Both the position numbers and the translations under genes were made by a program. DNA of 64,000 nucleotides from assembly GCF_024723825.1 (NCBI RefSeq), contig NZ_JANQBQ010000001.1, forward strand, positions 3,286,001 to 3,350,000, in the 5' to 3' direction. This document shows positions 1 through 64,000 of the stretch, in pieces. Source of the DNA: Romboutsia lituseburensis (GTDB taxonomy: Bacteria; Bacillota; Clostridia; Peptostreptococcales; Peptostreptococcaceae). Under the pieces are notes generated by a model. It did not search any database and had not been told where the DNA came from. It worked only from the letters and a program-made list of their open reading frames with translations. The first letter of the stretch is position 1; every line of letters begins with the position of its first letter.

Positions 1-849
1 AGTCCTGATGAAATACTTCCTTTGATTGAAGAACAAAGAGTTAGTATAACAGGTTTAGTTCCAGCTATGGCAGTTATGTGTGCAGATTTTATAAAAGATT
101 ATGATGATTATAACTTAGAGTCATTAAAGGTTTTACAAGTTGGAGGGTCAGTTTTGGATTCGAAAACTGCGAAAAATATTTCAAACACATTTGGTTGCAA
201 GTTACAACAAATATTTGGAATTGCAGAAGGATTAATATGTTGTACTTCATTAGATGATGAAGATGAGATAATTTATAATTGCCAAGGGACTCCTATTAGT
301 GATATGGATGAAGTTCTTATAGTTGATGAAGATGAGAATGAAGTAGAAGCTGAAAATTATGGAGAGTTAATTGTAAGAGGACCTTATACTATTCATGGAT
401 ACTACAATCTAGAAGAAGTAAACAAAAAGTGCATTAATAAAAATGGATTCTTTAAAACTGGTGATAAGGCTAGGGTATTAAAAAATGGAAATTACCAAAT
501 AGCTGGAAGAATAAAGGAAATGATTAATAGAGCAGGAGAGAAAATAACACCATTTGAACTGGAAGATATTTTATTAAAAAATAACTATATAAAAAATGTG
601 CAAGTTGTTGGCATAAAAGATAATTTCTTAGGTGAAAGAATTTGTGTATTTATTTTAAAAGATAATAATAAGGAGTTATCATTAGAAGAAGTAAGAATGT
701 TTTTAGTTGAAAAAGGGGTAGCTACATTTAAATTACCAGATCAAATTTTATATGTTGAAGATTGGCCACTAACTAGTGTAGGTAAAATTAGTAAAAATAA
801 ACTAAAAGAGATTGCTTTAGAAAACAACTTAGTTGAGGAGGTATTATAG
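1..849 (+). CDS. Aryl acid-AMP ligase (salicylate or 2,3-dihydroxybenzoate), 5' partial
   Basis: C-terminal 282 residues of a stand-alone adenylation enzyme of the EntE/DhbE/YbtE/PchD family. These enzymes activate salicylate or 2,3-dihydroxybenzoate as the acyl-AMP and load it onto an aryl carrier protein. The frame is open from base 1, so the true start lies upstream of the window. Visible family motifs are GELIVRGPYTIHGYYN, FKTGDKARVLKNG, the hinge GRIKEMINRAGEKI and the C-terminal catalytic lysine region LTSVGKISKNKL, all aligning closely with the EntE C-terminus from memory. The next gene starts inside its stop codon (TAGTG) and begins with an aryl carrier domain, its expected partner. 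The pocket residues that separate salicylate from dihydroxybenzoate lie mostly upstream, so the substrate is undecided. Confidence 0.9.
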   Translation, partial: SPDEILPLIEEQRVSITGLVPAMAVMCADFIKDYDDYNLESLKVLQVGGSVLDSKTAKNISNTFGCKLQQIFGIAEGLICCTSLDDEDEIIYNCQGTPISDMDEVLIVDEDENEVEAENYGELIVRGPYTIHGYYNLEEVNKKCINKNGFFKTGDKARVLKNGNYQIAGRIKEMINRAGEKITPFELEDILLKNNYIKNVQVVGIKDNFLGERICVFILKDNNKELSLEEVRMFLVEKGVATFKLPDQILYVEDWPLTSVGKISKNKLKEIALENNLVEEVL

Positions 850-3800
850 TGAGTAATGTAGACTATAAAAATGAAGCTAAGGATTTTATAAATAGTGAAG
901 CTTGTAAATTATTAAATAAAACAGATATAAGTTTAAAATATAATTTAATAGAAATGGGAATTAGTTCTATTCAAGTTATGAAAATATCTAGTAGTCTTAG
1001 AAAATTTGGCATAATTATTCCTTTTGCTAAATTAATTTCAAATCCAACTATTGAAAAATGGAATGAATTAGTAGATAGGTCAAAGTTAAAAAAAATCAAA
1101 AAGTATAACAAAGACACTAATAAAGAATATGATGAAGATTCTTTTGCACTTACAGATGTGCAACAGGCTTATTGGGTAGGAAGGGAAGATGATCAACCCT
1201 TAGGAGGAGTTAGTTGCCATGCGTATTTAGAGTTTGATGGAGAAAATATTAATCCGAATAAATTAGAAAAAGCATGGAATACAATACAAAATTATCATCC
1301 TATGTTAAGAGCTAAATTTTTAGAAAATGGTAGACAAATTATAATGAATAAACCTTACTCAGAAAATATTGATATATATGATTTGACTTCACTTACAAAA
1401 AAAGATTTAGAAATTGAATTAGATAAAATAAGAGAAAAAATATCAAATAGAAAGCTTGATGTTGAAAAAGGTCAAGTAGCAGGATTAGCTATAAGTATTC
1501 TTCCTAATAATAATTCAAGAGTTCACATAGACATAGATTTATTAGTAGCTGATGTAATGAGTATGAGTATTTTAATAGAGGATTTATCAAAAGCGTATAA
1601 TGGGGAAAAATTTATACATAGTGAAAGTAAAACCTTTAAAGACTATCTTTTATCAAGAAATGAATCTGAAAAAAATGAGGAAGATAAAGCCTTTTGGAAT
1701 GAAAAGATAAAAACTTTTTCAGAAGAAATTAGACTACCTTTTGTAAAAAAACCAGAGTTGGTACATAATCCTAAATTTAAAAGAAAAAGTAAAATTATTG
1801 AAAAAAATATATGGCAAAAGATAAAAAATAAAGCGACATCTTATAAACAAACTCCATCCATGTTTTTACTTACATGCTATGCATTAATACTTGAAAGATG
1901 GTGCAAACAAGAACAGTTTTTAATAAATATTCCTTTGTTTAATAGAAGTTATAATGAAGACTATACACAAAATATGGTTGCAGACTTTACAAATTTATTA
2001 TTATTAGAATTTAATAAAAAAGATTGTAATACATTCTTGCAAACAATAGAAACTATAAACAAAACTTTTGTTGATAATGTTAATCATTCTAATTATTCTG
2101 GAGTTTTAGTGCAAAGAGATATATTCAAATTAAAGGGTGAATCTTACTTGGTCGCACCTGTTGTATTTGCTTGCAATATAGACACGCCACTAGAAACTAA
2201 AAATTCACAAAAGGCTTTTGGCAAGTTAAATTATATGATATCTCAAACTCCACAAGTTTGGTTGGATTTCCAAAGTTATATAAATGATGAAGGTCTAGTA
2301 TTAGCTTGGGATTTTGTTGAAGAAATTTTCCCAAAAGAACTTATTGACGACATGTTTAGCTCATTAGTAGAGTTAATATATTTATTAGAGAAAGAAGATA
2401 ATTGGGATATAAATATAGACGTACTACCTAAAAAACAAAAAAAACAAAGAGAAGAGGATGTTAATAATATACTTCCATTGAAATATCCTGAAAAATTATT
2501 ATATTCAGAATTTGTAAAAAAGTCCATAGAATATCCAAACAAAAGCGCTTTAGTAGATGGAACAAATCATACAATTTTGACTTATTCACAACTTTACAAT
2601 AAATCTCTTAAGGTGGCTACTAACTTAATAAATAATGGAGTTAGAAAAGGCGATTGCATAGGAATTATTTTGAAAAGAGGGCTAAGCCAAATCGAAGGAA
2701 TTATTGGAATATTATTTGCTGGAGCAACGTATATTCCAATTGGTCATAATCAACCAAAATCACGAAGAGAGAAAATATATGAACAAGTAGGGATAAAAAC
2801 AATATTAACAGATAAAGAAGTAGAAGAAGAAAATGATTTAAATGCAGATAGCGTAAAAATTATATATATAGATGATAATATCACAGGGGAAACTTTAAGT
2901 AAACCTATTGATATACATCCAAGTAGTAGTGCATATATAATTATGACATCAGGATCAACAGGAATGCCAAAAGGAGTAGAAATAACTCATAGAAGTGCTG
3001 TAAATACAATTGATGATATTAATAATAAATATAATATATCTAAAGAAGATAGCATACTTTGTGTATCTGCTATAGATTTTGACCTTTCTGTGTATGATAT
3101 ATTTGGACTTTTATCAGTAGGAGGAAAACTAATAATCCTTGATGATGTAAATTTTAAAAATCCTCAGGTTTGGATAAGTTTAATAGATAAATACAATATA
3201 ACTATATGGGATTCTGTACCAATTTTATTTGATATGTTAGTAACTATGGCAGAGTCTTATAATAAAAAACTCCCAATTAAAGTTGTTATGTTATCTGGAG
3301 ATTGGATTGGATTAAATCTAGCAGAAAGATTTTATGCAATAAGTGATAATTCAGTAGTAGTTGCAATGGGAGGAGGAACAGAAGCATCTATATGGTCAAA
3401 CTTTTTAAACGTTCCTACAAGAATACCTAAAGAATGGGTTTCAATACCTTATGGAAAAGCTTTGAAAAATCAAGTTTATAAAGTAGTAGATGAAAACGGA
3501 AGAATATGTCCAAATTGGGTTAGTGGAGAACTGTGCATAGGCGGAGTAGGGGTTTCAGTAGGTTACAAAGGAGATACTGGATTAACGAAAAGAAAGTTTG
3601 TAAAAGATGGAGATATAACTTGGTATAAAACAGGAGACTTAGGAAGAATATGGGATGATGGAACTATAGAATTTTTAGGAAGAATAGATAACCAAGTTAA
3701 AATAAAAGGATATAGGATAGAAATAGGAGAAATAGAATCTTTAATTTTAGAAATAGAAGGAATTAATAATTGTAAGGTTATTACAAATAATAAAAGAAAT

Positions 3801-5594
3801 GCATTATATGCCTTTATTATAAAAGATAAAACTAGCTTAATAGATGATAGTAAAATAAAGGACATACTAATAAGTAAATTACCTAGCTACATGGTTCCAG
3901 ACAATATTATTTTTATTGAAAAATTCCTATTAAATAAAAATGATAAAGTAGATACAAAGGCTCTTATGGCTTTAGTGAATACACAAAAAAATACAAATAA
4001 ACAAGTAAAACAAATTTCTAGTTTAGAAGTTGAAGTTTTAGATATATTCAAAGAAGTTTTTGAAAATGAAAAATATAATATAAATTCTAATTTCTTTGAA
4101 ATGGGAGGAGACTCTTTAATAGCGGTTAAGACGTTAACTTTGATAAAAAGCAAATTAGGATATGAATTAAAAATATCTGATATTTTTAACAATACAACAG
4201 TAGAAAGATTAGCAAATGTTATTTATAAAAATAATGAAAATAAAAAAGACTTTACTGAAGAAGAAATAAATATACATAAATTTAAAGAAAAAGATTGGTA
4301 TAAGTTAACGGATATACAACATGCTTACTGGGTTAGTAGAAAGGGATATTTTAATAACAATAAACAAACTTCAAATTGTTACTTTGAAATAGAAAGTTAT
4401 AATTTAAATACAGAAAAATTATCTAAAATTATAAATATACTTATAAAGAATTATAAAATGCTTAGAGCTTATGTTACAGAAGATGGAACAAAGCAAATGA
4501 TTTTAGATGAAGTATATTATAATGTTTCAGAAAAAGATATATCAAGTTTAGTCTTTAAAGATAAAGAAACTTATTTAAAAGATAAAAGAAAACAATTACT
4601 ATCAGATATAAAAGATGTCTCTAAATGGCCGACCTTTACAATAGAGGTAACGAAGTTATCTTTTGAAAAATCTATTATACATATATGCTTTGATAATATA
4701 TTCATAGATGCACTAAGTGTAGGATTTATATTAAATAGAATAAATGAATTATATTTAAATATAAATAGTGTTAGTAAGTTTAAAAGAAGTGCGTTACTTA
4801 CGGATAATCTAGAAAAATATGAAATAGATAGGATATATTGGAATAATAAACTTAAAGACATATATCATGCACCCAAAATAGCTAAAATACCAGACGATAA
4901 AGATAGTTTAGAATTTAAAAGATTATATCATTTATTTGATATAAGTGATTACAATAATTTAAAAAGCTTAGCAAGCAACTATAATCTCACAATATCTAAT
5001 ATAATCTTATCAGCATTTTCTGAAATACTTCATATTTGGTCAAATAATGATAAGTATACGATTAATATTACAACTATAGAAAATACATTAGATAAGTATG
5101 AATTTATGGGCGAGGTGGGAGATTATACATCAACATTTTTAAATAGTATAATTTATGAAAAAGAAGATAGTTTTTATGATAGAACTAAGAAAATTCAAAA
5201 ATCTATGATAAAGAATATGGAACATTTAAGTTACAGTGGAGTAAATGTAATAAGAGATTTAAACAAAGAATATAAAAACATATCAATGCCAATTGTATAC
5301 ACAAGTACTATTGGAGTAATTAATAATATAGATACTAAAAATATTGGAGATATTGTATTTTCGATAACTCAAACTCCTAATGTATATTTAGATTGTCAAG
5401 TAAGTTTTGTAGAAGGAAGATTAATGGTAAATTGGGATTATTTATCTAGTGCTTTTGACAAAGATGATATAGAAAATAAGTTTGAAATGTTTATAAAATT
5501 AATTGATTTAATTATTAAAGAAAAAATTTCAGATAAAAAAAGTGTTTATGAATTATTAAAAGTTAATGAAGTGTTTGAAGAGGGGGCTATATGA
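849..5594 (+). CDS. NRPS, ArCP-Cy-A-PCP-Cy (HMWP2/PchE-like)
   Basis: Nonribosomal peptide synthetase of 1581 residues, GTG start at 849 behind GAGGAGG (836-842), overlapping the previous stop. Domains: aryl carrier protein about 1-78 (EMGISS, phosphopantetheine Ser40); first condensation/cyclization domain about 98-530 (VQQAYWVGR; D230-x4-D235-x2-S238, the heterocyclization signature replacing HHxxxDG); adenylation domain about 550-1050 (MTSGSTGMPKG near 698, YKTGDLGR, GRIDNQVKIKGYRIE); peptidyl carrier (FFEMGGDSL, Ser near 1088); second Cy domain about 1150-1570 (IQHAYWVSR; DNIFID near 1280). The layout is that of yersiniabactin HMWP2 without its last carrier, and of PchE plus the start of PchF without an epimerase insert. 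It should condense and cyclize an aryl acid with cysteines. Cysteine specificity is inferred from the Cy context. Confidence 0.93.
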   Translation: MSNVDYKNEAKDFINSEACKLLNKTDISLKYNLIEMGISSIQVMKISSSLRKFGIIIPFAKLISNPTIEKWNELVDRSKLKKIKKYNKDTNKEYDEDSFALTDVQQAYWVGREDDQPLGGVSCHAYLEFDGENINPNKLEKAWNTIQNYHPMLRAKFLENGRQIIMNKPYSENIDIYDLTSLTKKDLEIELDKIREKISNRKLDVEKGQVAGLAISILPNNNSRVHIDIDLLVADVMSMSILIEDLSKAYNGEKFIHSESKTFKDYLLSRNESEKNEEDKAFWNEKIKTFSEEIRLPFVKKPELVHNPKFKRKSKIIEKNIWQKIKNKATSYKQTPSMFLLTCYALILERWCKQEQFLINIPLFNRSYNEDYTQNMVADFTNLLLLEFNKKDCNTFLQTIETINKTFVDNVNHSNYSGVLVQRDIFKLKGESYLVAPVVFACNIDTPLETKNSQKAFGKLNYMISQTPQVWLDFQSYINDEGLVLAWDFVEEIFPKELIDDMFSSLVELIYLLEKEDNWDINIDVLPKKQKKQREEDVNNILPLKYPEKLLYSEFVKKSIEYPNKSALVDGTNHTILTYSQLYNKSLKVATNLINNGVRKGDCIGIILKRGLSQIEGIIGILFAGATYIPIGHNQPKSRREKIYEQVGIKTILTDKEVEEENDLNADSVKIIYIDDNITGETLSKPIDIHPSSSAYIIMTSGSTGMPKGVEITHRSAVNTIDDINNKYNISKEDSILCVSAIDFDLSVYDIFGLLSVGGKLIILDDVNFKNPQVWISLIDKYNITIWDSVPILFDMLVTMAESYNKKLPIKVVMLSGDWIGLNLAERFYAISDNSVVVAMGGGTEASIWSNFLNVPTRIPKEWVSIPYGKALKNQVYKVVDENGRICPNWVSGELCIGGVGVSVGYKGDTGLTKRKFVKDGDITWYKTGDLGRIWDDGTIEFLGRIDNQVKIKGYRIEIGEIESLILEIEGINNCKVITNNKRNALYAFIIKDKTSLIDDSKIKDILISKLPSYMVPDNIIFIEKFLLNKNDKVDTKALMALVNTQKNTNKQVKQISSLEVEVLDIFKEVFENEKYNINSNFFEMGGDSLIAVKTLTLIKSKLGYELKISDIFNNTTVERLANVIYKNNENKKDFTEEEINIHKFKEKDWYKLTDIQHAYWVSRKGYFNNNKQTSNCYFEIESYNLNTEKLSKIINILIKNYKMLRAYVTEDGTKQMILDEVYYNVSEKDISSLVFKDKETYLKDKRKQLLSDIKDVSKWPTFTIEVTKLSFEKSIIHICFDNIFIDALSVGFILNRINELYLNINSVSKFKRSALLTDNLEKYEIDRIYWNNKLKDIYHAPKIAKIPDDKDSLEFKRLYHLFDISDYNNLKSLASNYNLTISNIILSAFSEILHIWSNNDKYTINITTIENTLDKYEFMGEVGDYTSTFLNSIIYEKEDSFYDRTKKIQKSMIKNMEHLSYSGVNVIRDLNKEYKNISMPIVYTSTIGVINNIDTKNIGDIVFSITQTPNVYLDCQVSFVEGRLMVNWDYLSSAFDKDDIENKFEMFIKLIDLIIKEKISDKKSVYELLKVNEVFEEGAI

Positions 5595-8212
5595 TAACTA
5601 AAGAATATATTGAAAGTTTAGAAGATAGAGGAATATATTTATGGGAAGAAGAAAATCAACTTAGGTATAAAGCAAAAAAAGGAAGTATGAAAGAGGATAT
5701 TAAGCAAAAACTTAGCGAAAATAAGGGAGAAATTATAGAATTTCTTAAAAGAAATAATATGTATGGCAAATGCGTAGCTAATAAAGTATATAGTAAGGAA
5801 ATATTTTTAGAAAATATAAAAAAATATATTTTAGAAAATGAACAGAATATAGATAAAATAGGTTTAGCAAATTGGATAGATTGTGCAAATAATGTTTCTA
5901 TATTAGATATTTTTAATACTTTTTATGCAAACGGTATATTTAAATATGGAAAAATATATACACAAGAAGATATTATAAAAACCTTAAACATAGATAAAAT
6001 GTACAATAGCCTTGTTAAAAAATGGATAGAGACGCTTTTGGAGAAACAAATTGTAGAAAAAGAAGAAGATAAATATTTTCTAAAAGATAAATTAATTATA
6101 AATGAAATTTCTAAAGATTATTGGAATGACTTTGAAGATGTTGAAAATAGAATAAATTATGGAAGAGAGTTCTTTGATTATTTAAAAAGATGTAGTGAAA
6201 ATTTACTTCCTGTTTTACAGAAAAAAGTTAACAGCGTAGAGTTACTTTTTCCAAATGGAGCTACCGATACGGCTATGGGAATTTATCAAAATAATAAAAT
6301 AAGCAAAGCTTTTAATGGTATAGCAAGTATGTCAGTTAAAGAATTTGTAAAATTAAACTCAAATAATAAAAAAACTATCAAGATTTTAGAAATTGGAGCT
6401 GGTGTAGGAGGGACAACCTCTGGAGTAATAGAAGAATTAGAAGGTATGAACTATGAGTATTATTTTACTGATATATCAAACTACTTTTTAAATATGGCTA
6501 AGGAAAAATATAAAAAAAATGAAAATATTAAATATGAATTATTTGATATAAATAAATCTCTTGAAGGACAAGTATTAAAACAAGATGAATTTGATATTAT
6601 AATTTGTGCTAATGTTTTACATAATGCAAAAGATGGAAATATGGCAATACAGAGTATAAGCAAATTAATAAAGGATAATGGAATATTTGTTATAATTGAT
6701 GAGGTTAGCGAACCTGAATTTTTATTGACATCAATAGATTTAAATGAAGGATTAAGTAATTTTGAAGATTGTAGAAAAGAAAATAATGAGATATTTTTTA
6801 CATACAATCAATGGATAGAGATGTTTTCAAAAGAGAAAGTAGATTTACTCGTTGATTTTCCAAAAGAAAATACTGAGTTAAAAAAGATGGGTCAAAAAAT
6901 ATTCATAGGTAGATTTAAAGAGGTAAATTTAATTAATAAACATAATGAATCTATATCTTTTGAAGGAAAACTTAAAAAAACAAAAAAAGATATAAATAAT
7001 GATAATTATTGTGATAGCAAAATTATTTTACAAAAAGATAAAAACATGGAGAAAAACATAAAAAATATATGGATAGATATATTAAAAGTAGAAGAATTAG
7101 ATGTTAATGATAATTTCTTTGAGGTTGGAGGAGATTCTCTAGTTATAACTCAGTTAATATCAAAGCTATGGAAAGAATATTCACAAACTAAAAATTGGGA
7201 TTGGAGTATGTTTGCAGATACAATAATGAAAAATCCTACAGTAAGCAGCTTAAGTTTAAAAATACAAGAACTTTATGAAAAAGATGTAAAGTTTAATGAA
7301 AAAGATATAGAACTTTTAAATTTAACAAAATCAGTAAAAAAGAAAAAGATAATACTATTTCATAATGGAACAGGTAATATAAATGTATATAAAAATTTAA
7401 TTGATGAAATTAATAATGTTAATAAAGGAAGTTATGAATTATATGGTATAAATTTTAACAAAGAAATTTTAATAGGTTCAAAGAATTTAATTAAAGAATT
7501 AGCAATTAATTATGCTAATAAATTAATTGAAGAATTTAGTGGTTCAAACTTTGAATTAATAGGACATTGTGTAGGAGGGAGTATCGCTTTAGAAGTAGCA
7601 AACATATTGAAAAATAAGAATGAAAATGTGGAAAAAGTATTTATAATAAGTTCTTACTTAAACAAACAATTAATAGTAGATAATTTAAAAGAAAATGATT
7701 TAGATAAGTTGTTTAAATCAAATTTTTTAATGAGCTTAGTATTTTCACAACTTGTTAATGATAGTCTAATAACAAAATCTGGAATTGATATAAGTTCAAA
7801 ATACATATCAGATGTAGTAGGAATTATTAGAGATAAAAATAATGGTGAATTTTTAGATGAATATATAGTTGATATTAAAAATGAGCATGAAAATTTTTAT
7901 AACTTGTATAAAGTATATTTAAATGAAAAAGAAAAATATAGCGAAGAAAGTGAAATGTATTGTACTTTCTTAAAACATTTTGAGGCTACATCAAAATACA
8001 TTCCAGAAAAATATAATGGAGAAGTTGTGTTTTTTAAATGTATAGAAAATGTTGATAATTTCATTATGGAAGAAGAACAGTATTTTTCAGATGATTTATT
8101 TTTATGGAGCAAATACTTAAAAGGGAATATAATTTTTTCTTATATAGGTGGAAATCATATAAATTGCATAGAAAATTTTGATGTAGAAAAAATATCTGGT
8201 TTATTAGGGTGA
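5591..8212 (+). CDS. NRPS termination protein: docking-methyltransferase-PCP-thioesterase
   Basis: Protein of 873 residues whose ATG overlaps the previous TGA (ATGA), so it is translationally coupled. Residues 1-55 resemble a TubC-type N-terminal docking domain (RGIYLWEEENQLRYKAKKG). Residues about 180-380 are a SAM methyltransferase of the kind embedded in NRPS/PKS (LLFPNGATDTA; motif I LEIGAGVGGTTSG near 265; IICANVLHN). A peptidyl carrier follows (FFEVGGDSL, Ser near 515), then a type I thioesterase about 595-873 with GHCVGG, which puts Cys660 at the nucleophile position instead of the usual Ser. There is no condensation or adenylation domain. The protein must therefore receive its chain from the Cy domain ending the upstream synthetase and have its carrier charged by that protein's single A domain, as HMWP2 does for HMWP1. 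Whether methylation is on N or C cannot be read from sequence. Confidence 0.88.
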   Translation: MITKEYIESLEDRGIYLWEEENQLRYKAKKGSMKEDIKQKLSENKGEIIEFLKRNNMYGKCVANKVYSKEIFLENIKKYILENEQNIDKIGLANWIDCANNVSILDIFNTFYANGIFKYGKIYTQEDIIKTLNIDKMYNSLVKKWIETLLEKQIVEKEEDKYFLKDKLIINEISKDYWNDFEDVENRINYGREFFDYLKRCSENLLPVLQKKVNSVELLFPNGATDTAMGIYQNNKISKAFNGIASMSVKEFVKLNSNNKKTIKILEIGAGVGGTTSGVIEELEGMNYEYYFTDISNYFLNMAKEKYKKNENIKYELFDINKSLEGQVLKQDEFDIIICANVLHNAKDGNMAIQSISKLIKDNGIFVIIDEVSEPEFLLTSIDLNEGLSNFEDCRKENNEIFFTYNQWIEMFSKEKVDLLVDFPKENTELKKMGQKIFIGRFKEVNLINKHNESISFEGKLKKTKKDINNDNYCDSKIILQKDKNMEKNIKNIWIDILKVEELDVNDNFFEVGGDSLVITQLISKLWKEYSQTKNWDWSMFADTIMKNPTVSSLSLKIQELYEKDVKFNEKDIELLNLTKSVKKKKIILFHNGTGNINVYKNLIDEINNVNKGSYELYGINFNKEILIGSKNLIKELAINYANKLIEEFSGSNFELIGHCVGGSIALEVANILKNKNENVEKVFIISSYLNKQLIVDNLKENDLDKLFKSNFLMSLVFSQLVNDSLITKSGIDISSKYISDVVGIIRDKNNGEFLDEYIVDIKNEHENFYNLYKVYLNEKEKYSEESEMYCTFLKHFEATSKYIPEKYNGEVVFFKCIENVDNFIMEEEQYFSDDLFLWSKYLKGNIIFSYIGGNHINCIENFDVEKISGLLG

Positions 8213-8219
8213 TAATCTA

Positions 8220-9317
8220 ATGGAAAAAGTTATAGGTATAATAGGATCAACTGGATTACTTGGACAAAGTATAATTAATTTTATGAAAGATAAATATACT
8301 TTGATAGGACTTGACAGAATAAAAACGAAAGAAGATAAGAAACTTTATAAAGAGTATGTATTTGATTTAAATTGTGAAGAAAAATTAACAGATTTCATAA
8401 AAGAATGTGACATTGTTGTTAATTGCTCAGGACCTTCGTACTTTATAAAAGATAAGGTTTTAAAAATATGTATTAAATTAGAAAAAGACTATATAGACCC
8501 ATTTGGAAGCCTAGATTTAATTAAAAATAGCTCGTATGAAAAATTAAATTCAAGAGTTTTAATTTGGTGCGGAGATTATCCAGGATTTACAGGTATAATT
8601 CCTTACTGGGTAAAATCAGAAGTACTGGATTCTATAGATTATTTAGAGATTAATAGAGGAAGTAATGAAAAAATATCTGCTTCAGCTGTGTGTGATTTAC
8701 TACTTAGTAGTAATATGAATTTTGGAAAGGCAAATTACTATTTAGATAATAATATTCTAACTTACAATAAGTCTAAAATAAAAAAAGAGTATAGCCGACA
8801 TATAGGGAAAAACTTATATATTGCAGAATTTATAAATAAAGAGATATTAGAAGTATCTAAAAAGCTTAAAATAAAAACAGCACATTTTGGTAATATATTC
8901 TTTGATAAAAAAGATATAGAATTTATAAATGAGGCTTATTTTGAAATGAGCTTATCTAAAAAAGAAAATTTATTAAGTGTGTCTAAAAGTATAGCGAATA
9001 GGTTTAACATAAATAAAACAGAAGAGAGCGAAACTTTATTTATAGTAAGAGTTTGTGGCATAAAAAAAGGTTATAATAGAAAACGAGAAATAATTATAAG
9101 TTCTAAAAAGAGTTATGATGTATCAGCTTATATTATAAAAAAATGTATAGATAACATAATCGATAAAAAGTTTGAATATGGAGTGTACAGACCTTTTGAA
9201 ATATTAAATGCCAAAGAATTAGTTGATAATATGTTAGAAGTTAACATTATAGATAAAATTAAAGTATTTGATTTATTTTCAAATGAAGCAAATATATATG
9301 ATATAGGAAGCATATAG
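8220..9317 (+). CDS. NAD(P)-binding reductase of saccharopine dehydrogenase type, likely thiazolinyl imine reductase
   Basis: 365 residues. The N-terminus is a Rossmann fold (VIGIIGSTGLLGQSIINFM) followed by VVNCSGPSYF and DYIDPFGS, the pattern of saccharopine dehydrogenase-like proteins. It does not look like the GFO/IDH-type PchG/YbtU/Irp3 reductases. In siderophore loci of this type a reductase converts one thiazoline to thiazolidine. I infer that role from position, 8 bases after the thioesterase gene and last in the biosynthetic run. The enantio-pyochelin enzyme PchK, which is reported to be unrelated to PchG, is the best analogy I can offer; I have not aligned them. It could instead act on a released intermediate. 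Confidence 0.65.
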   Translation: MEKVIGIIGSTGLLGQSIINFMKDKYTLIGLDRIKTKEDKKLYKEYVFDLNCEEKLTDFIKECDIVVNCSGPSYFIKDKVLKICIKLEKDYIDPFGSLDLIKNSSYEKLNSRVLIWCGDYPGFTGIIPYWVKSEVLDSIDYLEINRGSNEKISASAVCDLLLSSNMNFGKANYYLDNNILTYNKSKIKKEYSRHIGKNLYIAEFINKEILEVSKKLKIKTAHFGNIFFDKKDIEFINEAYFEMSLSKKENLLSVSKSIANRFNINKTEESETLFIVRVCGIKKGYNRKREIIISSKKSYDVSAYIIKKCIDNIIDKKFEYGVYRPFEILNAKELVDNMLEVNIIDKIKVFDLFSNEANIYDIGSI

Positions 9318-9356
9318 AACTCAAATAATAAAAATTAAATTTAAATGTTATATAAC

Positions 9357-9400
9357 TCAGAATCAATATAAAATATATGTATATATTATGTTGATTCTGA
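9357..9400 (+). terminator. Hairpin after the biosynthetic genes
   Basis: Perfect 10-bp inverted repeat TCAGAATCAA / TTGATTCTGA with a 24-base AT-rich centre, 40 bases after the reductase stop. The T-rich tail (ATTTGTATT) is weak. It could be a terminator separating biosynthesis from the regulator gene, or an operator, since it also lies about 75 bases before the AraC regulator start. Confidence 0.45.
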
Positions 9401-9475
9401 ATTTGTATTAAGGAAAAAATGTGTGTTTGATATAAAATAATTAAAGCGATTATATTTGCAATATGGAGGAGCATA

Positions 9476-10462
9476 ATGATACAAAAACTGTATGGAGAAG
9501 TAATTGAAACCGTAATAGACAATGAAAATGAAACGGTAATAAATATAAAAAATGAGAGTGGTAGTGGACAAATAATAGTGTATAAGTTGTTTGAAGGGAT
9601 ACATTTAATATATAATAATCTAAATCTTGAATATTGTAGTGGAAGTACTATTAAATTTCAAAATATTATAGAAATAAATCATTGCAAGTTTGGCAGATAT
9701 GAATGCGAATTTAAAAAAAATAAATTTGAATATATATCTGAAGGGGATTTGGGAATTTATTTACTAGATAATAAAAAATATTCTAAAGCATTTTTTCCAA
9801 ATAGACAATATTGTGGAATTAGTATTTTAATAGATATAGATAAAATAAAAGACTTTGATTTATTTAAAAGCTTTGGAGTAGATATAACTAAAATTTATAA
9901 AAAAGTAAAGAACAGTGACTTATGTAAAATAATAAGGGCAAATGAGCAATTAAATCATATATTTTATGAAGTATACACATCTAATGAAGAAAACAAATTT
10001 TACTATATGAGAATAAAAATAATAGAATTATTACTTTTTTTAGGACAAATAGATTATAGTACTAAAAGTAATAAAAAGTATTTAACAAATTATCAAGTAC
10101 AAAAAACTAAGGATATAAAAAATTTTATAGTAAGTGATATAACTAAACATTATAAAATAGATGAATTAGCAAAATTATTTAATTTATCACAAACTACTAT
10201 AAAAAAATGGTTTAAGGAAATTTATGGAATAGGCATTTATACATATTTAAAAAATTATAGATTACAAGAAGCAGTTAGATATTTAAAGGAAAGTGACTAC
10301 TCAATGCTTGAAATATCTAACATTATAGGTTACTCAAATCCTTCAAAATTTTCTTGTGCATTTAAGCAGGAATATGGATATTCTCCAAAAGAATTTAAAA
10401 AACATATCCAAATGGATCAGTTATGTCCTTTAGGAGCAGATAATAATTATCAAATGGATTAG
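9476..10462 (+). CDS. AraC-family regulator (PchR/YbtA-like)
   Basis: 328 residues, ATG behind GGAGGAG (9465-9471). The N-terminal about 220 residues resemble the ligand-binding part of PchR/YbtA (INHCKFGRYECEFK, then a YLLD region). The C-terminal 100 residues hold two helix-turn-helix motifs of AraC type (IDELAKLFNLSQTTIKKWFKEIYG and MLEISNIIGYSNPSKFSCAFKQEYGYSPKEFK). PchR and YbtA bind the ferric siderophore and activate biosynthesis and uptake genes. Here the gene sits between the biosynthetic and transport blocks on the same strand. I infer that it senses the product of this cluster. No operator could be assigned. Confidence 0.87.
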   Translation: MIQKLYGEVIETVIDNENETVINIKNESGSGQIIVYKLFEGIHLIYNNLNLEYCSGSTIKFQNIIEINHCKFGRYECEFKKNKFEYISEGDLGIYLLDNKKYSKAFFPNRQYCGISILIDIDKIKDFDLFKSFGVDITKIYKKVKNSDLCKIIRANEQLNHIFYEVYTSNEENKFYYMRIKIIELLLFLGQIDYSTKSNKKYLTNYQVQKTKDIKNFIVSDITKHYKIDELAKLFNLSQTTIKKWFKEIYGIGIYTYLKNYRLQEAVRYLKESDYSMLEISNIIGYSNPSKFSCAFKQEYGYSPKEFKKHIQMDQLCPLGADNNYQMD

Positions 10463-10531
10463 AATTTTAATTGAAAGCTTATGTTAATTAACTAAAGCTA
10501 TTTGAAATCTAAAATACTAAGGGGGATTAAA

Positions 10532-11128
10532 ATGGAGAAATATAGAAAGAAACTAACAGTAAAAGACTTAGCAACAATAGGAATATTTTGCGCTATTATG
10601 GTTGTAGTTTTTATTACATTTTCAATGATTACGGGAGCATCACTTTTCTTTAATATGATATTAAATGCTGTATTCACAGGATTTATATTATCACCATTTT
10701 TCGTATATTTATGTATGAAGGTTGCAAAGCCTGGGATATGTTTTATATACAACGCAATACATGCAATTATGGCAGGCTTACTTATGGGACCGTTTATGAT
10801 ACCTTGGTTTATAGGAGGAGCAATAATAGCAGAATTATCTATGATAGGTGATAATACATACAAAAACATAACAAGAGTTACTACAGCTTGGATTATAACT
10901 TCTTTGGTTAGAGCAATGCATGGTATGAGTGAAATATGGTTTTTCAAAGATGCATTTATAAAAACTGGAGTATCACCTGAGCAATTAGCTATACAAACTC
11001 AATACTATACTTCAGTTAAATGGGTTTTAATAAGTTGTGGATTGACAGTTGTGGCAGCTGCTTGTGGATGCATGCTAAGTAATAAGATAATGGAAAAACA
11101 TTTTAAAAAGAGTGGAGCGATAAGATAA
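10532..11128 (+). CDS. ECF transporter S component, MptD/Trep_Strep family
   Basis: 198-residue integral membrane protein with about five or six hydrophobic segments and a short basic N-terminus (KYRKKLTVKDLATIGIFCAIM). The pattern is typical of the Trep_Strep/MptD substrate-binding (S) components of energy-coupling factor transporters. The ATG at 10532 is preferred over an upstream in-frame start because AAGGGGG (10519-10525) lies 6 bases before it. It heads a tight run with the EcfT-like and double-ATPase genes, so the three likely form one importer. In this locus the substrate is probably the siderophore complex or its metal. The same combination is remembered from the equibactin locus of Streptococcus equi. 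Confidence 0.85.
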   Translation: MEKYRKKLTVKDLATIGIFCAIMVVVFITFSMITGASLFFNMILNAVFTGFILSPFFVYLCMKVAKPGICFIYNAIHAIMAGLLMGPFMIPWFIGGAIIAELSMIGDNTYKNITRVTTAWIITSLVRAMHGMSEIWFFKDAFIKTGVSPEQLAIQTQYYTSVKWVLISCGLTVVAAACGCMLSNKIMEKHFKKSGAIR

Positions 11129-11132
11129 AATT

Positions 11133-11810
11133 ATGAAAGCAATGGAATTTGATTTTAGAACAAAACTAATAGTTCTTATTTTAAATACATATGTTGTATC
11201 AATGATTTCACGAGAGAGTCTTTTTAGCTCTCTCATACTTTTATTATCAGTTTACTTAATTATACAAGGTAAAACAAAGTCACTTATAAAATGTTTAGTT
11301 TTATATGCCATATTAATTATATTAAAGTTAATTTCTAATGGAGAAGGAATAACTATTTTACTTCCTGAGATGTTTTTATTTTTGGTAATAAGAATGATAG
11401 CTATTATAATGGCAGCGATACCTATTTTAGGTATGCCACCTGGTGAAATAGTAGCGGTAATTAAAAAACTTAAAATCCCAAATTATATAGGATTACCATT
11501 TATTTTTATGATAAGGTTTTTTCCTACTGTTAAAATTGAATTTAAAGAGGTTTTTGAATCTATTAGGTTAAGAAAACTTGTAAGCATAAAAGAACCTCTA
11601 AAAGCATTAGAGTATACATTTATTCCTGTTATGATAAGGTCTACAAGAATAGCCGAAGAATTAGCAGCAGCTTCTGAAAGTAGAGGAATATCAAGCCCAG
11701 GAATTCACACATCAAGAAGAAAAATTAAACTATGTATTAAAGATTATACTTTAATATTAATAGCTTTAATTGTTTTTATAGCTTTGTTTATTTTAGAAAA
11801 GGGGTACTAA
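11133..11810 (+). CDS. ECF transporter T component (EcfT-like)
   Basis: 225 residues with hydrophobic segments near the N-terminus (LIVLILNTYVVSMI, SLILLLSVYLIIQ), in the middle and at the end (LILIALIVFIALFIL). It has the diagnostic cytoplasmic coupling motif AAASESRGI, corresponding to the Ala-Arg-Gly motif that EcfT uses to grip the ATPases. It starts 4 bases after the S-component stop; an in-frame ATG two codons downstream (11145) is an alternative start. It is the transmembrane energy-coupling subunit joining the adjacent S component to the fused ATPase. Confidence 0.88.
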   Translation: MKAMEFDFRTKLIVLILNTYVVSMISRESLFSSLILLLSVYLIIQGKTKSLIKCLVLYAILIILKLISNGEGITILLPEMFLFLVIRMIAIIMAAIPILGMPPGEIVAVIKKLKIPNYIGLPFIFMIRFFPTVKIEFKEVFESIRLRKLVSIKEPLKALEYTFIPVMIRSTRIAEELAAASESRGISSPGIHTSRRKIKLCIKDYTLILIALIVFIALFILEKGY

Positions 11811-11812
11811 AT

Positions 11813-13288
11813 ATGATTAGCTTAAAAAATGTAACTTATTTTTATCAAAATCACAAAAAACCTTCAATAAAAAATATTAATATGGATATAAAAAAAGGAG
11901 AATTTGTAGTTTTAACAGGGAATAGTGGCTGTGGTAAAACTACGATAACTAGAGTGATAAATGGATTAGCACAAAAATTTTATGAAGGAGAATTAAGTGG
12001 ACAAGTACTTGTAAATAATTTTGATATAAGTAAAAAAAAGTTATGGGAACTAGGAAAAGATATAGGGTCTGTATTTCAAGATCCTAAAAGTCAATTTTTT
12101 GCAACTTTAGTAGAAGATGAAGTGGCTTTTGGGTGTGAGAACTATGGAATAAATGAAAATGAAATAGATAATAGAGTTTATGAAGCTTTGGATATGGTAA
12201 ATGGACTTAACTTAAGTGGTAAAGAATTATTTAGTTTATCAAGTGGAGAAAAGCAAAAGGTTGCTATAGCATCGATAAGTGCTTTAAATCCAGATATTTA
12301 TGTATTTGATGAACCATCTGCAAATTTGGATATGTACTCTGTAGAACAATTAAAACAAATGCTTGAATACTTAAAAGAACTAGGAAAGACTATACTTATT
12401 TCAGAACATAGATTGTATTATTTAAAGGATTTAGCAGATAAGTACATATATATGAAAGACGGACAAATAAAGTATAGATGGAACAAAGAAGAAGTGGATA
12501 ATATAGATGCTAAAATATGGGAGAGTTTAGGACTTAGACATTTAGATTTAAAAAAGATAGATGACTTAAAGTTAAATAACTATAATATCAAAAATAAAAC
12601 TTGTTTAGATATTAAAAACTTAGATTTTAACTATAAAAAAAATATAATTTTTAACAAGTTAAATTTAACTTTTAAAAGCGGAGAAATCACTTGTATAACA
12701 GGAGAAAATGGAGCAGGAAAGACTACTTTAGCTAAGATATTATGTGGACTATTAAAAGAAAATGGAGGAAGCTTAGAATATAACAATAAACCTTTAAAAT
12801 ATAAAGACAGAAGAAAAATTTCCTACTTTGTATCACAAAACACAGATTGTCAACTATTTACTGAAAGTGTCGCAGAAGAATTACTTTTAAGTAATGAATT
12901 TATAGATGTAAAAGATGTCTTAAAAAATTATGGATTAGAAAAGCTTATAAAATGTCACCCATCTACTTTATCAGGAGGAGAGCGACAAAGATTAACACTT
13001 GCAGTAGCAGAGGTTATAGATAGAGATATACTAATATTTGATGAGCCTACAAGTGGAGTAGATAAAAACAATATGAATTTAATTTCAAAAAGGCTTAAAG
13101 AGCTAGCTAGTAAAGGAAAGATAATAATAGTTATTACGCATGATTATGAGTTTATAAAAGAATCTTGTGAAAATGTAGTTTTGATGAACAGTAAAGAAAA
13201 AATAGAAAATATAAATATATTTAAAGATAGTAAACGTTTGTTAGTATCTATGACGAGAAATATGGGAGTGAGTGTAAATGTATTATGA
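11813..13288 (+). CDS. ECF transporter ATPase, two ABC domains fused (EcfA-EcfA')
   Basis: 491 residues carrying two complete ABC ATPase domains. Domain 1 (about 1-230) has Walker A GNSGCGKTT, signature LSSGEKQKV and Walker B DIYVFDEPSANLD. Domain 2 (about 260-480) has Walker A GENGAGKTT, signature LSGGERQRL and Walker B DILIFDEPTSGVD. Such fusions replace the EcfA/EcfA' heterodimer. It starts 2 bases after the EcfT-like stop and its end overlaps the next gene by 11 bases, indicating co-translation with the transporter set. Confidence 0.92.
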   Translation: MISLKNVTYFYQNHKKPSIKNINMDIKKGEFVVLTGNSGCGKTTITRVINGLAQKFYEGELSGQVLVNNFDISKKKLWELGKDIGSVFQDPKSQFFATLVEDEVAFGCENYGINENEIDNRVYEALDMVNGLNLSGKELFSLSSGEKQKVAIASISALNPDIYVFDEPSANLDMYSVEQLKQMLEYLKELGKTILISEHRLYYLKDLADKYIYMKDGQIKYRWNKEEVDNIDAKIWESLGLRHLDLKKIDDLKLNNYNIKNKTCLDIKNLDFNYKKNIIFNKLNLTFKSGEITCITGENGAGKTTLAKILCGLLKENGGSLEYNNKPLKYKDRRKISYFVSQNTDCQLFTESVAEELLLSNEFIDVKDVLKNYGLEKLIKCHPSTLSGGERQRLTLAVAEVIDRDILIFDEPTSGVDKNNMNLISKRLKELASKGKIIIVITHDYEFIKESCENVVLMNSKEKIENINIFKDSKRLLVSMTRNMGVSVNVL

Positions 13289-15029
13289 TAACGAAATCAA
13301 AAGAGTTTTTGAATTTGCAGGAAATTATAAATATTTAACTATAATATCCTGTATACTATCAGGAATTAGCACTATATTAGGTGTGGTTCCTTTTGTATGT
13401 GTATATAAAGTTATAGATATTTGGATAAATAATAAAGAAAATATAAGTAACTCTAGTAAATATGCGCTTATTGCTTTGATATTTGCAGTACTTAGTATAT
13501 TGGTTTATTATATAGCTCTTTCTTTTTCACATCTTGCAGCATTTAGAATTGCTAAGAATATGAAAAAGAAAACACTACACCATTTAATTACATTGCCTAT
13601 AGGTTATTTTACATTAAATAGTAGTGGAAAAATAAGAAAGATAATAGATGATAATGCAGGGCTTACAGAAGATTTTTTAGCACATCAATTACCAGATTTT
13701 ATTGCAGCATTAGTTATGCCAATCATATTTATTATATGTTTGTTTATTTTTAATCCTATATTAGGCATAGTTTGCTTAATACCTCTTTTTCTTTCAGTTC
13801 TATTTATGAAACAGATGATGGGTGGAGAAAATGCTAAATTTATGAGCAAATATATGACATCATTAGAGAGCATGAATAAGGAAGCTGTTGAGTATATTAG
13901 AGGAATACCAATTATAAAAGTGTTTAATCAAAGCATCTTTTCATTTAAAAATTTTCACAAGTCAATAAATGATTATAATGAATTTGCAAGTGGATATGCT
14001 CTTAGTTGTAGAATACCTATGACTAATTTCAAAGTATCTTTAAACAGCTTCTTTATATTTTTAATTCCAGCTAGTATTTTCATATTTAACAATACGAGCA
14101 ATCACAAAAAGATATTTCTAGATATGTTTTTTTATATACTTTTTACACCTTTATGCACAAATATGGTTATGAAGTTAATATTCACACAAGAAAATTTACT
14201 TCAAACTAAAGAAGCTGTTAGACGTATTTCAAATTTATTAAATGAGCAACCTCTAAAGTGTAGTGGGAATGCAAAATCCGTAAATAATTTTAACATTGAA
14301 ATTAAAGATGTTTCTTTTGCATATTCAGAAGGAAAAACTATATTAGATAATATTAATTTGAATATAAATGAAGGAGAAATGGTTGCAATAGTAGGGTCTA
14401 GTGGTAGTGGAAAAACAACACTTGCAAGTTTAATTCCTAGATTTTTTGATGTAAATAAAGGGAGTATAAGTATTGGAGGAGTAAATATAGTAGATATTAA
14501 AAAAGAAGATTTGATGAGTTATATTACATTTGTATTTCAAGAAAGTAAACTATTTAAAAGTAGTATAGCTGAAAATGTAAAAATAGGAAAAAATAATGCA
14601 ACAGATGAGGAAATAAAAAAATCTCTACAAATAGCACAGTGTAATGATATTATAGAAAAAATGCCAGATGGTATAAATACTAGAATAGGAAGTAAAGGAG
14701 TACATCTTTCAGGGGGAGAAAAGCAAAGAATAGCTTTAGCAAGGGCAATACTAAAAAATTCTCCTATTGTTATATTAGATGAAGCTACTTCTTCAGCTGA
14801 TGCAGAAAATGAATATTTAATTCAAAAGGCTTTTGAAAAGTTATCAAAAGGGAAGACTGTTTTATTAATAGCTCATAGATTATCTACAGTTGTAAATACA
14901 GATAAGATAGTAGTAATGAAAAAAGGTAAGATAGTAGAAGTAGGGTCTCACAAAAGTCTTTTAGATAAAGATGGAGTATATGCTAATATGTGGAGACAAC
15001 ATGAATCTTCTATAAGTTGGGAAATATAG
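13278..15029 (+). CDS. ABC half-transporter, YbtP-like (TMD-NBD)
   Basis: 583 residues: an ABC transmembrane domain of about six helices (residues about 20-310) followed by an ATPase domain with Walker A GSSGSGKTT, signature LSGGEKQRI, Walker B IVILDEATSSAD and switch His in LIAHRLS. The fold is that of exporters, but members of the YbtP/YbtQ subgroup import ferric yersiniabactin in Yersinia. Location directly after the ECF set in a siderophore locus favours a similar role, presumably as a heterodimer with the next gene. Export of the apo-siderophore is an alternative I cannot exclude. Confidence 0.85.
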   Translation: MYYDNEIKRVFEFAGNYKYLTIISCILSGISTILGVVPFVCVYKVIDIWINNKENISNSSKYALIALIFAVLSILVYYIALSFSHLAAFRIAKNMKKKTLHHLITLPIGYFTLNSSGKIRKIIDDNAGLTEDFLAHQLPDFIAALVMPIIFIICLFIFNPILGIVCLIPLFLSVLFMKQMMGGENAKFMSKYMTSLESMNKEAVEYIRGIPIIKVFNQSIFSFKNFHKSINDYNEFASGYALSCRIPMTNFKVSLNSFFIFLIPASIFIFNNTSNHKKIFLDMFFYILFTPLCTNMVMKLIFTQENLLQTKEAVRRISNLLNEQPLKCSGNAKSVNNFNIEIKDVSFAYSEGKTILDNINLNINEGEMVAIVGSSGSGKTTLASLIPRFFDVNKGSISIGGVNIVDIKKEDLMSYITFVFQESKLFKSSIAENVKIGKNNATDEEIKKSLQIAQCNDIIEKMPDGINTRIGSKGVHLSGGEKQRIALARAILKNSPIVILDEATSSADAENEYLIQKAFEKLSKGKTVLLIAHRLSTVVNTDKIVVMKKGKIVEVGSHKSLLDKDGVYANMWRQHESSISWEI

Positions 15030-15043
15030 AAAGGAGCATAAGC

Positions 15044-16789
15044 ATGTTTGACTATTTACAAACTAAATATGACTTAAGTAATGAGGGATTAAAATCACTA
15101 AAAAAAGGAATTTTGTTTAGTGTGTTATATAATTTATCTATTATGATACCTATATTTTTACTAACTAAAATTTTAAGTAAAATGCTAGATATTGTGACTA
15201 TGAACTCAAGTAATATAAATATAAATGTAATAGGTTATACAATAATAGGAGTTTTTGTACTATTTATTATGTTTGTATTTTCTTATTATCAATATACAAT
15301 TACATATATCAATACATACGAAGAAAGTTCAAAGAGAAGAGTTCAAATAGCAGAGCATTTGAGAAAGCTTCCGTTATCATTTTTTGCAAAAAAGGATTTG
15401 TCGGATTTGACAAATACAATTATGTCAGATTGTGCAGGATTTGAACATGCATTTTCTCATGCTATACCTCAGTTTTATGGTTCTATTATATCAACAGCAA
15501 TTGTAATTATAGCACTTTGTGTTTTGAATTTTAAAATGGCTATTGCAGTTTTTTTGGTAGCACCACTTGCATTTTTTATAATATTTATATCTAGAAAGTT
15601 ACAAAGAAAATTTGGCAAAAAGCATATGGATAAAAAATTAAAAGTTTCAGATACTATACAGGAAACATTGGAATTAGTCCAAGATATACAAGCTTATAAT
15701 ATCCAAAATGGTTATGGAAATTTAATAGATTCTAGATTGGAAGAAGCAGAAAAGTCACAAAAGAAATCAGAATTAATAACAGCTACTTTATTAACTGTGG
15801 CTCAAATGTTTTTAAGGTTAGGATTGGCAACAGTTATTGTAGTTGGAAATAATATGATTATAAATCAAGATACAGATTTATTTACCTATATATTATTTTT
15901 AATAGTTGCTAGTATGATTTATGACCCGCTTTCTCAGACGATGAATAATTTAGCTCAAATATTTAATACAGATATAATTGTAGATAGATTAAAAAAGGTT
16001 TATAATGAACCAATTTTAGAAGGAGATAAAAATATTAAGTTTGATAATTTCGATATTGAATTTAAAAATGTAGGATTTTCTTACGATAAAAACAAAAACA
16101 TAATAAACAATCTTAATTTTAATGCGGCTCAAGGTAAAAAGACTGCTTTAGTAGGATTTTCAGGAAGTGGCAAAAGTACGGTTTTAAAACTTGCTGCAAG
16201 ATTTTATGTTATAGATAAAGGTAAAATTACTGTAGGAGGAAAAGAGGTTTCCAATATAGATGAAACAGAATTACTTAATTATTATTCAATAGTATTTCAA
16301 AATGTTTTATTATTTGATAACACCATAATGGAAAATATTAGAAATGGTAAAAAAGAAGCTACAGATGAGGAAGTTATTAACGCTAGCAAGCTTGCAAATT
16401 GCCATGATTTTATTATGGAACTAAAGGATGGATACAATACTAGAATAGGTGAAAATGGTAGATTGCTATCCGGTGGTGAAAAACAAAGGATTTCTATTGC
16501 TAGAGCCATATTAAAAGATGCGCCTATAATTTTACTAGATGAAATTACTTCTTCTTTAGATGTTGAAAATGAGATTTTAATTCAAGAAGCTATATCCAGA
16601 GTTATAAAAGATAAGACAGTTATAATTATTGCTCACAAAATGAAGACTATTAAAAATTGTGATAATATAATTGTTATGAAAGATGGAAGTAAGGTTGAAG
16701 AAGGCATTCACAATGAATTAATGAACAAAAAAGGCATATACTATAAGTTATGGAATATTCAAAATGAATCAAGTAATTGGGCTTTATAA
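15044..16789 (+). CDS. ABC half-transporter, YbtQ-like (TMD-NBD)
   Basis: 581 residues, with the same TMD-NBD layout as the preceding gene. It has Walker A GFSGSGKST, signature LSGGEKQRI, Walker B IILLDEITSSLD and His in IIAHKMK. The ATG at 15044 is chosen because GAAAGGAG lies 8 bases upstream; an in-frame start 27 bases earlier would overlap the previous gene. The two half-transporters are probably partners. It is the last gene of the siderophore block, followed by a strong terminator. Confidence 0.85.
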   Translation: MFDYLQTKYDLSNEGLKSLKKGILFSVLYNLSIMIPIFLLTKILSKMLDIVTMNSSNININVIGYTIIGVFVLFIMFVFSYYQYTITYINTYEESSKRRVQIAEHLRKLPLSFFAKKDLSDLTNTIMSDCAGFEHAFSHAIPQFYGSIISTAIVIIALCVLNFKMAIAVFLVAPLAFFIIFISRKLQRKFGKKHMDKKLKVSDTIQETLELVQDIQAYNIQNGYGNLIDSRLEEAEKSQKKSELITATLLTVAQMFLRLGLATVIVVGNNMIINQDTDLFTYILFLIVASMIYDPLSQTMNNLAQIFNTDIIVDRLKKVYNEPILEGDKNIKFDNFDIEFKNVGFSYDKNKNIINNLNFNAAQGKKTALVGFSGSGKSTVLKLAARFYVIDKGKITVGGKEVSNIDETELLNYYSIVFQNVLLFDNTIMENIRNGKKEATDEEVINASKLANCHDFIMELKDGYNTRIGENGRLLSGGEKQRISIARAILKDAPIILLDEITSSLDVENEILIQEAISRVIKDKTVIIIAHKMKTIKNCDNIIVMKDGSKVEEGIHNELMNKKGIYYKLWNIQNESSNWAL

Positions 16790-16872
16790 CTTAATTTTTA
16801 TAGGTTTTCAAAATATATGATTATTGTTCTTTAAATTTGGTTAAGAGTAGCAAATTATATTTTAACACCCTA

Positions 16873-16925
16873 AAAATAGTGTAGATATTATTGTATTAAA
16901 CAATTTTATCTACACTATTTTATTT
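16873..16925 (+). terminator. Rho-independent terminator closing the siderophore block
   Basis: Perfect 14-bp stem AAAATAGTGTAGAT / ATCTACACTATTTT (16873-16886 and 16908-16921), 21-base loop, with flanking A- and T-rich sides, so it could work in both directions. It is the main content of the 299-base gap 16790-17088. A small inverted repeat (TTCAC/GTGAA, 17036-17051) also lies in that gap. Confidence 0.8.
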
Positions 16926-17088
16926 AAATATCTCAAAACTGTGATAATTTTTAGGTAAAATATAACAGGAGTGTGAGATTTGAAGTAACTTTTCTATGAT
17001 ATTATTTAACTATCCAATAAATAAAACTTAAAAAATTCACGTTAAAGTGAAAATATATAGATTATTAAAAATAAAAGGGAGTTAAACA

Positions 17089-17778
17089 ATGAGAATATTA
17101 GAAACTAAAAACTTAAAAAAATATTATGGAAAAGATGTTAATTTAGTAAAAGCATTATATGGAATAAATATAAGGGTAGATAAAGGAGAATTTGTTGCTA
17201 TAGTAGGTACATCAGGGAGTGGAAAAAGTACATTGCTTCATATGTTAGGGGGACTTGATAGAGCAAGTGAAGGGAAAGTAATAGTAGAAAATAATGATAT
17301 ATTTAATATGAATGATGAAGAACTTACTATTTTTAGAAGACGTAATGTTGGTTTTATATTTCAAAATTATAATTTAGTACCAATATTAAATGTATATGAA
17401 AATATAGTATTACCAATAGAACTTGATGGATGTAAAATAGATACGCAATATGTAAATGAAATAATAGATATATTAGGGTTAAATAAAAAAGTAGATGCCC
17501 TACCAAATAATTTATCAGGAGGGCAACAGCAAAGAGTTGCAATAGCAAGAGCTTTAGCTACAAAACCATCTATAATTTTAGCTGATGAGCCAAAGGGTAA
17601 TCTAGACAGCAAGACAGAACAAGATGTTTTAGGTTTATTAAAAGTTACGAGTAGTAAGTTTAATCAAACAATAATTATGATAACTCATAATGAACAATTA
17701 GCTCAGATGGCAGATAGAATTATAAGAATTGAAGATGGAAAAGTTGTAGATAGAGGTGAAAGCCATGCTACGAAATAA
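17089..17778 (+). CDS. ABC transporter ATPase, MacB/LolD type
   Basis: 229 residues with Walker [10 protein letters not shown], signature LSGGQQQRV, Walker B IILADEP and the switch-region His in MITHNEQ. The length and the following FtsX-type permease place it with MacB/LolD/BceA-like ATPases that power export or extraction of hydrophobic peptides or signals. One oddity: the D-loop neighbourhood reads [10 protein letters not shown] where the family nearly always has ADEPTGNLDS. RBS AAAAGGGAG precedes the ATG. It overlaps the permease gene by 14 bases. Confidence 0.9.
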
Positions 17779-20326
17779 TAATCAAGAAATTATAAAAAAA
17801 CTAAGTACTAGAAATTTTAAAGTAAACAAGATTAGAAATTTAGTATCTATAATTGCAATAGTACTAACAACAGTTTTATTCACTTCATTATTTACAGTAG
17901 GATATAGTATGTTAGATGCATTTAATAATTATAAAATGATGCAATATGGAATGAGTACACATGTACAAATACAAGATATAAATGATGAACAAATTAAAAA
18001 AATAAAAAATAATGAGTTAGTAGACTCAAAAAGCATAGGTATAGTAAAGAATATATATAGTGCAATAAATCCAGAATTTTCAACTCAGACAGTTAATGTT
18101 ACTGTGTATGATAAGCAAAGCATAGAAAATACTGGAACAGTAGAAATAATAGAAGGTTCTTTGCCAAAGTCTAAAGACGAAATAGTAATGCCTACAAAGG
18201 TTCTTGATACGCTAAAGTTACCATATAAAGTTGGAACAGAAGTAAATATTACAATACCAGAGTTAAAAGATAAAAAGTTAACGGGTAAATCAGAAAGCTA
18301 TAAGTTTAGATTAAGTGGATACTATAAATATAAAACTACAACATCATTGCCTCTTCATGATATATATGTAAGTGAAGCATTCTATGATGAATATAAGCAA
18401 AATAAAGAAGTAGATGCTATGTGTGTAACTTTTAATTTTATAAAAAGCAAAGATTTAGAAGGTCAGCTTTCACAAGTCCTAAGTGACATTCAACCTTATT
18501 CAGGTAAAGCAACTATAAATCCAGTATTTTTAGACTCACAAGCAAATAACATTAGTGAAATGATAAATAACGTACTGCCAATATTGCTAATGGCAGCATT
18601 AATACTTTTAAGTGGTTATTTATTAATATATAATATTTTTTATATATCAGTAGTTAAAGATATAAATCATTATGGCCTATTAAAGACTATAGGAACATCT
18701 CCTAAACAGATTAAGAAGCTAATAATAAAGTAAGCAAACAAAATATGTTCAATAGCTATACCAATAGGCTTGGCTTTAGGATATACTTTAGGAAAAATAT
18801 TTATACCTATGGTTGGCTCAATGATGGACGGATTGAAGATAACTTCTTTTAAAACATTTAGTCCAGTAATATTTGTGTTTGCAACGGTATTTTCTTATAT
18901 AACTGTAAGAATATCATGCAATAAACCTGCAAAAATAGCTAGCAATGTATCTCCAGTCGATGCGGTTAGATATAATGATAGAAGTACAAATGTTAAACGA
19001 AAACTTAAAAAGGGTAAATCAGGATCTAAACTCTATAAAATGGCATTTACAAATATATTTAGAAATAAACGAAAAGCATATTTGGTTTTAATATCAATGT
19101 CTTTAAGTTGTATAATATTTTTAGCTGTTTCAACTATAATAACTAGCTCTAATCCAGAAAGAGCAGCTGATGGTATATTGATAGGAGATGTAGAAATAGA
19201 GCATGGATTAGCTCAATATGCAAAATACGAAGAAAAGAAAGTCTTACCTATAGACAATCAATTAATAAAAGATATTCAAAATATAAAAGAAGTTAAAAGT
19301 GTAGAAAAAATATATAAAGATTCAGGGCGTGTAATATATGAAGGGGATTTAAAAGAAGAAATATTAACACAAAAAATAGAAGAAAAACATAAAAAAGATT
19401 TTTTTGATGGTAAAGATCCAAGAGAAGTAGCGAAAGAGCAAAACTCTATAAGTTTGGACTTAACAGGAGTATCCTCTGGTAATACAATGAAAAATATGAT
19501 AGAAAATAGTGAATTGGAGTTTTGGGGTAAAGCTAATGTAATACAAGGCAATTTAGATATAGATAAATTTAACAAAGGTGGATATGTAATACTTGTTGGA
19601 CACAAAGATAGTAAAATCAAAGTTGGCGACAAAATTGATTTTAAGTATTTAAATAAATTCTTTGAAAAAGATGGTTATACTGAAAATCAATTTGAAGTAA
19701 TGGTAATAATTGATGGAGCTGAAAACTTTAATTTATCTATGTATGTAAATGAAAATGATTTTAAAAAAGTAGTTGAAAAACCATACATCCAAAAACTGAT
19801 TGTAGATACAACTGATAAAAACAAAGTTGCAAAAGAAGTAAAAAATCTAAATGGAAAGTATAATAATCCTTACACTCAAGTAAATTCAAAACAAATGTAT
19901 ATAAATGAGGCAAGAAAGTTTCAGTCTAGTTTAAACATTATAGGAATGAGTGCAGTATTTATAATAGGATTAATAGGTGTACTAAACTTTGTAAATACTA
20001 TGATAACTAGTATAATATCTAGAAAAACAGAATTTGCAATGATGGAAGCTATAGGAATGACTAAAAAGCAACTTAAAAAGATGCTATTATTAGAAGGATT
20101 ATACTATGGTGTTATTATAACCTTTGTAAATATTACAATTGGTAGCTTATCTACATTATTAGGATATAATATTATGCAACTTAGATTCTCTACATATACA
20201 TATCCAGTAGGGGCATTAATAACTTGTACAATAGCACTATTTTTAGTATGTTTAATCGTTCCTTTAGTTGTATATAGTAGTGTTAATAAAGATAGCATTA
20301 TTGACAGAATTAGAGTAACTGAATAA
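17765..20326 (+). pseudogene. FtsX-type ABC permease interrupted by an in-frame stop
   Basis: One reading frame of 854 codons encodes a typical FtsX/MacB-like permease: N-terminal helix (LVSIIAIVLTTVLFTSLFTVG), a large extracellular region, three helices, a second extracellular region and three C-terminal helices. A single TAA at 18731-18733 follows GTSPKQIKKLIIK, and the frame continues unchanged (ANKICSIAIPIGLALGYTLG) through the second helix of the first FtsX domain. No ribosome binding site precedes the second part. A CAA-to-TAA change would explain it. The ATG at 17765 follows AGGTG. Either a recent nonsense mutation or a sequencing error is likely; readthrough is less likely. The partner ATPase just upstream is intact. 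Confidence 0.88.
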
Positions 20327-20349
20327 AAATTTAAAATAAATATGACTAT

Positions 20350-20384
20350 AAAAAACATCCTTAGAAATAGGGATGTTTTTTATG
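20350..20384 (+). terminator. Rho-independent terminator after the permease
   Basis: Stem AAAAACATCC / GGATGTTTTT with a 10-base loop followed by a T-rich tail, starting 24 bases after the permease stop. Confidence 0.8.
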
Positions 20385-20426
20385 TTACAAAATTTGTAAT
20401 ATTAATTTATTGTATTATAATAAAAA

Positions 20427-20458
20427 ATGTTGAAAAATATAAAACCTTTTTTCAACAT
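20427..20458 (+). repeat. Inverted repeat upstream of the ECF sigma gene
   Basis: Perfect 11-bp inverted repeat ATGTTGAAAAA / TTTTTCAACAT with a 10-base spacer, ending 32 bases before the sigma factor start. There is no T run, so a terminator is unlikely. It overlaps where a promoter should lie (an AAAACC block at 20441 is followed 16 bases later by CGTTAT, faintly like ECF promoters). It may be an operator or autoregulatory element. Confidence 0.5.
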
Positions 20459-20490
20459 ACCTCGTTATATAAGTGAAAGGGGGAATAAAT

Positions 20491-21078
20491 TTGGCACAAA
20501 GTGATGAAAGTCTAATCAATCAAATACTAAATGGAAATGAAAGTGCAATGGAAATAATAGTGAAAAGATACTATGATCTTGTACATAGTTTCATTTATAG
20601 AAATACGTCTGATTATAATTTAGCATATGATTTGACCCAAGAAGTATTTATAAAAGTTATAAAAAATATAGATAAGTTTAGCAATGATAAGGGTAACTTT
20701 AAAAATTGGATTTTAAAAATAGCAATAAATACAAATAAAGACTATTTTAAAAGTCCTATATATAAACAGAGAAAAGAAATGCAAGATATAGATAATCATG
20801 AAATAAAAGATGATAAAAATGTTATAGACATTCTATCTAAAAAAGAAGATGCTAATAAAATAAGACAAGCTATTCATAAATTACCAAATCTTCAAAGAGA
20901 AGCAATACTTTTAAAATATTATGAAGACTTAAAAGTTAGAGAAATAAGTAGTGTAACAGGAGAAAATGAAAATACCATAAAATCAAGATTATTTAATGGT
21001 GTTAAAAATTTGAAAAAAATGCTTGGAGGTGATTCAAATGAAGAAATTTCAGGGAGAAGACTACACTCTAAACTATGA
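20491..21078 (+). CDS. ECF-type sigma-70 factor
   Basis: 195 residues with sigma region 2 (ETIVKRYYDLVHSF-like segment, DLTQEVFIKVIKNIDKF) and region 4 (LPNLQREAILLKYYEDLKVREISSVTGENENTIKSRLFNGVKNL). The TTG at 20491 is preferred because AAAGGGGG lies 7 bases upstream; a GTG 18 bases earlier would sit on the ribosome binding site. It overlaps the following membrane protein gene by 41 bases, suggesting that the membrane protein is its anti-sigma or sensor partner. Targets probably include the downstream ABC exporter; this is inference from gene order. Confidence 0.87.
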   Translation: MAQSDESLINQILNGNESAMEIIVKRYYDLVHSFIYRNTSDYNLAYDLTQEVFIKVIKNIDKFSNDKGNFKNWILKIAINTNKDYFKSPIYKQRKEMQDIDNHEIKDDKNVIDILSKKEDANKIRQAIHKLPNLQREAILLKYYEDLKVREISSVTGENENTIKSRLFNGVKNLKKMLGGDSNEEISGRRLHSKL

Positions 21079-21901
21079 TGATTTAAATGATATTGAATTT
21101 GATAATTTAATAGATGAGGATTTAAAAGAAATAGAATTATTTTTAGATAGCTACATTGTTAAAAAAGTAGATGATGAAAAAATTGAAAATACTATTGATA
21201 TACTCAGAGAATATATACCAAAACAAGCTAAACAAAGTATTGCAATAAAATTAAAACAAGTCTTAATAGGAAATATAAAATCAATATTTAATTTAACCGA
21301 ATTTAATATAAGTTTAGTGAGTAAAAGTTATTGGATATTATCACTAGTAATAATACTTTTAGGTGTAATAGCAACAAAGAAATTTAATTTTAATATATAT
21401 TCTAGTGCTATAATAATGTCTCCAATACCAGTTTTACTTGGAATATTTGAGTTAATTAAAGGTAAAGAAGAAAATGTATGGGAGTTAGAATTGAGTTATA
21501 AGTATTCATTGAAAGAAACACTTTTATGCAAGCTAGTAATTATATTGATTTTTTCTATATTAATAAGTTTGATAATGACTGTAGCTTTATATAATACAAA
21601 CTGTGAAATAAGTCTATTAAAAATGATTAAGTTATCACTAATACCGATGTTTGTAACATCAGCTATTTCATTAGTTATAGTTTCTTTATATAGAAATAGT
21701 AATAGCATTGGTGTATGTGTAGTGATATGGATGATTCAAGCTGCTACTATAGATGAAAAAACTATTGAAAATATATTAACTATAGATAATCTAACAATAA
21801 TATTTATGTTAATTGTTTCAATAATTTTAACTGTTTATGCATCAAAGTTATTTTATAAAATGTCTATAAATTATACAGACTATAAAAATTGTGATTTTTA
21901 G
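21038..21901 (+). CDS. Membrane protein, candidate anti-sigma or sensor partner
   Basis: 287 residues. An acidic cytoplasmic N-terminus of about 95 residues is followed by about six hydrophobic segments (YWILSLVIILLGVI, SAIIMSPIPVLLGIF, LVIILIFSILISLIM, SLIPMFVTSAISLVIV, IGVCVVIWMIQAA, IIFMLIVSIILTVYA). I do not recognise the family. ATG 21038 has GGAGGTG 7 bases upstream. The start lies inside the sigma gene and the stop is 13 bases before an ABC ATPase gene, so it belongs to a four-gene unit. The soluble N-terminus could hold the sigma factor, but no zinc-finger HxxxCxxC motif is present. Confidence 0.6.
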   Translation: MKKFQGEDYTLNYDDLNDIEFDNLIDEDLKEIELFLDSYIVKKVDDEKIENTIDILREYIPKQAKQSIAIKLKQVLIGNIKSIFNLTEFNISLVSKSYWILSLVIILLGVIATKKFNFNIYSSAIIMSPIPVLLGIFELIKGKEENVWELELSYKYSLKETLLCKLVIILIFSILISLIMTVALYNTNCEISLLKMIKLSLIPMFVTSAISLVIVSLYRNSNSIGVCVVIWMIQAATIDEKTIENILTIDNLTIIFMLIVSIILTVYASKLFYKMSINYTDYKNCDF

Positions 21902-21914
21902 GAGGGGAATATAA

Positions 21915-22796
21915 ATGGAATTAAGTATAAATGGGGTAAGTAAAAAATTTAAAGATAAGTTGGCAGTAAATGATTTTACTGTAACATTAAACAATGGAAT
22001 ATATGGTCTTTTGGGACTTAATGGAGCAGGTAAGACAACTCTTATGAGAATCTTAGCAGATGTTTCAAATCCAAGCTCGGGACAAATATTAGTTAATGGT
22101 AAAAATAAAAATGAGTTAGGTTCAGATTATAGAGATTTAATAGGATATTTACCTCAAGATATAGGTTTTTATAAAAATTTTAGTGCAGAGAAATTTTTAC
22201 TGTATATAAGTGCATTAAAAGGAATAGAAAAAGAAGAAGCTAAAATAAAGATTGATGACATACTAAAGTTTGTTAATTTAGACGAACATAGAAAAAAGAA
22301 AATTGGTAAGTTTTCAGGTGGTATGAAGCAAAGACTCGGTATAGCACAGGCTCTATTAAATGATCCGAAGATACTTATATTAGATGAACCAACGGCAGGA
22401 CTAGACCCAAATGAAAGAATAAGATTTAAAAATTTAATAGCTAATATATCAAAAAATAAAATAGTGATTTTATCAACTCATATAATTTCAGATGTTGAAT
22501 TTATTGCAAATGAAGTACTAGTTATGAAAGCCGGAGTCCTAGTAGAAAAACTAACTCCAAATCAGATGGTAGATAAAATAAAAGGCAAAGTACATAGTAT
22601 AAAGATTAAAGAACATAAGCTACTTGAAATACAAAATAGATTTAAAATATCTAATATATCAAGAGATAAAGAAAATATTGTAGTTAGAGTAGTAGGGGAT
22701 GAAAAATTTGAAAATTTAGGATTTGAATATAAAGAAGAGCATCCGAATTTAGAAGATGTATTTTTATATTACTTTGATGAAAATAAAACTTTTTAA
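21915..22796 (+). CDS. ABC transporter ATPase (ABC-2 / BcrA type)
   Basis: 293 residues with Walker A GLNGAGKTT, Q-loop YLPQDIGFY, signature FSGGMKQRL, Walker B ILILDEPTAGLDP and switch His in LSTHIIS. A C-terminal extension of about 80 residues is typical of ATPases paired with ABC-2 permeases (bacitracin BcrA, daunorubicin DrrA). RBS GGAGGGG at 21901-21907. It is co-transcribed with the permease that begins 15 bases after its stop. Confidence 0.9.
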   Translation: MELSINGVSKKFKDKLAVNDFTVTLNNGIYGLLGLNGAGKTTLMRILADVSNPSSGQILVNGKNKNELGSDYRDLIGYLPQDIGFYKNFSAEKFLLYISALKGIEKEEAKIKIDDILKFVNLDEHRKKKIGKFSGGMKQRLGIAQALLNDPKILILDEPTAGLDPNERIRFKNLIANISKNKIVILSTHIISDVEFIANEVLVMKAGVLVEKLTPNQMVDKIKGKVHSIKIKEHKLLEIQNRFKISNISRDKENIVVRVVGDEKFENLGFEYKEEHPNLEDVFLYYFDENKTF

Positions 22797-22811
22797 GGGG
22801 GATGAATAAAC

Positions 22812-23960
22812 ATGGTAGAATTAATTAAATTTGAAATAGGAAAAATTTTTTCAAAAAAAATGGTGTGGGTATTACTTTTAGCAGTATTATGGTCTATGGG
22901 TTCTTCAATTTATAGAGATGCAAGAATGTTAAAATTTAATGGTATAAAAAATAAAGAAGAGGTTCAACAAATTGTATCTCCTTATGAAGGAGAAGTTTTA
23001 ACAAAAGAACGAATAAAAGAACATGAGGATTATGAAAAAAAACTTCGAAAAAAAGATAATCTTTCAGCTGAAGAATTTGTACTTAGCAGTATATTAAATT
23101 TTGATTATAATTTAGATATTGATCCAGATTATGTGGTTGGAGATAGAGAGTATAAAAAAAGTGAACTTAAAAAAGATTTAGATAAATTAAATCAAGAAGG
23201 CAAAACTGATACATTTGAATATAAAAATATGGAATATATATATAACCTGATAGATAAAAAAGAAGCTCAAACATATCATTACAAGATGGAATGGATATAT
23301 GGTGCTGATTTTCAGAGGATAGCTCCATTTTTATCAATATTAGTTATCGTAGGAATTGCCACTATATTTAGTAGTGATTATCAAAATAATACTGTACCGT
23401 TAGTATTAAGCTCGAAGTTAGGAAAAAATAAACTTATAACTTCAAAAATACTATCATCATTAATTTTTAGCACAATAATATTTATTTTTGTAAATTGCGT
23501 ATTTTTAAGCTATATTGCACTTGATAAATTTAAAGGATGGAATCAAGCTTTAAATAGCTTAAGATATTTTGAGGCAACTCCATATAATATTACAGTAATA
23601 CAATATTATATTAGAGGATTAATGTTTAGTTTTATAGGAATTATTTTATTTACACTACTAGTAATGCTTATATCTTTATTAGTAAAAAATAATATACTAT
23701 CAATGTTAATATCTTTAGGTATATATTCTGTACCAGTTTTTATATGTTCATTTATGCCAACGAAACAACTTGCAATTATATTTAGACAATTAAATTTAGA
23801 GGAACTTATAAGTGTAGAAGCATTATTCCGTAATACAGACACATATAATATTTTTGGAAATCCAGTGTTATATGCTAATTTACTTGTAACTATATCTTTA
23901 ATACTTATACCAATAGTAACTTATATGATTATACATTTTGGAAAAAAACAGGCAATATAA
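22812..23960 (+). CDS. ABC-2 type permease
   Basis: 382 residues. An N-terminal membrane anchor (MVWVLLLAVLWSMGSSI) is followed by an extracytoplasmic, highly charged stretch of about 130 residues and then five or six helices (FLSILVIVGIATIFSS, ILSSLIFSTIIFIFVN, LMFSFIGIILFTLLVMLISLLV, MLISLGIYSVPVFICS, YANLLVTISLILIPIVTYMII). It fits an ABC-2 permease working with the preceding ATPase. With the sigma factor at the head of the unit, a role in cell-envelope stress or antimicrobial peptide response is plausible but not shown. Confidence 0.85.
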   Translation: MVELIKFEIGKIFSKKMVWVLLLAVLWSMGSSIYRDARMLKFNGIKNKEEVQQIVSPYEGEVLTKERIKEHEDYEKKLRKKDNLSAEEFVLSSILNFDYNLDIDPDYVVGDREYKKSELKKDLDKLNQEGKTDTFEYKNMEYIYNLIDKKEAQTYHYKMEWIYGADFQRIAPFLSILVIVGIATIFSSDYQNNTVPLVLSSKLGKNKLITSKILSSLIFSTIIFIFVNCVFLSYIALDKFKGWNQALNSLRYFEATPYNITVIQYYIRGLMFSFIGIILFTLLVMLISLLVKNNILSMLISLGIYSVPVFICSFMPTKQLAIIFRQLNLEELISVEALFRNTDTYNIFGNPVLYANLLVTISLILIPIVTYMIIHFGKKQAI

Positions 23961-23980
23961 TTTAAATATATTAATAAGAT

Positions 23981-24017
23981 AAAAAAGTAGCTTTATATGA
24001 AGTTGCTTTTTTATTTT
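23981..24017 (+). terminator. Rho-independent terminator after the ABC-2 permease
   Basis: Stem AAAAAAGTAGCTT / AAGTTGCTTTTTT (one G-U pair), 6-base loop, T-rich tail. Confidence 0.75.
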
Positions 24018-24199
24018 TGACAACTAACAATTATAAAATAAAGAAATTTTATTTATAAAAGAGTCTAGATTATAATATAAAAAAGTAATAAAACTAAATA
24101 AATGTTAAAAAATAAACAAACACTAAAATAAATTTATAAATTTGCTTAAAACATGAAAAATCAACTCGAAAAAAATAATAAAGTTTTTTTAAAAAGTTG

Positions 24200-24228
24200 T
24201 TGAAAGTATTATAGAAAGTTTATATACT
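24200..24228 (+). promoter_or_regulatory. Sigma-A promoter of the glycine reductase operon
   Basis: TTGAAA (24200-24205), 17-base spacer, TATACT (24223-24228), about 45 bases before the riboswitch. It is the only good sigma-A match in the 520-base gap 23961-24480, which otherwise holds a terminator, the riboswitch and its expression platform. Confidence 0.7.
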
Positions 24229-24267
24229 TATCTTATAAAAGATAGAAAATATAAATAAAAATTAAAT

Positions 24268-24392
24268 ATCCGAGTGAAGGATATGGGAGACAACTTTTAT
24301 AAGTGACCGAAGGGACAAGTTTAATTAAGTACCCAATTTAATTAAATGAAATTCTCAGGTACAAACACCATATCTAGACGGACCTCTGAAAA
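24268..24392 (+). ncRNA. Glycine riboswitch, single aptamer
   Basis: The glycine aptamer consensus is visible in order: GGGAGAC (24285), GACCGAAGGGACAA (24305), ATTCTCAGGTACAAA (24351) and GGACCTCTGA (24380). P1 pairs GATATGG (24280-24286) with CCATATC (24368-24374). The 5' leader TATCCGAGTGAAGGATA can form the small hairpin that makes a kink-turn in singlet glycine riboswitches. Only one aptamer is present. It precedes grdX, so it couples operon expression to glycine, most likely as an activator. Confidence 0.9.
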
Positions 24393-24400
24393 AATATATT

Positions 24401-24442
24401 AACAGGGAGCACAAATTGGGAATTTGTTTTCTCTGTTTTTTT
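24401..24442 (+). terminator. Riboswitch-controlled terminator
   Basis: A 17-bp stem with one mismatch (AACAGGGAGCACAAATT with AATTTGTTTTCTCTGTT, two G-U pairs, GGG loop) followed by a run of T. It lies 9 bases after the glycine aptamer and 38 bases before grdX, as expected for the expression platform. Confidence 0.85.
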
Positions 24443-24480
24443 ATGCGAAAAATATACAGTTGTGAAAGTGAGAGAATATC

Positions 24481-24852
24481 ATGATAATTGTTACGAATAA
24501 TCCAATTGTTAAATCACAAATTCCAGACAAAGAAATAGTGCATAAAGATATAACATACATAGAAGTATTAAAAGAGTGCAGAGATCTAGTTCATAAGGGG
24601 TATGAAATTTTATCTCATCCTCTTTACGGAAGCGTAAAGCCAAATGAAACACCATATCGAAGTATAATAATGAAAAAGGGAAATAATCTAGATACAAATT
24701 CATTACATTTAATAGAAGAAGCAATAGTTACATCAAGTAAATTCCAAAATAATAAAAAAACTCCAAATTGGCCAAACAAAGTTATAGAAGATTTTAGAGT
24801 CATTGATTTAGATATTTTACAAAATACCTTGCAAAGAATTCAATACTTATAA
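24481..24852 (+). CDS. grdX: GrdX family protein
   Basis: 123 residues matching the small GrdX protein that heads glycine reductase operons (MIIVTNNPIV, then a central HPLYGSVKPNETPYRSI). Its biochemical role is not established. RBS GTGAGAG is modest. It is the first gene after the glycine riboswitch and is separated by 194 bases from trxB. Confidence 0.88.
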   Translation: MIIVTNNPIVKSQIPDKEIVHKDITYIEVLKECRDLVHKGYEILSHPLYGSVKPNETPYRSIIMKKGNNLDTNSLHLIEEAIVTSSKFQNNKKTPNWPNKVIEDFRVIDLDILQNTLQRIQYL

Positions 24853-25046
24853 AATTATAATTAAATTTAAATAAATATTAGATTTAATTACAATTGAATA
24901 TATTTACATTTTATTTGAATTAATACAGCTTTAAGTTTATACATATTTATATAACAAAATTTTTATATAATGAAAAAATTATATTATATAAATATCAATA
25001 ATATACTATAGTGCATATTAATTTAAATATAAAAGGGGGAAAATGA

Positions 25047-26012
25047 ATGGAAAATATATATGATTTAATTGTAATAGGTTCAGGACCAGCAGGACTTTCT
25101 TCAGGTCTTTATGGAGCTAGAGCGAAGCTTAAAACACTTATAATAGAAAAAGGTAAAACAGGTGGACAAATAGTTACAACACATGATGTAGCAAATTATC
25201 CAGGATCTATACAAGATGCAAGTGGACCTAAGCTAATAGCAAGAATGGTTGAACAATGTAAAGGCTTTGGAGCAGAAATGGTGAAAGATAATATAGTAGA
25301 TGCTGATTTAAATTCTGACATAAAAGTATTAAAGGGAGAAAAGGGAAAATATAGAGGAAAAGCAATAGTTATAGCTACAGGATGTACTCCTAGAAAACTT
25401 GGAGCACCAGGGGAAAAAGAGTTAACAGGAAAAGGTGTATCTTATTGCGCTACTTGTGATGGAGATTTCTTTACTGACTTAGAAGTGTTTGCAGTTGGTG
25501 GAGGAAATAGTGCAGTTGAAGAAGGTATGTTTTTAACTAAATTTGCAAGAAAAGTAACTATTGTTCAAATGGAGGATAAGTTAACTTGTGCAAAATCTAT
25601 AGAAGAAAAAGCTAAAGAAAATCCTAAGATGAACTTTATGTTTAATACAACTATAAAAGAGATAATAGGAGATGGAATAGTAGAAAAAGTTGTATTTGAA
25701 AACAGATTAACAGGAGAACTTACTGAATATGAAGCAGATGAAGAAGATGGAACAATGGGTGTGTTTGTATTCATAGGATTAATTCCTCAAACAGAAATAT
25801 TTAAAGAGAAGATAGACACAGATAGAATAGGATACATAATAACTGATGAAGATATGAAAACAAATATAGACGGTGTTTTTGCAGCTGGAGATTGTAGAGT
25901 AAAAACTCTAAGACAAGTAGTAACAGCAACTAGTGATGGAGCTGTAGCTACTATAAATGCAGAAAAGTATTTAGAAAGTAAAAACTGGGATTTAGCTGAT
26001 TCGACTATTTAA
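25047..26012 (+). CDS. trxB: Thioredoxin reductase of the glycine reductase system
   Basis: 321-residue NADPH-dependent flavoprotein with an FAD-binding GSGPAG motif (residues about 10-15), redox centre CATC in SYCATCDGDFF, NADPH motif GGGNSAVEEG and C-terminal FAD motif GVFAAGDCR. It passes electrons from NAD(P)H to thioredoxin, which regenerates the selenoprotein A carboxymethyl-selenoether system. RBS AAAAGGGGG. Followed 127 bases later by trxA. Confidence 0.95.
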   Translation: MENIYDLIVIGSGPAGLSSGLYGARAKLKTLIIEKGKTGGQIVTTHDVANYPGSIQDASGPKLIARMVEQCKGFGAEMVKDNIVDADLNSDIKVLKGEKGKYRGKAIVIATGCTPRKLGAPGEKELTGKGVSYCATCDGDFFTDLEVFAVGGGNSAVEEGMFLTKFARKVTIVQMEDKLTCAKSIEEKAKENPKMNFMFNTTIKEIIGDGIVEKVVFENRLTGELTEYEADEEDGTMGVFVFIGLIPQTEIFKEKIDTDRIGYIITDEDMKTNIDGVFAAGDCRVKTLRQVVTATSDGAVATINAEKYLESKNWDLADSTI

Positions 26013-26139
26013 AGAAAATCAAACCTAATATAGTTATTAAAATTAAAATAAGATAATAGATATGTATAAACACTACAATTATAAATTCAATAATTTAGTG
26101 GTTATACTAAATATTTATAGAATTAAGGGGGATTTAATT

Positions 26140-26457
26140 ATGATAGCTTTAGACAAGAATACTTTTGAAGAGGAAGTTTTAAAACATGAAGGAGTAGTAG
26201 TTGTAGATTTCTGGAGTGAAGGATGCGAGCCTTGTAAAGCATTACTTCCAGAAGTAGAAGAATTAGCAACTCAATATGCTGATAATTTTAAATTCTGCAA
26301 GTTAGATACAACTAAAGCAAGAAGATTAGCTATAAAAGAAAAAGTATTAGGACTTCCAACTATAGCTATATATAAAGATGGAGCTAAGATAGATGAAGTA
26401 ACTAAAGATGATGCAACAAGATCTAATATAGAGGAAATGATAAAAAAATATATATAG
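26140..26457 (+). CDS. trxA: Thioredoxin of the glycine reductase system
   Basis: 105 residues with the active site [10 protein letters not shown]. The CEPC variant, in place of CGPC, is characteristic of thioredoxins in Stickland reductase operons of clostridia. It reduces the oxidised GrdA selenoprotein. The ATG at 26140 follows AAGGGGG; the frame is open upstream but has no ribosome binding site there. Confidence 0.95.
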
Positions 26458-26510
26458 TTAATGATTAATTTGCTATAAATTTGAGTATATCTCAAGTTTC
26501 TATAGATGAC

Positions 26511-26546
26511 TTACAACTAGCTTGTATTTAAATGAGCTAGTTGTAA
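26511..26546 (+). other. Intercistronic stem-loop trxA-grdE
   Basis: Perfect 12-bp stem TTACAACTAGCT / AGCTAGTTGTAA with a 12-base loop and no T run behind it, 48 bases before grdE. It may be an RNA-processing or stability element that sets relative expression in the operon. A weak terminator is possible. Confidence 0.6.
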
Positions 26547-26594
26547 AGAATGGTTTGTTAAAAAATTAATAAATGGAAATTAGGGGGTGCACGT

Positions 26595-27881
26595 ATGCGT
26601 CTTGAGTTAGGGAAAATCTTTATAAATGACGTTCAATTTGGTGAAGTAACAGAAGTTAAAGATGGCGTTTTATACGTTAATAAAGAAGAGATGCTTAAAG
26701 AAATTGGTGGAGATGAACATATAAAATCTATAGATATAGATTTAGTTCATCCAGGGGAAAGTGTAAGAATAACACCTGTAAAAGATGTTATAGAGCCAAG
26801 AGTTAAAGTTGAAGGTAAGGGAGGGATATTCCCTGGTATAATATCAAAAGTTGAAACGGTAGGGACTGGAAAAACTCATGCTCTTTCTGGTTGTGCAGTT
26901 GTGACTACAGGTAAGATAGTTGGTTTCCAAGAAGGTATAATAGATATGATGGGACCTGGTGCTGATTATTGTCCTTTCTCAAAACTACACAATATAGTAG
27001 TTATAGCAGAGCCAGTAGATGGATTAAAACAACATGATCATGAAAAAGCTGTTAGAATGATAGGATTTAAAGCAGCAACATATCTAGGAGAAGCTGGTAG
27101 AAATGTAGAACCTAATGAAGTTAAAGTTTATGAAACTAAGCCATTATTAGAATCAATAGCAGAGTATCCAGATCTTCCTAAAGTAGGATATGTATATATG
27201 CTTCAAACTCAAGGTCTACTTCATGATACATATGTGTATGGAGTTGATGCAAAGCAAATAGTTCCAACATTACTTTATCCAACTGAGCTTATGGATGGAG
27301 CAATAGTTAGTGGAAACTGTGTTTCTGCATGTGACAAAAACCCTTCATATGTTCATATAAATAACTCTGTAGTAGAAGATTTATATGAGCAACACGGAAA
27401 AGAAATAAACTTTGTAGGTGTAATTGCAACTAATGAAAACGTATACCTTGCAGATAAAGAAAGATCTTCTAACTGGACTGCAAAATTATGCAAATACTTA
27501 GGATTAGATGCAGTTATAATATCGCAAGAAGGTTTCGGAAATCCAGATACAGATCTTATAATGAACTGCAAAAAAATAGAAATGGAAGATATAAAAACAG
27601 TTATAGTAACTGATGAATATGCAGGACGTGATGGAGGTTCTCAATCACTTGCAGATGCTGATGTTAGAGCTAATGCAGTTGTTACAGGCGGAAATGCAAA
27701 TGAATTAGTAGTGTTACCGAAGATGGATAAAGTAATAGGCCATATAGAAGTTGTGGATGTTATAGCAGGTGGATTTGCTGGAAGTTTAAGAGAAGATGGA
27801 AGTATAGAAGCAGAAATACAAGTTATAACTGGTGCTACAAATGAAACAGGATTTGGAAAATTATCTACAGTTACTTATTAG
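26595..27881 (+). CDS. grdE: Glycine reductase component B proprotein, alpha/beta subunits
   Basis: 428 residues. Proprotein that is cleaved at an internal cysteine, which becomes a pyruvoyl group that forms a Schiff base with glycine. The cleavage motif SGNCVSACD places this cysteine at residue 242 (codon 27318-27320), the position known for the family. Together with the GrdB selenoprotein it forms substrate-specific protein B. RBS TAGGGGG lies before the ATG. Confidence 0.95.
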   Translation: MRLELGKIFINDVQFGEVTEVKDGVLYVNKEEMLKEIGGDEHIKSIDIDLVHPGESVRITPVKDVIEPRVKVEGKGGIFPGIISKVETVGTGKTHALSGCAVVTTGKIVGFQEGIIDMMGPGADYCPFSKLHNIVVIAEPVDGLKQHDHEKAVRMIGFKAATYLGEAGRNVEPNEVKVYETKPLLESIAEYPDLPKVGYVYMLQTQGLLHDTYVYGVDAKQIVPTLLYPTELMDGAIVSGNCVSACDKNPSYVHINNSVVEDLYEQHGKEINFVGVIATNENVYLADKERSSNWTAKLCKYLGLDAVIISQEGFGNPDTDLIMNCKKIEMEDIKTVIVTDEYAGRDGGSQSLADADVRANAVVTGGNANELVVLPKMDKVIGHIEVVDVIAGGFAGSLREDGSIEAEIQVITGATNETGFGKLSTVTY

Positions 27882-27958
27882 TAGATATATGAATTAAAAA
27901 ATATATTAAAATATCTAAAGTATAAAATTTAAAACATAAAAATTAAAGGGGGATAATT

Positions 27959-28438
27959 ATGAGCATACTTGCTAATAAAAAGGTCCTTATAATAGGTGAC
28001 CGTGATGGTATACCAGGACCTGCCATAGAAGAATGTGTAAAAACCGTAGAAGGAGCAGAAGTAATATTTTCTTCAACAGAATGTTTTGTCTGAACGGCTG
28101 CTGGGGCTATGGACTTAGAAAACCAAAAAAGAGTTAAAGAAGCTTGCGAAAAGCATGGAGCTGATAACTTAGTGGTTTTATTAGGTGCATCTGAAGCCGA
28201 AGCTGCAGGTCTTGCAGCAGAGACAGTAACAGCAGGAGATCCAACATTTGCAGGTCCACTTGCTGGAGTTGAATTAGGTCTTAGAGTTTATCATGTTGTA
28301 GAAGAAGAAATGAAAGCAGAGTTTGATGATGCTGTTTATGATGAACAAATAAGTATGATGGAAATGGTACTGGAAGTAGATGAAATAGTAGAAGAAATGA
28401 CTAGCATGAGAGATCAATTCTGTAAGTTTAATGCTTAA
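27959..28438 (+). CDS. grdA: Glycine reductase selenoprotein A (UGA read as selenocysteine)
   Basis: 159 residues when the TGA at 28091-28093 (codon 45) is read as selenocysteine, giving the redox motif C42-F-V-U45 within TECFVUTAAGAM. Reading the stop literally would leave a 44-residue fragment plus a start-less remainder. GrdA accepts the carboxymethyl group from protein B as Se-carboxymethylselenocysteine and hands acetyl on to protein C. ATG at 27959 follows AAAGGGGG. Synthesis needs SelA, SelB, SelC and SelD, which are not in this window. Confidence 0.96.
28091..28093 (+). other. Selenocysteine UGA codon in grdA
   Basis: In-frame TGA inside a conserved CFVU motif, with the protein family continuing unbroken on both sides. 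Confidence 0.95.
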
Positions 28439-28460
28439 TTGAACAAAAGGGGTGAAATGT

Positions 28461-29810
28461 ATGGGAAAACTAAGAGTAGTTCATTATATAAATCAATTCT
28501 TTGCTGGAATTGGTGGAGAAGAAAAAGCTGACACTAAACCACATATAGCAGAGAAATTACCGCCAATAAGTTTACAACTTAATAAGTTGTTAGGTGAAGA
28601 TATGGAGGTAGTTGGAACAGTTGTATGTGGAGATACATACTTTAATGAAAACCTAGAAACTGCAAGTAAAGAAGTATTAGACATGATAAAAGGATTTAAT
28701 CCAGAATTTTTCATAGCAGGTCCTGCATTTAATGCTGGTAGATATGGAGTAGCAGCTGGAGCTATAACTAAAGTAGTTAAAGAAAATTTAAACATACCTT
28801 GTTTTACAGGGATGTACGTAGAAAATCCAGGTGCAGATATGTTTAAAAAAGATGTTTATATAATGGAAACATCTGATTCAGCTGCAGGGATGAGAAAGGC
28901 ACTTCCTAAAATGGCTAAGTTTGCACAGAAACTAGCTAATGGAGAAAAACTAGGTTCTCCTAAAGAAGAAGGATATATAGAGCAAGGATTAAGAGTTAAC
29001 TTCTTCCATGAGGATAGAGGATCAAAAAGAGCTGTTGATATGCTTATAAAGAAAATAAAAGGGGAAGAATTTGTTACTGAGTACCCAATGCCAGTATTTG
29101 ATAGAGTAAATCCAGCTAAAGCATTAAAAGATTTATCAAATGCTAAAATTGCACTTGTAACTTCAGGTGGTATAGTACCAAAAGGAAATCCTGATAGAAT
29201 AGAGTCTTCTTCAGCATCTAAGTATGGTGAATATTCATTAGCAGGGTTTGATAATTTAACTGAAGATTCACATGAAACAGCACATGGTGGATATGATCCA
29301 GTATATGCTAATTTAGATGCAGACAGAGTTTTACCTGTTGATGTAGTTAGAGATATGGTAAAGGAAGGATTAATAGGAGAATTACATGAAATTTTTTATA
29401 CAACTACTGGAAATGGTACAGCTGTTGCAAATGCAAAAAAATATGCAAATGAAATAGGTAATAAATTAAAAGATGCAGGTGTAGAAGCTGTTATCTTAAC
29501 TTCTACATGAGGCACTTGTACTCGTTGCGGTGCAACGATGGTAAAAGAAATAGAAAGAGTTATGGAAGTTCCTGTAGTTCATATGTGTACAGTAGTTCCT
29601 ATATCTTTAACAGTTGGAGCAAATAGAATAGTTCCAACAATAGCAATACCACATCCACTTGGAAATCCTGCTCTTGATGAAAGAGAAGAAAAAGCATTAA
29701 GAAGAGGATTAGTAGAAAAAGCGTTAGTTGCTTTAACTACAGAAGTAGATGACCAAACTGTATTTGAAAATCCAGATACATCTTCATTAAAACCTAGAGC
29801 AATGGCATAA
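28461..29810 (+). CDS. grdB: Glycine reductase component B gamma subunit, selenoprotein
   Basis: 449 residues when the TGA at 29508-29510 (codon 350) is read as selenocysteine, giving STUGTCTRCGAT with a U-x-x-C motif. The protein family continues after it to MVKEIERVMEVPVVHMC and on to ETEV-DDQTVFENPDT-like C-terminus. GrdB is the catalytic subunit of protein B, where the selenolate attacks the glycine Schiff base. ATG 28461 follows AAAGGGGTG; an upstream in-frame GTG sits on that ribosome binding site. Confidence 0.96.
29508..29510 (+). other. Selenocysteine UGA codon in grdB
   Basis: In-frame TGA at codon 350 in the UGTC motif; the reading frame and family similarity continue for another 99 residues. 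Confidence 0.95.
29523..29537 (+). other. Candidate bacterial SECIS hairpin in grdB
   Basis: Perfect 6-bp stem CGTTGC / GCAACG closed by a GGT triloop, starting 12 bases after the grdB UGA. Bacterial SECIS elements present guanines in a small apical loop about 16-37 bases downstream of UGA for SelB. Here the GGU begins 18 bases after the last base of the UGA. Confidence 0.7.
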
Positions 29811-29840
29811 AAAATTAAATGTTTAAATAAATATATATAG

Positions 29841-29916
29841 CAAATAGATGGACTTAATGGTCCATCTATTTGTGAAAATATATGATAATCACCAGCACCT
29901 CTTAATTTCGGTGCTG
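29841..29916 (+). other. Two intercistronic stem-loops grdB-grdC
   Basis: First hairpin: perfect 13-bp stem CAAATAGATGGAC / GTCCATCTATTTG (29841-29853, 29860-29872) with a 6-base loop. Second: CAGCACC / GGTGCTG (29893-29899, 29910-29916). Neither has a T run. They fill most of the 139-base gap and are likely processing or stability elements. Confidence 0.6.
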
Positions 29917-29949
29917 AATATGTATGTAAAAATTATTGGGGGTGCGCTT

Positions 29950-31482
29950 ATGTCTTATCCAGTTTTAAAAGGTGCAAGTTACGTACTTATTCATACTCCA
30001 GATATGATAGTACAAAATGGTAGTACATGTAATGTTGAAAGAGCTACAAATCCAGATTCTGAATTTCTAAAAGAGATAAATAATAATATAAGAAACTACG
30101 AAGATGTAGTAAACTATATGCCAAATCAAGTATACATAGGGAATAATAGACCTGAAGAATTAAAAAATATATCAATGCCTTGGTGCAATGAAAAAGTAGA
30201 AGGAAATAGATTTGGAAAATTAGGAGAGATAATGCCTCAAGATGAATTTATAGCTTTAATGCAAATATGTGATGCATTTGATTTAGTAAAATTATGTGAA
30301 GGATTTATAAATGAAGTAAAACCTAAATTAGAAAATAACTACCCTGAGTTAGATCAATTTATAGCTAAATTAAAGGGTGATAATATAGAAGAAGGATTAG
30401 AATTAGTAAACAACCATACAGCAGAAGGTCTGTATCATGAAGGTAAGATGGTCGGATATGTTAAAAGAGCTCATGATGTAGATGTTAATTTAAATGCCCA
30501 TACAATGTTTGAGAATTTAGTAGTTAAAGCATCGGGAGTTTTATCAGCAATACATTTATTAAGAAGTAGTAAAATAAATCCATTAGATATTGACTATGTA
30601 ATAGAGTGTTCAGAAGAGGCGTGTGGAGACATAAATCAAAGAGGCGGAGGAAACTTTGCAAAATCTATAGCTGAAATAGCAGGTTATAATAATGCTACAG
30701 GATCAGATACAAGAGGATTCTGTGCAGCTCCTACACATGCACTAATTCAAGCAGCAGCTCTTGTTAAATCAGGTGTTTATAAAAATGTAGTAGTTGTAGC
30801 TGGTGGAGCTAGTGCAAAACTGGGAATGAATGCTAAAGACCATATCAAAAAAGGTCTTCCAGTTTTAGAAGATGTGGTAGGAGGATTTGCAGTATTAGTA
30901 TCTGAAAATGATGGTATAAATCCAATAATTAGAACTGATCTAGTTGGAAAACATAATGTTGGAACTGGTTCATCTCCTCAGGCTGTTATGACTGCACTTA
31001 TAACAAGTGGATTAGATAGAGCTAATCTAAAAATAACAGATGTAGATGTATTCTCTGTTGAAATGCAAAATCCTGATATAACAAAACCGGCTGGTGCAGG
31101 GGATGTTCCTGAAGCTAACTATAAAATGATAGGAGCACTTGCTGTTAAGCGTGGAGATTTAGAAAAGAAAGAATTAAAAGACTTTGTGGCTAACAAAGGA
31201 CTTCCAGGATGGGCACCGACTCAAGGTCATATACCATCAGGTGTTCCATATGTAGGTTTCTGTATAGATGATTTAACTATGGGAGATAAAAATAGAGCTA
31301 TGATAGTAGGTAAAGGTAGTTTATTCTTAGGAAGAATGACTAATTTATTTGACGGTGTATCATTTATAGTTGAAAGAAATAATGGAGTAGAAGAAGAATC
31401 TAGTGGAGTATCTAAGGACGAGGTTAAAAAAATTATAGCAGAGGCTCTTAGAAAACTGGCATTAGATATGATAGAAGAATAG
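29950..31482 (+). CDS. grdC: Glycine reductase component C, beta subunit
   Basis: 510 residues. The protein is related to beta-ketoacyl-ACP synthase III-type enzymes, with the probable acyl-accepting cysteine in DTRGFCAAPTHAL. With GrdD it converts the acetyl group released from selenoprotein A and phosphate into acetyl phosphate, which yields ATP through acetate kinase. The start ATG 29950 follows GGGGG, and the N-terminus SYPVLKGASYVLIHTPDM is typical. The frame is open a further 34 codons upstream without a ribosome binding site. Confidence 0.95.
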   Translation: MSYPVLKGASYVLIHTPDMIVQNGSTCNVERATNPDSEFLKEINNNIRNYEDVVNYMPNQVYIGNNRPEELKNISMPWCNEKVEGNRFGKLGEIMPQDEFIALMQICDAFDLVKLCEGFINEVKPKLENNYPELDQFIAKLKGDNIEEGLELVNNHTAEGLYHEGKMVGYVKRAHDVDVNLNAHTMFENLVVKASGVLSAIHLLRSSKINPLDIDYVIECSEEACGDINQRGGGNFAKSIAEIAGYNNATGSDTRGFCAAPTHALIQAAALVKSGVYKNVVVVAGGASAKLGMNAKDHIKKGLPVLEDVVGGFAVLVSENDGINPIIRTDLVGKHNVGTGSSPQAVMTALITSGLDRANLKITDVDVFSVEMQNPDITKPAGAGDVPEANYKMIGALAVKRGDLEKKELKDFVANKGLPGWAPTQGHIPSGVPYVGFCIDDLTMGDKNRAMIVGKGSLFLGRMTNLFDGVSFIVERNNGVEEESSGVSKDEVKKIIAEALRKLALDMIEE

Positions 31483-31495
31483 GGGGGGAAGTACT

Positions 31496-32638
31496 ATGTC
31501 TAAGAAAATAATAGGGCAAACTCTCCTAGAGGTAGCTAATGCAATAGAAAGTGGAGAATTTGGGAAGAAAGTAAAAATAGGATTAACTACTTTAGGAAGT
31601 GAACATGGAGTAGTTAATTTAGTAAATGGAGCTAACTTAGCAAATTCTAATTTATTTGATATAGTTTTGATAGGACCTAAAGTTGATACTGATCTTGAAA
31701 TAGTAGAAGTTAATTGTGAAAAAGATATGCATAATAAAATGGAAGAGTTATTAGATAGTGGATATATAGATGCTTGTGTTACTATGCATTATAATTTTCC
31801 AATAGGTGTATCTACAGTAGGTAGAGTAATAACACCTGGAAAAGGTAAGGAAATGATATTAGCTACAACTACAGGTACAAGCGCTACAAATAGAATAGAG
31901 TCAATGGTTAGAAATGCTATATATGGAGTAGCAACAGCAAAAAGTATAGGTATAAAAAAACCTAAGGTTGGAATTCTTAATGTAGATGGAGCAAGACAAG
32001 TTGAGAAGTGTTTGAAAGAATTAAAAGAAAATGGATATGATTTAGAGTTTGCGGAGTCAATAAGAGCAGATGGTGGAAGTGTTATGAGAGGTAATGACTT
32101 ATTAGCAGGAGCACCAGATGTTATGGTTACAGATACATTAAGCGGAAATATATTTATGAAGGTATTTTCTTCGTTTACGACAGGTGGAGATTATGAGTCT
32201 AGTGGATATGGATATGGGCCTGGTGTAGGAGAAGATTATAATAGAAAAATACTTATATTATCAAGAGCATCTGGAACACCAGTTGTAGCAAATGCTTTAA
32301 AATATGCTTATGATGTAGCTAAAGGAAATGTAAGTCAAATAGCTAAAAATGAGTTTAAAGTTGCTAAAAAAGCTAAGTTTGATGAAATTATATCAAGTAC
32401 AACAAAAAAGGAAGTAAAGACTAGCGAAGAAGTAAAATGTCCTGAAAAAGAAGTTGTTACTACTCAAATATCGGGAATAGATATAATGGATTTAGAGGAA
32501 GCCGTAAAAGAACTATGGAAAAATAATGTATATGCAGATAGCGGTATGGGATGTACAGGACCTATAGTATTGGTAAATGAAGCTAAAGGTGAAATTGCTG
32601 TTAAGATTTTATTAAAAGCTGGATACACAGCTAAGTAA
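31496..32638 (+). CDS. grdD: Glycine reductase component C, alpha subunit
   Basis: 380 residues, PlsX/phosphotransacetylase-like fold. The essential cysteine is probably in SGMGCTGPIV near the C-terminus. Forms protein C with GrdC and releases acetyl phosphate. RBS GGGGGGGAAG lies 13 bases after the grdC stop. Last gene of the operon, followed by a strong terminator. Confidence 0.95.
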   Translation: MSKKIIGQTLLEVANAIESGEFGKKVKIGLTTLGSEHGVVNLVNGANLANSNLFDIVLIGPKVDTDLEIVEVNCEKDMHNKMEELLDSGYIDACVTMHYNFPIGVSTVGRVITPGKGKEMILATTTGTSATNRIESMVRNAIYGVATAKSIGIKKPKVGILNVDGARQVEKCLKELKENGYDLEFAESIRADGGSVMRGNDLLAGAPDVMVTDTLSGNIFMKVFSSFTTGGDYESSGYGYGPGVGEDYNRKILILSRASGTPVVANALKYAYDVAKGNVSQIAKNEFKVAKKAKFDEIISSTTKKEVKTSEEVKCPEKEVVTTQISGIDIMDLEEAVKELWKNNVYADSGMGCTGPIVLVNEAKGEIAVKILLKAGYTAK

Positions 32639-32640
32639 TA

Positions 32641-32677
32641 AAAATGACTAGATATGATTATATCTAGTCATTTTTTA
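32641..32677 (+). terminator. Terminator of the glycine reductase operon
   Basis: Perfect 15-bp stem AAAATGACTAGATAT / ATATCTAGTCATTTT, 4-base loop, then T run, 2 bases after grdD. Confidence 0.9.
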
Positions 32678-32772
32678 CGCTTAAGGAAATTGTGATACTC
32701 TAGAATATGTGGATAATTATTGTAACTGAGTAATATCAAACATTGTGACTAGGGTAAAAAATTACATTTTAA

Positions 32773-32819
32773 GCAACGGATTAAGTCGTTGGCGCTATGA
32801 GCGAAGCGAATTTTTTACG
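32773..32819. repeat. Dispersed intergenic repeat, copy 1
   Basis: Begins GCAACGGATTAAGTCGTTGG (hairpin CAACG/CGTTG), then a second small hairpin CGCT-ATG-AGCG, and ends AAGCGAATTTTTTACG. A related block occurs at 43968-44037. It is the only structured element seen in the gap between the grd terminator and the gene at 32960; the rest is plain AT-rich sequence. Confidence 0.55.
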
Positions 32820-32959
32820 AAATATATGAAGTAATACCCATATAATGAATTAAGTAAAGTAAATTTTTTAGAAAAATAAATAGTATAATTTAAAAAATTA
32901 ATCAATTGAAGTAATAAAATATCATATATATAAATAAAGACTTGTATTAGGTGATTAAA

Positions 32960-34051
32960 ATGAATAAAAAACTACATGTTACAATATGGTCAACTATAAT
33001 TATTTTTTTAGTGTCTTTAAATATATATGTATATAATAATAGTTTAAAAGTATCAAAATATGTGAATGAAAGCAATTCACATACTGAAAGTATAGTTCTT
33101 ATTGATAAATTTAGGACAGATATTAATGTTATGGCTCAAGTTAATAAATTATACATTTTAACTGGGAAAAGCGAGTATAAAATTGAGTATGATGAAACTT
33201 TAAAAAGGGTGTATAAAACAATAAATGATTTGGAATCATCTGGTAGTATAAGTAATGATGATAAAAGTGATTTAGTTAAAGTTTTAGAGGAATATTCTCA
33301 TATAAATATGGAGACTATGAGCTCTAATATAATAAATAAGATAGATGCAGAAGCTGAAAATGAAATATTGAAATCAAATAAAGCTCAATTAAATGTACTT
33401 AAGCAACTTGATAAATCTGTAGAACAAACTAATGAAACTGTAAAAGAAAAGAACAATATAATTGAATCTATACTAAAAAATCAAAAAGGTAATGTACAAG
33501 TTGCAAGCACTATAATAACAGCTATAGCATCAGGTATATTTTATTATATTAAAAAAAATCCAGCCAAGGCAGGTAAACAGGTAGGAGAAATTATTGGTTG
33601 TATAGCTAATATAGAAGATGAAAAAAAAGTTAATCCTAATAAAACTGAAGAAAAACAAGAAAATATTAATTTAAAAAATTCAACAAAAGAAGAACTATAT
33701 GAAGAGATAAAAGAAATTGAAAAAAAATATGCTGATGTTAAAGAGTGCATAAATAATATAATAAAATATGAAAAAGTTATTAATTATTGTGATTTAATGT
33801 ATAGCCAAACTATTAAAATGGAAGAAAAGATAAATAAGAGTAATGAAATAATGAATGAAATTTATATTTATTTGAATCAATTAAAGATAAATATAAAAGA
33901 ATGTAAAGATTGTAAAGATGAAATAAAACTAGATTTACTAAGAGAAATTCAAGAAAAGTTTGTAGAATTAAAAATAGTCTTTGAGTCAATCCCCATATAT
34001 AATGAAGTAATAAAAGAAGCCATGCAAGAAGTGATAAATTATAAAGTTTAA
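32960..34051 (+). CDS. Orphan membrane protein with CHASE3-like extracytoplasmic domain and coiled coil
   Basis: 363 residues. N-terminal helix (LHVTIWSTIIIFLVSLNIYVY), a helical extracytoplasmic region of about 160 residues reminiscent of CHASE3/four-helix sensor domains, a second helix (VASTIITAIASGIFYYI), then about 165 residues of Lys/Glu-rich cytoplasmic coiled coil. No kinase, methyl-accepting, GGDEF or other output domain is present. ATG 32960 is favoured by AGGTG 6 bases upstream. I do not recognise the family. It stands alone between two terminators. Confidence 0.65.
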   Translation: MNKKLHVTIWSTIIIFLVSLNIYVYNNSLKVSKYVNESNSHTESIVLIDKFRTDINVMAQVNKLYILTGKSEYKIEYDETLKRVYKTINDLESSGSISNDDKSDLVKVLEEYSHINMETMSSNIINKIDAEAENEILKSNKAQLNVLKQLDKSVEQTNETVKEKNNIIESILKNQKGNVQVASTIITAIASGIFYYIKKNPAKAGKQVGEIIGCIANIEDEKKVNPNKTEEKQENINLKNSTKEELYEEIKEIEKKYADVKECINNIIKYEKVINYCDLMYSQTIKMEEKINKSNEIMNEIYIYLNQLKINIKECKDCKDEIKLDLLREIQEKFVELKIVFESIPIYNEVIKEAMQEVINYKV

Positions 34052-34054
34052 AAA

Positions 34055-34090
34055 AATAAGCCATCTTATAAAATTAGATGGCTTATTATA
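34055..34090 (+). terminator. Rho-independent terminator
   Basis: Stem AATAAGCCATCT / AGATGGCTTATT (34055-34066, 34076-34087) directly after the orphan membrane protein; the T tail is short and interrupted by A. Confidence 0.7.
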
Positions 34091-34161
34091 TTATACATAT
34101 TGAATATTTAAAAATATACTACACATTATAAATATATATTAAAGTATAAAGGAGTAAGACT

Positions 34162-34638
34162 ATGAAAAAAATTCTAACTAAAGTTATTACAATTGCAATA
34201 GCTGTAGTATGTATGTCAGGATGTTTTATATTAAAAGCTAGTGCTCTTCCTTATTATGATTTAAAGTTTGAAGAGCATTCAAGAAATATTGTAACTGGAG
34301 AATTTGAGAAAATTGGTGAGAATTTAAGCTTAAAAAAAGAAAGTAAATTGACTATGAACATCAAAAAATCATACAATCCTAGAACTAGTATAGAATTAAA
34401 TAAAGATGAATTAGATGCAATCAGCCAAGTATTAGGATCTAAATGGCAAGATGCTCTAATGATTGATAAGAAAGAAGATATAAAAATTAATAAAAAAAAG
34501 GATACATACTTACATATAAGACCTGTTTATAAAGAAGTTAAAGGAACTCTAGTACAAGACTACCAATCATGGAGTCAAAAAAAGGAGGTTACTATTTTAA
34601 TACCTATAGATGTAGAATATAAGATAACAACAAATTAA
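34162..34638 (+). CDS. Small secreted protein or lipoprotein, unknown function
   Basis: 158 residues with a clear signal peptide (KKILTKVITIAIAVVCMSGCF). Two maturation routes are possible: lipidation at the Cys of MSGC, or signal peptidase I cleavage after KASA a few residues later. The mature part is hydrophilic and probably beta-rich, without cysteines or a recognisable domain. RBS AAAGGAG. A single-gene unit. Confidence 0.65.
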   Translation: MKKILTKVITIAIAVVCMSGCFILKASALPYYDLKFEEHSRNIVTGEFEKIGENLSLKKESKLTMNIKKSYNPRTSIELNKDELDAISQVLGSKWQDALMIDKKEDIKINKKKDTYLHIRPVYKEVKGTLVQDYQSWSQKKEVTILIPIDVEYKITTN

Positions 34639-34737
34639 TATTTTTATATAAATTACAATAAAATATTAATATATCTGAAGTATTTATTGAATAAAATAAA
34701 AGTATAATATATAATTAGAAGAAATAATTAATATATT

Positions 34738-34812
34738 TACCTGTATATTTTTGAAAATAAGGTTCAAATGTTTCTACCAGGCTACCGTAAATGGCTTGAC
34801 TACAGGAGTTTA
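34738..34812 (+). ncRNA. Guanine riboswitch aptamer
   Basis: Purine aptamer with P1 CCTGTA (34740-34745) / TACAGG (34801-34806), J2/3 GTTTCTACC, the P3 loop ACCGTAAAT and the J3/1 segment GACTAC. The C in GACTA (adenine switches have GATTA) marks it as guanine-type. It lies 200 bases upstream of xpt, whose product salvages xanthine and guanine. Confidence 0.93.
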
Positions 34813-34867
34813 AAAATAGTATTAATAGATAAATACTATCTTAATGCTATACTTTTATTTTGACTTA

Positions 34868-34903
34868 TAAACTCCTGTCTTATTATAGACAGGAGTTTTT
34901 TTA
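34868..34903 (+). terminator. Terminator of the guanine riboswitch
   Basis: Stem AAACTCCTGTCT / AGACAGGAGTTT with a 6-base loop and T run. Its left arm (TAAACTCCTGT, 34868-34878) is exactly complementary to ACAGGAGTTTA at 34802-34812, which overlaps the 3' strand of P1. Antiterminator and P1 are therefore mutually exclusive: guanine binding favours termination. Confidence 0.88.
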
Positions 34904-35009
34904 CAATATAAAAATGTCAAATATAATTTAAAATTTAGGCTCCTAGTTTAATTCAAAACAATATAAAGGATTAATAATATAAATACTAAAACTTTGGAGG
35001 AGATTTAAA

Positions 35010-35582
35010 ATGAAATTATTACAAGAAAAAATACTAAATGATGGTCGTGTGTCTGGAAATGACATATTAAAAGTAGATAACTTTTTAAATCATCAGTTAG
35101 ATATAGCATTTTTAAATGAGATAGGGAAAGAGTTTAAAAATAGATTTGCAGATGGAAAAATAGATAAAATACTAACAATAGAAGCTTCTGGAATCGCGAT
35201 AGCATCTATAGCATCTCAGCATTTTGGAAATGTTCCTGTTGTATTTGCAAAAAAAGTTGAATCTAAAAATTTAGATAAAGAAGTTTATGAAACAAAGGTA
35301 TATTCATTTACAAAAGGAAAAGAATATAGTGTAAAAGTATCTAAAAGATATTTGCATGAAGGTGAAAATATACTAATATTAGATGATTTCTTAGCGAATG
35401 GTAGAGCGGCATTAGGCCTTAAAGACTTAGTAGACCAAGCTAACGCGAATCTAGCAGGTATAGGTATAGTTATAGAAAAAGGATTCCAAGAAGGTAGATC
35501 ACTTTTAGAAGAAGAAGGTGTAAAATTAGAATCATTAGCTATACTTGAGTCGATTGAAAATGGAGTAATAACTTTTAAGTAA
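35010..35582 (+). CDS. xpt: Xanthine phosphoribosyltransferase
   Basis: 190 residues. Purine salvage enzyme converting xanthine (and guanine) with PRPP to the nucleotide. The type I phosphoribosyltransferase PRPP loop is [13 protein letters not shown] (residues about 122-134). The N-terminal [14 protein letters not shown] and the length are typical of Xpt. RBS GGAGGAG. Controlled by the guanine riboswitch upstream; no permease gene follows, unlike the xpt-pbuX operon of Bacillus. Confidence 0.95.
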
Positions 35583-35600
35583 TTTTATTAAATAAAATAT

Positions 35601-35648
35601 AAAACAGATGGAGTGTGATTAAATTTTCACAAAACGTCTGTTTTTTTA
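35601..35648 (+). terminator. Terminator after xpt
   Basis: Stem AAAACAGATG / CGTCTGTTTT (one G-U pair) with an inner GTGA/TCAC helix, then seven T. The rest of the gap to 35914 is AT-rich with nothing recognisable. Confidence 0.75.
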
Positions 35649-35913
35649 TTAACAAAACTATAATAAATAATTACTAAAAAAACAATAAGAATAAAAGTAA
35701 TATCAATATATCTAGAATGGTACTTATAGAGCCGTTTATAAAAATATAAAAAAATATATAAAATAGATATAGCTAAAATTTTATTTTAAATAATAGTTAG
35801 ATAAAAAACTAACAAGAAAAAAATTCCATAATATGATATAGTTATTTATGTAGAAAATGTAAGTATTAGACACATTTTTAGAATATTTAATAAACATAGG
35901 TTAATACTAATAA

Positions 35914-35942
35914 TTGTTAAATATTAATGAATATTATATAGT
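35914..35942 (+). promoter_or_regulatory. Probable sigma-A promoter of the transaldolase gene
   Basis: TTGTTA (35914-35919), 17-base spacer, TATAGT (35937-35942), 33 bases before the ATG. Confidence 0.55.
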
Positions 35943-35974
35943 ACATATAAATTTAAACTAGGAGGGTTTATAAA

Positions 35975-36625
35975 ATGAGATTTTTTATAGACACAGCAAA
36001 CATAGAAGAAATAAAAGAAGCTAACGATTTAGGCGTTATTTGTGGAGTTACTACAAACCCATCATTAATAGCTAAAGAAGGAAGAGACTTTATAGAAGTA
36101 GTTAAAGAAATAACTGAAATAGTTGATGGACCAATAAGTGCTGAAGTAATAAGTTTAAATGCTGAAGGTATGGTAGCTGAAGCTGAAAAGTTAGTTAAAA
36201 TACATAAAAACATAGTTATAAAATTACCTATGACAGAAGAAGGATTAAAAGCTACTAAAATATTATCACAAAGAGGAATAAAGACTAATGTTACATTAAT
36301 ATTTAGTTCAGTTCAAGCTCTTTTAGCAGCTAGAGCAGGGGCTACTTATGTAAGTCCATTTGTTGGAAGATTAGATGATATAGGGCAAAATGGTATGGAT
36401 TTAATAGCAGAAGTAGTGGAAATATTTAATGCTAATAACATAGAAACTCAAATAATAGTTGCAAGTGTTAGAAATCCAATACATGTATCTCAAGCTGCTA
36501 CAATAGGTGCAGATATAGCAACTGTACCACTAAAAGTTATAAAGCAAATGACTAAACATCCTTTAACAGATAAAGGTATAGAAAGCTTTATAAAAGACTG
36601 GGAAGGCGCTTCATTAAAATTATAA
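35975..36625 (+). CDS. tal: Transaldolase, short TalC/FSA-like family
   Basis: 216 residues, the length of the short bacterial transaldolase / fructose-6-phosphate aldolase family. [16 protein letters not shown] and [13 protein letters not shown] open the barrel; the Schiff-base lysine is in NIVIKLPMT; later [10 protein letters not shown] and IVASVRNP are typical. It shuttles C3 units in the pentose phosphate pathway. RBS GGAGGG. Sequence alone does not separate transaldolase from fructose-6-phosphate aldolase activity. Monocistronic, flanked by terminators. Confidence 0.92.
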
Positions 36626-36647
36626 TAAATAAAAATAATATAAATAC

Positions 36648-36702
36648 ATAGACCATTTTAATATAGATTTTATGACTATATTAAAATGGTCTATTTTTTA
36701 TT
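36648..36702 (+). terminator. Terminator after the transaldolase gene
   Basis: Nineteen-bp stem beginning ATAGACCATTTTAATATAG at 36648 with its exact complement at 36676-36694, 9-base loop, T-rich tail. Confidence 0.85.
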
Positions 36703-36768
36703 GGATTAGATAATTATAAGATTAACTGATATAATATCTAATGATTATGTATAATTGGAGGGGTTGTA

Positions 36769-37437
36769 TTGGAGAAAATTATTATAATAGAGGATGATGA
36801 AAAAATAAGAGAGGAATTAAAAAATTTTTTAGCTAACTATAATTATAAAGTTGTAGTAATGACAGAGTTTGAAAATATAGTTACAGATACATTGAATGAA
36901 AAACCGCATATAGTACTTTTAGATATTAACTTGCCTATATATGATGGATATTATATATGCAGAGAAATTAGAAAAAAATCAGATGTTCCAATAATAGTAG
37001 TTACTAGTAGAGAAACAGAAATGGATGAACTTATGAGTATGACGCTAGGTGCCGATGATTTTATAACAAAACCTTACAATACTCAAATACTTCTTGCACA
37101 TATAAGTTCAATATTAAAAAGAACATATAAAAAAAGTTGTTTAGAGATTATCCAATATAAAAAGTTAGAGTTAGATCTAGTTAAAAATAGTATATGTTTT
37201 GAGGGTAAGGAATTAGATTTAACTAAAAATGAATTTAAAATACTTAATTGTTTAATGAAAAAGCAAGGGAGTATAGTATCTCGTGGGGACTTAATGGATT
37301 ATTTGTGGGATCTGGATGTGTTTATAGATGATAATACATTAACTGTTAACATAAATAGGCTTAGAAAAAAGTTAGAAACTATAAATTGCAAAGACTATAT
37401 ACAAACTAGAAGGGGGATCGGCTATATAATGCCATAA
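36769..37437 (+). CDS. OmpR-family response regulator, BceR-like
   Basis: 222 residues. Receiver domain (IIIIEDDEKIREE acidic pair, phospho-acceptor Asp in VLLDINLP, conserved Lys in FITKPY) followed by a winged-helix DNA-binding domain (LTKNEFKILNCLMKKQGSIVSR, DNTLTVNINRLRKKL). TTG start behind GGAGGGG. Paired with the kinase 2 bases downstream and an ABC transporter after that, which is the arrangement of bacitracin or lantibiotic sensing modules (BceRS-AB; CprRK in C. difficile). Confidence 0.92.
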   Translation: MEKIIIIEDDEKIREELKNFLANYNYKVVVMTEFENIVTDTLNEKPHIVLLDINLPIYDGYYICREIRKKSDVPIIVVTSRETEMDELMSMTLGADDFITKPYNTQILLAHISSILKRTYKKSCLEIIQYKKLELDLVKNSICFEGKELDLTKNEFKILNCLMKKQGSIVSRGDLMDYLWDLDVFIDDNTLTVNINRLRKKLETINCKDYIQTRRGIGYIMP

Positions 37438-37439
37438 AT

Positions 37440-38477
37440 ATGGATATAAAAAGTTATTTTAAAGATATACAAATTTCTATAATTTTAAGATTAGTGTTTA
37501 TAATGTTTTTGGTTTATATATTGAATTTACTACAAATAGATAAAATAACTATATATTTTATATTGATTTTATGGACTATATTAAACAGCATTGAATTTGT
37601 ATATGATTATATTAAAAAAGCTAATTATTATAGAGAAGTTTTAAATATTTTAGAAGAATTAGATAAGAAATACTTATTACCTGTTTTAATACATAGACCT
37701 AAATTCCTTGATGGTAAAATACTTTATGATGTTTTAAGTATAACGGATAAAGCTATGAATGAAGAAGTGAATAAATATGTATTTTCTCAAGCTGAATATA
37801 AAGAATACATAGAAATGTGGGTTCATGAAATAAAGACACCTATATCATCAAGTAAATTAGTAATAGAAAATAATAAAAATGAACAGACATTAAGTATATT
37901 AGAAGAAATAGAAAAAATAGAAAGTTTCATTGAACAAGTTTTGTATTATTCAAAAAGTAATGAACTTGAAATTGACTATATAATAAAAAAAATAAGTTTA
38001 AGAAAATGTATAAACAATGTAATAAAAAGAAATAAGAGAATAATAAGGGAAAATCGGATTTCAATAGAAATAGATGACTTTGAAAGCTTTATTTACTGTG
38101 ATAGTAAGTGGTTAGAATTTATATTAAATCAAATAATAATAAACTCTATTAAATATATAGGTAATTATAAAACGAACAGAAAACTTGAAAAAATAGGGTC
38201 GAAAATAAAGATATATATTAAGGAAAACATCAATAATATAGAATTATACATAAATGATAATGGGGTTGGAATAGATGAAAAAGACTTATACAAGGTATTT
38301 GAAAAAGGTTTTACAGGATTAAATGGAAGAAAGTTTAAAAAATCTACCGGAATGGGCTTATATATTTCTAAAAAATTATGTAGCAAAATGTATTTAGGTA
38401 TTGATATAAATTCTAAAATAAATGAATACACAACTGTCAAAATAACATTTCCACAAAATAATATGACTAAAATATAG
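37440..38477 (+). CDS. Intramembrane-sensing histidine kinase, BceS-like
   Basis: 345 residues. Two N-terminal helices with almost no extracytoplasmic loop (IILRLVFIMFLVYILNLL, ITIYFILILWTILNSIEF), the hallmark of kinases that sense through a partner transporter. The dimerization box MWVHEIKTPIS has the phospho-accepting His; the ATPase domain shows N-box NQIIINSIKY, DNGVGIDEKDL and TGMGLYISKKL. It probably senses flux or binding by the BceAB-like transporter encoded next and phosphorylates the upstream regulator. Confidence 0.92.
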   Translation: MDIKSYFKDIQISIILRLVFIMFLVYILNLLQIDKITIYFILILWTILNSIEFVYDYIKKANYYREVLNILEELDKKYLLPVLIHRPKFLDGKILYDVLSITDKAMNEEVNKYVFSQAEYKEYIEMWVHEIKTPISSSKLVIENNKNEQTLSILEEIEKIESFIEQVLYYSKSNELEIDYIIKKISLRKCINNVIKRNKRIIRENRISIEIDDFESFIYCDSKWLEFILNQIIINSIKYIGNYKTNRKLEKIGSKIKIYIKENINNIELYINDNGVGIDEKDLYKVFEKGFTGLNGRKFKKSTGMGLYISKKLCSKMYLGIDINSKINEYTTVKITFPQNNMTKI

Positions 38478-38478
38478 T

Positions 38479-38510
38479 AAAACTTACATTTATGTAAGTT
38501 TTGTGTAAGT
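38479..38510 (+). promoter_or_regulatory. Candidate BceR-type operator
   Basis: Inverted repeat AAAACTTACAT / ATGTAAGTTTT (38479-38489, 38492-38502) followed at once by a further GTGTAAG half-site. It begins right after the kinase stop and ends about 70 bases before the ABC ATPase start, where BceR-like regulators bind. It could also work as a weak attenuator hairpin. Confidence 0.5.
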
Positions 38511-38577
38511 TTAAGTTATTAAAATAAACCTCTAATTTATATAAACTATAAGTATAAAGTAAACAGGGAGGTAAAAT

Positions 38578-39345
38578 ATGAACACAGTGTTACAAGTAAA
38601 AAATATAGAAAAATATTATGGTAATAAAAAAAATCTTACCAAAGCAATAAATAACATCTCTTTTGAAGTAGATAAGGGAGAATTTGTTGGTATTATGGGT
38701 CCTAGTGGGAGTGGTAAGACAACTTTATTGAATTGTATATCTACAATAGATAATGTAACAACAGGGAGTATAAATATAGAGGATAAAGACATTACGAAAT
38801 TAAAAAGAAAAAGTATAGAAAAGTATAGACGTGAAAATTTAGGATTTATATTTCAAGATTTTAATTTATTAGATACGTTAACTGTATATGAAAATATATC
38901 ATTAGCATTATCTGTCATAGGAGTAAAAGGTGCAGATATAGATAAAAAGGTTAAAGAAGTTTCAAACAAATTAAATATATCCGATATATTAAGTAAATTT
39001 CCTTATGAAATATCTGGAGGCCAAAAACAGAGGGTAGCATCAGCTAGGGCGATAATAACTAATCCATCACTTATACTTGCAGATGAACCAACAGGAGCAT
39101 TAGATTCTAAGTCTGCAAGAATACTCCTTGAAAGCTTAGAGAATTTAAATAAAAGTTTAAAATCAACCATAATCATGGTAACACATGATGCATTTACTGC
39201 AAGCTATTGCAAAAGGATTTTGTTTATAAAAGATGGTAAAATTTTTAATGAGCTTATAAGAGGCAATGATGATAGAAAAGAATTCTTTAAAAGAATAATA
39301 GAAGTAGTTACACTTCTTGGAGGTGACACTGAAAATGTTATTTAA
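38578..39345 (+). CDS. ABC transporter ATPase, BceA-like
   Basis: 255 residues. Walker A GPSGSGKTT, signature ISGGQKQRV, Walker B LILADEPTGALDS, His in VTHDAF. This is the MacB/BceA family; it energises removal of membrane-bound antimicrobial peptides by the following permease, whose start overlaps this gene by 11 bases. RBS GGGAGG. Confidence 0.93.
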   Translation: MNTVLQVKNIEKYYGNKKNLTKAINNISFEVDKGEFVGIMGPSGSGKTTLLNCISTIDNVTTGSINIEDKDITKLKRKSIEKYRRENLGFIFQDFNLLDTLTVYENISLALSVIGVKGADIDKKVKEVSNKLNISDILSKFPYEISGGQKQRVASARAIITNPSLILADEPTGALDSKSARILLESLENLNKSLKSTIIMVTHDAFTASYCKRILFIKDGKIFNELIRGNDDRKEFFKRIIEVVTLLGGDTENVI

Positions 39346-41341
39346 GCTATCTTCTAGAAATGTAAGAAGGAGTATGAAAGACTATAGCATATATTTTTTA
39401 ACTTTAGTAATAGGAGTCTGTATATTTTACATATTTAATTCACTAGAATCTCAAACAGCAATGATAGAACTAACACAAAGCAAAAGGGCACAAGCTAAGT
39501 TACTCACTGAGATTATGTCTTATGTATCAATATTTGTATCATTTATTTTAGGATTTTTAATTATGTACGCAAACAACTTTATTATAAAGCGAAGAAGTGA
39601 AGAATTTGGTATTTATATGACATTAGGTATCAGTAGAAATAAAATATCATATATGCTATTCTTTGAAACTTTATTAATAGGAATTGTATCATTGGCAGTA
39701 GGGATATTTATAGGCGTGTTCTTATCGCAGGGATTAGCTAGCATAACCGCTAAAATGTTTGAATCAGATATGGGCAAATATAAATTTATATTTTCGAAAG
39801 ATGCTTGTTTAAAAACAACTTTATATTTTAGTATAATGTTCATTGTTATAATTTTATTAAATTTTGTAATCGTATCTAGATATAAATTAATAAATTTAAT
39901 AAATAATGAAAAACGTAGCGAAAAATTAAAAGGCAGTAATTTAATTATATCAGCAGTATTATTTGTTTTATCAATAATATGCTTATGCACTGCTTATAAA
40001 TCAACTTTGGGAGAACAATTAATATACTCTGATGGAGGAATAAATTGTACTTATATAGCTTTAGGTATCTTAGGAACACTTCTATTTTTCAGAGCATTAG
40101 CAGGATTTTTAATAATAGTTATTCAAAATAGTAAAAATTATTATCTTAAAAATTTAAATACTTTCACACTAAGACAACTAAATAGTAAGATAAATACTCA
40201 CTATGTATCTATGAGTATAATATGTATAATGCTATTTGTAGCAATAGGAATGACATCAGCAGGATTAGGAACAAAGAAATCTTTGAAAGAATCAATACAA
40301 TTTAAAACTCCTTTCGATGTATCTTTTGAAGCTAGAAAAGGAGTAAATGGAAATTTAAGCGAACTATTAAGAGAAAATGGTTTTGATATAAATCAATATA
40401 GCAAAGCGTTGGTTGATTATAACTTATATAGAGGTGACATAACATTTGGAGAAATGTTTAAAAATAACTTGGGTGAAATTTCGAAACAACAATTTAATTT
40501 TATAAAAAACTTAAATGTAGAAGTATTAAAATTATCAGATTATAACAAGATAAATAAAATAAAAGGTAAAGAGGAGATTGTTTTAAAAGATAATGAAATT
40601 TTATTATTAAGTGATGTAGGACGTATGAAAGAAGCAATAAAAGAATATTTATCTCAATATAAAACTCTAAATCTTAACAATAAAGAATTTAATTTAAAAA
40701 AATATAGTGAATATGAGGCTATATATACTTCACCTCAGAGTATGAATATGTTGACACTAATAGTTAATGATAAATATACTGAAGGCTTAAAAGTATCTAA
40801 AAATTATTTAAGTTTGAATTTAACAGGGGCTGAAGCTGCAGCTGAAGAAAAAATATTACAGAAATTTGATGATTTACAAAGTGAATCCGAGTCAATTCAA
40901 GGCCTTGATATATATACATATGGAAAAATAGATTCTTATGATAGTAGTATAGGAACTGCAAATATGTTTTTATATATTGGGATTTATGTAGGCATGGTAT
41001 TTTTAATAGCTGGTGCAGCAGTACTTGCACTTAGCCAATTATCAGGAGCTAATGAAAGTTTAAGTAGATATAAAATTTTAAGGAAGCTCGGTGTAAGCTC
41101 TGAGATGATAAATAAATCAATATTTATTCAAGTACTAATGTATTTTTGCTTACCTATAATATTAGCATTGATACATAGTATATTTGGAATAAAAGTAGCA
41201 AATGATTTTGTTAAAATATTTGGTGATATTAATCCCGTAAAAAATAATCTTATTACAATTGGTTCTATTTTAGTTATATATGGAATTTATTTTGTAATAA
41301 CATATAATAGCTATAAGAGAATAGTTAATAGTAAGTCATAA
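39335..41341 (+). CDS. Ten-helix FtsX-type permease, BceB-like
   Basis: 668 residues. One N-terminal helix, then three (IMSYVSIFVSFILGFLIMY, LLIGIVSLAVGIFIG, TLYFSIMFIVIILLNFV), more helices near residues 210-330, a large extracytoplasmic region of about 220 residues and three C-terminal helices (MFLYIGIYVGMVFLIAGAAVLA, MYFCLPIILALIHSIFG, LITIGSILVIYGIYFVI). This is the BceB layout, where the large loop binds the peptide or its lipid target. The ATG at 39335 has GGAGGTG 9 bases upstream. It should confer resistance to peptide antibiotics; the actual ligand is unknown. Confidence 0.9.
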   Translation: MLFKLSSRNVRRSMKDYSIYFLTLVIGVCIFYIFNSLESQTAMIELTQSKRAQAKLLTEIMSYVSIFVSFILGFLIMYANNFIIKRRSEEFGIYMTLGISRNKISYMLFFETLLIGIVSLAVGIFIGVFLSQGLASITAKMFESDMGKYKFIFSKDACLKTTLYFSIMFIVIILLNFVIVSRYKLINLINNEKRSEKLKGSNLIISAVLFVLSIICLCTAYKSTLGEQLIYSDGGINCTYIALGILGTLLFFRALAGFLIIVIQNSKNYYLKNLNTFTLRQLNSKINTHYVSMSIICIMLFVAIGMTSAGLGTKKSLKESIQFKTPFDVSFEARKGVNGNLSELLRENGFDINQYSKALVDYNLYRGDITFGEMFKNNLGEISKQQFNFIKNLNVEVLKLSDYNKINKIKGKEEIVLKDNEILLLSDVGRMKEAIKEYLSQYKTLNLNNKEFNLKKYSEYEAIYTSPQSMNMLTLIVNDKYTEGLKVSKNYLSLNLTGAEAAAEEKILQKFDDLQSESESIQGLDIYTYGKIDSYDSSIGTANMFLYIGIYVGMVFLIAGAAVLALSQLSGANESLSRYKILRKLGVSSEMINKSIFIQVLMYFCLPIILALIHSIFGIKVANDFVKIFGDINPVKNNLITIGSILVIYGIYFVITYNSYKRIVNSKS

Positions 41342-41360
41342 ATTAAAATTTATAAACAGA

Positions 41361-41402
41361 AAAAAAGTATTATTAATTTTTATTAATTAATAATACTTTT
41401 TT
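41361..41402. terminator. Bidirectional terminator between convergent genes
   Basis: Exact 18-bp stem starting AAAAAAGTATTATTAATT at 41361 and its complement at 41385-41402. Flanked by A on one side and T on the other, it serves both the plus-strand permease and the minus-strand symporter. Confidence 0.8.
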
Positions 41403-41406
41403 ATGT

Positions 41407-42693
41407 TTAAGCTCCTATTTTACTGATTTTACTGTTTTGAGGGAATTCTTTATAGTACATAGATTTATCCAATTCACCTTCTTTATTACTTACCACTAAA
41501 GTACAAGCACAGTCCCCCATAACATTAATTGTAGTTCGTGCCATATCTAATAGTCTATCAACACCCATTATAAGGCCAACACCTTCTATTGGTAGTCCGA
41601 CAGAAGTTAATACCATAGATAAAGTAATCATACCGACACCAGGAACACCAGCAGTACCAACAGAAGCTAAAGTAGCAGTTAAAATTATTGTAAGGAATGA
41701 ATTTATACCTAAATCAATTCCGTAAAGTTGAGCTATAAATACGCAAGCTACACCTTGCATGATAGCAGTACCATCCATATTGATTGTAGCACCTAATGGA
41801 AGTGTAAAAGAAGCTACTGAATTATCAACTCCTAATTCTTCCATACTTTCAATAGTTAAAGGAAGTGCGGCATTACTTGAAGCAGTAGAGAAAGTTACAG
41901 CTGCAACCCCTGCAAATTTTTTGAAAAATGGTTTTAATTTAAGTCCAGTAAAAACTTTAACCATACCTGAGTAAACAATAACAACTTGCAGAATTAATGC
42001 TAAAGAAACTGCAAACATATATTTAAGTAATGAGAAAATAGCATCGAATCCTGTAGTAGCAAAAGTATTAGCTATTAAAGCGAATACCCCATAAGGAGCT
42101 ACTAACATTATTATACTTACCATTTTCATACAAACCTCATTAGCAGATTCAAAAAGTTTTCTCAATGGGTCAGCTTTTTTACCAACTACACTCATAGATA
42201 CACCAAGCAATAAAGAGAATAGTATTATTTGTAACATTTCTCCATTTGCTAATGATTGAATTGGATTTGTAGGAATTATACTTAAAATAACTTCAACTAA
42301 AGGCTTACTTTCACCTATAGTAGGTTTTTGAGTTATTAAATTTGACATATCAAGACCAATTCCAGGATTTATTAGTTTACCAACGACTAATGCTAAAGAG
42401 ATAGCAATTGCAGTAGTAACTAAATAAAAACAGAAAGTTTGAATTCCTATTCTACCAAGCTTTTTAACATCACCCATAGAAGACGAGCCACATACCAATG
42501 ATATAAACACTAATGGAACCACTAGCATCTTTATAGCATTTATAAAGCCGCTACCCATTACTTTTAAAAGTCCATCTAGAAGGATGGTATTTTTAATAGT
42601 GCCATCAGGTACACTTTTAAGAATTAAACCTAAAATAGCTCCTAAAAGGATACCTATAAAAATTTTACTAGTAAGTCCTAATTGTTTTTTCAT
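41407..42693 (-). CDS. Dicarboxylate/amino acid:cation symporter (DAACS family)
   Basis: 428-residue membrane protein of the glutamate transporter homologue family. It has the serine-rich re-entrant loop (TFSTASSNAALPLT), the NMDGTAIMQG motif of helix 7, the second hairpin GVPGVGM and the substrate-binding region DRLLDMARTTINVMGDC of helix 8. The start at 42693 has GGGGTGAT upstream; the longer in-frame start lies before that ribosome binding site. It probably imports glutamate, aspartate, a C4-dicarboxylate or a small neutral amino acid with Na+ or H+; the substrate cannot be read from sequence. Confidence 0.9.
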   Translation of the reverse strand: MKKQLGLTSKIFIGILLGAILGLILKSVPDGTIKNTILLDGLLKVMGSGFINAIKMLVVPLVFISLVCGSSSMGDVKKLGRIGIQTFCFYLVTTAIAISLALVVGKLINPGIGLDMSNLITQKPTIGESKPLVEVILSIIPTNPIQSLANGEMLQIILFSLLLGVSMSVVGKKADPLRKLFESANEVCMKMVSIIMLVAPYGVFALIANTFATTGFDAIFSLLKYMFAVSLALILQVVIVYSGMVKVFTGLKLKPFFKKFAGVAAVTFSTASSNAALPLTIESMEELGVDNSVASFTLPLGATINMDGTAIMQGVACVFIAQLYGIDLGINSFLTIILTATLASVGTAGVPGVGMITLSMVLTSVGLPIEGVGLIMGVDRLLDMARTTINVMGDCACTLVVSNKEGELDKSMYYKEFPQNSKISKIGA

Positions 42694-43016
42694 AAAATCA
42701 CCCCACAATTAAATTTTTATCTAATAATATAAAAAATATATGTTTTATAATAACAGTGAGATTATTAAAATGCAAGTTAAAAAAAAATAACTTCAAAAAT
42801 CAAAAAAGTAAGATGAATTCAGAGTGTCTTGTTTAAATATATATAACTTAAAAAAATACGCACAAATATAAGTTGTAAGCTTACAATAAAAACTGGAATT
42901 TATTATTTGTGATTATAAAATAAAGAAGTGGATAATAAACTTTACTGTTTGAAAAATGAATAATTTTTTAAAAAAAAATCATAAAAGGATAGGGAATAGT
43001 AAAAAATATATATAAA

Positions 43017-43073
43017 GTTACACGGCTGTAACTTAGTTAACGAATTTGTAATCTAAAGTAACAGCCGTGTAAC
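43017..43073. repeat. Long inverted repeat in the 42694-43211 gap
   Basis: GTTACACGGCTGT (43017-43029) is exactly repeated inverted at 43061-43073, and the arms extend inward with one mismatch (AACTT / AAAGT). It is more GC-rich than its surroundings and has no T run. The rest of this 518-base gap is AT-rich with no gene or clear promoter. Confidence 0.6.
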
Positions 43074-43211
43074 TGTTGTATGTAAATTAATTATGATAAT
43101 ATTAAATCATAGAAAAGAGATAAACCAAATTCAATAAACTAAATACAAAATAGTGATTTAAGAAACAAGTTAGTTGAATTTTTACATATAATCATAATAG
43201 TAGAGGATGGG

Positions 43212-43916
43212 ATGAAAATGAAAAGAGCAATAACAGCATTATCAATATTATGTGGAGGATTATTATTTATAAATCCAGTGGCAAATATATTTGCACAAGG
43301 TAATAATAGTAACCAAGTTATAGAACAAGCTCAAACTAATGAAAACAGCACTAATAAAGAAATAACTAACAAACCGATAGTAAAAAAAAATGAAACAGTA
43401 GCAAAAGAACAAAAAAAAGAAGTTAAATCTCAAAATATAGAAACAAACAATAATGTTGTAAATAAAGTAAATAAAATAAAAACAACTCAAAAACAAGAAA
43501 ATGTAAAAGATGAAGTTAAAATAGATAAAGTAGAAAAAGAACAACCTAAAGAAGAAAACAAAGATGTTGTAAAAGAAGAAAACAATGTACAAGTTAAAGA
43601 AGAACAACAAAATGTAGAAAAAGAACGAGTTACTACAGAAGAACCTAAAAAAGAAGAAGTTAAAGATGAAAGTAAAGTAGAAGTTATAGATGTATTAAAT
43701 AAAGAACAAGCTCAAGAAGTATTAAAAATGTATAAAAAAGATGTACAATTTACATATGAAGGTGATGAAAACAGCTTTCAAGCATTAATCCAAAGAGGAT
43801 TAAGTGGATATGTATTCTTCCCAGATTACGATACTGATTTAGGATTCTTTGTTGATAAAAATACAGCTAGCATATACTACTTCCACCCAAGTGGATATCT
43901 TGAATTAGCTTTATAA
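43212..43916 (+). CDS. Secreted Lys/Glu-rich protein with conserved-looking C-terminal domain
   Basis: 234 residues. Signal peptide (MKRAITALSILCGGLLFINPVANIFAQG), a low-complexity stretch of Lys/Glu/Asn/Val repeats from about 35 to 160, and a compact C-terminal region of about 70 residues (QEVLKMYKKDVQFTYEGDENSF... LGFFVDKNTASIYYFHPSG) that looks folded. The charged linker would span the cell wall. I do not recognise the C-terminal domain. RBS GAGGATGG. Monocistronic with its own terminator. Confidence 0.75.
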   Translation: MKMKRAITALSILCGGLLFINPVANIFAQGNNSNQVIEQAQTNENSTNKEITNKPIVKKNETVAKEQKKEVKSQNIETNNNVVNKVNKIKTTQKQENVKDEVKIDKVEKEQPKEENKDVVKEENNVQVKEEQQNVEKERVTTEEPKKEEVKDESKVEVIDVLNKEQAQEVLKMYKKDVQFTYEGDENSFQALIQRGLSGYVFFPDYDTDLGFFVDKNTASIYYFHPSGYLELAL

Positions 43917-43932
43917 AATAAAATAAGTTTTT

Positions 43933-43966
43933 AAAAACCTATCTCATATTTGAGGTAGGTTTTTTA
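43933..43966 (+). terminator. Terminator after the Lys/Glu-rich secreted protein
   Basis: Stem AAAAACCTATCTCA / TGAGGTAGGTTTTT with one G-U pair, 4-base loop, T run. Confidence 0.8.
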
Positions 43967-43967
43967 C

Positions 43968-44037
43968 GCAACGGACTAAGTAGTTGCTATATTAAGTGTA
44001 GCACCCACGTAGTGCCTTAATTAAAGCAAATTTTTTT
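43968..44037. repeat. Dispersed intergenic repeat, copy 2
   Basis: Begins GCAACGGACTAAGTAGTTGC, nearly the same as the start of copy 1 at 32773, and ends AAAGCAAATTTTTTT, as copy 1 does. The middle differs and holds its own imperfect palindrome around GTAGCACCCACGTAGTGCC. Confidence 0.55.
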
Positions 44038-44063
44038 ATTTAGAAAATAGTATGCTTAATGTA

Positions 44064-44090
44064 TAAAGAGTGTATGCAGGTATCCGTATA
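44064..44090 (+). promoter_or_regulatory. Sigma-D (sigma-28) promoter of the lytic transglycosylase
   Basis: TAAA (44064-44067), 15-base spacer, TCCGTATA (44083-44090), close to the flagellar consensus TAAA-N15-GCCGATAA and 33 bases before the ATG. Confidence 0.65.
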
Positions 44091-44123
44091 AATAAAAAGA
44101 CAAACTATTTGAGGTGATAAAAG

Positions 44124-44804
44124 ATGATTGATAAATTACAATTATTAGAAATGACATCTAAATTATCATTTGGTGGATCAAATAGCTGCAGTTGTAATAA
44201 TTCTAACAGCAATGTATTTGATATGATAATGATAAGTTTATTAAAAGCAATAGCAGAAACAAATAAAGGCACAAATATAAGTTATGCCAATACAAATGTA
44301 CAAGGTAATAATTCGAATAATAATAATTCGGATTTAACATTAGAAACACCAAATAGTATTCAAAATGCAAATAAAGTACAATCAACAAATAAAAATCTAG
44401 ATGTAAATCAAAGAATAGATAATGCAGTAAGTATATCATCTAAGAAATATGGAGTAGATGAAAACTTAATAAGAGCTATTATAAAAGTTGAATCTAACTT
44501 TAATCCTAATTGTGTATCTAGAGCGGGTGCAAAAGGTTTAATGCAACTTATGCCAGAAAACTGTAGAGACTTAGGGGTTAAAGATCCATTAAATATAGAA
44601 GAAAATATAGATGGTGGAACTAGACATATAAAAGAATACTTAGATAAATATAATTGGAATGTAGAAATGGCATTAATGGCTTATAATGGTGGTCCAACTA
44701 GGATGGCTAAAAGAGGTGTAAAATCTATAAATGATGTTTACAAAATGCCGAAAGAAACTCAAAATTATGTTCCTAAAGTAATGGAATATTATAAAGGTAT
44801 ATAA
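44124..44804 (+). CDS. Lytic transglycosylase (SLT domain), flagellar region
   Basis: 226 residues. A 90-residue N-terminal part rich in Asn and Ser is followed by an SLT/goose-lysozyme domain (about 100-226) with the catalytic Glu in IIKVESNFNP, then SRAGAKGLMQLMP and MALMAYNGGPTRM. It cleaves peptidoglycan with 1,6-anhydro formation. No signal peptide is evident, as is common for flagellar lytic transglycosylases. A homologue heads the late flagellar region of C. difficile. RBS GAGGTG. Confidence 0.9.
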   Translation: MIDKLQLLEMTSKLSFGGSNSCSCNNSNSNVFDMIMISLLKAIAETNKGTNISYANTNVQGNNSNNNNSDLTLETPNSIQNANKVQSTNKNLDVNQRIDNAVSISSKKYGVDENLIRAIIKVESNFNPNCVSRAGAKGLMQLMPENCRDLGVKDPLNIEENIDGGTRHIKEYLDKYNWNVEMALMAYNGGPTRMAKRGVKSINDVYKMPKETQNYVPKVMEYYKGI

Positions 44805-44808
44805 ATAT

Positions 44809-44838
44809 AAAAATTAGCTTTAATAAAGCTAATTTTTA
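44809..44838. terminator. Bidirectional terminator between convergent genes
   Basis: Stem AAAAATTAGCTTT / AAAGCTAATTTTT with a 3-4 base loop between the transglycosylase and the minus-strand regulator. Confidence 0.8.
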
Positions 44839-45585
44839 TATTATTTTTAGCATAACTAATAACTTGTCTTTTAATGTTTTGAAACTTTTTTCTGAAACTG
44901 GAATAATCTTTGAATTCACAATAACAGAACTTCGTGTTAGCTTATTTATTTTTTTTATATTTATTATAAAACTATCATGACATCTGAAAAATGTTGAAGG
45001 ACACAATTTTTTTTCTAACTGGTCAATTCTGTACTCTTTTTTTACGCATTTACTGGGAGTATAAATTAAACAGTGATCTCCACGAGATTCTATAAATAAA
45101 ATAGAATTAGTGGATATCCCAGATAAAACTACTAATGGTTTATCTATATCTTCGTAATTTTTAAATTGAAAAATATTATTTATAGATTTTCCAGTTGCTG
45201 ACTTTGGCTTTTTCAAATCGTTAAGACAGCTAGAAACTTCATCTTCAAAAGATTCATATTTTAAAGGCATTAAAATATATCTAAAATCTTTCAAACAAAA
45301 TCCATTCAACATAAAGTCCATTATCTCAGGTATAAAAATTATTTGTAAATTTTTATAAAGTAATTTGAATTTATTATTTATATCGTGAACAGATTGTTTA
45401 TTGTTTAAATTGATGCTTAAAAATAAGATATCCAAATTTTCAGGTGGAGCGCATACTAGATGATCAAAAGAACTATATTTAGATAATTTATACTTTAAAT
45501 GATTAGAAGATGAGAAATTCTTAAAAAAATCATTTAATATATTAGTTTGTTTTAAATCATTGCAACATATACTTACATTAATCAT
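44836..45585 (-). CDS. LytTR-type regulator with degenerate receiver domain
   Basis: 249 residues. The N-terminal about 115 residues have the shape of a response regulator receiver, but the phospho-acceptor position in LDILFLSINL is Ser57 instead of Asp, and the usual KP motif reads MPLKYE. The C-terminal about 95 residues are a LytTR DNA-binding domain (LFIESRGDHCLIYT, FFRCHDSFIINIKKI). It may act without phosphorylation or be controlled by protein contact. No kinase gene is adjacent. Its placement beside flagellar genes suggests a motility or surface role; this is inference. Confidence 0.8.
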   Translation of the reverse strand: MINVSICCNDLKQTNILNDFFKNFSSSNHLKYKLSKYSSFDHLVCAPPENLDILFLSINLNNKQSVHDINNKFKLLYKNLQIIFIPEIMDFMLNGFCLKDFRYILMPLKYESFEDEVSSCLNDLKKPKSATGKSINNIFQFKNYEDIDKPLVVLSGISTNSILFIESRGDHCLIYTPSKCVKKEYRIDQLEKKLCPSTFFRCHDSFIINIKKINKLTRSSVIVNSKIIPVSEKSFKTLKDKLLVMLKII

Positions 45586-45890
45586 AGGAATTCTCCTTAC
45601 AATAAAAAATTTAAATGTTAAAATAGTTAACTAAGTAACAATTCTTCAATAAATTAAAATATCCTTTCTAAAGAATATTCCATACTAAGAGTATTGATTC
45701 GATAAATATTTTATATTCATATTAAAAACAAAAATTCAAACAAAATGTAATTTCTAAATAGTACAAAAGACTAAAGAAATTAAAATAGTATACGTACAAT
45801 TTTAGTAATGAACTATAAAATCCTAAAAGTGAAATATAAATGCATTTATTTAAATATACGTGTATTTAGAAAGTGCGGGGAGAATGAGCG
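45586..45890. other. Divergent intergenic region
   Basis: 305 bases between the minus-strand LytTR gene and the plus-strand EAL gene. AT-rich, presumably holding both promoters; I could not pick out a convincing promoter, LytTR operator pair or riboswitch. Confidence 0.5.
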
Positions 45891-47222
45891 ATGCAAGAAG
45901 GTAAAATAAAATTAAATCAAAGAATCAACCCTTATAGTAGGTGGGATATGCCTGGTGTAGTTGAAAAGGTTAAAATGTACTTGAATAAACGAGATAAGTT
46001 TACTGGTCTAAATAATAGAAATTATTTCTTTTATTGTTTAGGTCAAAAACAAAATGGAACGTTTATAAAAATAAAATTTATGGGGATTAATTTTATAAAC
46101 TTAAATTCAGGTATAAAAACTGGGGATGAAATTATACAATATATATCAAAAACATTAAAAAATATAAGAATAGATTGTATAGCATCTAGGTTATCGGGAA
46201 CTAAGTTTGGGTTGTATACTGAAGAAACAGATATAAATTATATAAGGGAAATAATAGAAGAGATAATTATTATGACTAACAGAATCAGCAACAATAGTGA
46301 CAATATAAAGGTATCGGCAAGTATTGGAGCTGTTATTTATGATAATAATGATTTTAGTATAAAAGATGCATCTAATAAATTAGAAATAGCACTTTCTAAT
46401 TGTATTAGAAAAGGTAATAATAAATACGAAATATATAATGAAAAATATGAACCGCACATAAATATTGAAAGTATAGAAAAATCAATTGAAAGTGGAGAAA
46501 TAACATTATATTACCAACCAAAAGTAGATGTTAAAAGTAAGAAAATAAAAGGGGTAGAGGCTTTAATTAGATGGTTTAATGAGGAATATGGATACATAAC
46601 TCCTAATAAACTGATAGGATTTGCTGAGAATACAGGATATATAAGCTCTTTAGGTAGATGGATAATAAGAAAAGCATGTGAAGAAATAAAAGAACTTAAT
46701 GATACATTAGGTCAACAAATAGACTTGTCTGTAAACATATCACCTTACCAACTGGAAGATGAAAAGTTTTTAAAAGATATAAAAAATATAGTTGAAGAAA
46801 TTGGATTTGATCAGGAATTATTAAAGCTTGAAATTACTGAAAATGAAAATATGGAATCTATAGATAAAATTCATCAGATATTTAAAGAAATAAAAAGTAC
46901 AGGGATTAAAGTATCTATAGATGATTTTGGAAAAGGATATAATTCAATTGACTATATAAAAAACTATAATGTAGACGAAATTAAAATTGATAAATCACTT
47001 GTAGAATACTTGGAAAATAATCCGTTGTTTATAAAGAGCTTAATAAACATGATTCATACAACTAATGCATATGTGGTTGCAGAAGGTGTGGAGAAAAAAG
47101 TAGAATATGATTTTTTAGAAAGAATGGGATGTGACTTTATACAAGGTTATTATTGCTACAAACCCATGCCGTTTAACAGCCTATTAGAAATAATCAAAAA
47201 AGATGCAATACAATGTAAATAG
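45891..47222 (+). CDS. GGDEF(degenerate)-EAL c-di-GMP phosphodiesterase
   Basis: 443 residues. The GGDEF domain (about 30-185) has the opening KFTGLNNRNYF, but the active loop reads SGTKF at 102-106, so cyclase activity should be absent. The EAL domain (about 195-440) keeps its catalytic set: EALIRW (223-225), LEITEN, SIDDFGKGYNS, EIKIDKS and VAEGVE. It should hydrolyse c-di-GMP, favouring motility. No membrane segment or sensor domain. ATG 45891 follows GGGGAG. It precedes the flagellar operon by 94 bases. Confidence 0.9.
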   Translation: MQEGKIKLNQRINPYSRWDMPGVVEKVKMYLNKRDKFTGLNNRNYFFYCLGQKQNGTFIKIKFMGINFINLNSGIKTGDEIIQYISKTLKNIRIDCIASRLSGTKFGLYTEETDINYIREIIEEIIIMTNRISNNSDNIKVSASIGAVIYDNNDFSIKDASNKLEIALSNCIRKGNNKYEIYNEKYEPHINIESIEKSIESGEITLYYQPKVDVKSKKIKGVEALIRWFNEEYGYITPNKLIGFAENTGYISSLGRWIIRKACEEIKELNDTLGQQIDLSVNISPYQLEDEKFLKDIKNIVEEIGFDQELLKLEITENENMESIDKIHQIFKEIKSTGIKVSIDDFGKGYNSIDYIKNYNVDEIKIDKSLVEYLENNPLFIKSLINMIHTTNAYVVAEGVEKKVEYDFLERMGCDFIQGYYCYKPMPFNSLLEIIKKDAIQCK

Positions 47223-47243
47223 TAAAGAATAACGCAAAATAAC

Positions 47244-47270
47244 TTAAGTAAGAAAAAAAATAACCGTATG
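47244..47270 (+). promoter_or_regulatory. Weak sigma-D-like promoter before the flgM operon
   Basis: TTAA, 15-base spacer, ACCGTATG. The -10 resembles that of the transglycosylase promoter (CCGTAT) and the spacing is right, but the -35 deviates. A TATAAT at 47272 could be an overlapping sigma-A -10, though it lacks a good -35. Confidence 0.4.
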
Positions 47271-47316
47271 ATATAATAGAAGATAAAACAATATATCAAC
47301 ATTATAGAGGTTTAAT

Positions 47317-47739
47317 ATGAAAGTAGGAAATATAGGTCTTAACACAGGTCTAAATATAGAAAGTAAAGGAAACAAGAATAGATCAGATTTTAGTGAAAGT
47401 TTCAATCAAGCAAATAAAGCAAAAACAAAAGAAGAATTAGAATCATACATGAAAGAAATTAAGTCAATAGGAGAAAGATTAGTAGCAACTCAAAATTACA
47501 CAGATGTTATAAAGTATAAACAAGTAATTAAAGGATACTTAAAGTCTGTTGTAGATTATGTGTATAGCTTAAATCAAAATACTAGTTTCTGGGATGGAAA
47601 CTATTTTACAACTGTAAAAACAGTAAACGAAAAGTTAGATGAAATGACGAGAGAATTAATGTATGAACAAAAAGATAATATAGATATGGCATCTAAAATA
47701 GATGAAATTAACGGACTTTTATTAGATATATATATGTAA
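47317..47739 (+). CDS. YaaR/DUF327 family protein
   Basis: 140 residues with the YaaR pattern: VIKYKQVIKGYLKSVVDYVYSL, then a helix-rich end and the C-terminal EINGLLLDIYM. Function unknown; homologues lie in the same place in clostridial flagellar loci. It opens a run of eleven tightly spaced genes up to 54089. Confidence 0.8.
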   Translation: MKVGNIGLNTGLNIESKGNKNRSDFSESFNQANKAKTKEELESYMKEIKSIGERLVATQNYTDVIKYKQVIKGYLKSVVDYVYSLNQNTSFWDGNYFTTVKTVNEKLDEMTRELMYEQKDNIDMASKIDEINGLLLDIYM

Positions 47740-47750
47740 GGAGGCACATT

Positions 47751-48083
47751 ATGAACGACAATAATATAATAACAACTGAAAATGAAATATATGAAGCACA
47801 ATTTGAACAATTAGTTGAGGGAGAAAAAGTACCTTTAAGTGCTTTAAATGACATAATGGAAGCACAAATGGATATAGAGGTACTGATGGGAGAGACTAAG
47901 GAGAAAATAGGAAAAATAGTTAACTACAAAGTGGGAGACATAATTAAATTAGATAAACATTTAGAAGAAACCTTAGATATAAGTGTAAATGGGAAAGTGA
48001 TTGCTAGTGGGGAAAGTATAATAATTGACAACAGACTAGGAATTAGACTATCTAAAATTAAAAAAGAAGAGGATGGAATGTAA
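47751..48083 (+). CDS. FliN/SpoA-domain protein
   Basis: 110 residues. After a 45-residue leader comes an SpoA (surface presentation of antigens) domain: MDIEVLMGETKEKIGKIVNYKVGDIIKLDK, VNGKVIASGESIIIDNRLGIRL. This is the FliN/FliM C-ring module. It is a small FliN-like protein inside the late operon, perhaps a second C-ring component. RBS GGAGG. Confidence 0.85.
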   Translation: MNDNNIITTENEIYEAQFEQLVEGEKVPLSALNDIMEAQMDIEVLMGETKEKIGKIVNYKVGDIIKLDKHLEETLDISVNGKVIASGESIIIDNRLGIRLSKIKKEEDGM

Positions 48084-48109
48084 TACTCAAATTTTTAAGG
48101 AGGGATAAT

Positions 48110-48394
48110 ATGAATATAAATAAAGTTAATTTTGGAAATGTGAATAATGTATATAAAATAAATAAGCAAGATACTAAACAAGAAACTTTGCAACAATCTG
48201 CACAAAAAAATACAAAAGATATAGTAGAAATATCAGACTTAGGCAAATACTTAAACAAGGTAAATACTGGTAGAGAAGAGATAAACATGGATAAAGTTAA
48301 TGATATAAAAAGAAGAATAGAAAATGGAACATATAAAGTAGATTCAAAAGATTTAGCGAAAAAAATAATACAACATATGAAGGGAGAAATATAA
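48110..48394 (+). CDS. flgM: Anti-sigma-28 factor FlgM
   Basis: 94 residues: an unstructured, polar N-terminal half and a C-terminal sigma-binding region (DIVEISDLGKYLNKV, VNDIKRRIENGTYKVDSKDLAKKIIQHM). It holds sigma-D inactive until the hook is finished and FlgM is secreted. RBS GGAGGG; flgN starts at the base after its stop. Confidence 0.92.
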   Translation: MNINKVNFGNVNNVYKINKQDTKQETLQQSAQKNTKDIVEISDLGKYLNKVNTGREEINMDKVNDIKRRIENGTYKVDSKDLAKKIIQHMKGEI

Positions 48395-48808
48395 TTGAAC
48401 CCAGAATTAAAAGTAGTAATATTTGAGGAAAGAAAATTATTAAAAACTTTGTTAACTATGTTAGATGAGCAGTATGACTTAGTTATAAATAAAGAAGTCA
48501 TGAAACTGGATAAAATAGCGAGAGATTTAGATGAAATAGCAAAAAATCTAGCTAGAATAGAGATAAAGAGAAGAACTATAATGGGTAGCGATGCTAGCAT
48601 GCAAGAAACTATAAAAGCTTGTGATGATGAAAATATAAAACAAGCTTATGAAGAGATAAAAGACACCTTAAAAATGGTAGAAATACAAAAAGAAGCTAAT
48701 GCAACCCTTATAAAACAAAGGTTGTTTTTTACTAAGAAGATGATAGGTGCAATAAAGCCAAATAAAGGTGTAGGAACATATAATGCTTACGGACAAGTAG
48801 GTAAATAA
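48395..48808 (+). CDS. flgN: Flagellar chaperone FlgN
   Basis: 137-residue helical protein with the FlgN pattern (EERKLLKTLLTMLDEQYDLVINKEVMKLDKI; C-terminal half ALIKQRLFFTKKM-like). Chaperone for the hook-associated proteins FlgK and FlgL, which are encoded next. TTG start, coupled to the flgM stop. Confidence 0.85.
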   Translation: MNPELKVVIFEERKLLKTLLTMLDEQYDLVINKEVMKLDKIARDLDEIAKNLARIEIKRRTIMGSDASMQETIKACDDENIKQAYEEIKDTLKMVEIQKEANATLIKQRLFFTKKMIGAIKPNKGVGTYNAYGQVGK

Positions 48809-48825
48809 AATATTGGAGGGAAATT

Positions 48826-50196
48826 ATGGCGGGATTATTAGGAACACTACATTCAGCAGGTTCAGGAATGAGAGTAAGTCAATCTTCAATCCAAACTGCT
48901 TCTCATAATATAAATAACATGAATACTCCTGGGTATTCAAGACAAAGAGTAGAACAAAAAGCAAGTAGTGCATACAGCTATCCAGGATACAATAGTAGTT
49001 TAGGAGCTGGTCAGTTAGGAACTGGTGTTGAAGCTACAGATGTTATAAGAATGAGAAATACTTTTTATGATTTCCAATTTAGAAGTGAGTCTCATAATTA
49101 TGGTGAGATAGGTGTTAAATATGAGCATTATACAAATATGGAAAAAATATTTAATGAACCATCAGACACATCTATATCAGCATCAATTGCAAATTTCTTT
49201 AGTAGTTGGCAAGAACTTTCTAAAAACCCTACAGATGTAGCATCTAAAGATATAGTTGTTCAAAATAGTAAATACTTAGCTGATAAGATAAGTAATATAA
49301 AGGAAAAATTAGACACTTTATCATCTCAAGCAGATAAAAAACTTAACGATGATGTTAAAGAAATAAATGGTATGCTTGATCAATTAAAAGAATTAGATAA
49401 ACAAATAAAAATTGTTCAAGGGAGTGGGAAATCTCCTAATGACTTAATGGATGAGAGAGATAAAATACTTGATGATTTAAGTTTTAAAATGAATTTAGGT
49501 AATGATGATATAAAAGAAGCTTTTGAAGGTGGTCTATCAAAGGTTGAAATAACTGAAACTGGTGGAAAAAAACAATTAACTTTAACATATGGAGATCCAG
49601 CTAAAACTAAAGATATACCAGCTGATAAAATATCAGGAGAAATACAAGGTTCCTTAGAAATGATAGATAAGGTTAAAGAATATACAAATAGCTTAACTGA
49701 GCTAGTAAAAGGGGTAGCAAAAGGTGTTAATAATGTTCTAAATGGAAGAGATATAAATGACACGACAGCTTTATCTGATGATAAAAAATTCTTTATAGTG
49801 GATGATAAAAATAATCCATTAATAAAAGTTAATCAAGATTTAGTAGAGAATCCTAGGGATTTAAATATAACGACAGAAATAGCATCTGAGATGTACCATT
49901 TAAAAGATAAAAAAATAAAAATAGGTAATCCAGAAGAAGAATTAACCATGGATAAATTCTACAATAACATAGTACAAAAACTAGGTAATGAAACACAAGA
50001 AGTAATAAGGAATGAAAAAAATCAAGGTAAAATTCTTAAAGAAATAGATAACTTAAGACTTAATGTATCGGGAGTATCATTAGATGAAGAAATGGTGAGT
50101 TTAATACAATTCCAACATGCATATAATGCAAGTGCAAAAGTAATATCTACAATAGATTCTTTATTAGATGTAGTCATAAATGGTCTGAAAAGATAA
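48826..50196 (+). CDS. flgK: Hook-associated protein 1 FlgK
   Basis: 456 residues. The N-terminal rod/hook motif is LHSAGSGMRVSQSSIQTASHNINNMNTPGYSRQ-like (written here only in part: ASHNINNMNTPGYSRQ), and the C-terminal helix is EEMVSLIQFQHAYNASAKVI. It joins hook to filament with FlgL. RBS GGAGGG. Confidence 0.95.
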   Translation: MAGLLGTLHSAGSGMRVSQSSIQTASHNINNMNTPGYSRQRVEQKASSAYSYPGYNSSLGAGQLGTGVEATDVIRMRNTFYDFQFRSESHNYGEIGVKYEHYTNMEKIFNEPSDTSISASIANFFSSWQELSKNPTDVASKDIVVQNSKYLADKISNIKEKLDTLSSQADKKLNDDVKEINGMLDQLKELDKQIKIVQGSGKSPNDLMDERDKILDDLSFKMNLGNDDIKEAFEGGLSKVEITETGGKKQLTLTYGDPAKTKDIPADKISGEIQGSLEMIDKVKEYTNSLTELVKGVAKGVNNVLNGRDINDTTALSDDKKFFIVDDKNNPLIKVNQDLVENPRDLNITTEIASEMYHLKDKKIKIGNPEEELTMDKFYNNIVQKLGNETQEVIRNEKNQGKILKEIDNLRLNVSGVSLDEEMVSLIQFQHAYNASAKVISTIDSLLDVVINGLKR

Positions 50197-50209
50197 TTAG
50201 GAGGTAAGC

Positions 50210-51208
50210 ATGAGAATAACAAACGCTTCAATGACAAGAAATCATATGTATGATACACAACAAAATTTAACAAGAATGAATAAAATAAGTGAACAACTAG
50301 ATACTGGAAAAATAGTTAATAGGGTTTCTGATGATCCACATAAAGCTATAAGGATTATGAATTTAAATAATGAAATAAGATATACCGAAAAATATAGTTA
50401 TAATATAGATGAAGCTGTGGGTTGGATGGAAACAACAGATGGTTCTTTAGAAAAATTTGGAGATGCACTTAATGATATAAAAGAGGATATGCTAAAGGTT
50501 GGAAATGGTACATATTCTGATGAAGAGCTTAAAGCACTTCAAGCTGAAATGAACGAAAAAATAAAAGACCTTGGTAATGTACTTAATACAACTTATGGAG
50601 GCAAGTATATGTTTGGAGGAACTAATGTAGACGAACCACCAATAAATATTTTAGTAGATGATGAAACGAGAGTTGTAACATTACAATTAAATCCTAAATC
50701 TAATACAGATAACTTAAAAGCTGATATATCTGATGGAATAAATATAGATTATAACTTATCAGCTGGAGAAATTTTTACAAAAGAACATTTAGATACAATA
50801 AATAGTATATCTTCAACGATGAATGCTATGATAACTGGAGAAAAGGTGCAAGTTAAATCGGATGGAACTTTAGAAAAAAATGCGGATGGAACAGTTAAAA
50901 AGACAGCTGTAGACAAAGTGAAAGAAAGAGAAGAATTAAATTCAACTATAAAAGGTAAAGTTGATAAATTAGCTAACCATGCATTAGATGAAAGAACATC
51001 ACTTGGAGTTAGAGCTAATACAGCCGAAAAAGTAAGAGAATTAAATGATGAGAATATATTAAATATGAAGGGTGTATTATCATTGGATCAAGATGTTGAT
51101 CATGTTGACAAATTTATAGAGTTAAAATCGGCAGAATTAGTATATCAAGCATCAATACAAGTAGGCGCTAAATTAATTCAACCTACAATATTAGATTATA
51201 TGAGATAG
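50210..51208 (+). CDS. flgL: Hook-associated protein 3 FlgL
   Basis: 332 residues. Flagellin-like N-terminal helix (MRITNASMTRNHMYDTQQN), GKIVNRVSDDPHKAIRIM, GGKYMFGGTNVDEPP, and a C-terminal helix ending AELVYQASIQVGAKLIQPTI. Second hook-filament junction protein. RBS GGAGG, 13 bases after flgK. Confidence 0.95.
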   Translation: MRITNASMTRNHMYDTQQNLTRMNKISEQLDTGKIVNRVSDDPHKAIRIMNLNNEIRYTEKYSYNIDEAVGWMETTDGSLEKFGDALNDIKEDMLKVGNGTYSDEELKALQAEMNEKIKDLGNVLNTTYGGKYMFGGTNVDEPPINILVDDETRVVTLQLNPKSNTDNLKADISDGINIDYNLSAGEIFTKEHLDTINSISSTMNAMITGEKVQVKSDGTLEKNADGTVKKTAVDKVKEREELNSTIKGKVDKLANHALDERTSLGVRANTAEKVRELNDENILNMKGVLSLDQDVDHVDKFIELKSAELVYQASIQVGAKLIQPTILDYMR

Positions 51209-51221
51209 CCAGGAGGTAATT

Positions 51222-51593
51222 ATGAAAATAATATTTGAAAAAGGAATTCCTGGATTTGAAGAATATAAAGAATTTGAGTTAAACGATATAGAAGGAAATA
51301 AAAATTTAAAAATGATTACTTCGAAAGAAGACTCAAATATTGGATTTGTATCTATTTCACCATTTAAAGTAAAAGCAGACTATGAAATAGATTTAAACGA
51401 AGAAATAATAAGTGAATTGAATATAGAAGTACCAGAAGATGTTCTATTATTAAATATAATAACACTAGGAAAAACTTTAGAATCTAGTACAGTTAATTTA
51501 AAAGCTCCCATAATAATAAATATAAAAAATAATAAAGGTAAACAATTAATATTACAAGATGATAAATATAAAATAAAAGAACCTTTAAAATAG
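51222..51593 (+). CDS. fliW: Flagellar assembly factor FliW
   Basis: 123 residues ([51 protein letters not shown]), all FliW landmarks. FliW binds flagellin; when flagellin is exported, free FliW binds CsrA and relieves repression of flagellin translation. CsrA is the next gene, 10 bases away. Confidence 0.95.
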
Positions 51594-51603
51594 GAGTGAA
51601 AAT

Positions 51604-51816
51604 ATGTTAGTAATTACTAGAAAAAAAGGAGAATCTCTGTTAATTGGAGATGATATAGAAATAAAAATAGTAAAAATTGAAGATGGAAGTGTCAAAATCG
51701 CAATAGATGCTCCAAAAGAAAAAACTATTCTTAGAAAAGAAGTATATGAAAAAGTAAAAAATGAAAATTCAAATGCTATAACAAAAGCAGATGATGTTTT
51801 AAGGTTATTTAAGTAA
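51604..51816 (+). CDS. csrA: Carbon storage regulator CsrA
   Basis: 70 residues with the family start [22 protein letters not shown] and [22 protein letters not shown]-binding dimer that blocks flagellin mRNA translation. The fliC leader in this window has two candidate CsrA sites (54162-54173, 54181-54189). Confidence 0.96.
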
Positions 51817-51834
51817 TGAAGTGAGGGAAAAGTT

Positions 51835-52218
51835 ATGTATACGGCAAATCCATACAATGCATATAAACAAAATTCGGTAAATATGGCATCAAAAGAACAA
51901 TTATTATTAATGTTATTAGATGGTGCTGTTAAATACACAAAAGTAGCTAGAATTGCAATAGTAGAAAAAAATATGGCTAGAGCGCATAAAGAGTTAGTTA
52001 GGGTTCAAGATATATTCTTAGAACTTATGATAACAATGGATAAAAGTTCAGGGAAGTATATGGAAGATATGTATAATGTCTATGAGTATATAAAAAATGA
52101 ACTATCTAAAGCTAATATTAAAAAAGATGTGAAAATAATAGATAACGTACTTCCTGTTATAGAAGAAGTCAGAGATATGTGGCATGAAGTAGATAAAAAA
52201 ATAAAAACTGGTAAATAG
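51835..52218 (+). CDS. fliS: Flagellin export chaperone FliS
   Basis: 127 residues. MYTANPYNAYKQNSVNMASKEQLLLMLLDGAVKYTK-type N-terminus (NPYNAYKQNSV, LLLMLLDGA) is diagnostic. It caps flagellin before export. Only one fliS is present here; the C. difficile locus has two. Confidence 0.95.
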   Translation: MYTANPYNAYKQNSVNMASKEQLLLMLLDGAVKYTKVARIAIVEKNMARAHKELVRVQDIFLELMITMDKSSGKYMEDMYNVYEYIKNELSKANIKKDVKIIDNVLPVIEEVRDMWHEVDKKIKTGK

Positions 52219-52229
52219 GAGGATAGGGC

Positions 52230-53750
52230 ATGTCAAGTGTAAGTGGAATAAGATTACCGGGATTATCAACTGGTATGGATACTGAAAAAATGGTAAAAGA
52301 AATGCTTAAAGGTGAGCAAAATAAAATAGATAAAGTAAAGCAAAAGGAACAAACTATAAAATGGCAACAAGAAATTTATAGAGAAGTTATAAAAGATACA
52401 AAGGGATTTAATGATAAATATTTTTCGCTATCATCTAAAAACTCTATATTAAATAGTGGTGCTTGGAATACATTATCTGTTAGTAGTTCTAATTCAAATG
52501 TAATAACAGCTACAGGAACTGCAGGAGCTAATAAAGTTGATTATGATTTTGAAGTGAAAAAACTAGCGGAGCCAGCAAAAGCAAGTTCTACTGTAGAAAT
52601 AAAATCGGCGAATACTAAGTTAGGTAGTATAGCTGGATTTAAAGGAGATACTTTTAAACTAGAAATAGGTACGGATAAAGATGGAAAACCTATATATTCA
52701 CAAAAAATCACTGTGACGGACGATGATACTATACAATCTCTTTCTAAAAAAATAAATGATGCTACTGAAGGTGAAATAAAAGCTTCTTATAGTGAAATGA
52801 CTAATAAGTTTACTATTGAAACGAAAGATACCGGAAGTATAAGTGGATTCAAAATAGTTAAGGAAGATGGTTCTGATTCAGATGCATTAGAATTCTTAAA
52901 ATTAGAAGGAAAAAATAAAGATGGAAATATAACTAATAATAACTTTGTTGGAGAACAGTCAGAAATAATAGTAAAAAATCAAAGTGGAAAAGAATTAAAA
53001 AAATTAAATGAAGATTCTAATTCATTTAATATAGATGGAATAAAATATGAAGTGAATTCAGTTGGAGAGGCTAAAATAACATCAAAACAAGATACTCAAC
53101 CAGTTGTAGAAAATATGAAAGCTTTTGTAGAAGACTATAACAAGCTTATGGACAAAATGTATGACCTTGTAACTCAAAAGATAAATAGAGATTATCCTCC
53201 ATTAACAGAAGCTCAGAAAGAAGATATGAGTGAAGAAGAAATAGAAAGATGGGAAAAAAAGGCTAAAGATGGCCTTCTTAGAAATGATTCTGAAATGAGA
53301 AAATTCATGGATGATATGCAAAAGTCTATATTTGGAGATAATATGAAAGTTTTAAATGAAATGGGAATTTCATCACATGAAGATTATAATAAAAGAGGTC
53401 AATTATCATTAGATGAAAAGAAGCTTACAAAAGCTTTAGAAAATAATGGTGAAGAGGTATACGAAATATTTGCTGGTAACAATAATAGTGTTATGGAAAA
53501 TATGAAAAGTACTATAAATAAATATGTTGGTGGTTCATCAGCGATATTTGCTAAAAAAGCAGGGCTGGAAAAAACTTCATCAGCTGCGCATAACTTTTAT
53601 TCAGAACAATTGAAAAGACAAGCAGATACTATAAAAATGCTTCAAAGAAAAATGTCAGACAAAGAAAATTCATTATACAAAAAATTTGGAGCATTAGAAT
53701 CTAGTATGAATAAATTAAACTCTCAAATGAGTTATTTTATGCAAATGTAG
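52230..53750 (+). CDS. fliD: Filament cap protein FliD
   Basis: 506 residues. N-terminus IRLPGLSTGMDTEKMVKEML and C-terminal coiled region (ESSMNKLNSQMSYFMQM) are typical of FliD/HAP2. Central domains (about 100-380) are variable and probably surface-exposed. Caps the filament and folds incoming flagellin. RBS GGAGG. Confidence 0.94.
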   Translation: MSSVSGIRLPGLSTGMDTEKMVKEMLKGEQNKIDKVKQKEQTIKWQQEIYREVIKDTKGFNDKYFSLSSKNSILNSGAWNTLSVSSSNSNVITATGTAGANKVDYDFEVKKLAEPAKASSTVEIKSANTKLGSIAGFKGDTFKLEIGTDKDGKPIYSQKITVTDDDTIQSLSKKINDATEGEIKASYSEMTNKFTIETKDTGSISGFKIVKEDGSDSDALEFLKLEGKNKDGNITNNNFVGEQSEIIVKNQSGKELKKLNEDSNSFNIDGIKYEVNSVGEAKITSKQDTQPVVENMKAFVEDYNKLMDKMYDLVTQKINRDYPPLTEAQKEDMSEEEIERWEKKAKDGLLRNDSEMRKFMDDMQKSIFGDNMKVLNEMGISSHEDYNKRGQLSLDEKKLTKALENNGEEVYEIFAGNNNSVMENMKSTINKYVGGSSAIFAKKAGLEKTSSAAHNFYSEQLKRQADTIKMLQRKMSDKENSLYKKFGALESSMNKLNSQMSYFMQM

Positions 53751-53771
53751 GTTTAGGTGTATAGTTACATA

Positions 53772-54089
53772 ATGGAAAATACAAAATTATATAAAGAAAT
53801 ATCACTTAAAATTATTAAATTGTTTGAAAATGATGAACTGGATAAAATAGAAAATTTATTAGATGAAAGACAGCGGATATTGAATTTGGAATTTAAGAAT
53901 GAAAAATTTAAAAAAATACTAGTTAACGAGGGAATCATTGAAATAGATAAAACTATTCATAATTTACTAAATGAAAGTATAGATGAGGTTAAGCGTGAGA
54001 TACAAGAATATAACGTGTCAAAACAAGCAAATAATTCATATATGAATTTTAATAAAGAAAAAATAAATATTTTTAATAAAAAAGTGTAA
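53772..54089 (+). CDS. FliT-like small helical protein
   Basis: 105 residues from the ATG at 53772, or 110 from a GTG at 53757; AGGTG at 53755 could serve the ATG with a long spacer. Wholly helical and charged. The position right after fliD is that of the FliD chaperone FliT, but similarity is too weak to be sure. Last gene before the fliC promoter. Confidence 0.65.
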   Translation: MENTKLYKEISLKIIKLFENDELDKIENLLDERQRILNLEFKNEKFKKILVNEGIIEIDKTIHNLLNESIDEVKREIQEYNVSKQANNSYMNFNKEKINIFNKKV

Positions 54090-54113
54090 AGCTTTTAAAA
54101 AACATGCCGAATT
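54087..54113 (+). promoter_or_regulatory. Sigma-D (sigma-28) promoter of fliC
   Basis: TAAA (54087-54090), exact 15-base spacer, GCCGAATT (54106-54113), an excellent match to the flagellar consensus. The -35 overlaps the stop codon of the FliT-like gene. The predicted leader is about 80 bases long. Confidence 0.85.
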
Positions 54114-54161
54114 ATAATAATGTAAGCAGTACTTGGCCAAGTATTTGTAAATATAAAAATA

Positions 54162-54173
54162 AGACAAGGATGT
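54162..54173 (+). promoter_or_regulatory. CsrA-binding site 1 in the fliC leader
   Basis: AGACAAGGATGT matches the CsrA consensus RUACARGGAUGU at 11 of 12 positions. The GGA sits in the loop of a small GACA/TGTC hairpin (54163-54174), the preferred presentation. Confidence 0.75.
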
Positions 54174-54180
54174 CGTAAAA

Positions 54181-54189
54181 ACTAAGGAG
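54181..54189 (+). promoter_or_regulatory. CsrA-binding site 2 overlapping the fliC ribosome binding site
   Basis: ACTAAGGAG contains the A(N)GGA core and is itself the Shine-Dalgarno sequence of fliC, 9 bases before the ATG. CsrA bridging sites 1 and 2 would block ribosome entry, as in the Bacillus subtilis hag leader. Confidence 0.65.
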
Positions 54190-54198
54190 AGTAAAACA

Positions 54199-55011
54199 AT
54201 GAGAATAAACACTAACATGAATGCTATGATAGCAACTAACCAAATGTCAAAGAATACTGCATTAGCAGGGAATTCTATGGAGAAATTATCTACAGGATTA
54301 AGAATAACTAAAGCTGGAGATGATGCAGCAGGATTAGCTATATCTGAAAAGATGAGATCTCAAATAAGAGGTATGGAGCAAGCTGACAGAAATGTTCAAG
54401 ATGGTATATCTATGGTTCAAACTGCAGAAGGAGCTTTAGAAGAAGCTGGAAATATAGCTCAAAGAATGAGAGAGCTTGCTGTTCAAGGTGGAAATACAAC
54501 ACTAACAACTACAGATAGAAACAAGATAACTACAGAATTAAAAGAATTAAATAAAGAAATGGGTAAAATAGCTGAAGAAACTAAGTTCAATGGTAAAGCT
54601 ATATTAGATGGTTCAAATGGAACTACAACAATACAAGCAGGAGCTAACTCTGAAACAAGAGAAATAACAAATGTGAACTTATCTCAAATACAAACTACAT
54701 TAAGTGCTGCAGTGTCAGCTGATACACTTGCAAGTGCAAATGCATTAGTAACAGCTTTAGATACTACATTAGAATCTATAAATGCAGGAAGATCAACTTA
54801 TGGAGCTATGCAAAATAGATTAGAAGCTACATCTTCAAACTTAACGACTTCAACAGAAAACTTAAGTGCTGCTGAATCAAGAATAAGAGATATTGATGTT
54901 GCTAAGGAAATGGTTAAATTATCTAAGTTAAACATATTAACTCAAGCTTCTCAAGCTATGGTTTCTCAAGCTAAGCAACAACCAGAACAAGTAGCACAAT
55001 TATTAAGATAG
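54199..55011 (+). CDS. fliC: Flagellin FliC
   Basis: 270 residues, a short flagellin. Conserved N-terminal D0/D1 (MRINTNMNAMIATNQMSKN, EKLSTGLRITKAGDDAAGLAISE) and C-terminal D1/D0 (AESRIRDIDVAKEMVKLSKLN, QASQAMVSQAKQQPEQVAQLLR). The central part (about 140-195) is small and rich in Ser/Thr, the likely site of O-glycosylation by the genes downstream. Expressed from its own sigma-D promoter and probably repressed by CsrA. Confidence 0.97.
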   Translation: MRINTNMNAMIATNQMSKNTALAGNSMEKLSTGLRITKAGDDAAGLAISEKMRSQIRGMEQADRNVQDGISMVQTAEGALEEAGNIAQRMRELAVQGGNTTLTTTDRNKITTELKELNKEMGKIAEETKFNGKAILDGSNGTTTIQAGANSETREITNVNLSQIQTTLSAAVSADTLASANALVTALDTTLESINAGRSTYGAMQNRLEATSSNLTTSTENLSAAESRIRDIDVAKEMVKLSKLNILTQASQAMVSQAKQQPEQVAQLLR

Positions 55012-55056
55012 TTATAAGTACATTAACTTTGATAGAGTTATAAGTGCATTAACTTT
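55011..55056 (+). repeat. 20-bp direct repeat at the end of fliC
   Basis: GTTATAAGTACATTAACTTT (55011-55030) is repeated at 55037-55056 with one mismatch, period 26. The first copy begins at the last base of the fliC stop codon. Confidence 0.8.
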
Positions 55057-55062
55057 TAAACT

Positions 55063-55096
55063 AAGGGGTAAAGCATATGCTTTACTCTTTATTTTT
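55063..55096 (+). terminator. Terminator after fliC
   Basis: Thirteen-bp stem AAGGGGTAAAGCA / TGCTTTACTCTTT (two G-T wobbles), 2-base loop, T-rich tail. Partial readthrough would feed the glycosylation genes. Confidence 0.75.
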
Positions 55097-55126
55097 AAAT
55101 TTAATGAGTTGAAAGGACGATTAACT

Positions 55127-57352
55127 ATGCTGCTAAGTATTGTTATGATGGTAAAAAATGAAGAACAGTATTTGGAAAATACATTAAAATCATTAGAACC
55201 ATTAGTTAATGAATTAAAAAGTGAAATTATAATACTAGATACTGGATCAACTGATAAAACTATAGATATAGCTAGAGAATATACAAGTAATGTTTATTTT
55301 GAAAAGTGGAATGATGACTTTTCAAGTATGAGAAATAAATCTATAAAATACGCAAAAGGGAAATGGATACTTATACTAGATGCAGATGAAGAGTTGATAG
55401 AGTGTAATAAACTAATTGAATTTTTCAATACCGATTTACATAAAAAATATAATTGTGCATCTATAGAATTGAAGAGTATTGTTTCAGAAGATGCTTCTAT
55501 TTATAACAAAACATCTATATTGAGATTATTTAAAAATAGTTCGGAATTCAAATATGTAGGTGCTATACATGAACAGCCGATGTATAAAGCGCCTATATTT
55601 AATGATATTGCTAAATTTAATCATTATGGATATATGTACGAAAATGAAGAAATTAAACAATTTAAGCTAAAAAGAAACGAAAAAATATTATTGTCTGAGT
55701 ATAAGAAAAATCCTAAGGATCCATATCTGAACTATCAATTAGCTAAAAATTATACTGCTGGAGGTGATAAAGAAGAGGCTTTATACTACATGGAAAAATC
55801 AAAAAAATTATATGAGAGTATAAATTATTCATTTATAGCAGTAGAGGCAGGTTTAGCTAAGTTGCATTTTGAAATGGGTAGATATGAAAAATGTGAAAAA
55901 ATATGTACTGAATATATAAAAAAAGATAATAAAAATATAGATATTTATTGTTATTTAGCATTAAGTCAAAAATCATTAAAAAAATATGAAAATAGTTTGG
56001 AAAATTATAATAAGTATATATGGTTGGTAGAAAATTATGAATTATCTACACAGGCTAATGATGTATGTGCTACAGGCGATACAATAAGTTTTTATGAAAA
56101 TGCTAAGTTAGATTTAATAGAAATTTACTATATTCAAGAAAATTATAAATTGGTTTTAGAGAAAGTAAAAAATATAAGTCATGATATGAAAAAAAGAATT
56201 CAATTTATAATATTAATGAGTATGTATAAGGAAAAAAAGCTTTGTAATATTATAAGTTATTATAATGAATTTAAAGATTCATTAGTAGAAAAAAACTCGT
56301 TTATATTTGAATTAGAAAAATTTATTTTAAATATAAAACAAAGTGATAGAAATGAGATTTATAAGACTTTATCAAAAATAGATGATAATTATGGCTATCT
56401 AAATAAATTTAGAATCGGAATTGAATTAAACCTAGAATTATGTAGAAATATTATTTTAGAAGAAGACGGTAATTATTATGGGGATATAATATACTGCTTA
56501 TTTAAAGAGGGGCACAACCTGGTGGATATATTTGAGAATATTGATAATATTAAAATAAATAATTATTTAAATTATATAATTGATTTTAGGAAAGATATTA
56601 TATTAGATTTATATAATTATTTAATTAGAGAAAAAAATAGTATGAATATTAACAAATTAAAAGTATATAGTAATTTAGCTAAAAATTTATTGTATAAAAG
56701 TAAATTAAAGGGAGATAAATTAACAAATTTATACTATATGAATATAATGTATACTTATGCCTATGTAAAACAAATATTTAGAAATGATATAGACGATAAA
56801 ATAATCAAAAACTTGCTTAGCTGTAATAATCAAAAATTTGTTATTGAATATATAAGTATAGAAAAAATAAAGAATGAGAAACCGATTGATTATATAAGAA
56901 AATTAAAGAAACTAGTATCGAATAATCCTCAATATAAGGAATGTATTGAAGACATTATTAAAAGATTTGAAACTGAAATATATTGTTCTGAAGAATTAAA
57001 AGAGTTAAAAGTTAAGTATAAGAATTTGATACAAATCGATATAAAAGAAAATTATTTAAATGGAGCTATAGAGAAGATAAATGAATATGAAAGTATATTC
57101 TGGGAAGACCCAGATATACTAAATTTTAAAGCTATCATAAATATATTAAAAGGTAATTTTGAAGAAAGTGAAATGATTTTAAAAAATGCCTATATGAAAA
57201 ATGTATCAAATTACAATATATTATTTAATATAGCATATGTAAAAGAAATTTTAGGTGATGATGAAGAGTCTGTTGAATTTTTAGAATATATAAAAAAATT
57301 TTGTTGTGACGAAGCAGTTTTAAATGATGTACATAATAAATTGAAAAAATAA
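55127..57352 (+). CDS. Flagellin glycosyltransferase, GT2 plus TPR-like repeats
   Basis: 741 residues. The N-terminal about 230 residues are a family 2 glycosyltransferase (LSIVMMVKNEEQYLENTLKSL, IILDTGSTDKTIDIA, ILILDADEEL with the metal-binding DAD, EQPMYKAP). The remainder is a helical repeat region (PYLNYQLAKNYTAGGDKEEALYYMEKS-type TPRs, last repeat near residue 720). ATG 55127 follows GAAAGGA; an earlier in-frame TTG lies on that site. It is in the place of the glycosyltransferase that starts flagellin modification in C. difficile, and probably attaches the first sugar to Ser/Thr of FliC. Confidence 0.85.
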   Translation: MLLSIVMMVKNEEQYLENTLKSLEPLVNELKSEIIILDTGSTDKTIDIAREYTSNVYFEKWNDDFSSMRNKSIKYAKGKWILILDADEELIECNKLIEFFNTDLHKKYNCASIELKSIVSEDASIYNKTSILRLFKNSSEFKYVGAIHEQPMYKAPIFNDIAKFNHYGYMYENEEIKQFKLKRNEKILLSEYKKNPKDPYLNYQLAKNYTAGGDKEEALYYMEKSKKLYESINYSFIAVEAGLAKLHFEMGRYEKCEKICTEYIKKDNKNIDIYCYLALSQKSLKKYENSLENYNKYIWLVENYELSTQANDVCATGDTISFYENAKLDLIEIYYIQENYKLVLEKVKNISHDMKKRIQFIILMSMYKEKKLCNIISYYNEFKDSLVEKNSFIFELEKFILNIKQSDRNEIYKTLSKIDDNYGYLNKFRIGIELNLELCRNIILEEDGNYYGDIIYCLFKEGHNLVDIFENIDNIKINNYLNYIIDFRKDIILDLYNYLIREKNSMNINKLKVYSNLAKNLLYKSKLKGDKLTNLYYMNIMYTYAYVKQIFRNDIDDKIIKNLLSCNNQKFVIEYISIEKIKNEKPIDYIRKLKKLVSNNPQYKECIEDIIKRFETEIYCSEELKELKVKYKNLIQIDIKENYLNGAIEKINEYESIFWEDPDILNFKAIINILKGNFEESEMILKNAYMKNVSNYNILFNIAYVKEILGDDEESVEFLEYIKKFCCDEAVLNDVHNKLKK

Positions 57353-57539
57353 ATGATAAGTAAAAATATAATATATATATGAAATCAAAGATATAATGTC
57401 GAAATATATTAATAAATGTTGAGCTGATAAGATGATAACAAATTTTAGTAAATAAGTAATATGAAAATTTAAATGAATAATATAATATATAGCGAAAAAA
57501 TGACGAATAATGTTATTATATAGTATAAGGAGGCGTTTT

Positions 57540-58316
57540 ATGAAAATTGTAATACTTGCGGGTGGATATGGAACTAGAATTTCAGAAGAATCACATCTTA
57601 AACCCAAGCCTATGATTGAAATAGGAAATAATCCTATACTATGGCATATAATGAAAACATATTCTTATTATGGATTCAATGATTTTATAATATGTTGCGG
57701 GTATAAAGGATATTTGATTAAAGAATATTTTGCTAATTATTATTTACATAGATCAGATATAACTTTTGATTTTTCAAAAGATAATCAAATAACAGTACAC
57801 TCAAATGTAGTTGAACCTTGGAGAGTAACTCTTGTTGATACAGGCCTTGACACTATGACAGGAGGAAGATTAAAAAGAGTTAAAGAATATATAGGTGATG
57901 AAACATTTATGCTTACTTATGGAGATGGTGTAAGCGATGTTAATATATCTGAATTAATTGAAAATCATAAGAATAGTAAAAAAAGTGCAACCATAACAGC
58001 TGTACAACCAGATGGAAGGTTTGGGGTACTAAATATAGATAAAACTGATTCTAGCATAATATCTTTTAAAGAAAAAGATAAGTCCGACTCAGGGTGGATA
58101 AATGGTGGTTATATGGTTTTAGAGCCCGAAATATTTAAATATATAGAAGATGATAGTACAATATTAGAGAATTATCCACTAGAAACAATGGCTAAAAATA
58201 ACATGTTAAATGCGTACAAGCATAATGGATTTTGGCAGTGTATGGACACTCAAAGGGATAAGCATTTATTAGAGAATATGTGGAAAAATGATAATGCAAA
58301 ATGGAAGGTATGGTAA
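57540..58316 (+). CDS. rfbF: Glucose-1-phosphate cytidylyltransferase
   Basis: 258 residues. Nucleotidyltransferase fold with VILAGGYGTRISEESHLKPKPM, IGNNPILWHIMKTY, MLTYGDGVSDV and INGGYMVLEPE, all typical of RfbF. It makes CDP-glucose from glucose-1-phosphate and CTP. RBS AAGGAGG. The following gene overlaps its end and uses its product. Confidence 0.95.
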   Translation: MKIVILAGGYGTRISEESHLKPKPMIEIGNNPILWHIMKTYSYYGFNDFIICCGYKGYLIKEYFANYYLHRSDITFDFSKDNQITVHSNVVEPWRVTLVDTGLDTMTGGRLKRVKEYIGDETFMLTYGDGVSDVNISELIENHKNSKKSATITAVQPDGRFGVLNIDKTDSSIISFKEKDKSDSGWINGGYMVLEPEIFKYIEDDSTILENYPLETMAKNNMLNAYKHNGFWQCMDTQRDKHLLENMWKNDNAKWKVW

Positions 58317-59371
58317 ATGTGTTAGAATTTTATAAGAATAAAAAAGTATTAGTCACGGGACATACAGGGTTTAAAGGTAGCTGGCTATGTAAAATATTGA
58401 CTTTAGCAGGTGCTGATGTAATTGGCATAGGGCTAGAGCCAGTCGATGATATATGTTTATATAATATATTAAATATAAAAAAGGATATAAATTCTATTAT
58501 TTGTGATGTCAGAGATCTGAATGCATTAAAAAAGATATTTACAAAATATAAACCTGAAATAGTATTTCATCTAGCAGCTCAGCCACTAGTTGGAGAATCT
58601 TATATAAATCCTGTATATACTTATGAAACTAATGTTATGGGAACGGTCAATGTATTAGAGTCAATAAGAGATTGCGATAGTGTAAAATCTGTTGTGAATA
58701 TAACTACTGATAAAGTATATCATAATAAAGAGTGGGAATGGCCATATCGTGAAATCGATGAGCTAAATGGTTTTGATCCATATTCAAACTCAAAGTCGTG
58801 TTCAGAATTAATAACAGATTCATATAAAAAGTCGTTTTTTAAAAATAATGATAAGTTGGCTATTTCAACAGCGAGAGCTGGAAATGTAATAGGTGGTGGC
58901 GATTTTGCTAATAATAGAATAATACCTGATTGTATCAGAGCGTCTATGGCTAATGAAACTATAATAGTTAGAAATCCAAATTCTATAAGACCATATCAAC
59001 ATGTATTTGAGGCATTAAATGCGTATTTGTTGATTGCAAAAAAACAATATGAGGATAAAATGTTTGAGGGAAGCTACAATATAGGTCCGAGCGAAGATGG
59101 ATGTGTAACAACTAAGGCATTAGTTAAATTATTCTGTAAATCTTGGGGTGATGTTGGTTGGCAAAATAAAAATTCTAATAATAGTTTTTATGAAAGTAAT
59201 ATTTTAAAATTAGACTGTTCTAAAATAAAAAATATATTAGGATGGTACCCTACATTGAATATAGAGGAATCTATAAATTTAACTGTAGAGTGGAGTAAAG
59301 CTTATTGGTTGAATAAGAACATGGATGAAATTTCAAAATTACAAATATATGAATATTTTAAAATAACATAA
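58310..59371 (+). CDS. rfbG: CDP-glucose 4,6-dehydratase
   Basis: About 353 residues. Short-chain dehydrogenase family: KKVLVTGHTGFKGSWL, HLAAQPLVGESY, the active site YSNSKSCSE (Y-x3-K) and ARAGNVIGGGDFANNR. It converts CDP-glucose to CDP-4-keto-6-deoxyglucose, the common precursor of dideoxy and branched sugars. The start is uncertain: ATG 58301, ATG 58310 or GTG 58319; an AAGG at 58305 best serves the last. The gene overlaps the rfbF end. Confidence 0.94.
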   Translation: MVNVLEFYKNKKVLVTGHTGFKGSWLCKILTLAGADVIGIGLEPVDDICLYNILNIKKDINSIICDVRDLNALKKIFTKYKPEIVFHLAAQPLVGESYINPVYTYETNVMGTVNVLESIRDCDSVKSVVNITTDKVYHNKEWEWPYREIDELNGFDPYSNSKSCSELITDSYKKSFFKNNDKLAISTARAGNVIGGGDFANNRIIPDCIRASMANETIIVRNPNSIRPYQHVFEALNAYLLIAKKQYEDKMFEGSYNIGPSEDGCVTTKALVKLFCKSWGDVGWQNKNSNNSFYESNILKLDCSKIKNILGWYPTLNIEESINLTVEWSKAYWLNKNMDEISKLQIYEYFKIT

Positions 59372-59387
59372 ATATGGAGGAATGAAA

Positions 59388-60212
59388 ATGAAAACTTATA
59401 TAATAGCAGAAATAGGAATAAATCATAATGGAGATTTAAATATAGCTAAAAAATTAATAGATGCAGCCGTAATTTCAGGATGTGATGCTGTAAAATTGCA
59501 AAAAAGAACTATAGACAAAGTGTACACTAAGGAAATGTTAGATAGTCCTCGTGTTAGTCCATGGGGAACTACTCAAAGAGAGCAAAAAGAAGGACTTGAA
59601 TTTAATGAAGCTGAGTACAATGAAATAGATAAATATTGTAAAGAAAAAGGAATTGAATGGTTTGCTTCTGCATGGGATATAGACTCTCAAAAGTTTTTAC
59701 AAAAATATAATTGTAAATTTAATAAAGTAGCATCAGCTATGCTTGGAAATGAAGAATTATTACAAGAAATTGCAAAAGAAGGAAGATATACATTCATATC
59801 TACAGGCATGACTAACTATGAAGAAATCGATGCTGTGGTAAAAATATTTAGAGATAATAATTGTCCATTTGAATTAATGCATTGTAACAGCACATACCCT
59901 ATGAAAAATGAAGATGCAAATTTAAAGTTAATAAATACATTAGCTAAAAAGTATGATTGTAAAGTAGGTTATAGTGGACATGAAAAAGGTATATTAGTTA
60001 GTGTTTGTGCAGCTACATTAGGAGCTACATCAATAGAGAGACATATAACATTAGATAAAACTATGTATGGATCAGATCAAGCAGCGTCAATAGAAACTGA
60101 TGAGTTATATACAATGGTTAAGCAAATTAGAGAAGTAGAAAAAATATTAGGTAATGGTGAAAAAATATTAAGTGATGCTGAAATGGAAGTAAGAAAAAAG
60201 TTAAGAGGTTAA
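59388..60212 (+). CDS. NeuB-like ulosonic acid synthase without SAF domain
   Basis: 274 residues. The PEP-dependent sialic/legionaminic/pseudaminic synthase barrel is clear: AEIGINHNGDLNIAKKLI, DAVKLQKR, GIEWFASAWD, HCNSTYP, GYSGHEKGI and IERHITLDKTMYGSDQAAS. The C-terminal SAF (antifreeze-like) domain of about 65 residues found in classical NeuB is missing. The usual GPDHxxS motif reads GSDQAAS, marking a separate subfamily. ATG 59388 is 7 bases after TGGAGG; the ATG at 59382 is too close to it. The sugar acceptor is unknown. Confidence 0.88.
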   Translation: MKTYIIAEIGINHNGDLNIAKKLIDAAVISGCDAVKLQKRTIDKVYTKEMLDSPRVSPWGTTQREQKEGLEFNEAEYNEIDKYCKEKGIEWFASAWDIDSQKFLQKYNCKFNKVASAMLGNEELLQEIAKEGRYTFISTGMTNYEEIDAVVKIFRDNNCPFELMHCNSTYPMKNEDANLKLINTLAKKYDCKVGYSGHEKGILVSVCAATLGATSIERHITLDKTMYGSDQAASIETDELYTMVKQIREVEKILGNGEKILSDAEMEVRKKLRG

Positions 60213-60216
60213 ATCA

Positions 60217-61269
60217 ATGATAAAATTAGTAGTTTTTGACATAGATGGAGTTATAACAGATGGTTCTATAACTTTAAGTGAAGATGGACATGAGCAAAAA
60301 AGAATAAATCTTAAAGATATAGATTCTATATTTGAATTAAAATCACAAGGATTTAAAATAGGTGCTATAACAGGTGAAGAAACAAAGATAGTAAACTATT
60401 TTGAAAAGAGATTTCCATGGGACTATTTTTATAAGGGTAAGAAAAATAAACTGACGTGTATCCATGAGATTGAAGAAAAATCTAATATAGATAAAAATGA
60501 AATTTGTTATATAGGTGATGGAAAATATGATGCACAATTAATAAAATATGTAGGTTTAGGTGTTTGTCCTTTTGACGCTACAGAAAAAGCAAAAGAAAAT
60601 GCAGATATAATATTAAAAAAATCTGGAGGTCATGGATGTATAGAGGAATTAGTAAATATTGTTCAAAACTATAATGATAAAAACAATAACATTAATTATT
60701 TTTATAAACGATTAAAAGAGCATAATGAAGTTTTTACAAGTATTGCATCTGATATAAACTTAATTCAAGACGTAATGAAAGTTGGAAATGATATAGTAAA
60801 TTTACTAAAGAATAATTCACAAATATTTTTATGTGGAAATGGCGGAAGTGCAGCTGATGCACAACATATTGCAACTGAATTTGTCAGTAGATTTTATAAA
60901 GAAAGAAAGGCTCTTAATGCAGAGGCTCTAACTGTGAATACATCAACTTTGACAGCTATAGGAAATGATTATAGTTTTGACAGAGTATTTGAAAGGCAAT
61001 TGGAGGCAAAGGCTAAACCAGGAGATATATTAATTGGTATATCTACAAGTGGTAAGTCGAAAAATGTTGTCAAAGCATTGGAGTACGCAAAGAATAATGG
61101 AATAATAACGTGCATATTAATGGGTAACTATGAGAATAAGAGTTTAGATGAAATATGTGATTATATGATTAAGGTTCCGTCAAAGGTTACACCAAGAATA
61201 CAGGAAGCACATATTTTTATAGGTCACTTAATTGCAGAGTACGTTGAAGAACAGATTTTTAAAGGCTAG
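60217..61269 (+). CDS. Fusion: KdsC-like HAD phosphatase plus GmhA-like sugar isomerase
   Basis: 350 residues. Residues 1-155 are a KdsC/NeuNAc-type HAD phosphatase (FDIDGVITDGSI with the catalytic DxD, GAITGE, GDGKYD). Residues about 165-350 are a SIS-domain isomerase of the sedoheptulose-7-phosphate type (CGNGGSAADAQHIATEFVSRF, TSTLTAIGNDYSFDRVF, ISTSGKSKNV, RIQEAHIFIGHLIAE). KdsC-like enzymes dephosphorylate 8- or 9-phosphorylated ulosonic acids; GmhA makes a heptose-7-phosphate. The fusion lies 4 bases after the NeuB-like gene. Together they suggest a heptose-derived ulosonic acid; this is inference. Confidence 0.9.
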   Translation: MIKLVVFDIDGVITDGSITLSEDGHEQKRINLKDIDSIFELKSQGFKIGAITGEETKIVNYFEKRFPWDYFYKGKKNKLTCIHEIEEKSNIDKNEICYIGDGKYDAQLIKYVGLGVCPFDATEKAKENADIILKKSGGHGCIEELVNIVQNYNDKNNNINYFYKRLKEHNEVFTSIASDINLIQDVMKVGNDIVNLLKNNSQIFLCGNGGSAADAQHIATEFVSRFYKERKALNAEALTVNTSTLTAIGNDYSFDRVFERQLEAKAKPGDILIGISTSGKSKNVVKALEYAKNNGIITCILMGNYENKSLDEICDYMIKVPSKVTPRIQEAHIFIGHLIAEYVEEQIFKG

Positions 61270-61278
61270 GAGAAAAAT

Positions 61279-63066
61279 ATGATTAAATTATCCGATTATA
61301 TATTTAATTTTATAGAAAGTAAGAATATAAAACATGCGTTCATGTTACCTGGTGGAGGCGCTATGCATTTAGTGGATTCGCTTGGTAAATCAAATTTAGA
61401 ATACATTTGTTGCGGACATGAGCAAGCATCGGCTATTGCAGCTGAAAGTTATGGGCAACATACTAATGATGTAGGGGTTTTAGTAGTTACATCAGGTCCA
61501 GGAGCAACTAATGCCATAACTGGTGTTACAGCTGGATGGATTGATTCAACACCTATGTTTATATTATCTGGACAAGCTAAAACATCAGATTTAGTAGGTA
61601 ATAGTGGTGTTCGACAAATGGGCTCTCAAGAAGTTCAAATTATAGATATGGTAAAACCTATTACTAAATATGCGGTACAAATAACAGATGCTAGCGAAAT
61701 AAAATACCATTTAGAGAAGGCATATTATGAGGCTACAAATGGAAGAATGGGACCGGTCTGGTTGGATATTCCTTTAGATATTCAAGGAACTATGATAGAA
61801 GAAGATAACCTTATAGGATTTAAGCAAGAAGAGAATCGAGAAAGTAAAAAATCAATAAAGCAAGATGTAAATAAAACTTTACATCTTCTAGAAAAAACGA
61901 AACAGCCACTTATATTGGCTGGAAATGGAATAAAATTAGCCAATGCAGAGGAAGATTTCCTTAAATTTATAAACAAAGTAAATATACCAGTATTAACTAC
62001 ATGGAAATCAATAGATATAATCGAGGAAGAACATCCTTTATATGTAGGTCATCCAGGTATAATGGGTGATAGAGGAGCTAATTATATATTACAAAGTTGT
62101 GATTTACTTATAATATTAGGAAGTAGACTAGATCCAAGTATAACTGCATTCAATGAAGCTAATTTTGGTAAAAATGCTAAAAAAGTAATGATTGATATAG
62201 ATAGTAATGAAATAAATAAAATGAAAATGGATATTGATGTAAAATCCATATGTGATGTAAAAACATTTATTGAAGAGCTAAATACAAGTATTGAAAAATT
62301 AAATACAAATATGGGCATTGATGCAGAATGGTTATCATATTGTAAAAATATTAGAGATAGATATCCTGTAGTTACAGAGTTGCATAAGAATGAAGAAAAA
62401 TATGTAAGTGCATATAGTTTTATAGATGAACTATGCAAACAATTGACAGGTGAAGATATAATAGTTCCAGAAAGTTCAGGTGGAGCGGGTGAAATTACAT
62501 ATCAAGCATTCAGAATTAAAAAAGGCCAAAAAATGAAAAATGCTGCTGGTCTTGGATCTATGGGATTTGGACTACCATATTCGATAGGGGCTTGCGTTGC
62601 TAATGATAGAAAACGAACTATACTTATAAATGGTGATGGAGCATTCCAGCTAAATATTCAAGAGTTAGAAACTGTCTCAAGATTAAAATTACCAATTAAG
62701 ATGTTTATATGGAATAATAATGGTTATGCAAGTATAAGGTCTATGCAAAAAAATCTATTTAATGAAAACTATGTTGGCAGTAGTGAGGATAGTGGGCTTA
62801 CAATGCCAGATACAAGCAAGGTAGCTAATGCATATAATATAAAAACTTATACAGCAAGAACTAATAAGGAAATGAAGAATCTTTTACCAGAAGTTTTAAA
62901 TTATGATGGGCCTGTATTATGTGAACTGATAGTTTCTCCAGAAGAAACAATATCACCAAGAGTAAAGTCTGTAAAATTAGAAAATGGTAAAATGGAATCT
63001 AAACCACTAGAAGATATGTGGCCATTTTTAAGTAAATATGAAATCGAAAATAATATTAAAAATTAA
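61279..63066 (+). CDS. Thiamine pyrophosphate-dependent enzyme, acetolactate synthase-like
   Basis: 595 residues with the three TPP-enzyme domains: Pyr domain with catalytic Glu in CGHEQASAIAAE, central domain (about 190-330), PP domain with the metal/TPP motif NGDGAFQLNIQELETVSRLK...NNNGY. It resembles IlvB, but there is no regulatory subunit gene and the operon is for sugars. YerE, the TPP enzyme that adds a two-carbon unit to CDP-4-keto-3,6-dideoxyglucose in yersiniose synthesis, is the closest functional precedent, since rfbF and rfbG are also here. Acceptor and product are unknown. Confidence 0.85.
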   Translation: MIKLSDYIFNFIESKNIKHAFMLPGGGAMHLVDSLGKSNLEYICCGHEQASAIAAESYGQHTNDVGVLVVTSGPGATNAITGVTAGWIDSTPMFILSGQAKTSDLVGNSGVRQMGSQEVQIIDMVKPITKYAVQITDASEIKYHLEKAYYEATNGRMGPVWLDIPLDIQGTMIEEDNLIGFKQEENRESKKSIKQDVNKTLHLLEKTKQPLILAGNGIKLANAEEDFLKFINKVNIPVLTTWKSIDIIEEEHPLYVGHPGIMGDRGANYILQSCDLLIILGSRLDPSITAFNEANFGKNAKKVMIDIDSNEINKMKMDIDVKSICDVKTFIEELNTSIEKLNTNMGIDAEWLSYCKNIRDRYPVVTELHKNEEKYVSAYSFIDELCKQLTGEDIIVPESSGGAGEITYQAFRIKKGQKMKNAAGLGSMGFGLPYSIGACVANDRKRTILINGDGAFQLNIQELETVSRLKLPIKMFIWNNNGYASIRSMQKNLFNENYVGSSEDSGLTMPDTSKVANAYNIKTYTARTNKEMKNLLPEVLNYDGPVLCELIVSPEETISPRVKSVKLENGKMESKPLEDMWPFLSKYEIENNIKN

Positions 63067-63083
63067 ATTAGATGAGGTATTAT

Positions 63084-64000
63084 ATGAAATGGAAAAATAA
63101 AGGTCATGAATTTGATGATTTTATAAGAGAATGGGATATAAATAAAGAATATTATATATGGGGAGCTTCAAATTCTGGTAATAGATTTTTTGATAAGTTT
63201 AAAGATATTCTTAATATTAAAGGATTTATAGATAGTGATGAAAGTAAGCATAATCATAAAATTGCTAATAAATCTATAGTTACTTTTGAACATGTAAAAA
63301 GTAACTATCCAAAAACGAAGATAATAATTGCATCACAAGCATATTACGAAATTTCAAATATATTGAAGCGTGAAGGATATATTGAAAATGTAGATTTTTG
63401 TAATGGTAATACATTTACTGCTACGTATTTTATGTATAATCACAATAAGTTATATTTACATAGAATAGATATTTCTTTAACAAATAGATGTACATTAAAA
63501 TGTAAGAAATGTAACATGCTAATGCCTTATTTTGAAAAACCTATGCATAAAAGCCTTTCTAGCATAAAAGAAAATATAGATTTGTATTTTAAGTGGGTTG
63601 ATAATGTAGAAACTATTAAGCTATTAGGAGGAGAACCTATGTTATATCCTTATTTAATAGATGTTATTGAATATTTAAATGAGGAATATAAAGATAGAAT
63701 AGATAATATAGATATTTTTTCAAATGGAACATTAAAGCTTTCGAATGAAATTTTAACAACACTAAAAAGGCATAAAGTAACAGTACAGATAAGTGACTAT
63801 TCTAATAGACTAGAGTATTTAAAGGAAAAGGTAGATCTATTTGAAGCACAGTTAAAAAATAATGAAATTACCTATACAAGACTAACCTATGATAAGTGGC
63901 TAGATTTTATACAACAAAATTATCATAGCATTGACAGCACACAAGAAGAGTTAGTAGATAAATTTAATAAATGTAATCCTCCTTTTAGAGGTTTACATGA
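63084..64000 (+). CDS. Radical SAM protein with N-terminal Rossmann-like domain, 3' partial
   Basis: 305 complete codons up to the window edge, no stop. Residues about 20-105 look like a nucleotide-binding fold (YYIWGASNSGNRFFDKF, GFIDSD, KIIIASQAYYEI). A radical SAM core follows, with the cluster motif C-x3-C-x2-C in NRCTLKCKKCNM (near residue 132), GGEP (LLGGEPMLYPYL) and IFSNGTL. It could carry out a radical step on a sugar or on its nucleotide. Start ATG 63084 has GATGAGG upstream. It is part of the glycosylation operon by spacing (18 bases). Confidence 0.85.
   Translation, partial: MKWKNKGHEFDDFIREWDINKEYYIWGASNSGNRFFDKFKDILNIKGFIDSDESKHNHKIANKSIVTFEHVKSNYPKTKIIIASQAYYEISNILKREGYIENVDFCNGNTFTATYFMYNHNKLYLHRIDISLTNRCTLKCKKCNMLMPYFEKPMHKSLSSIKENIDLYFKWVDNVETIKLLGGEPMLYPYLIDVIEYLNEEYKDRIDNIDIFSNGTLKLSNEILTTLKRHKVTVQISDYSNRLEYLKEKVDLFEAQLKNNEITYTRLTYDKWLDFIQQNYHSIDSTQEELVDKFNKCNPPFRGLH

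Follow-up and report, generated by a model that had tools for sequence, protein, structure and literature searches.

How can one A domain feed two carriers when the second module of its synthetase is divided between two proteins? The question is raised by an NRPS locus at the start of the window, by which we mean the whole 64,000-nucleotide stretch of Romboutsia lituseburensis DNA that was analysed. The first-pass annotation had proposed that the second module is divided in this way, that a TubC-like domain opens the second protein, and that the module has no A domain of its own. All three proposals are borne out by Pfam, which puts Cy2 last in NRPS1 and MT-PCP-TE in NRPS2, matches TubC_N at the start of NRPS2, and finds no C/Cy or A domain in the NRPS2 ORF (5591..8212).

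Domain layout of the two proteins

849..5594, +: NRPS1, ArCP-Cy1-A-PCP1-Cy2-candidate SLiM (Pfam and motif reading; Pfam matches are AMP-binding, two Condensation and two PP-binding)
1137..2378, +: Cy1 domain, core DLLVADVMS (Condensation match, motif)
2529..3947, +: A domain, pocket D-L-Y-D-M-S-M-I (Pfam, motif anchors, code table of PMC3672683)
4035..4220, +: PCP1, GGDSL (Pfam, motif)
4293..5525, +: Cy2 domain, core DNIFIDALS (Condensation match, motif)
5591..8212, +: NRPS2, beta-hairpin (TubC-type) docking domain-MT-PCP2-TE (Pfam matches are TubC_N, methyltransferase, PP-binding and Thioesterase)
5600..5749, +: TubC_N docking domain (Pfam, aa 4-53, E 2.4e-15)
5795..6916, +: C-methyltransferase-like domain (N-terminal helical lobe and SAM-binding core LEIGAGVGG)
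7058..7255, +: PCP2, GGDSL (Pfam; invariant in the alignment of relatives)
7346..8200, +: TE domain with a Cys nucleophile, GHCVGG (Pfam, alignment)

The cyclization core DxxxxDxxS occurs in both Cy domains, and the NRPS1 and NRPS2 genes share the four nucleotides ATGA (5591-5594). By sequence and predicted fold, the MT of NRPS2 is nearest to C-MTs (CurJ, AprA MT2 and DszA/DisA), which suggests C-methylation. An N-methyltransferase of the PchF kind is less likely, because the MT lies outside the A domain rather than embedded in it and its closest relatives are C-MTs.

Cluster context and closest known systems

Directly upstream of the two NRPS genes are those for a salicylate synthase, a DAHP synthase, a TEII, a PPTase and an aryl-AMP ligase, the last of which reaches into the window. 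The salicylate synthase, encoded in the same operon as the ligase, matches TIGR03494 well above cut-off. When the whole ligase gene is considered, its best match is the DHB-AMP ligase model TIGR02275; the enzyme is stand-alone, and its HNFPLGC motif appears to resemble those of salicylate ligases.

1..849, +: aryl (salicyl)-AMP ligase of the YbtE/PchD/EqbD type, C-terminal half, its 5' part preceding the window (Pfam AMP-binding)
8220..9317, +: PchK/EqbM/SrbE-type saccharopine-dehydrogenase-like reductase (Pfam, fold, gene context)
9476..10462, +: AraC-family regulator in a YbtA/PchR-like position in the cluster (Pfam)
10502..13288, +: ECF importer with S component (Trep_Strep), CbiQ-like T component and duplicated ATPase (Pfam), resembling EqbHIJ (PMC3672683)
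13278..16789, +: two fused permease-ATPase ABC half transporters, YbtP/YbtQ/EqbK/EqbL-like (Pfam, PMC3672683)

The synthetase has the traits of a phenolate-thiazoline enzyme, namely an ArCP followed by Cy-A-PCP with a cysteine code, and two Cy domains. We consider it quite probable that the locus encodes a phenolate-thiazoline metallophore synthetase with two modules, akin to those for pyochelin, yersiniabactin and equibactin, and that the second module is carried on two proteins, docked to each other, with PCP2 charged in trans. To judge from its gene content, the cluster probably makes a pyochelin-like iron-binding molecule.

Among the closest systems are EqbE/EqbG of Streptococcus equi and CKL_1505-CKL_1511 of C. 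kluyveri (PMC3672683). Features shared with Eqb include a salicylate starter, one A domain only, with an identical pocket code, second-protein carriers charged (here, by proposal) in trans, an MT-PCP-TE end, an EqbM-type protein, an ECF importer and YbtPQ-like transporters (PMC3672683), but only Eqb has three Cy domains, a third cysteine, a need for external salicylate and a cut between modules. Further, Eqb has a YbtU-type reductase (EqbF) besides EqbM, whereas the window cluster is without one, and the TE nucleophile of Eqb is Ala, where that of NRPS2 is Cys. In yersiniabactin HMWP2/HMWP1, too, carriers in cis and in trans are charged by one cysteine A domain and the line ends in Cy-MT-PCP-TE, but it differs in its three cyclizations, PKS module, between-module cut and YbtU reductase (in part PMC3672683). 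Shared with PchE/PchF of pyochelin and enantio-pyochelin, which work with PchG or PchK, are two cyclizations on salicylate. Unlike NRPS2, PchF brings an A domain, with an MT embedded in it, and the PchE/PchF cut falls between modules.

One A domain, proposed to serve both carriers

The whole genome encodes three AMP-binding proteins: the NRPS1 A domain, the aryl-AMP ligase and a 504-aa DltA. A stand-alone cysteine A domain had been named beforehand as the refuting result, and a genome-wide search for one found none. With a single NRPS A domain to draw on, PCP2 would have to be charged in trans, and the domain inventory thus supports the earlier proposal that a single A domain serves both carriers. 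The precedent offered for this also holds: the arrangement of one A domain serving several PCPs, some of them carried by a separate protein, is accepted both for HMWP2/HMWP1 and for EqbE/EqbG (PMC3672683). The pocket code, DLYDMSMI, is identical to that of EqbE and points to cysteine as the likely substrate; against this, position 278 is Asp rather than Asn, as in EqbE, whose own substrate is marked 'Cys?' in the code table (PMC3672683).

The same split in other genera

The two-protein layout recurs in genomes of two other genera, G062 (locus L023; 58% identity for NRPS1, 53% for NRPS2) and G675 (locus L101; 40% and 29%). Each of the three split genomes has one TubC_N domain, and a second NRPS A domain is apparently absent from the G062 and G675 genomes as well. 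Because the architecture is the same in all three, the split cannot be put down to a frameshift or an assembly error; the ATGA overlap and NRPS2's own docking domain also speak against these causes. Searched against named genome contigs, NRPS2 alone returned no relatives, and a two-sequence alignment returned only one match, in Corynebacterium (26%). One Klebsiella plasmid match (H16) was left aside.

Proposed docking between NRPS1 and NRPS2

5574..5591, +: candidate C-terminal short linear docking motif (SLiM) FEEGAI, codons GAAGAGGGG (tail comparison)

No TubC_N docking domain occurs in the genome besides that of NRPS2. By sequence it matches the solved domains of AerJ, Kj12 and TubC, and it is predicted to be alpha-beta-beta-alpha-alpha, the right fold for a hairpin domain. 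NRPS1 ends in FEEGAI in the window, in IEEGVL in G062 and in YQEGIL in G675, and other NRPS subunits of related clusters end in tails of the same kind. The last residue of the NRPS1 tail is hydrophobic, and the charges of FEEGAI are complementary to hairpin strand 2 (QLRYK). Since FEEGAI is a typical SLiM at the end of NRPS1, the split fits SLiM/beta-hairpin docking, by which the two proteins appear, from sequence, to be held together.

Such docking is a known device. The TubC, Kj12/rhabdopeptide, enacyloxin, watasemycin and FR-901375 pairs have the same hairpin fold and family and the same hydrophobic-ended C-terminal tail, although in Kj12 an Arg at tail position -4 pairs with Glu28, whereas here the charges are reversed, with Glu at -4 and Lys in the hairpin. 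A 2019 survey (Nat Chem, doi 10.1038/s41557-019-0335-5), as related in a review (PMC9113145), reports docking motifs at the C-termini of Cy domains, and docking domains of the hairpin kind in front of MT domains. The cut point had earlier been described as different from those of Ybt and Pch; this stands and extends to Eqb, all of which cut between modules, but the cut is not unique, because it is present in two other genera and the survey finds similar docking sites. Neither the motif at the end of NRPS1 nor the similar reductase tail described below had been noticed in the first-pass annotation.

A putative reductase with a similar tail

The 8220..9317 product has a Sacchrp_dh NADP-binding domain and a saccharopine/carboxyspermidine dehydrogenase fold, and its gene adjoins the arylthiazoline NRPS genes; we assign it to the PchK/EqbM type from annotation and gene context. 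No match to TIGR01761, the YbtU/PchG-type thiazolinyl reductase model, was found in the genome, and this protein is the only candidate thiazoline reductase found there, its activity being putative. Because the PchK/EqbM type takes the place of the YbtU/PchG type, as in enantio-pyochelin, having a YbtU/PchG-type reductase defines a subgroup only. PchK is annotated as a saccharopine dehydrogenase (PMC3377617), a saccharopine-dehydrogenase-like protein is required for equibactin (PMC3672683), and SrbE, whose function is described as unknown, is essential for sorangibactin production (PMC10127202). SrbE and the coelibactin saccharopine-dehydrogenase-like protein are, by description, the same kind of accessory enzyme (PMC10127202).

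9294..9314, +: candidate docking motif IYDIGSI in the C-terminal tail of the reductase, a tail predicted to be disordered (tail comparison, structure prediction)

A G-x-[ILV] end, mostly after acidic residues, is found in 22 of 28 sampled PchK-family proteins, compared with about 3 of 286 (about 1%) other non-NRPS genes of those loci (Fisher p 2e-25, relatedness ignored) and none of nine PchG-type reductases. Across 23 tail-bearing proteins, pairwise identity is about 0.04-0.11 over positions -25 to -6 and then jumps, reaching 0.42-0.49 at -5 and -4. Charge at position -2 of the reductase tail covaries with the hairpin domain, an acidic residue there going with a basic one at hairpin position 24 (p 0.005-0.015, phylogeny ignored), and the tail is predicted to be disordered (pLDDT <50, residues 355-365). 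It is not a ribosome-binding-site artefact, because reductase genes followed by another gene only after 60-340 nt, or by none, still encode it.

With a reductase family that mostly ends in a SLiM-like tail, predicted to be disordered and covarying at -2 with the hairpin domain, and a single hairpin domain in each split genome, the NRPS2 docking domain may serve both NRPS1 and the reductase. It would take the NRPS1 tail for loading and cyclization and then the reductase tail for reducing a ring on PCP2, a reading that we find evenly balanced. Against it, the reductase tails of the window (YDIGSI) and G062 (WELGLI) show, at -4, a hydrophobic residue in place of Glu, so that their affinity may differ; the motif is absent from PchK-family members in L025, L087, L098, L103, L105 and L106; and several hairpin domains occur in some loci, which makes the tail's partner there ambiguous. 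A C-terminal SLiM-like tail on this reductase may be new, as the SLiM/hairpin literature examined, in which the 2019 survey is represented by its review, does not mention one.

Alternatives to docking

PCP2 could instead be loaded with cysteine in trans without docking, the tails being evolutionary leftovers. High local concentration could be enough for this, and in FR-901375 biosynthesis the hairpin domain is essential but the SLiM is dispensable in vivo (PMC13324335). However, tail and hairpin domain have both been retained in three divergent genera with no second hairpin domain in the genome, and we think this alternative improbable. Another possibility is that the NRPS1 tail is a by-product of translation signals, namely of the Shine-Dalgarno for NRPS2, whose gene overlaps that of NRPS1; codons GAAGAGGGG of FEEGAI apparently double as this site. 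GAAGAGGGGGCTATATGA encodes EEGAI and the stop, and its spacing from the start codon (ATG) of NRPS2 suits ribosome binding. Because the EEG codons coincide with this site, the NRPS1 motif taken alone could be partly such a by-product. As a general origin of the tails this proved insufficient, since of 47 short genes in these loci whose downstream neighbour starts just as near, only 1 has a comparable end, and reductase tails are present without a near gene; a ribosome-binding site also does not demand the hydrophobic last residue, leaving this explanation very unlikely. The locus could, lastly, be what is left of a larger Ybt/Eqb-type line, degenerate or stalled and no longer with a product. 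This would fit its having one module fewer than EqbE/EqbG and a genome lacking a PchG/YbtU reductase, but it is hardly credible when the catalytic motifs are all intact, the reduced layout is common to three genera at 29-58% identity, and PchK-only clusters are known elsewhere (enantio-pyochelin, Azospirillum).

Proposed pathway and its meaning

In the docked, trans-charged pathway that we favor, the aryl-AMP ligase would attach salicylate from the upstream synthase to the ArCP, PCP1 would receive cysteine in cis from the A domain, and Cy1 would form the first thiazoline. FEEGAI would then dock on the hairpin domain of NRPS2, bringing PCP2 within reach both of the NRPS1 A domain, which would load it with cysteine in trans, and of Cy2, which would use PCP2 at its acceptor site in trans and form the second ring. 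The C-MT of NRPS2 would methylate the alpha carbon, the PchK-type reductase would act in trans, possibly docked to that hairpin domain by a tail of its own, and release of the product would fall to the Cys-TE.

With two proteins, one A domain and one docking domain, the locus is a small natural test case for an A domain feeding the carriers of another protein, and the cut between Cy and MT-PCP-TE is a natural site for NRPS engineering. More broadly, and with the chances for and against about equal, PchK/EqbM/SrbE-type enzymes may be recruited by a C-terminal motif to the hairpin domain that receives the upstream synthetase, which would make that domain an exchange hub ordering chain building and ring reduction. 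The reductase tail offers a cheap and direct handle on the role and the site of the pathway's saccharopine-dehydrogenase-like protein.

Domain organization of the divided module

The operon starts upstream of the window, with genes for a salicylate synthase (TIGR03494), DAHP synthase, type II thioesterase, phosphopantetheinyl transferase, and aryl-AMP ligase, and it continues with two NRPS genes joined by an ATGA overlap:

849..5594, + strand: NRPS1; ArCP, Cy1, A, PCP1, Cy2
5591..8212, + strand: NRPS2; TubC_N docking domain, methyltransferase (MT), PCP2, thioesterase (TE)
8220..9317: saccharopine-dehydrogenase-like reductase
Then, in order: AraC regulator, ECF importer, two YbtPQ-like ABC half transporters

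Among described systems, the whole gene set is closest to equibactin and a Clostridium kluyveri cluster (PMC3672683). The first-pass annotation had described a second module that is split over two proteins and lacks its own A domain, and this description holds: a Pfam domain search detected neither Cy nor A in NRPS2, which comprises only the docking domain, MT, PCP2, and TE. By motif reading, DxxxxDxxS is intact in Cy1 and Cy2, as is GGDSL in PCP1; the GGDSL of PCP2 is present and invariant in an alignment with genome G062. The stand-alone cysteine A domain sought as an alternative is missing from the three AMP-binding proteins of the whole genome (the NRPS1 A domain, the aryl-AMP ligase, and DltA). 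The sole NRPS A domain thus lies on NRPS1, and if PCP2 works, it must be charged in trans by that domain. The pocket of this A domain, read at the usual motif anchors, is D-L-Y-D-M-S-M-I, the same string as in EqbE, whose substrate is given as cysteine with a question mark (PMC3672683); the G062 A domain has Asn at the deviating position, which yields the standard cysteine code. Because charging in trans is the accepted view for HMWP1 and EqbG (PMC3672683), the loading logic of the split module is not new.

The two-protein layout recurs in G062 (locus L023; another genus of the family), with 58% identity for NRPS1 and 53% for NRPS2, and in G675 (L101; another family of the class), with 40% and 29%. 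All three genomes encode exactly one TubC_N domain, and the examined part of the remaining AMP-binding matches in G062 and G675 gave no sign of a second cysteine A domain. As a separate observation, the reductase and AraC regulator of the G062 cluster are separated by a transposase-like gene (IS3-like by eye; L023:15370-16722).

Tailoring domains and the reductase

The NRPS2 MT, which has an N-terminal helical lobe, is nearest in sequence and predicted fold to the C-methyltransferases CurJ, AprA MT2, and DszA/DisA, so C-methylation of the second heterocycle (as by HMWP1) would be more likely than N-methylation (as by PchF). In the TE, Cys (window 7568-7570) replaces the Ser nucleophile (motif GHCVGG), as it does in L023, L101, and other clusters with PchK/EqbM/SrbE-type ("PchK-type") reductases and a readable motif, L097 being the exception; the motif is unreadable in several clusters (L024, L026, L050, L095, L102). 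The EqbG TE has Ala at this position (PMC3672683).

A TIGR01761 profile search of the whole genome found no YbtU/PchG-type reductase, and the only reductase candidate is the 8220..9317 protein, whose fold is of the carboxyspermidine/saccharopine dehydrogenase type. The enantio-pyochelin protein PchK is annotated as a saccharopine dehydrogenase (PMC3377617), and the saccharopine-dehydrogenase-like EqbM and SrbE are required for equibactin (PMC3672683) and sorangibactin (PMC10127202) production, respectively. The protein is a candidate member of this family, assigned from annotation and gene context.

Proposed docking between NRPS1 and NRPS2

The NRPS2 docking domain has sequence matches to the structurally solved AerJ, Kj12, and TubC domains and is predicted to fold as alpha-beta-beta-alpha-alpha (a TubC_N beta-hairpin, or hairpin, domain), followed by a disordered linker. 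NRPS1 ends in FEEGAI in the window, IEEGVL in G062, and YQEGIL in G675, a pattern also seen at the C-termini of upstream NRPS subunits in most related clusters. Binding in the Kj12 complex involves just the five C-terminal residues of the tail; the final side chain is buried, and two salt bridges form, from tail Arg -4 to Glu28 and from tail Glu -2 to Arg24 (PMC6195595, PMC9113145). Judged from sequence, the first pair would here have its charges swapped (Lys for Glu28, Glu at -4), whereas the second would be lost (Gln for Arg24, Ala at -2). According to a review, a 2019 survey located short linear docking motifs at Cy C-termini and hairpin domains ahead of MT and TE domains (PMC9113145), so the junction is of a known type, which here sits within a module lacking its own A domain.

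Free-standing proteins of ~480-500 aa that start with a hairpin domain, probably hairpin-Cy, recur in related clusters (L096 and L097, both in G646; L095, L103, L026, L050). In L096, one of these precedes an MT-PCP-TE unit that lacks a docking domain, again with a cut near the Cy/MT junction.

A similar tail on the reductase

G-x-[ILV] ends 22 of 28 sampled reductase-family members (a sample that includes the near-identical pair L024 and L092), preceded in 21 of the 22 by an acidic residue. The tail-bearing reductases span Clostridia, another class of the same phylum, Streptomyces, Azospirillum, and Pantoea. The same ending occurs in ~3/286 other same-locus genes, tail-bearing NRPS subunits excluded (Fisher p 2e-25, relatedness ignored), and in 0/9 PchG-type reductases (p 4e-5, relatedness ignored). 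Pairwise identity among tail-bearing proteins rises from 0.04-0.11 over positions -25 to -6 up to 0.42-0.49 for -5 and -4, with -3 and -1 left out since the filter selected on them. Residue -2 of the reductase is acidic in 8/10 loci with a basic residue at position 24 of their first hairpin domain, versus 2/12 others (p 0.005, no tree; p 0.015, likewise with no tree, counting any hairpin domain of the locus); the same test on NRPS tails is weaker (p 0.07-0.14). Two further observations concern these loci: L102 (G108) has two PchK-type genes within one cluster, both with a C-terminal tail (GEL), and L024 and L092, from genomes of different families, are 99.2% identical along a 1791-aa NRPS, reflecting either recent transfer or contamination.

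Translation signals could be another source for such tails. The EEG codons of the NRPS1 tail (window 5574-5594) also form a putative Shine-Dalgarno sequence for the overlapping NRPS2 gene; docking peptide and translation signal may constrain one another there, and the ribosome-binding site may contribute to the NRPS1 tail. It fails to explain the reductase tails, since, among short genes that have another start just as near downstream, only 1/47 carries the motif at its end, and the tail is retained in reductases followed by another gene at a distance of 67, 97, 162 (window), or 338 nt, as well as in those with no nearby next gene on the same strand.

Proposed mechanism

We infer the docking, step order, substrate, chemistry, and product of the pathway as follows. 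The NRPS1 tail would dock on the NRPS2 hairpin domain and bring PCP2 to the A domain and Cy2, such that a single docking event would let both steps, loading and cyclization, proceed in trans. Structure prediction shows the window reductase as well folded up to residue 351 and disordered over 355-365. Its tail and that of G062 are less canonical, with a hydrophobic residue at -4, and use of one hairpin domain by the NRPS1 tail and then the reductase tail is therefore less certain in these two genomes than across the reductase family at large. With this sequential use, the reductase may come to occupy the same hairpin site; docking affinity in Kj12 is 15 micromolar (PMC6195595), which makes an exchange of tails plausible.
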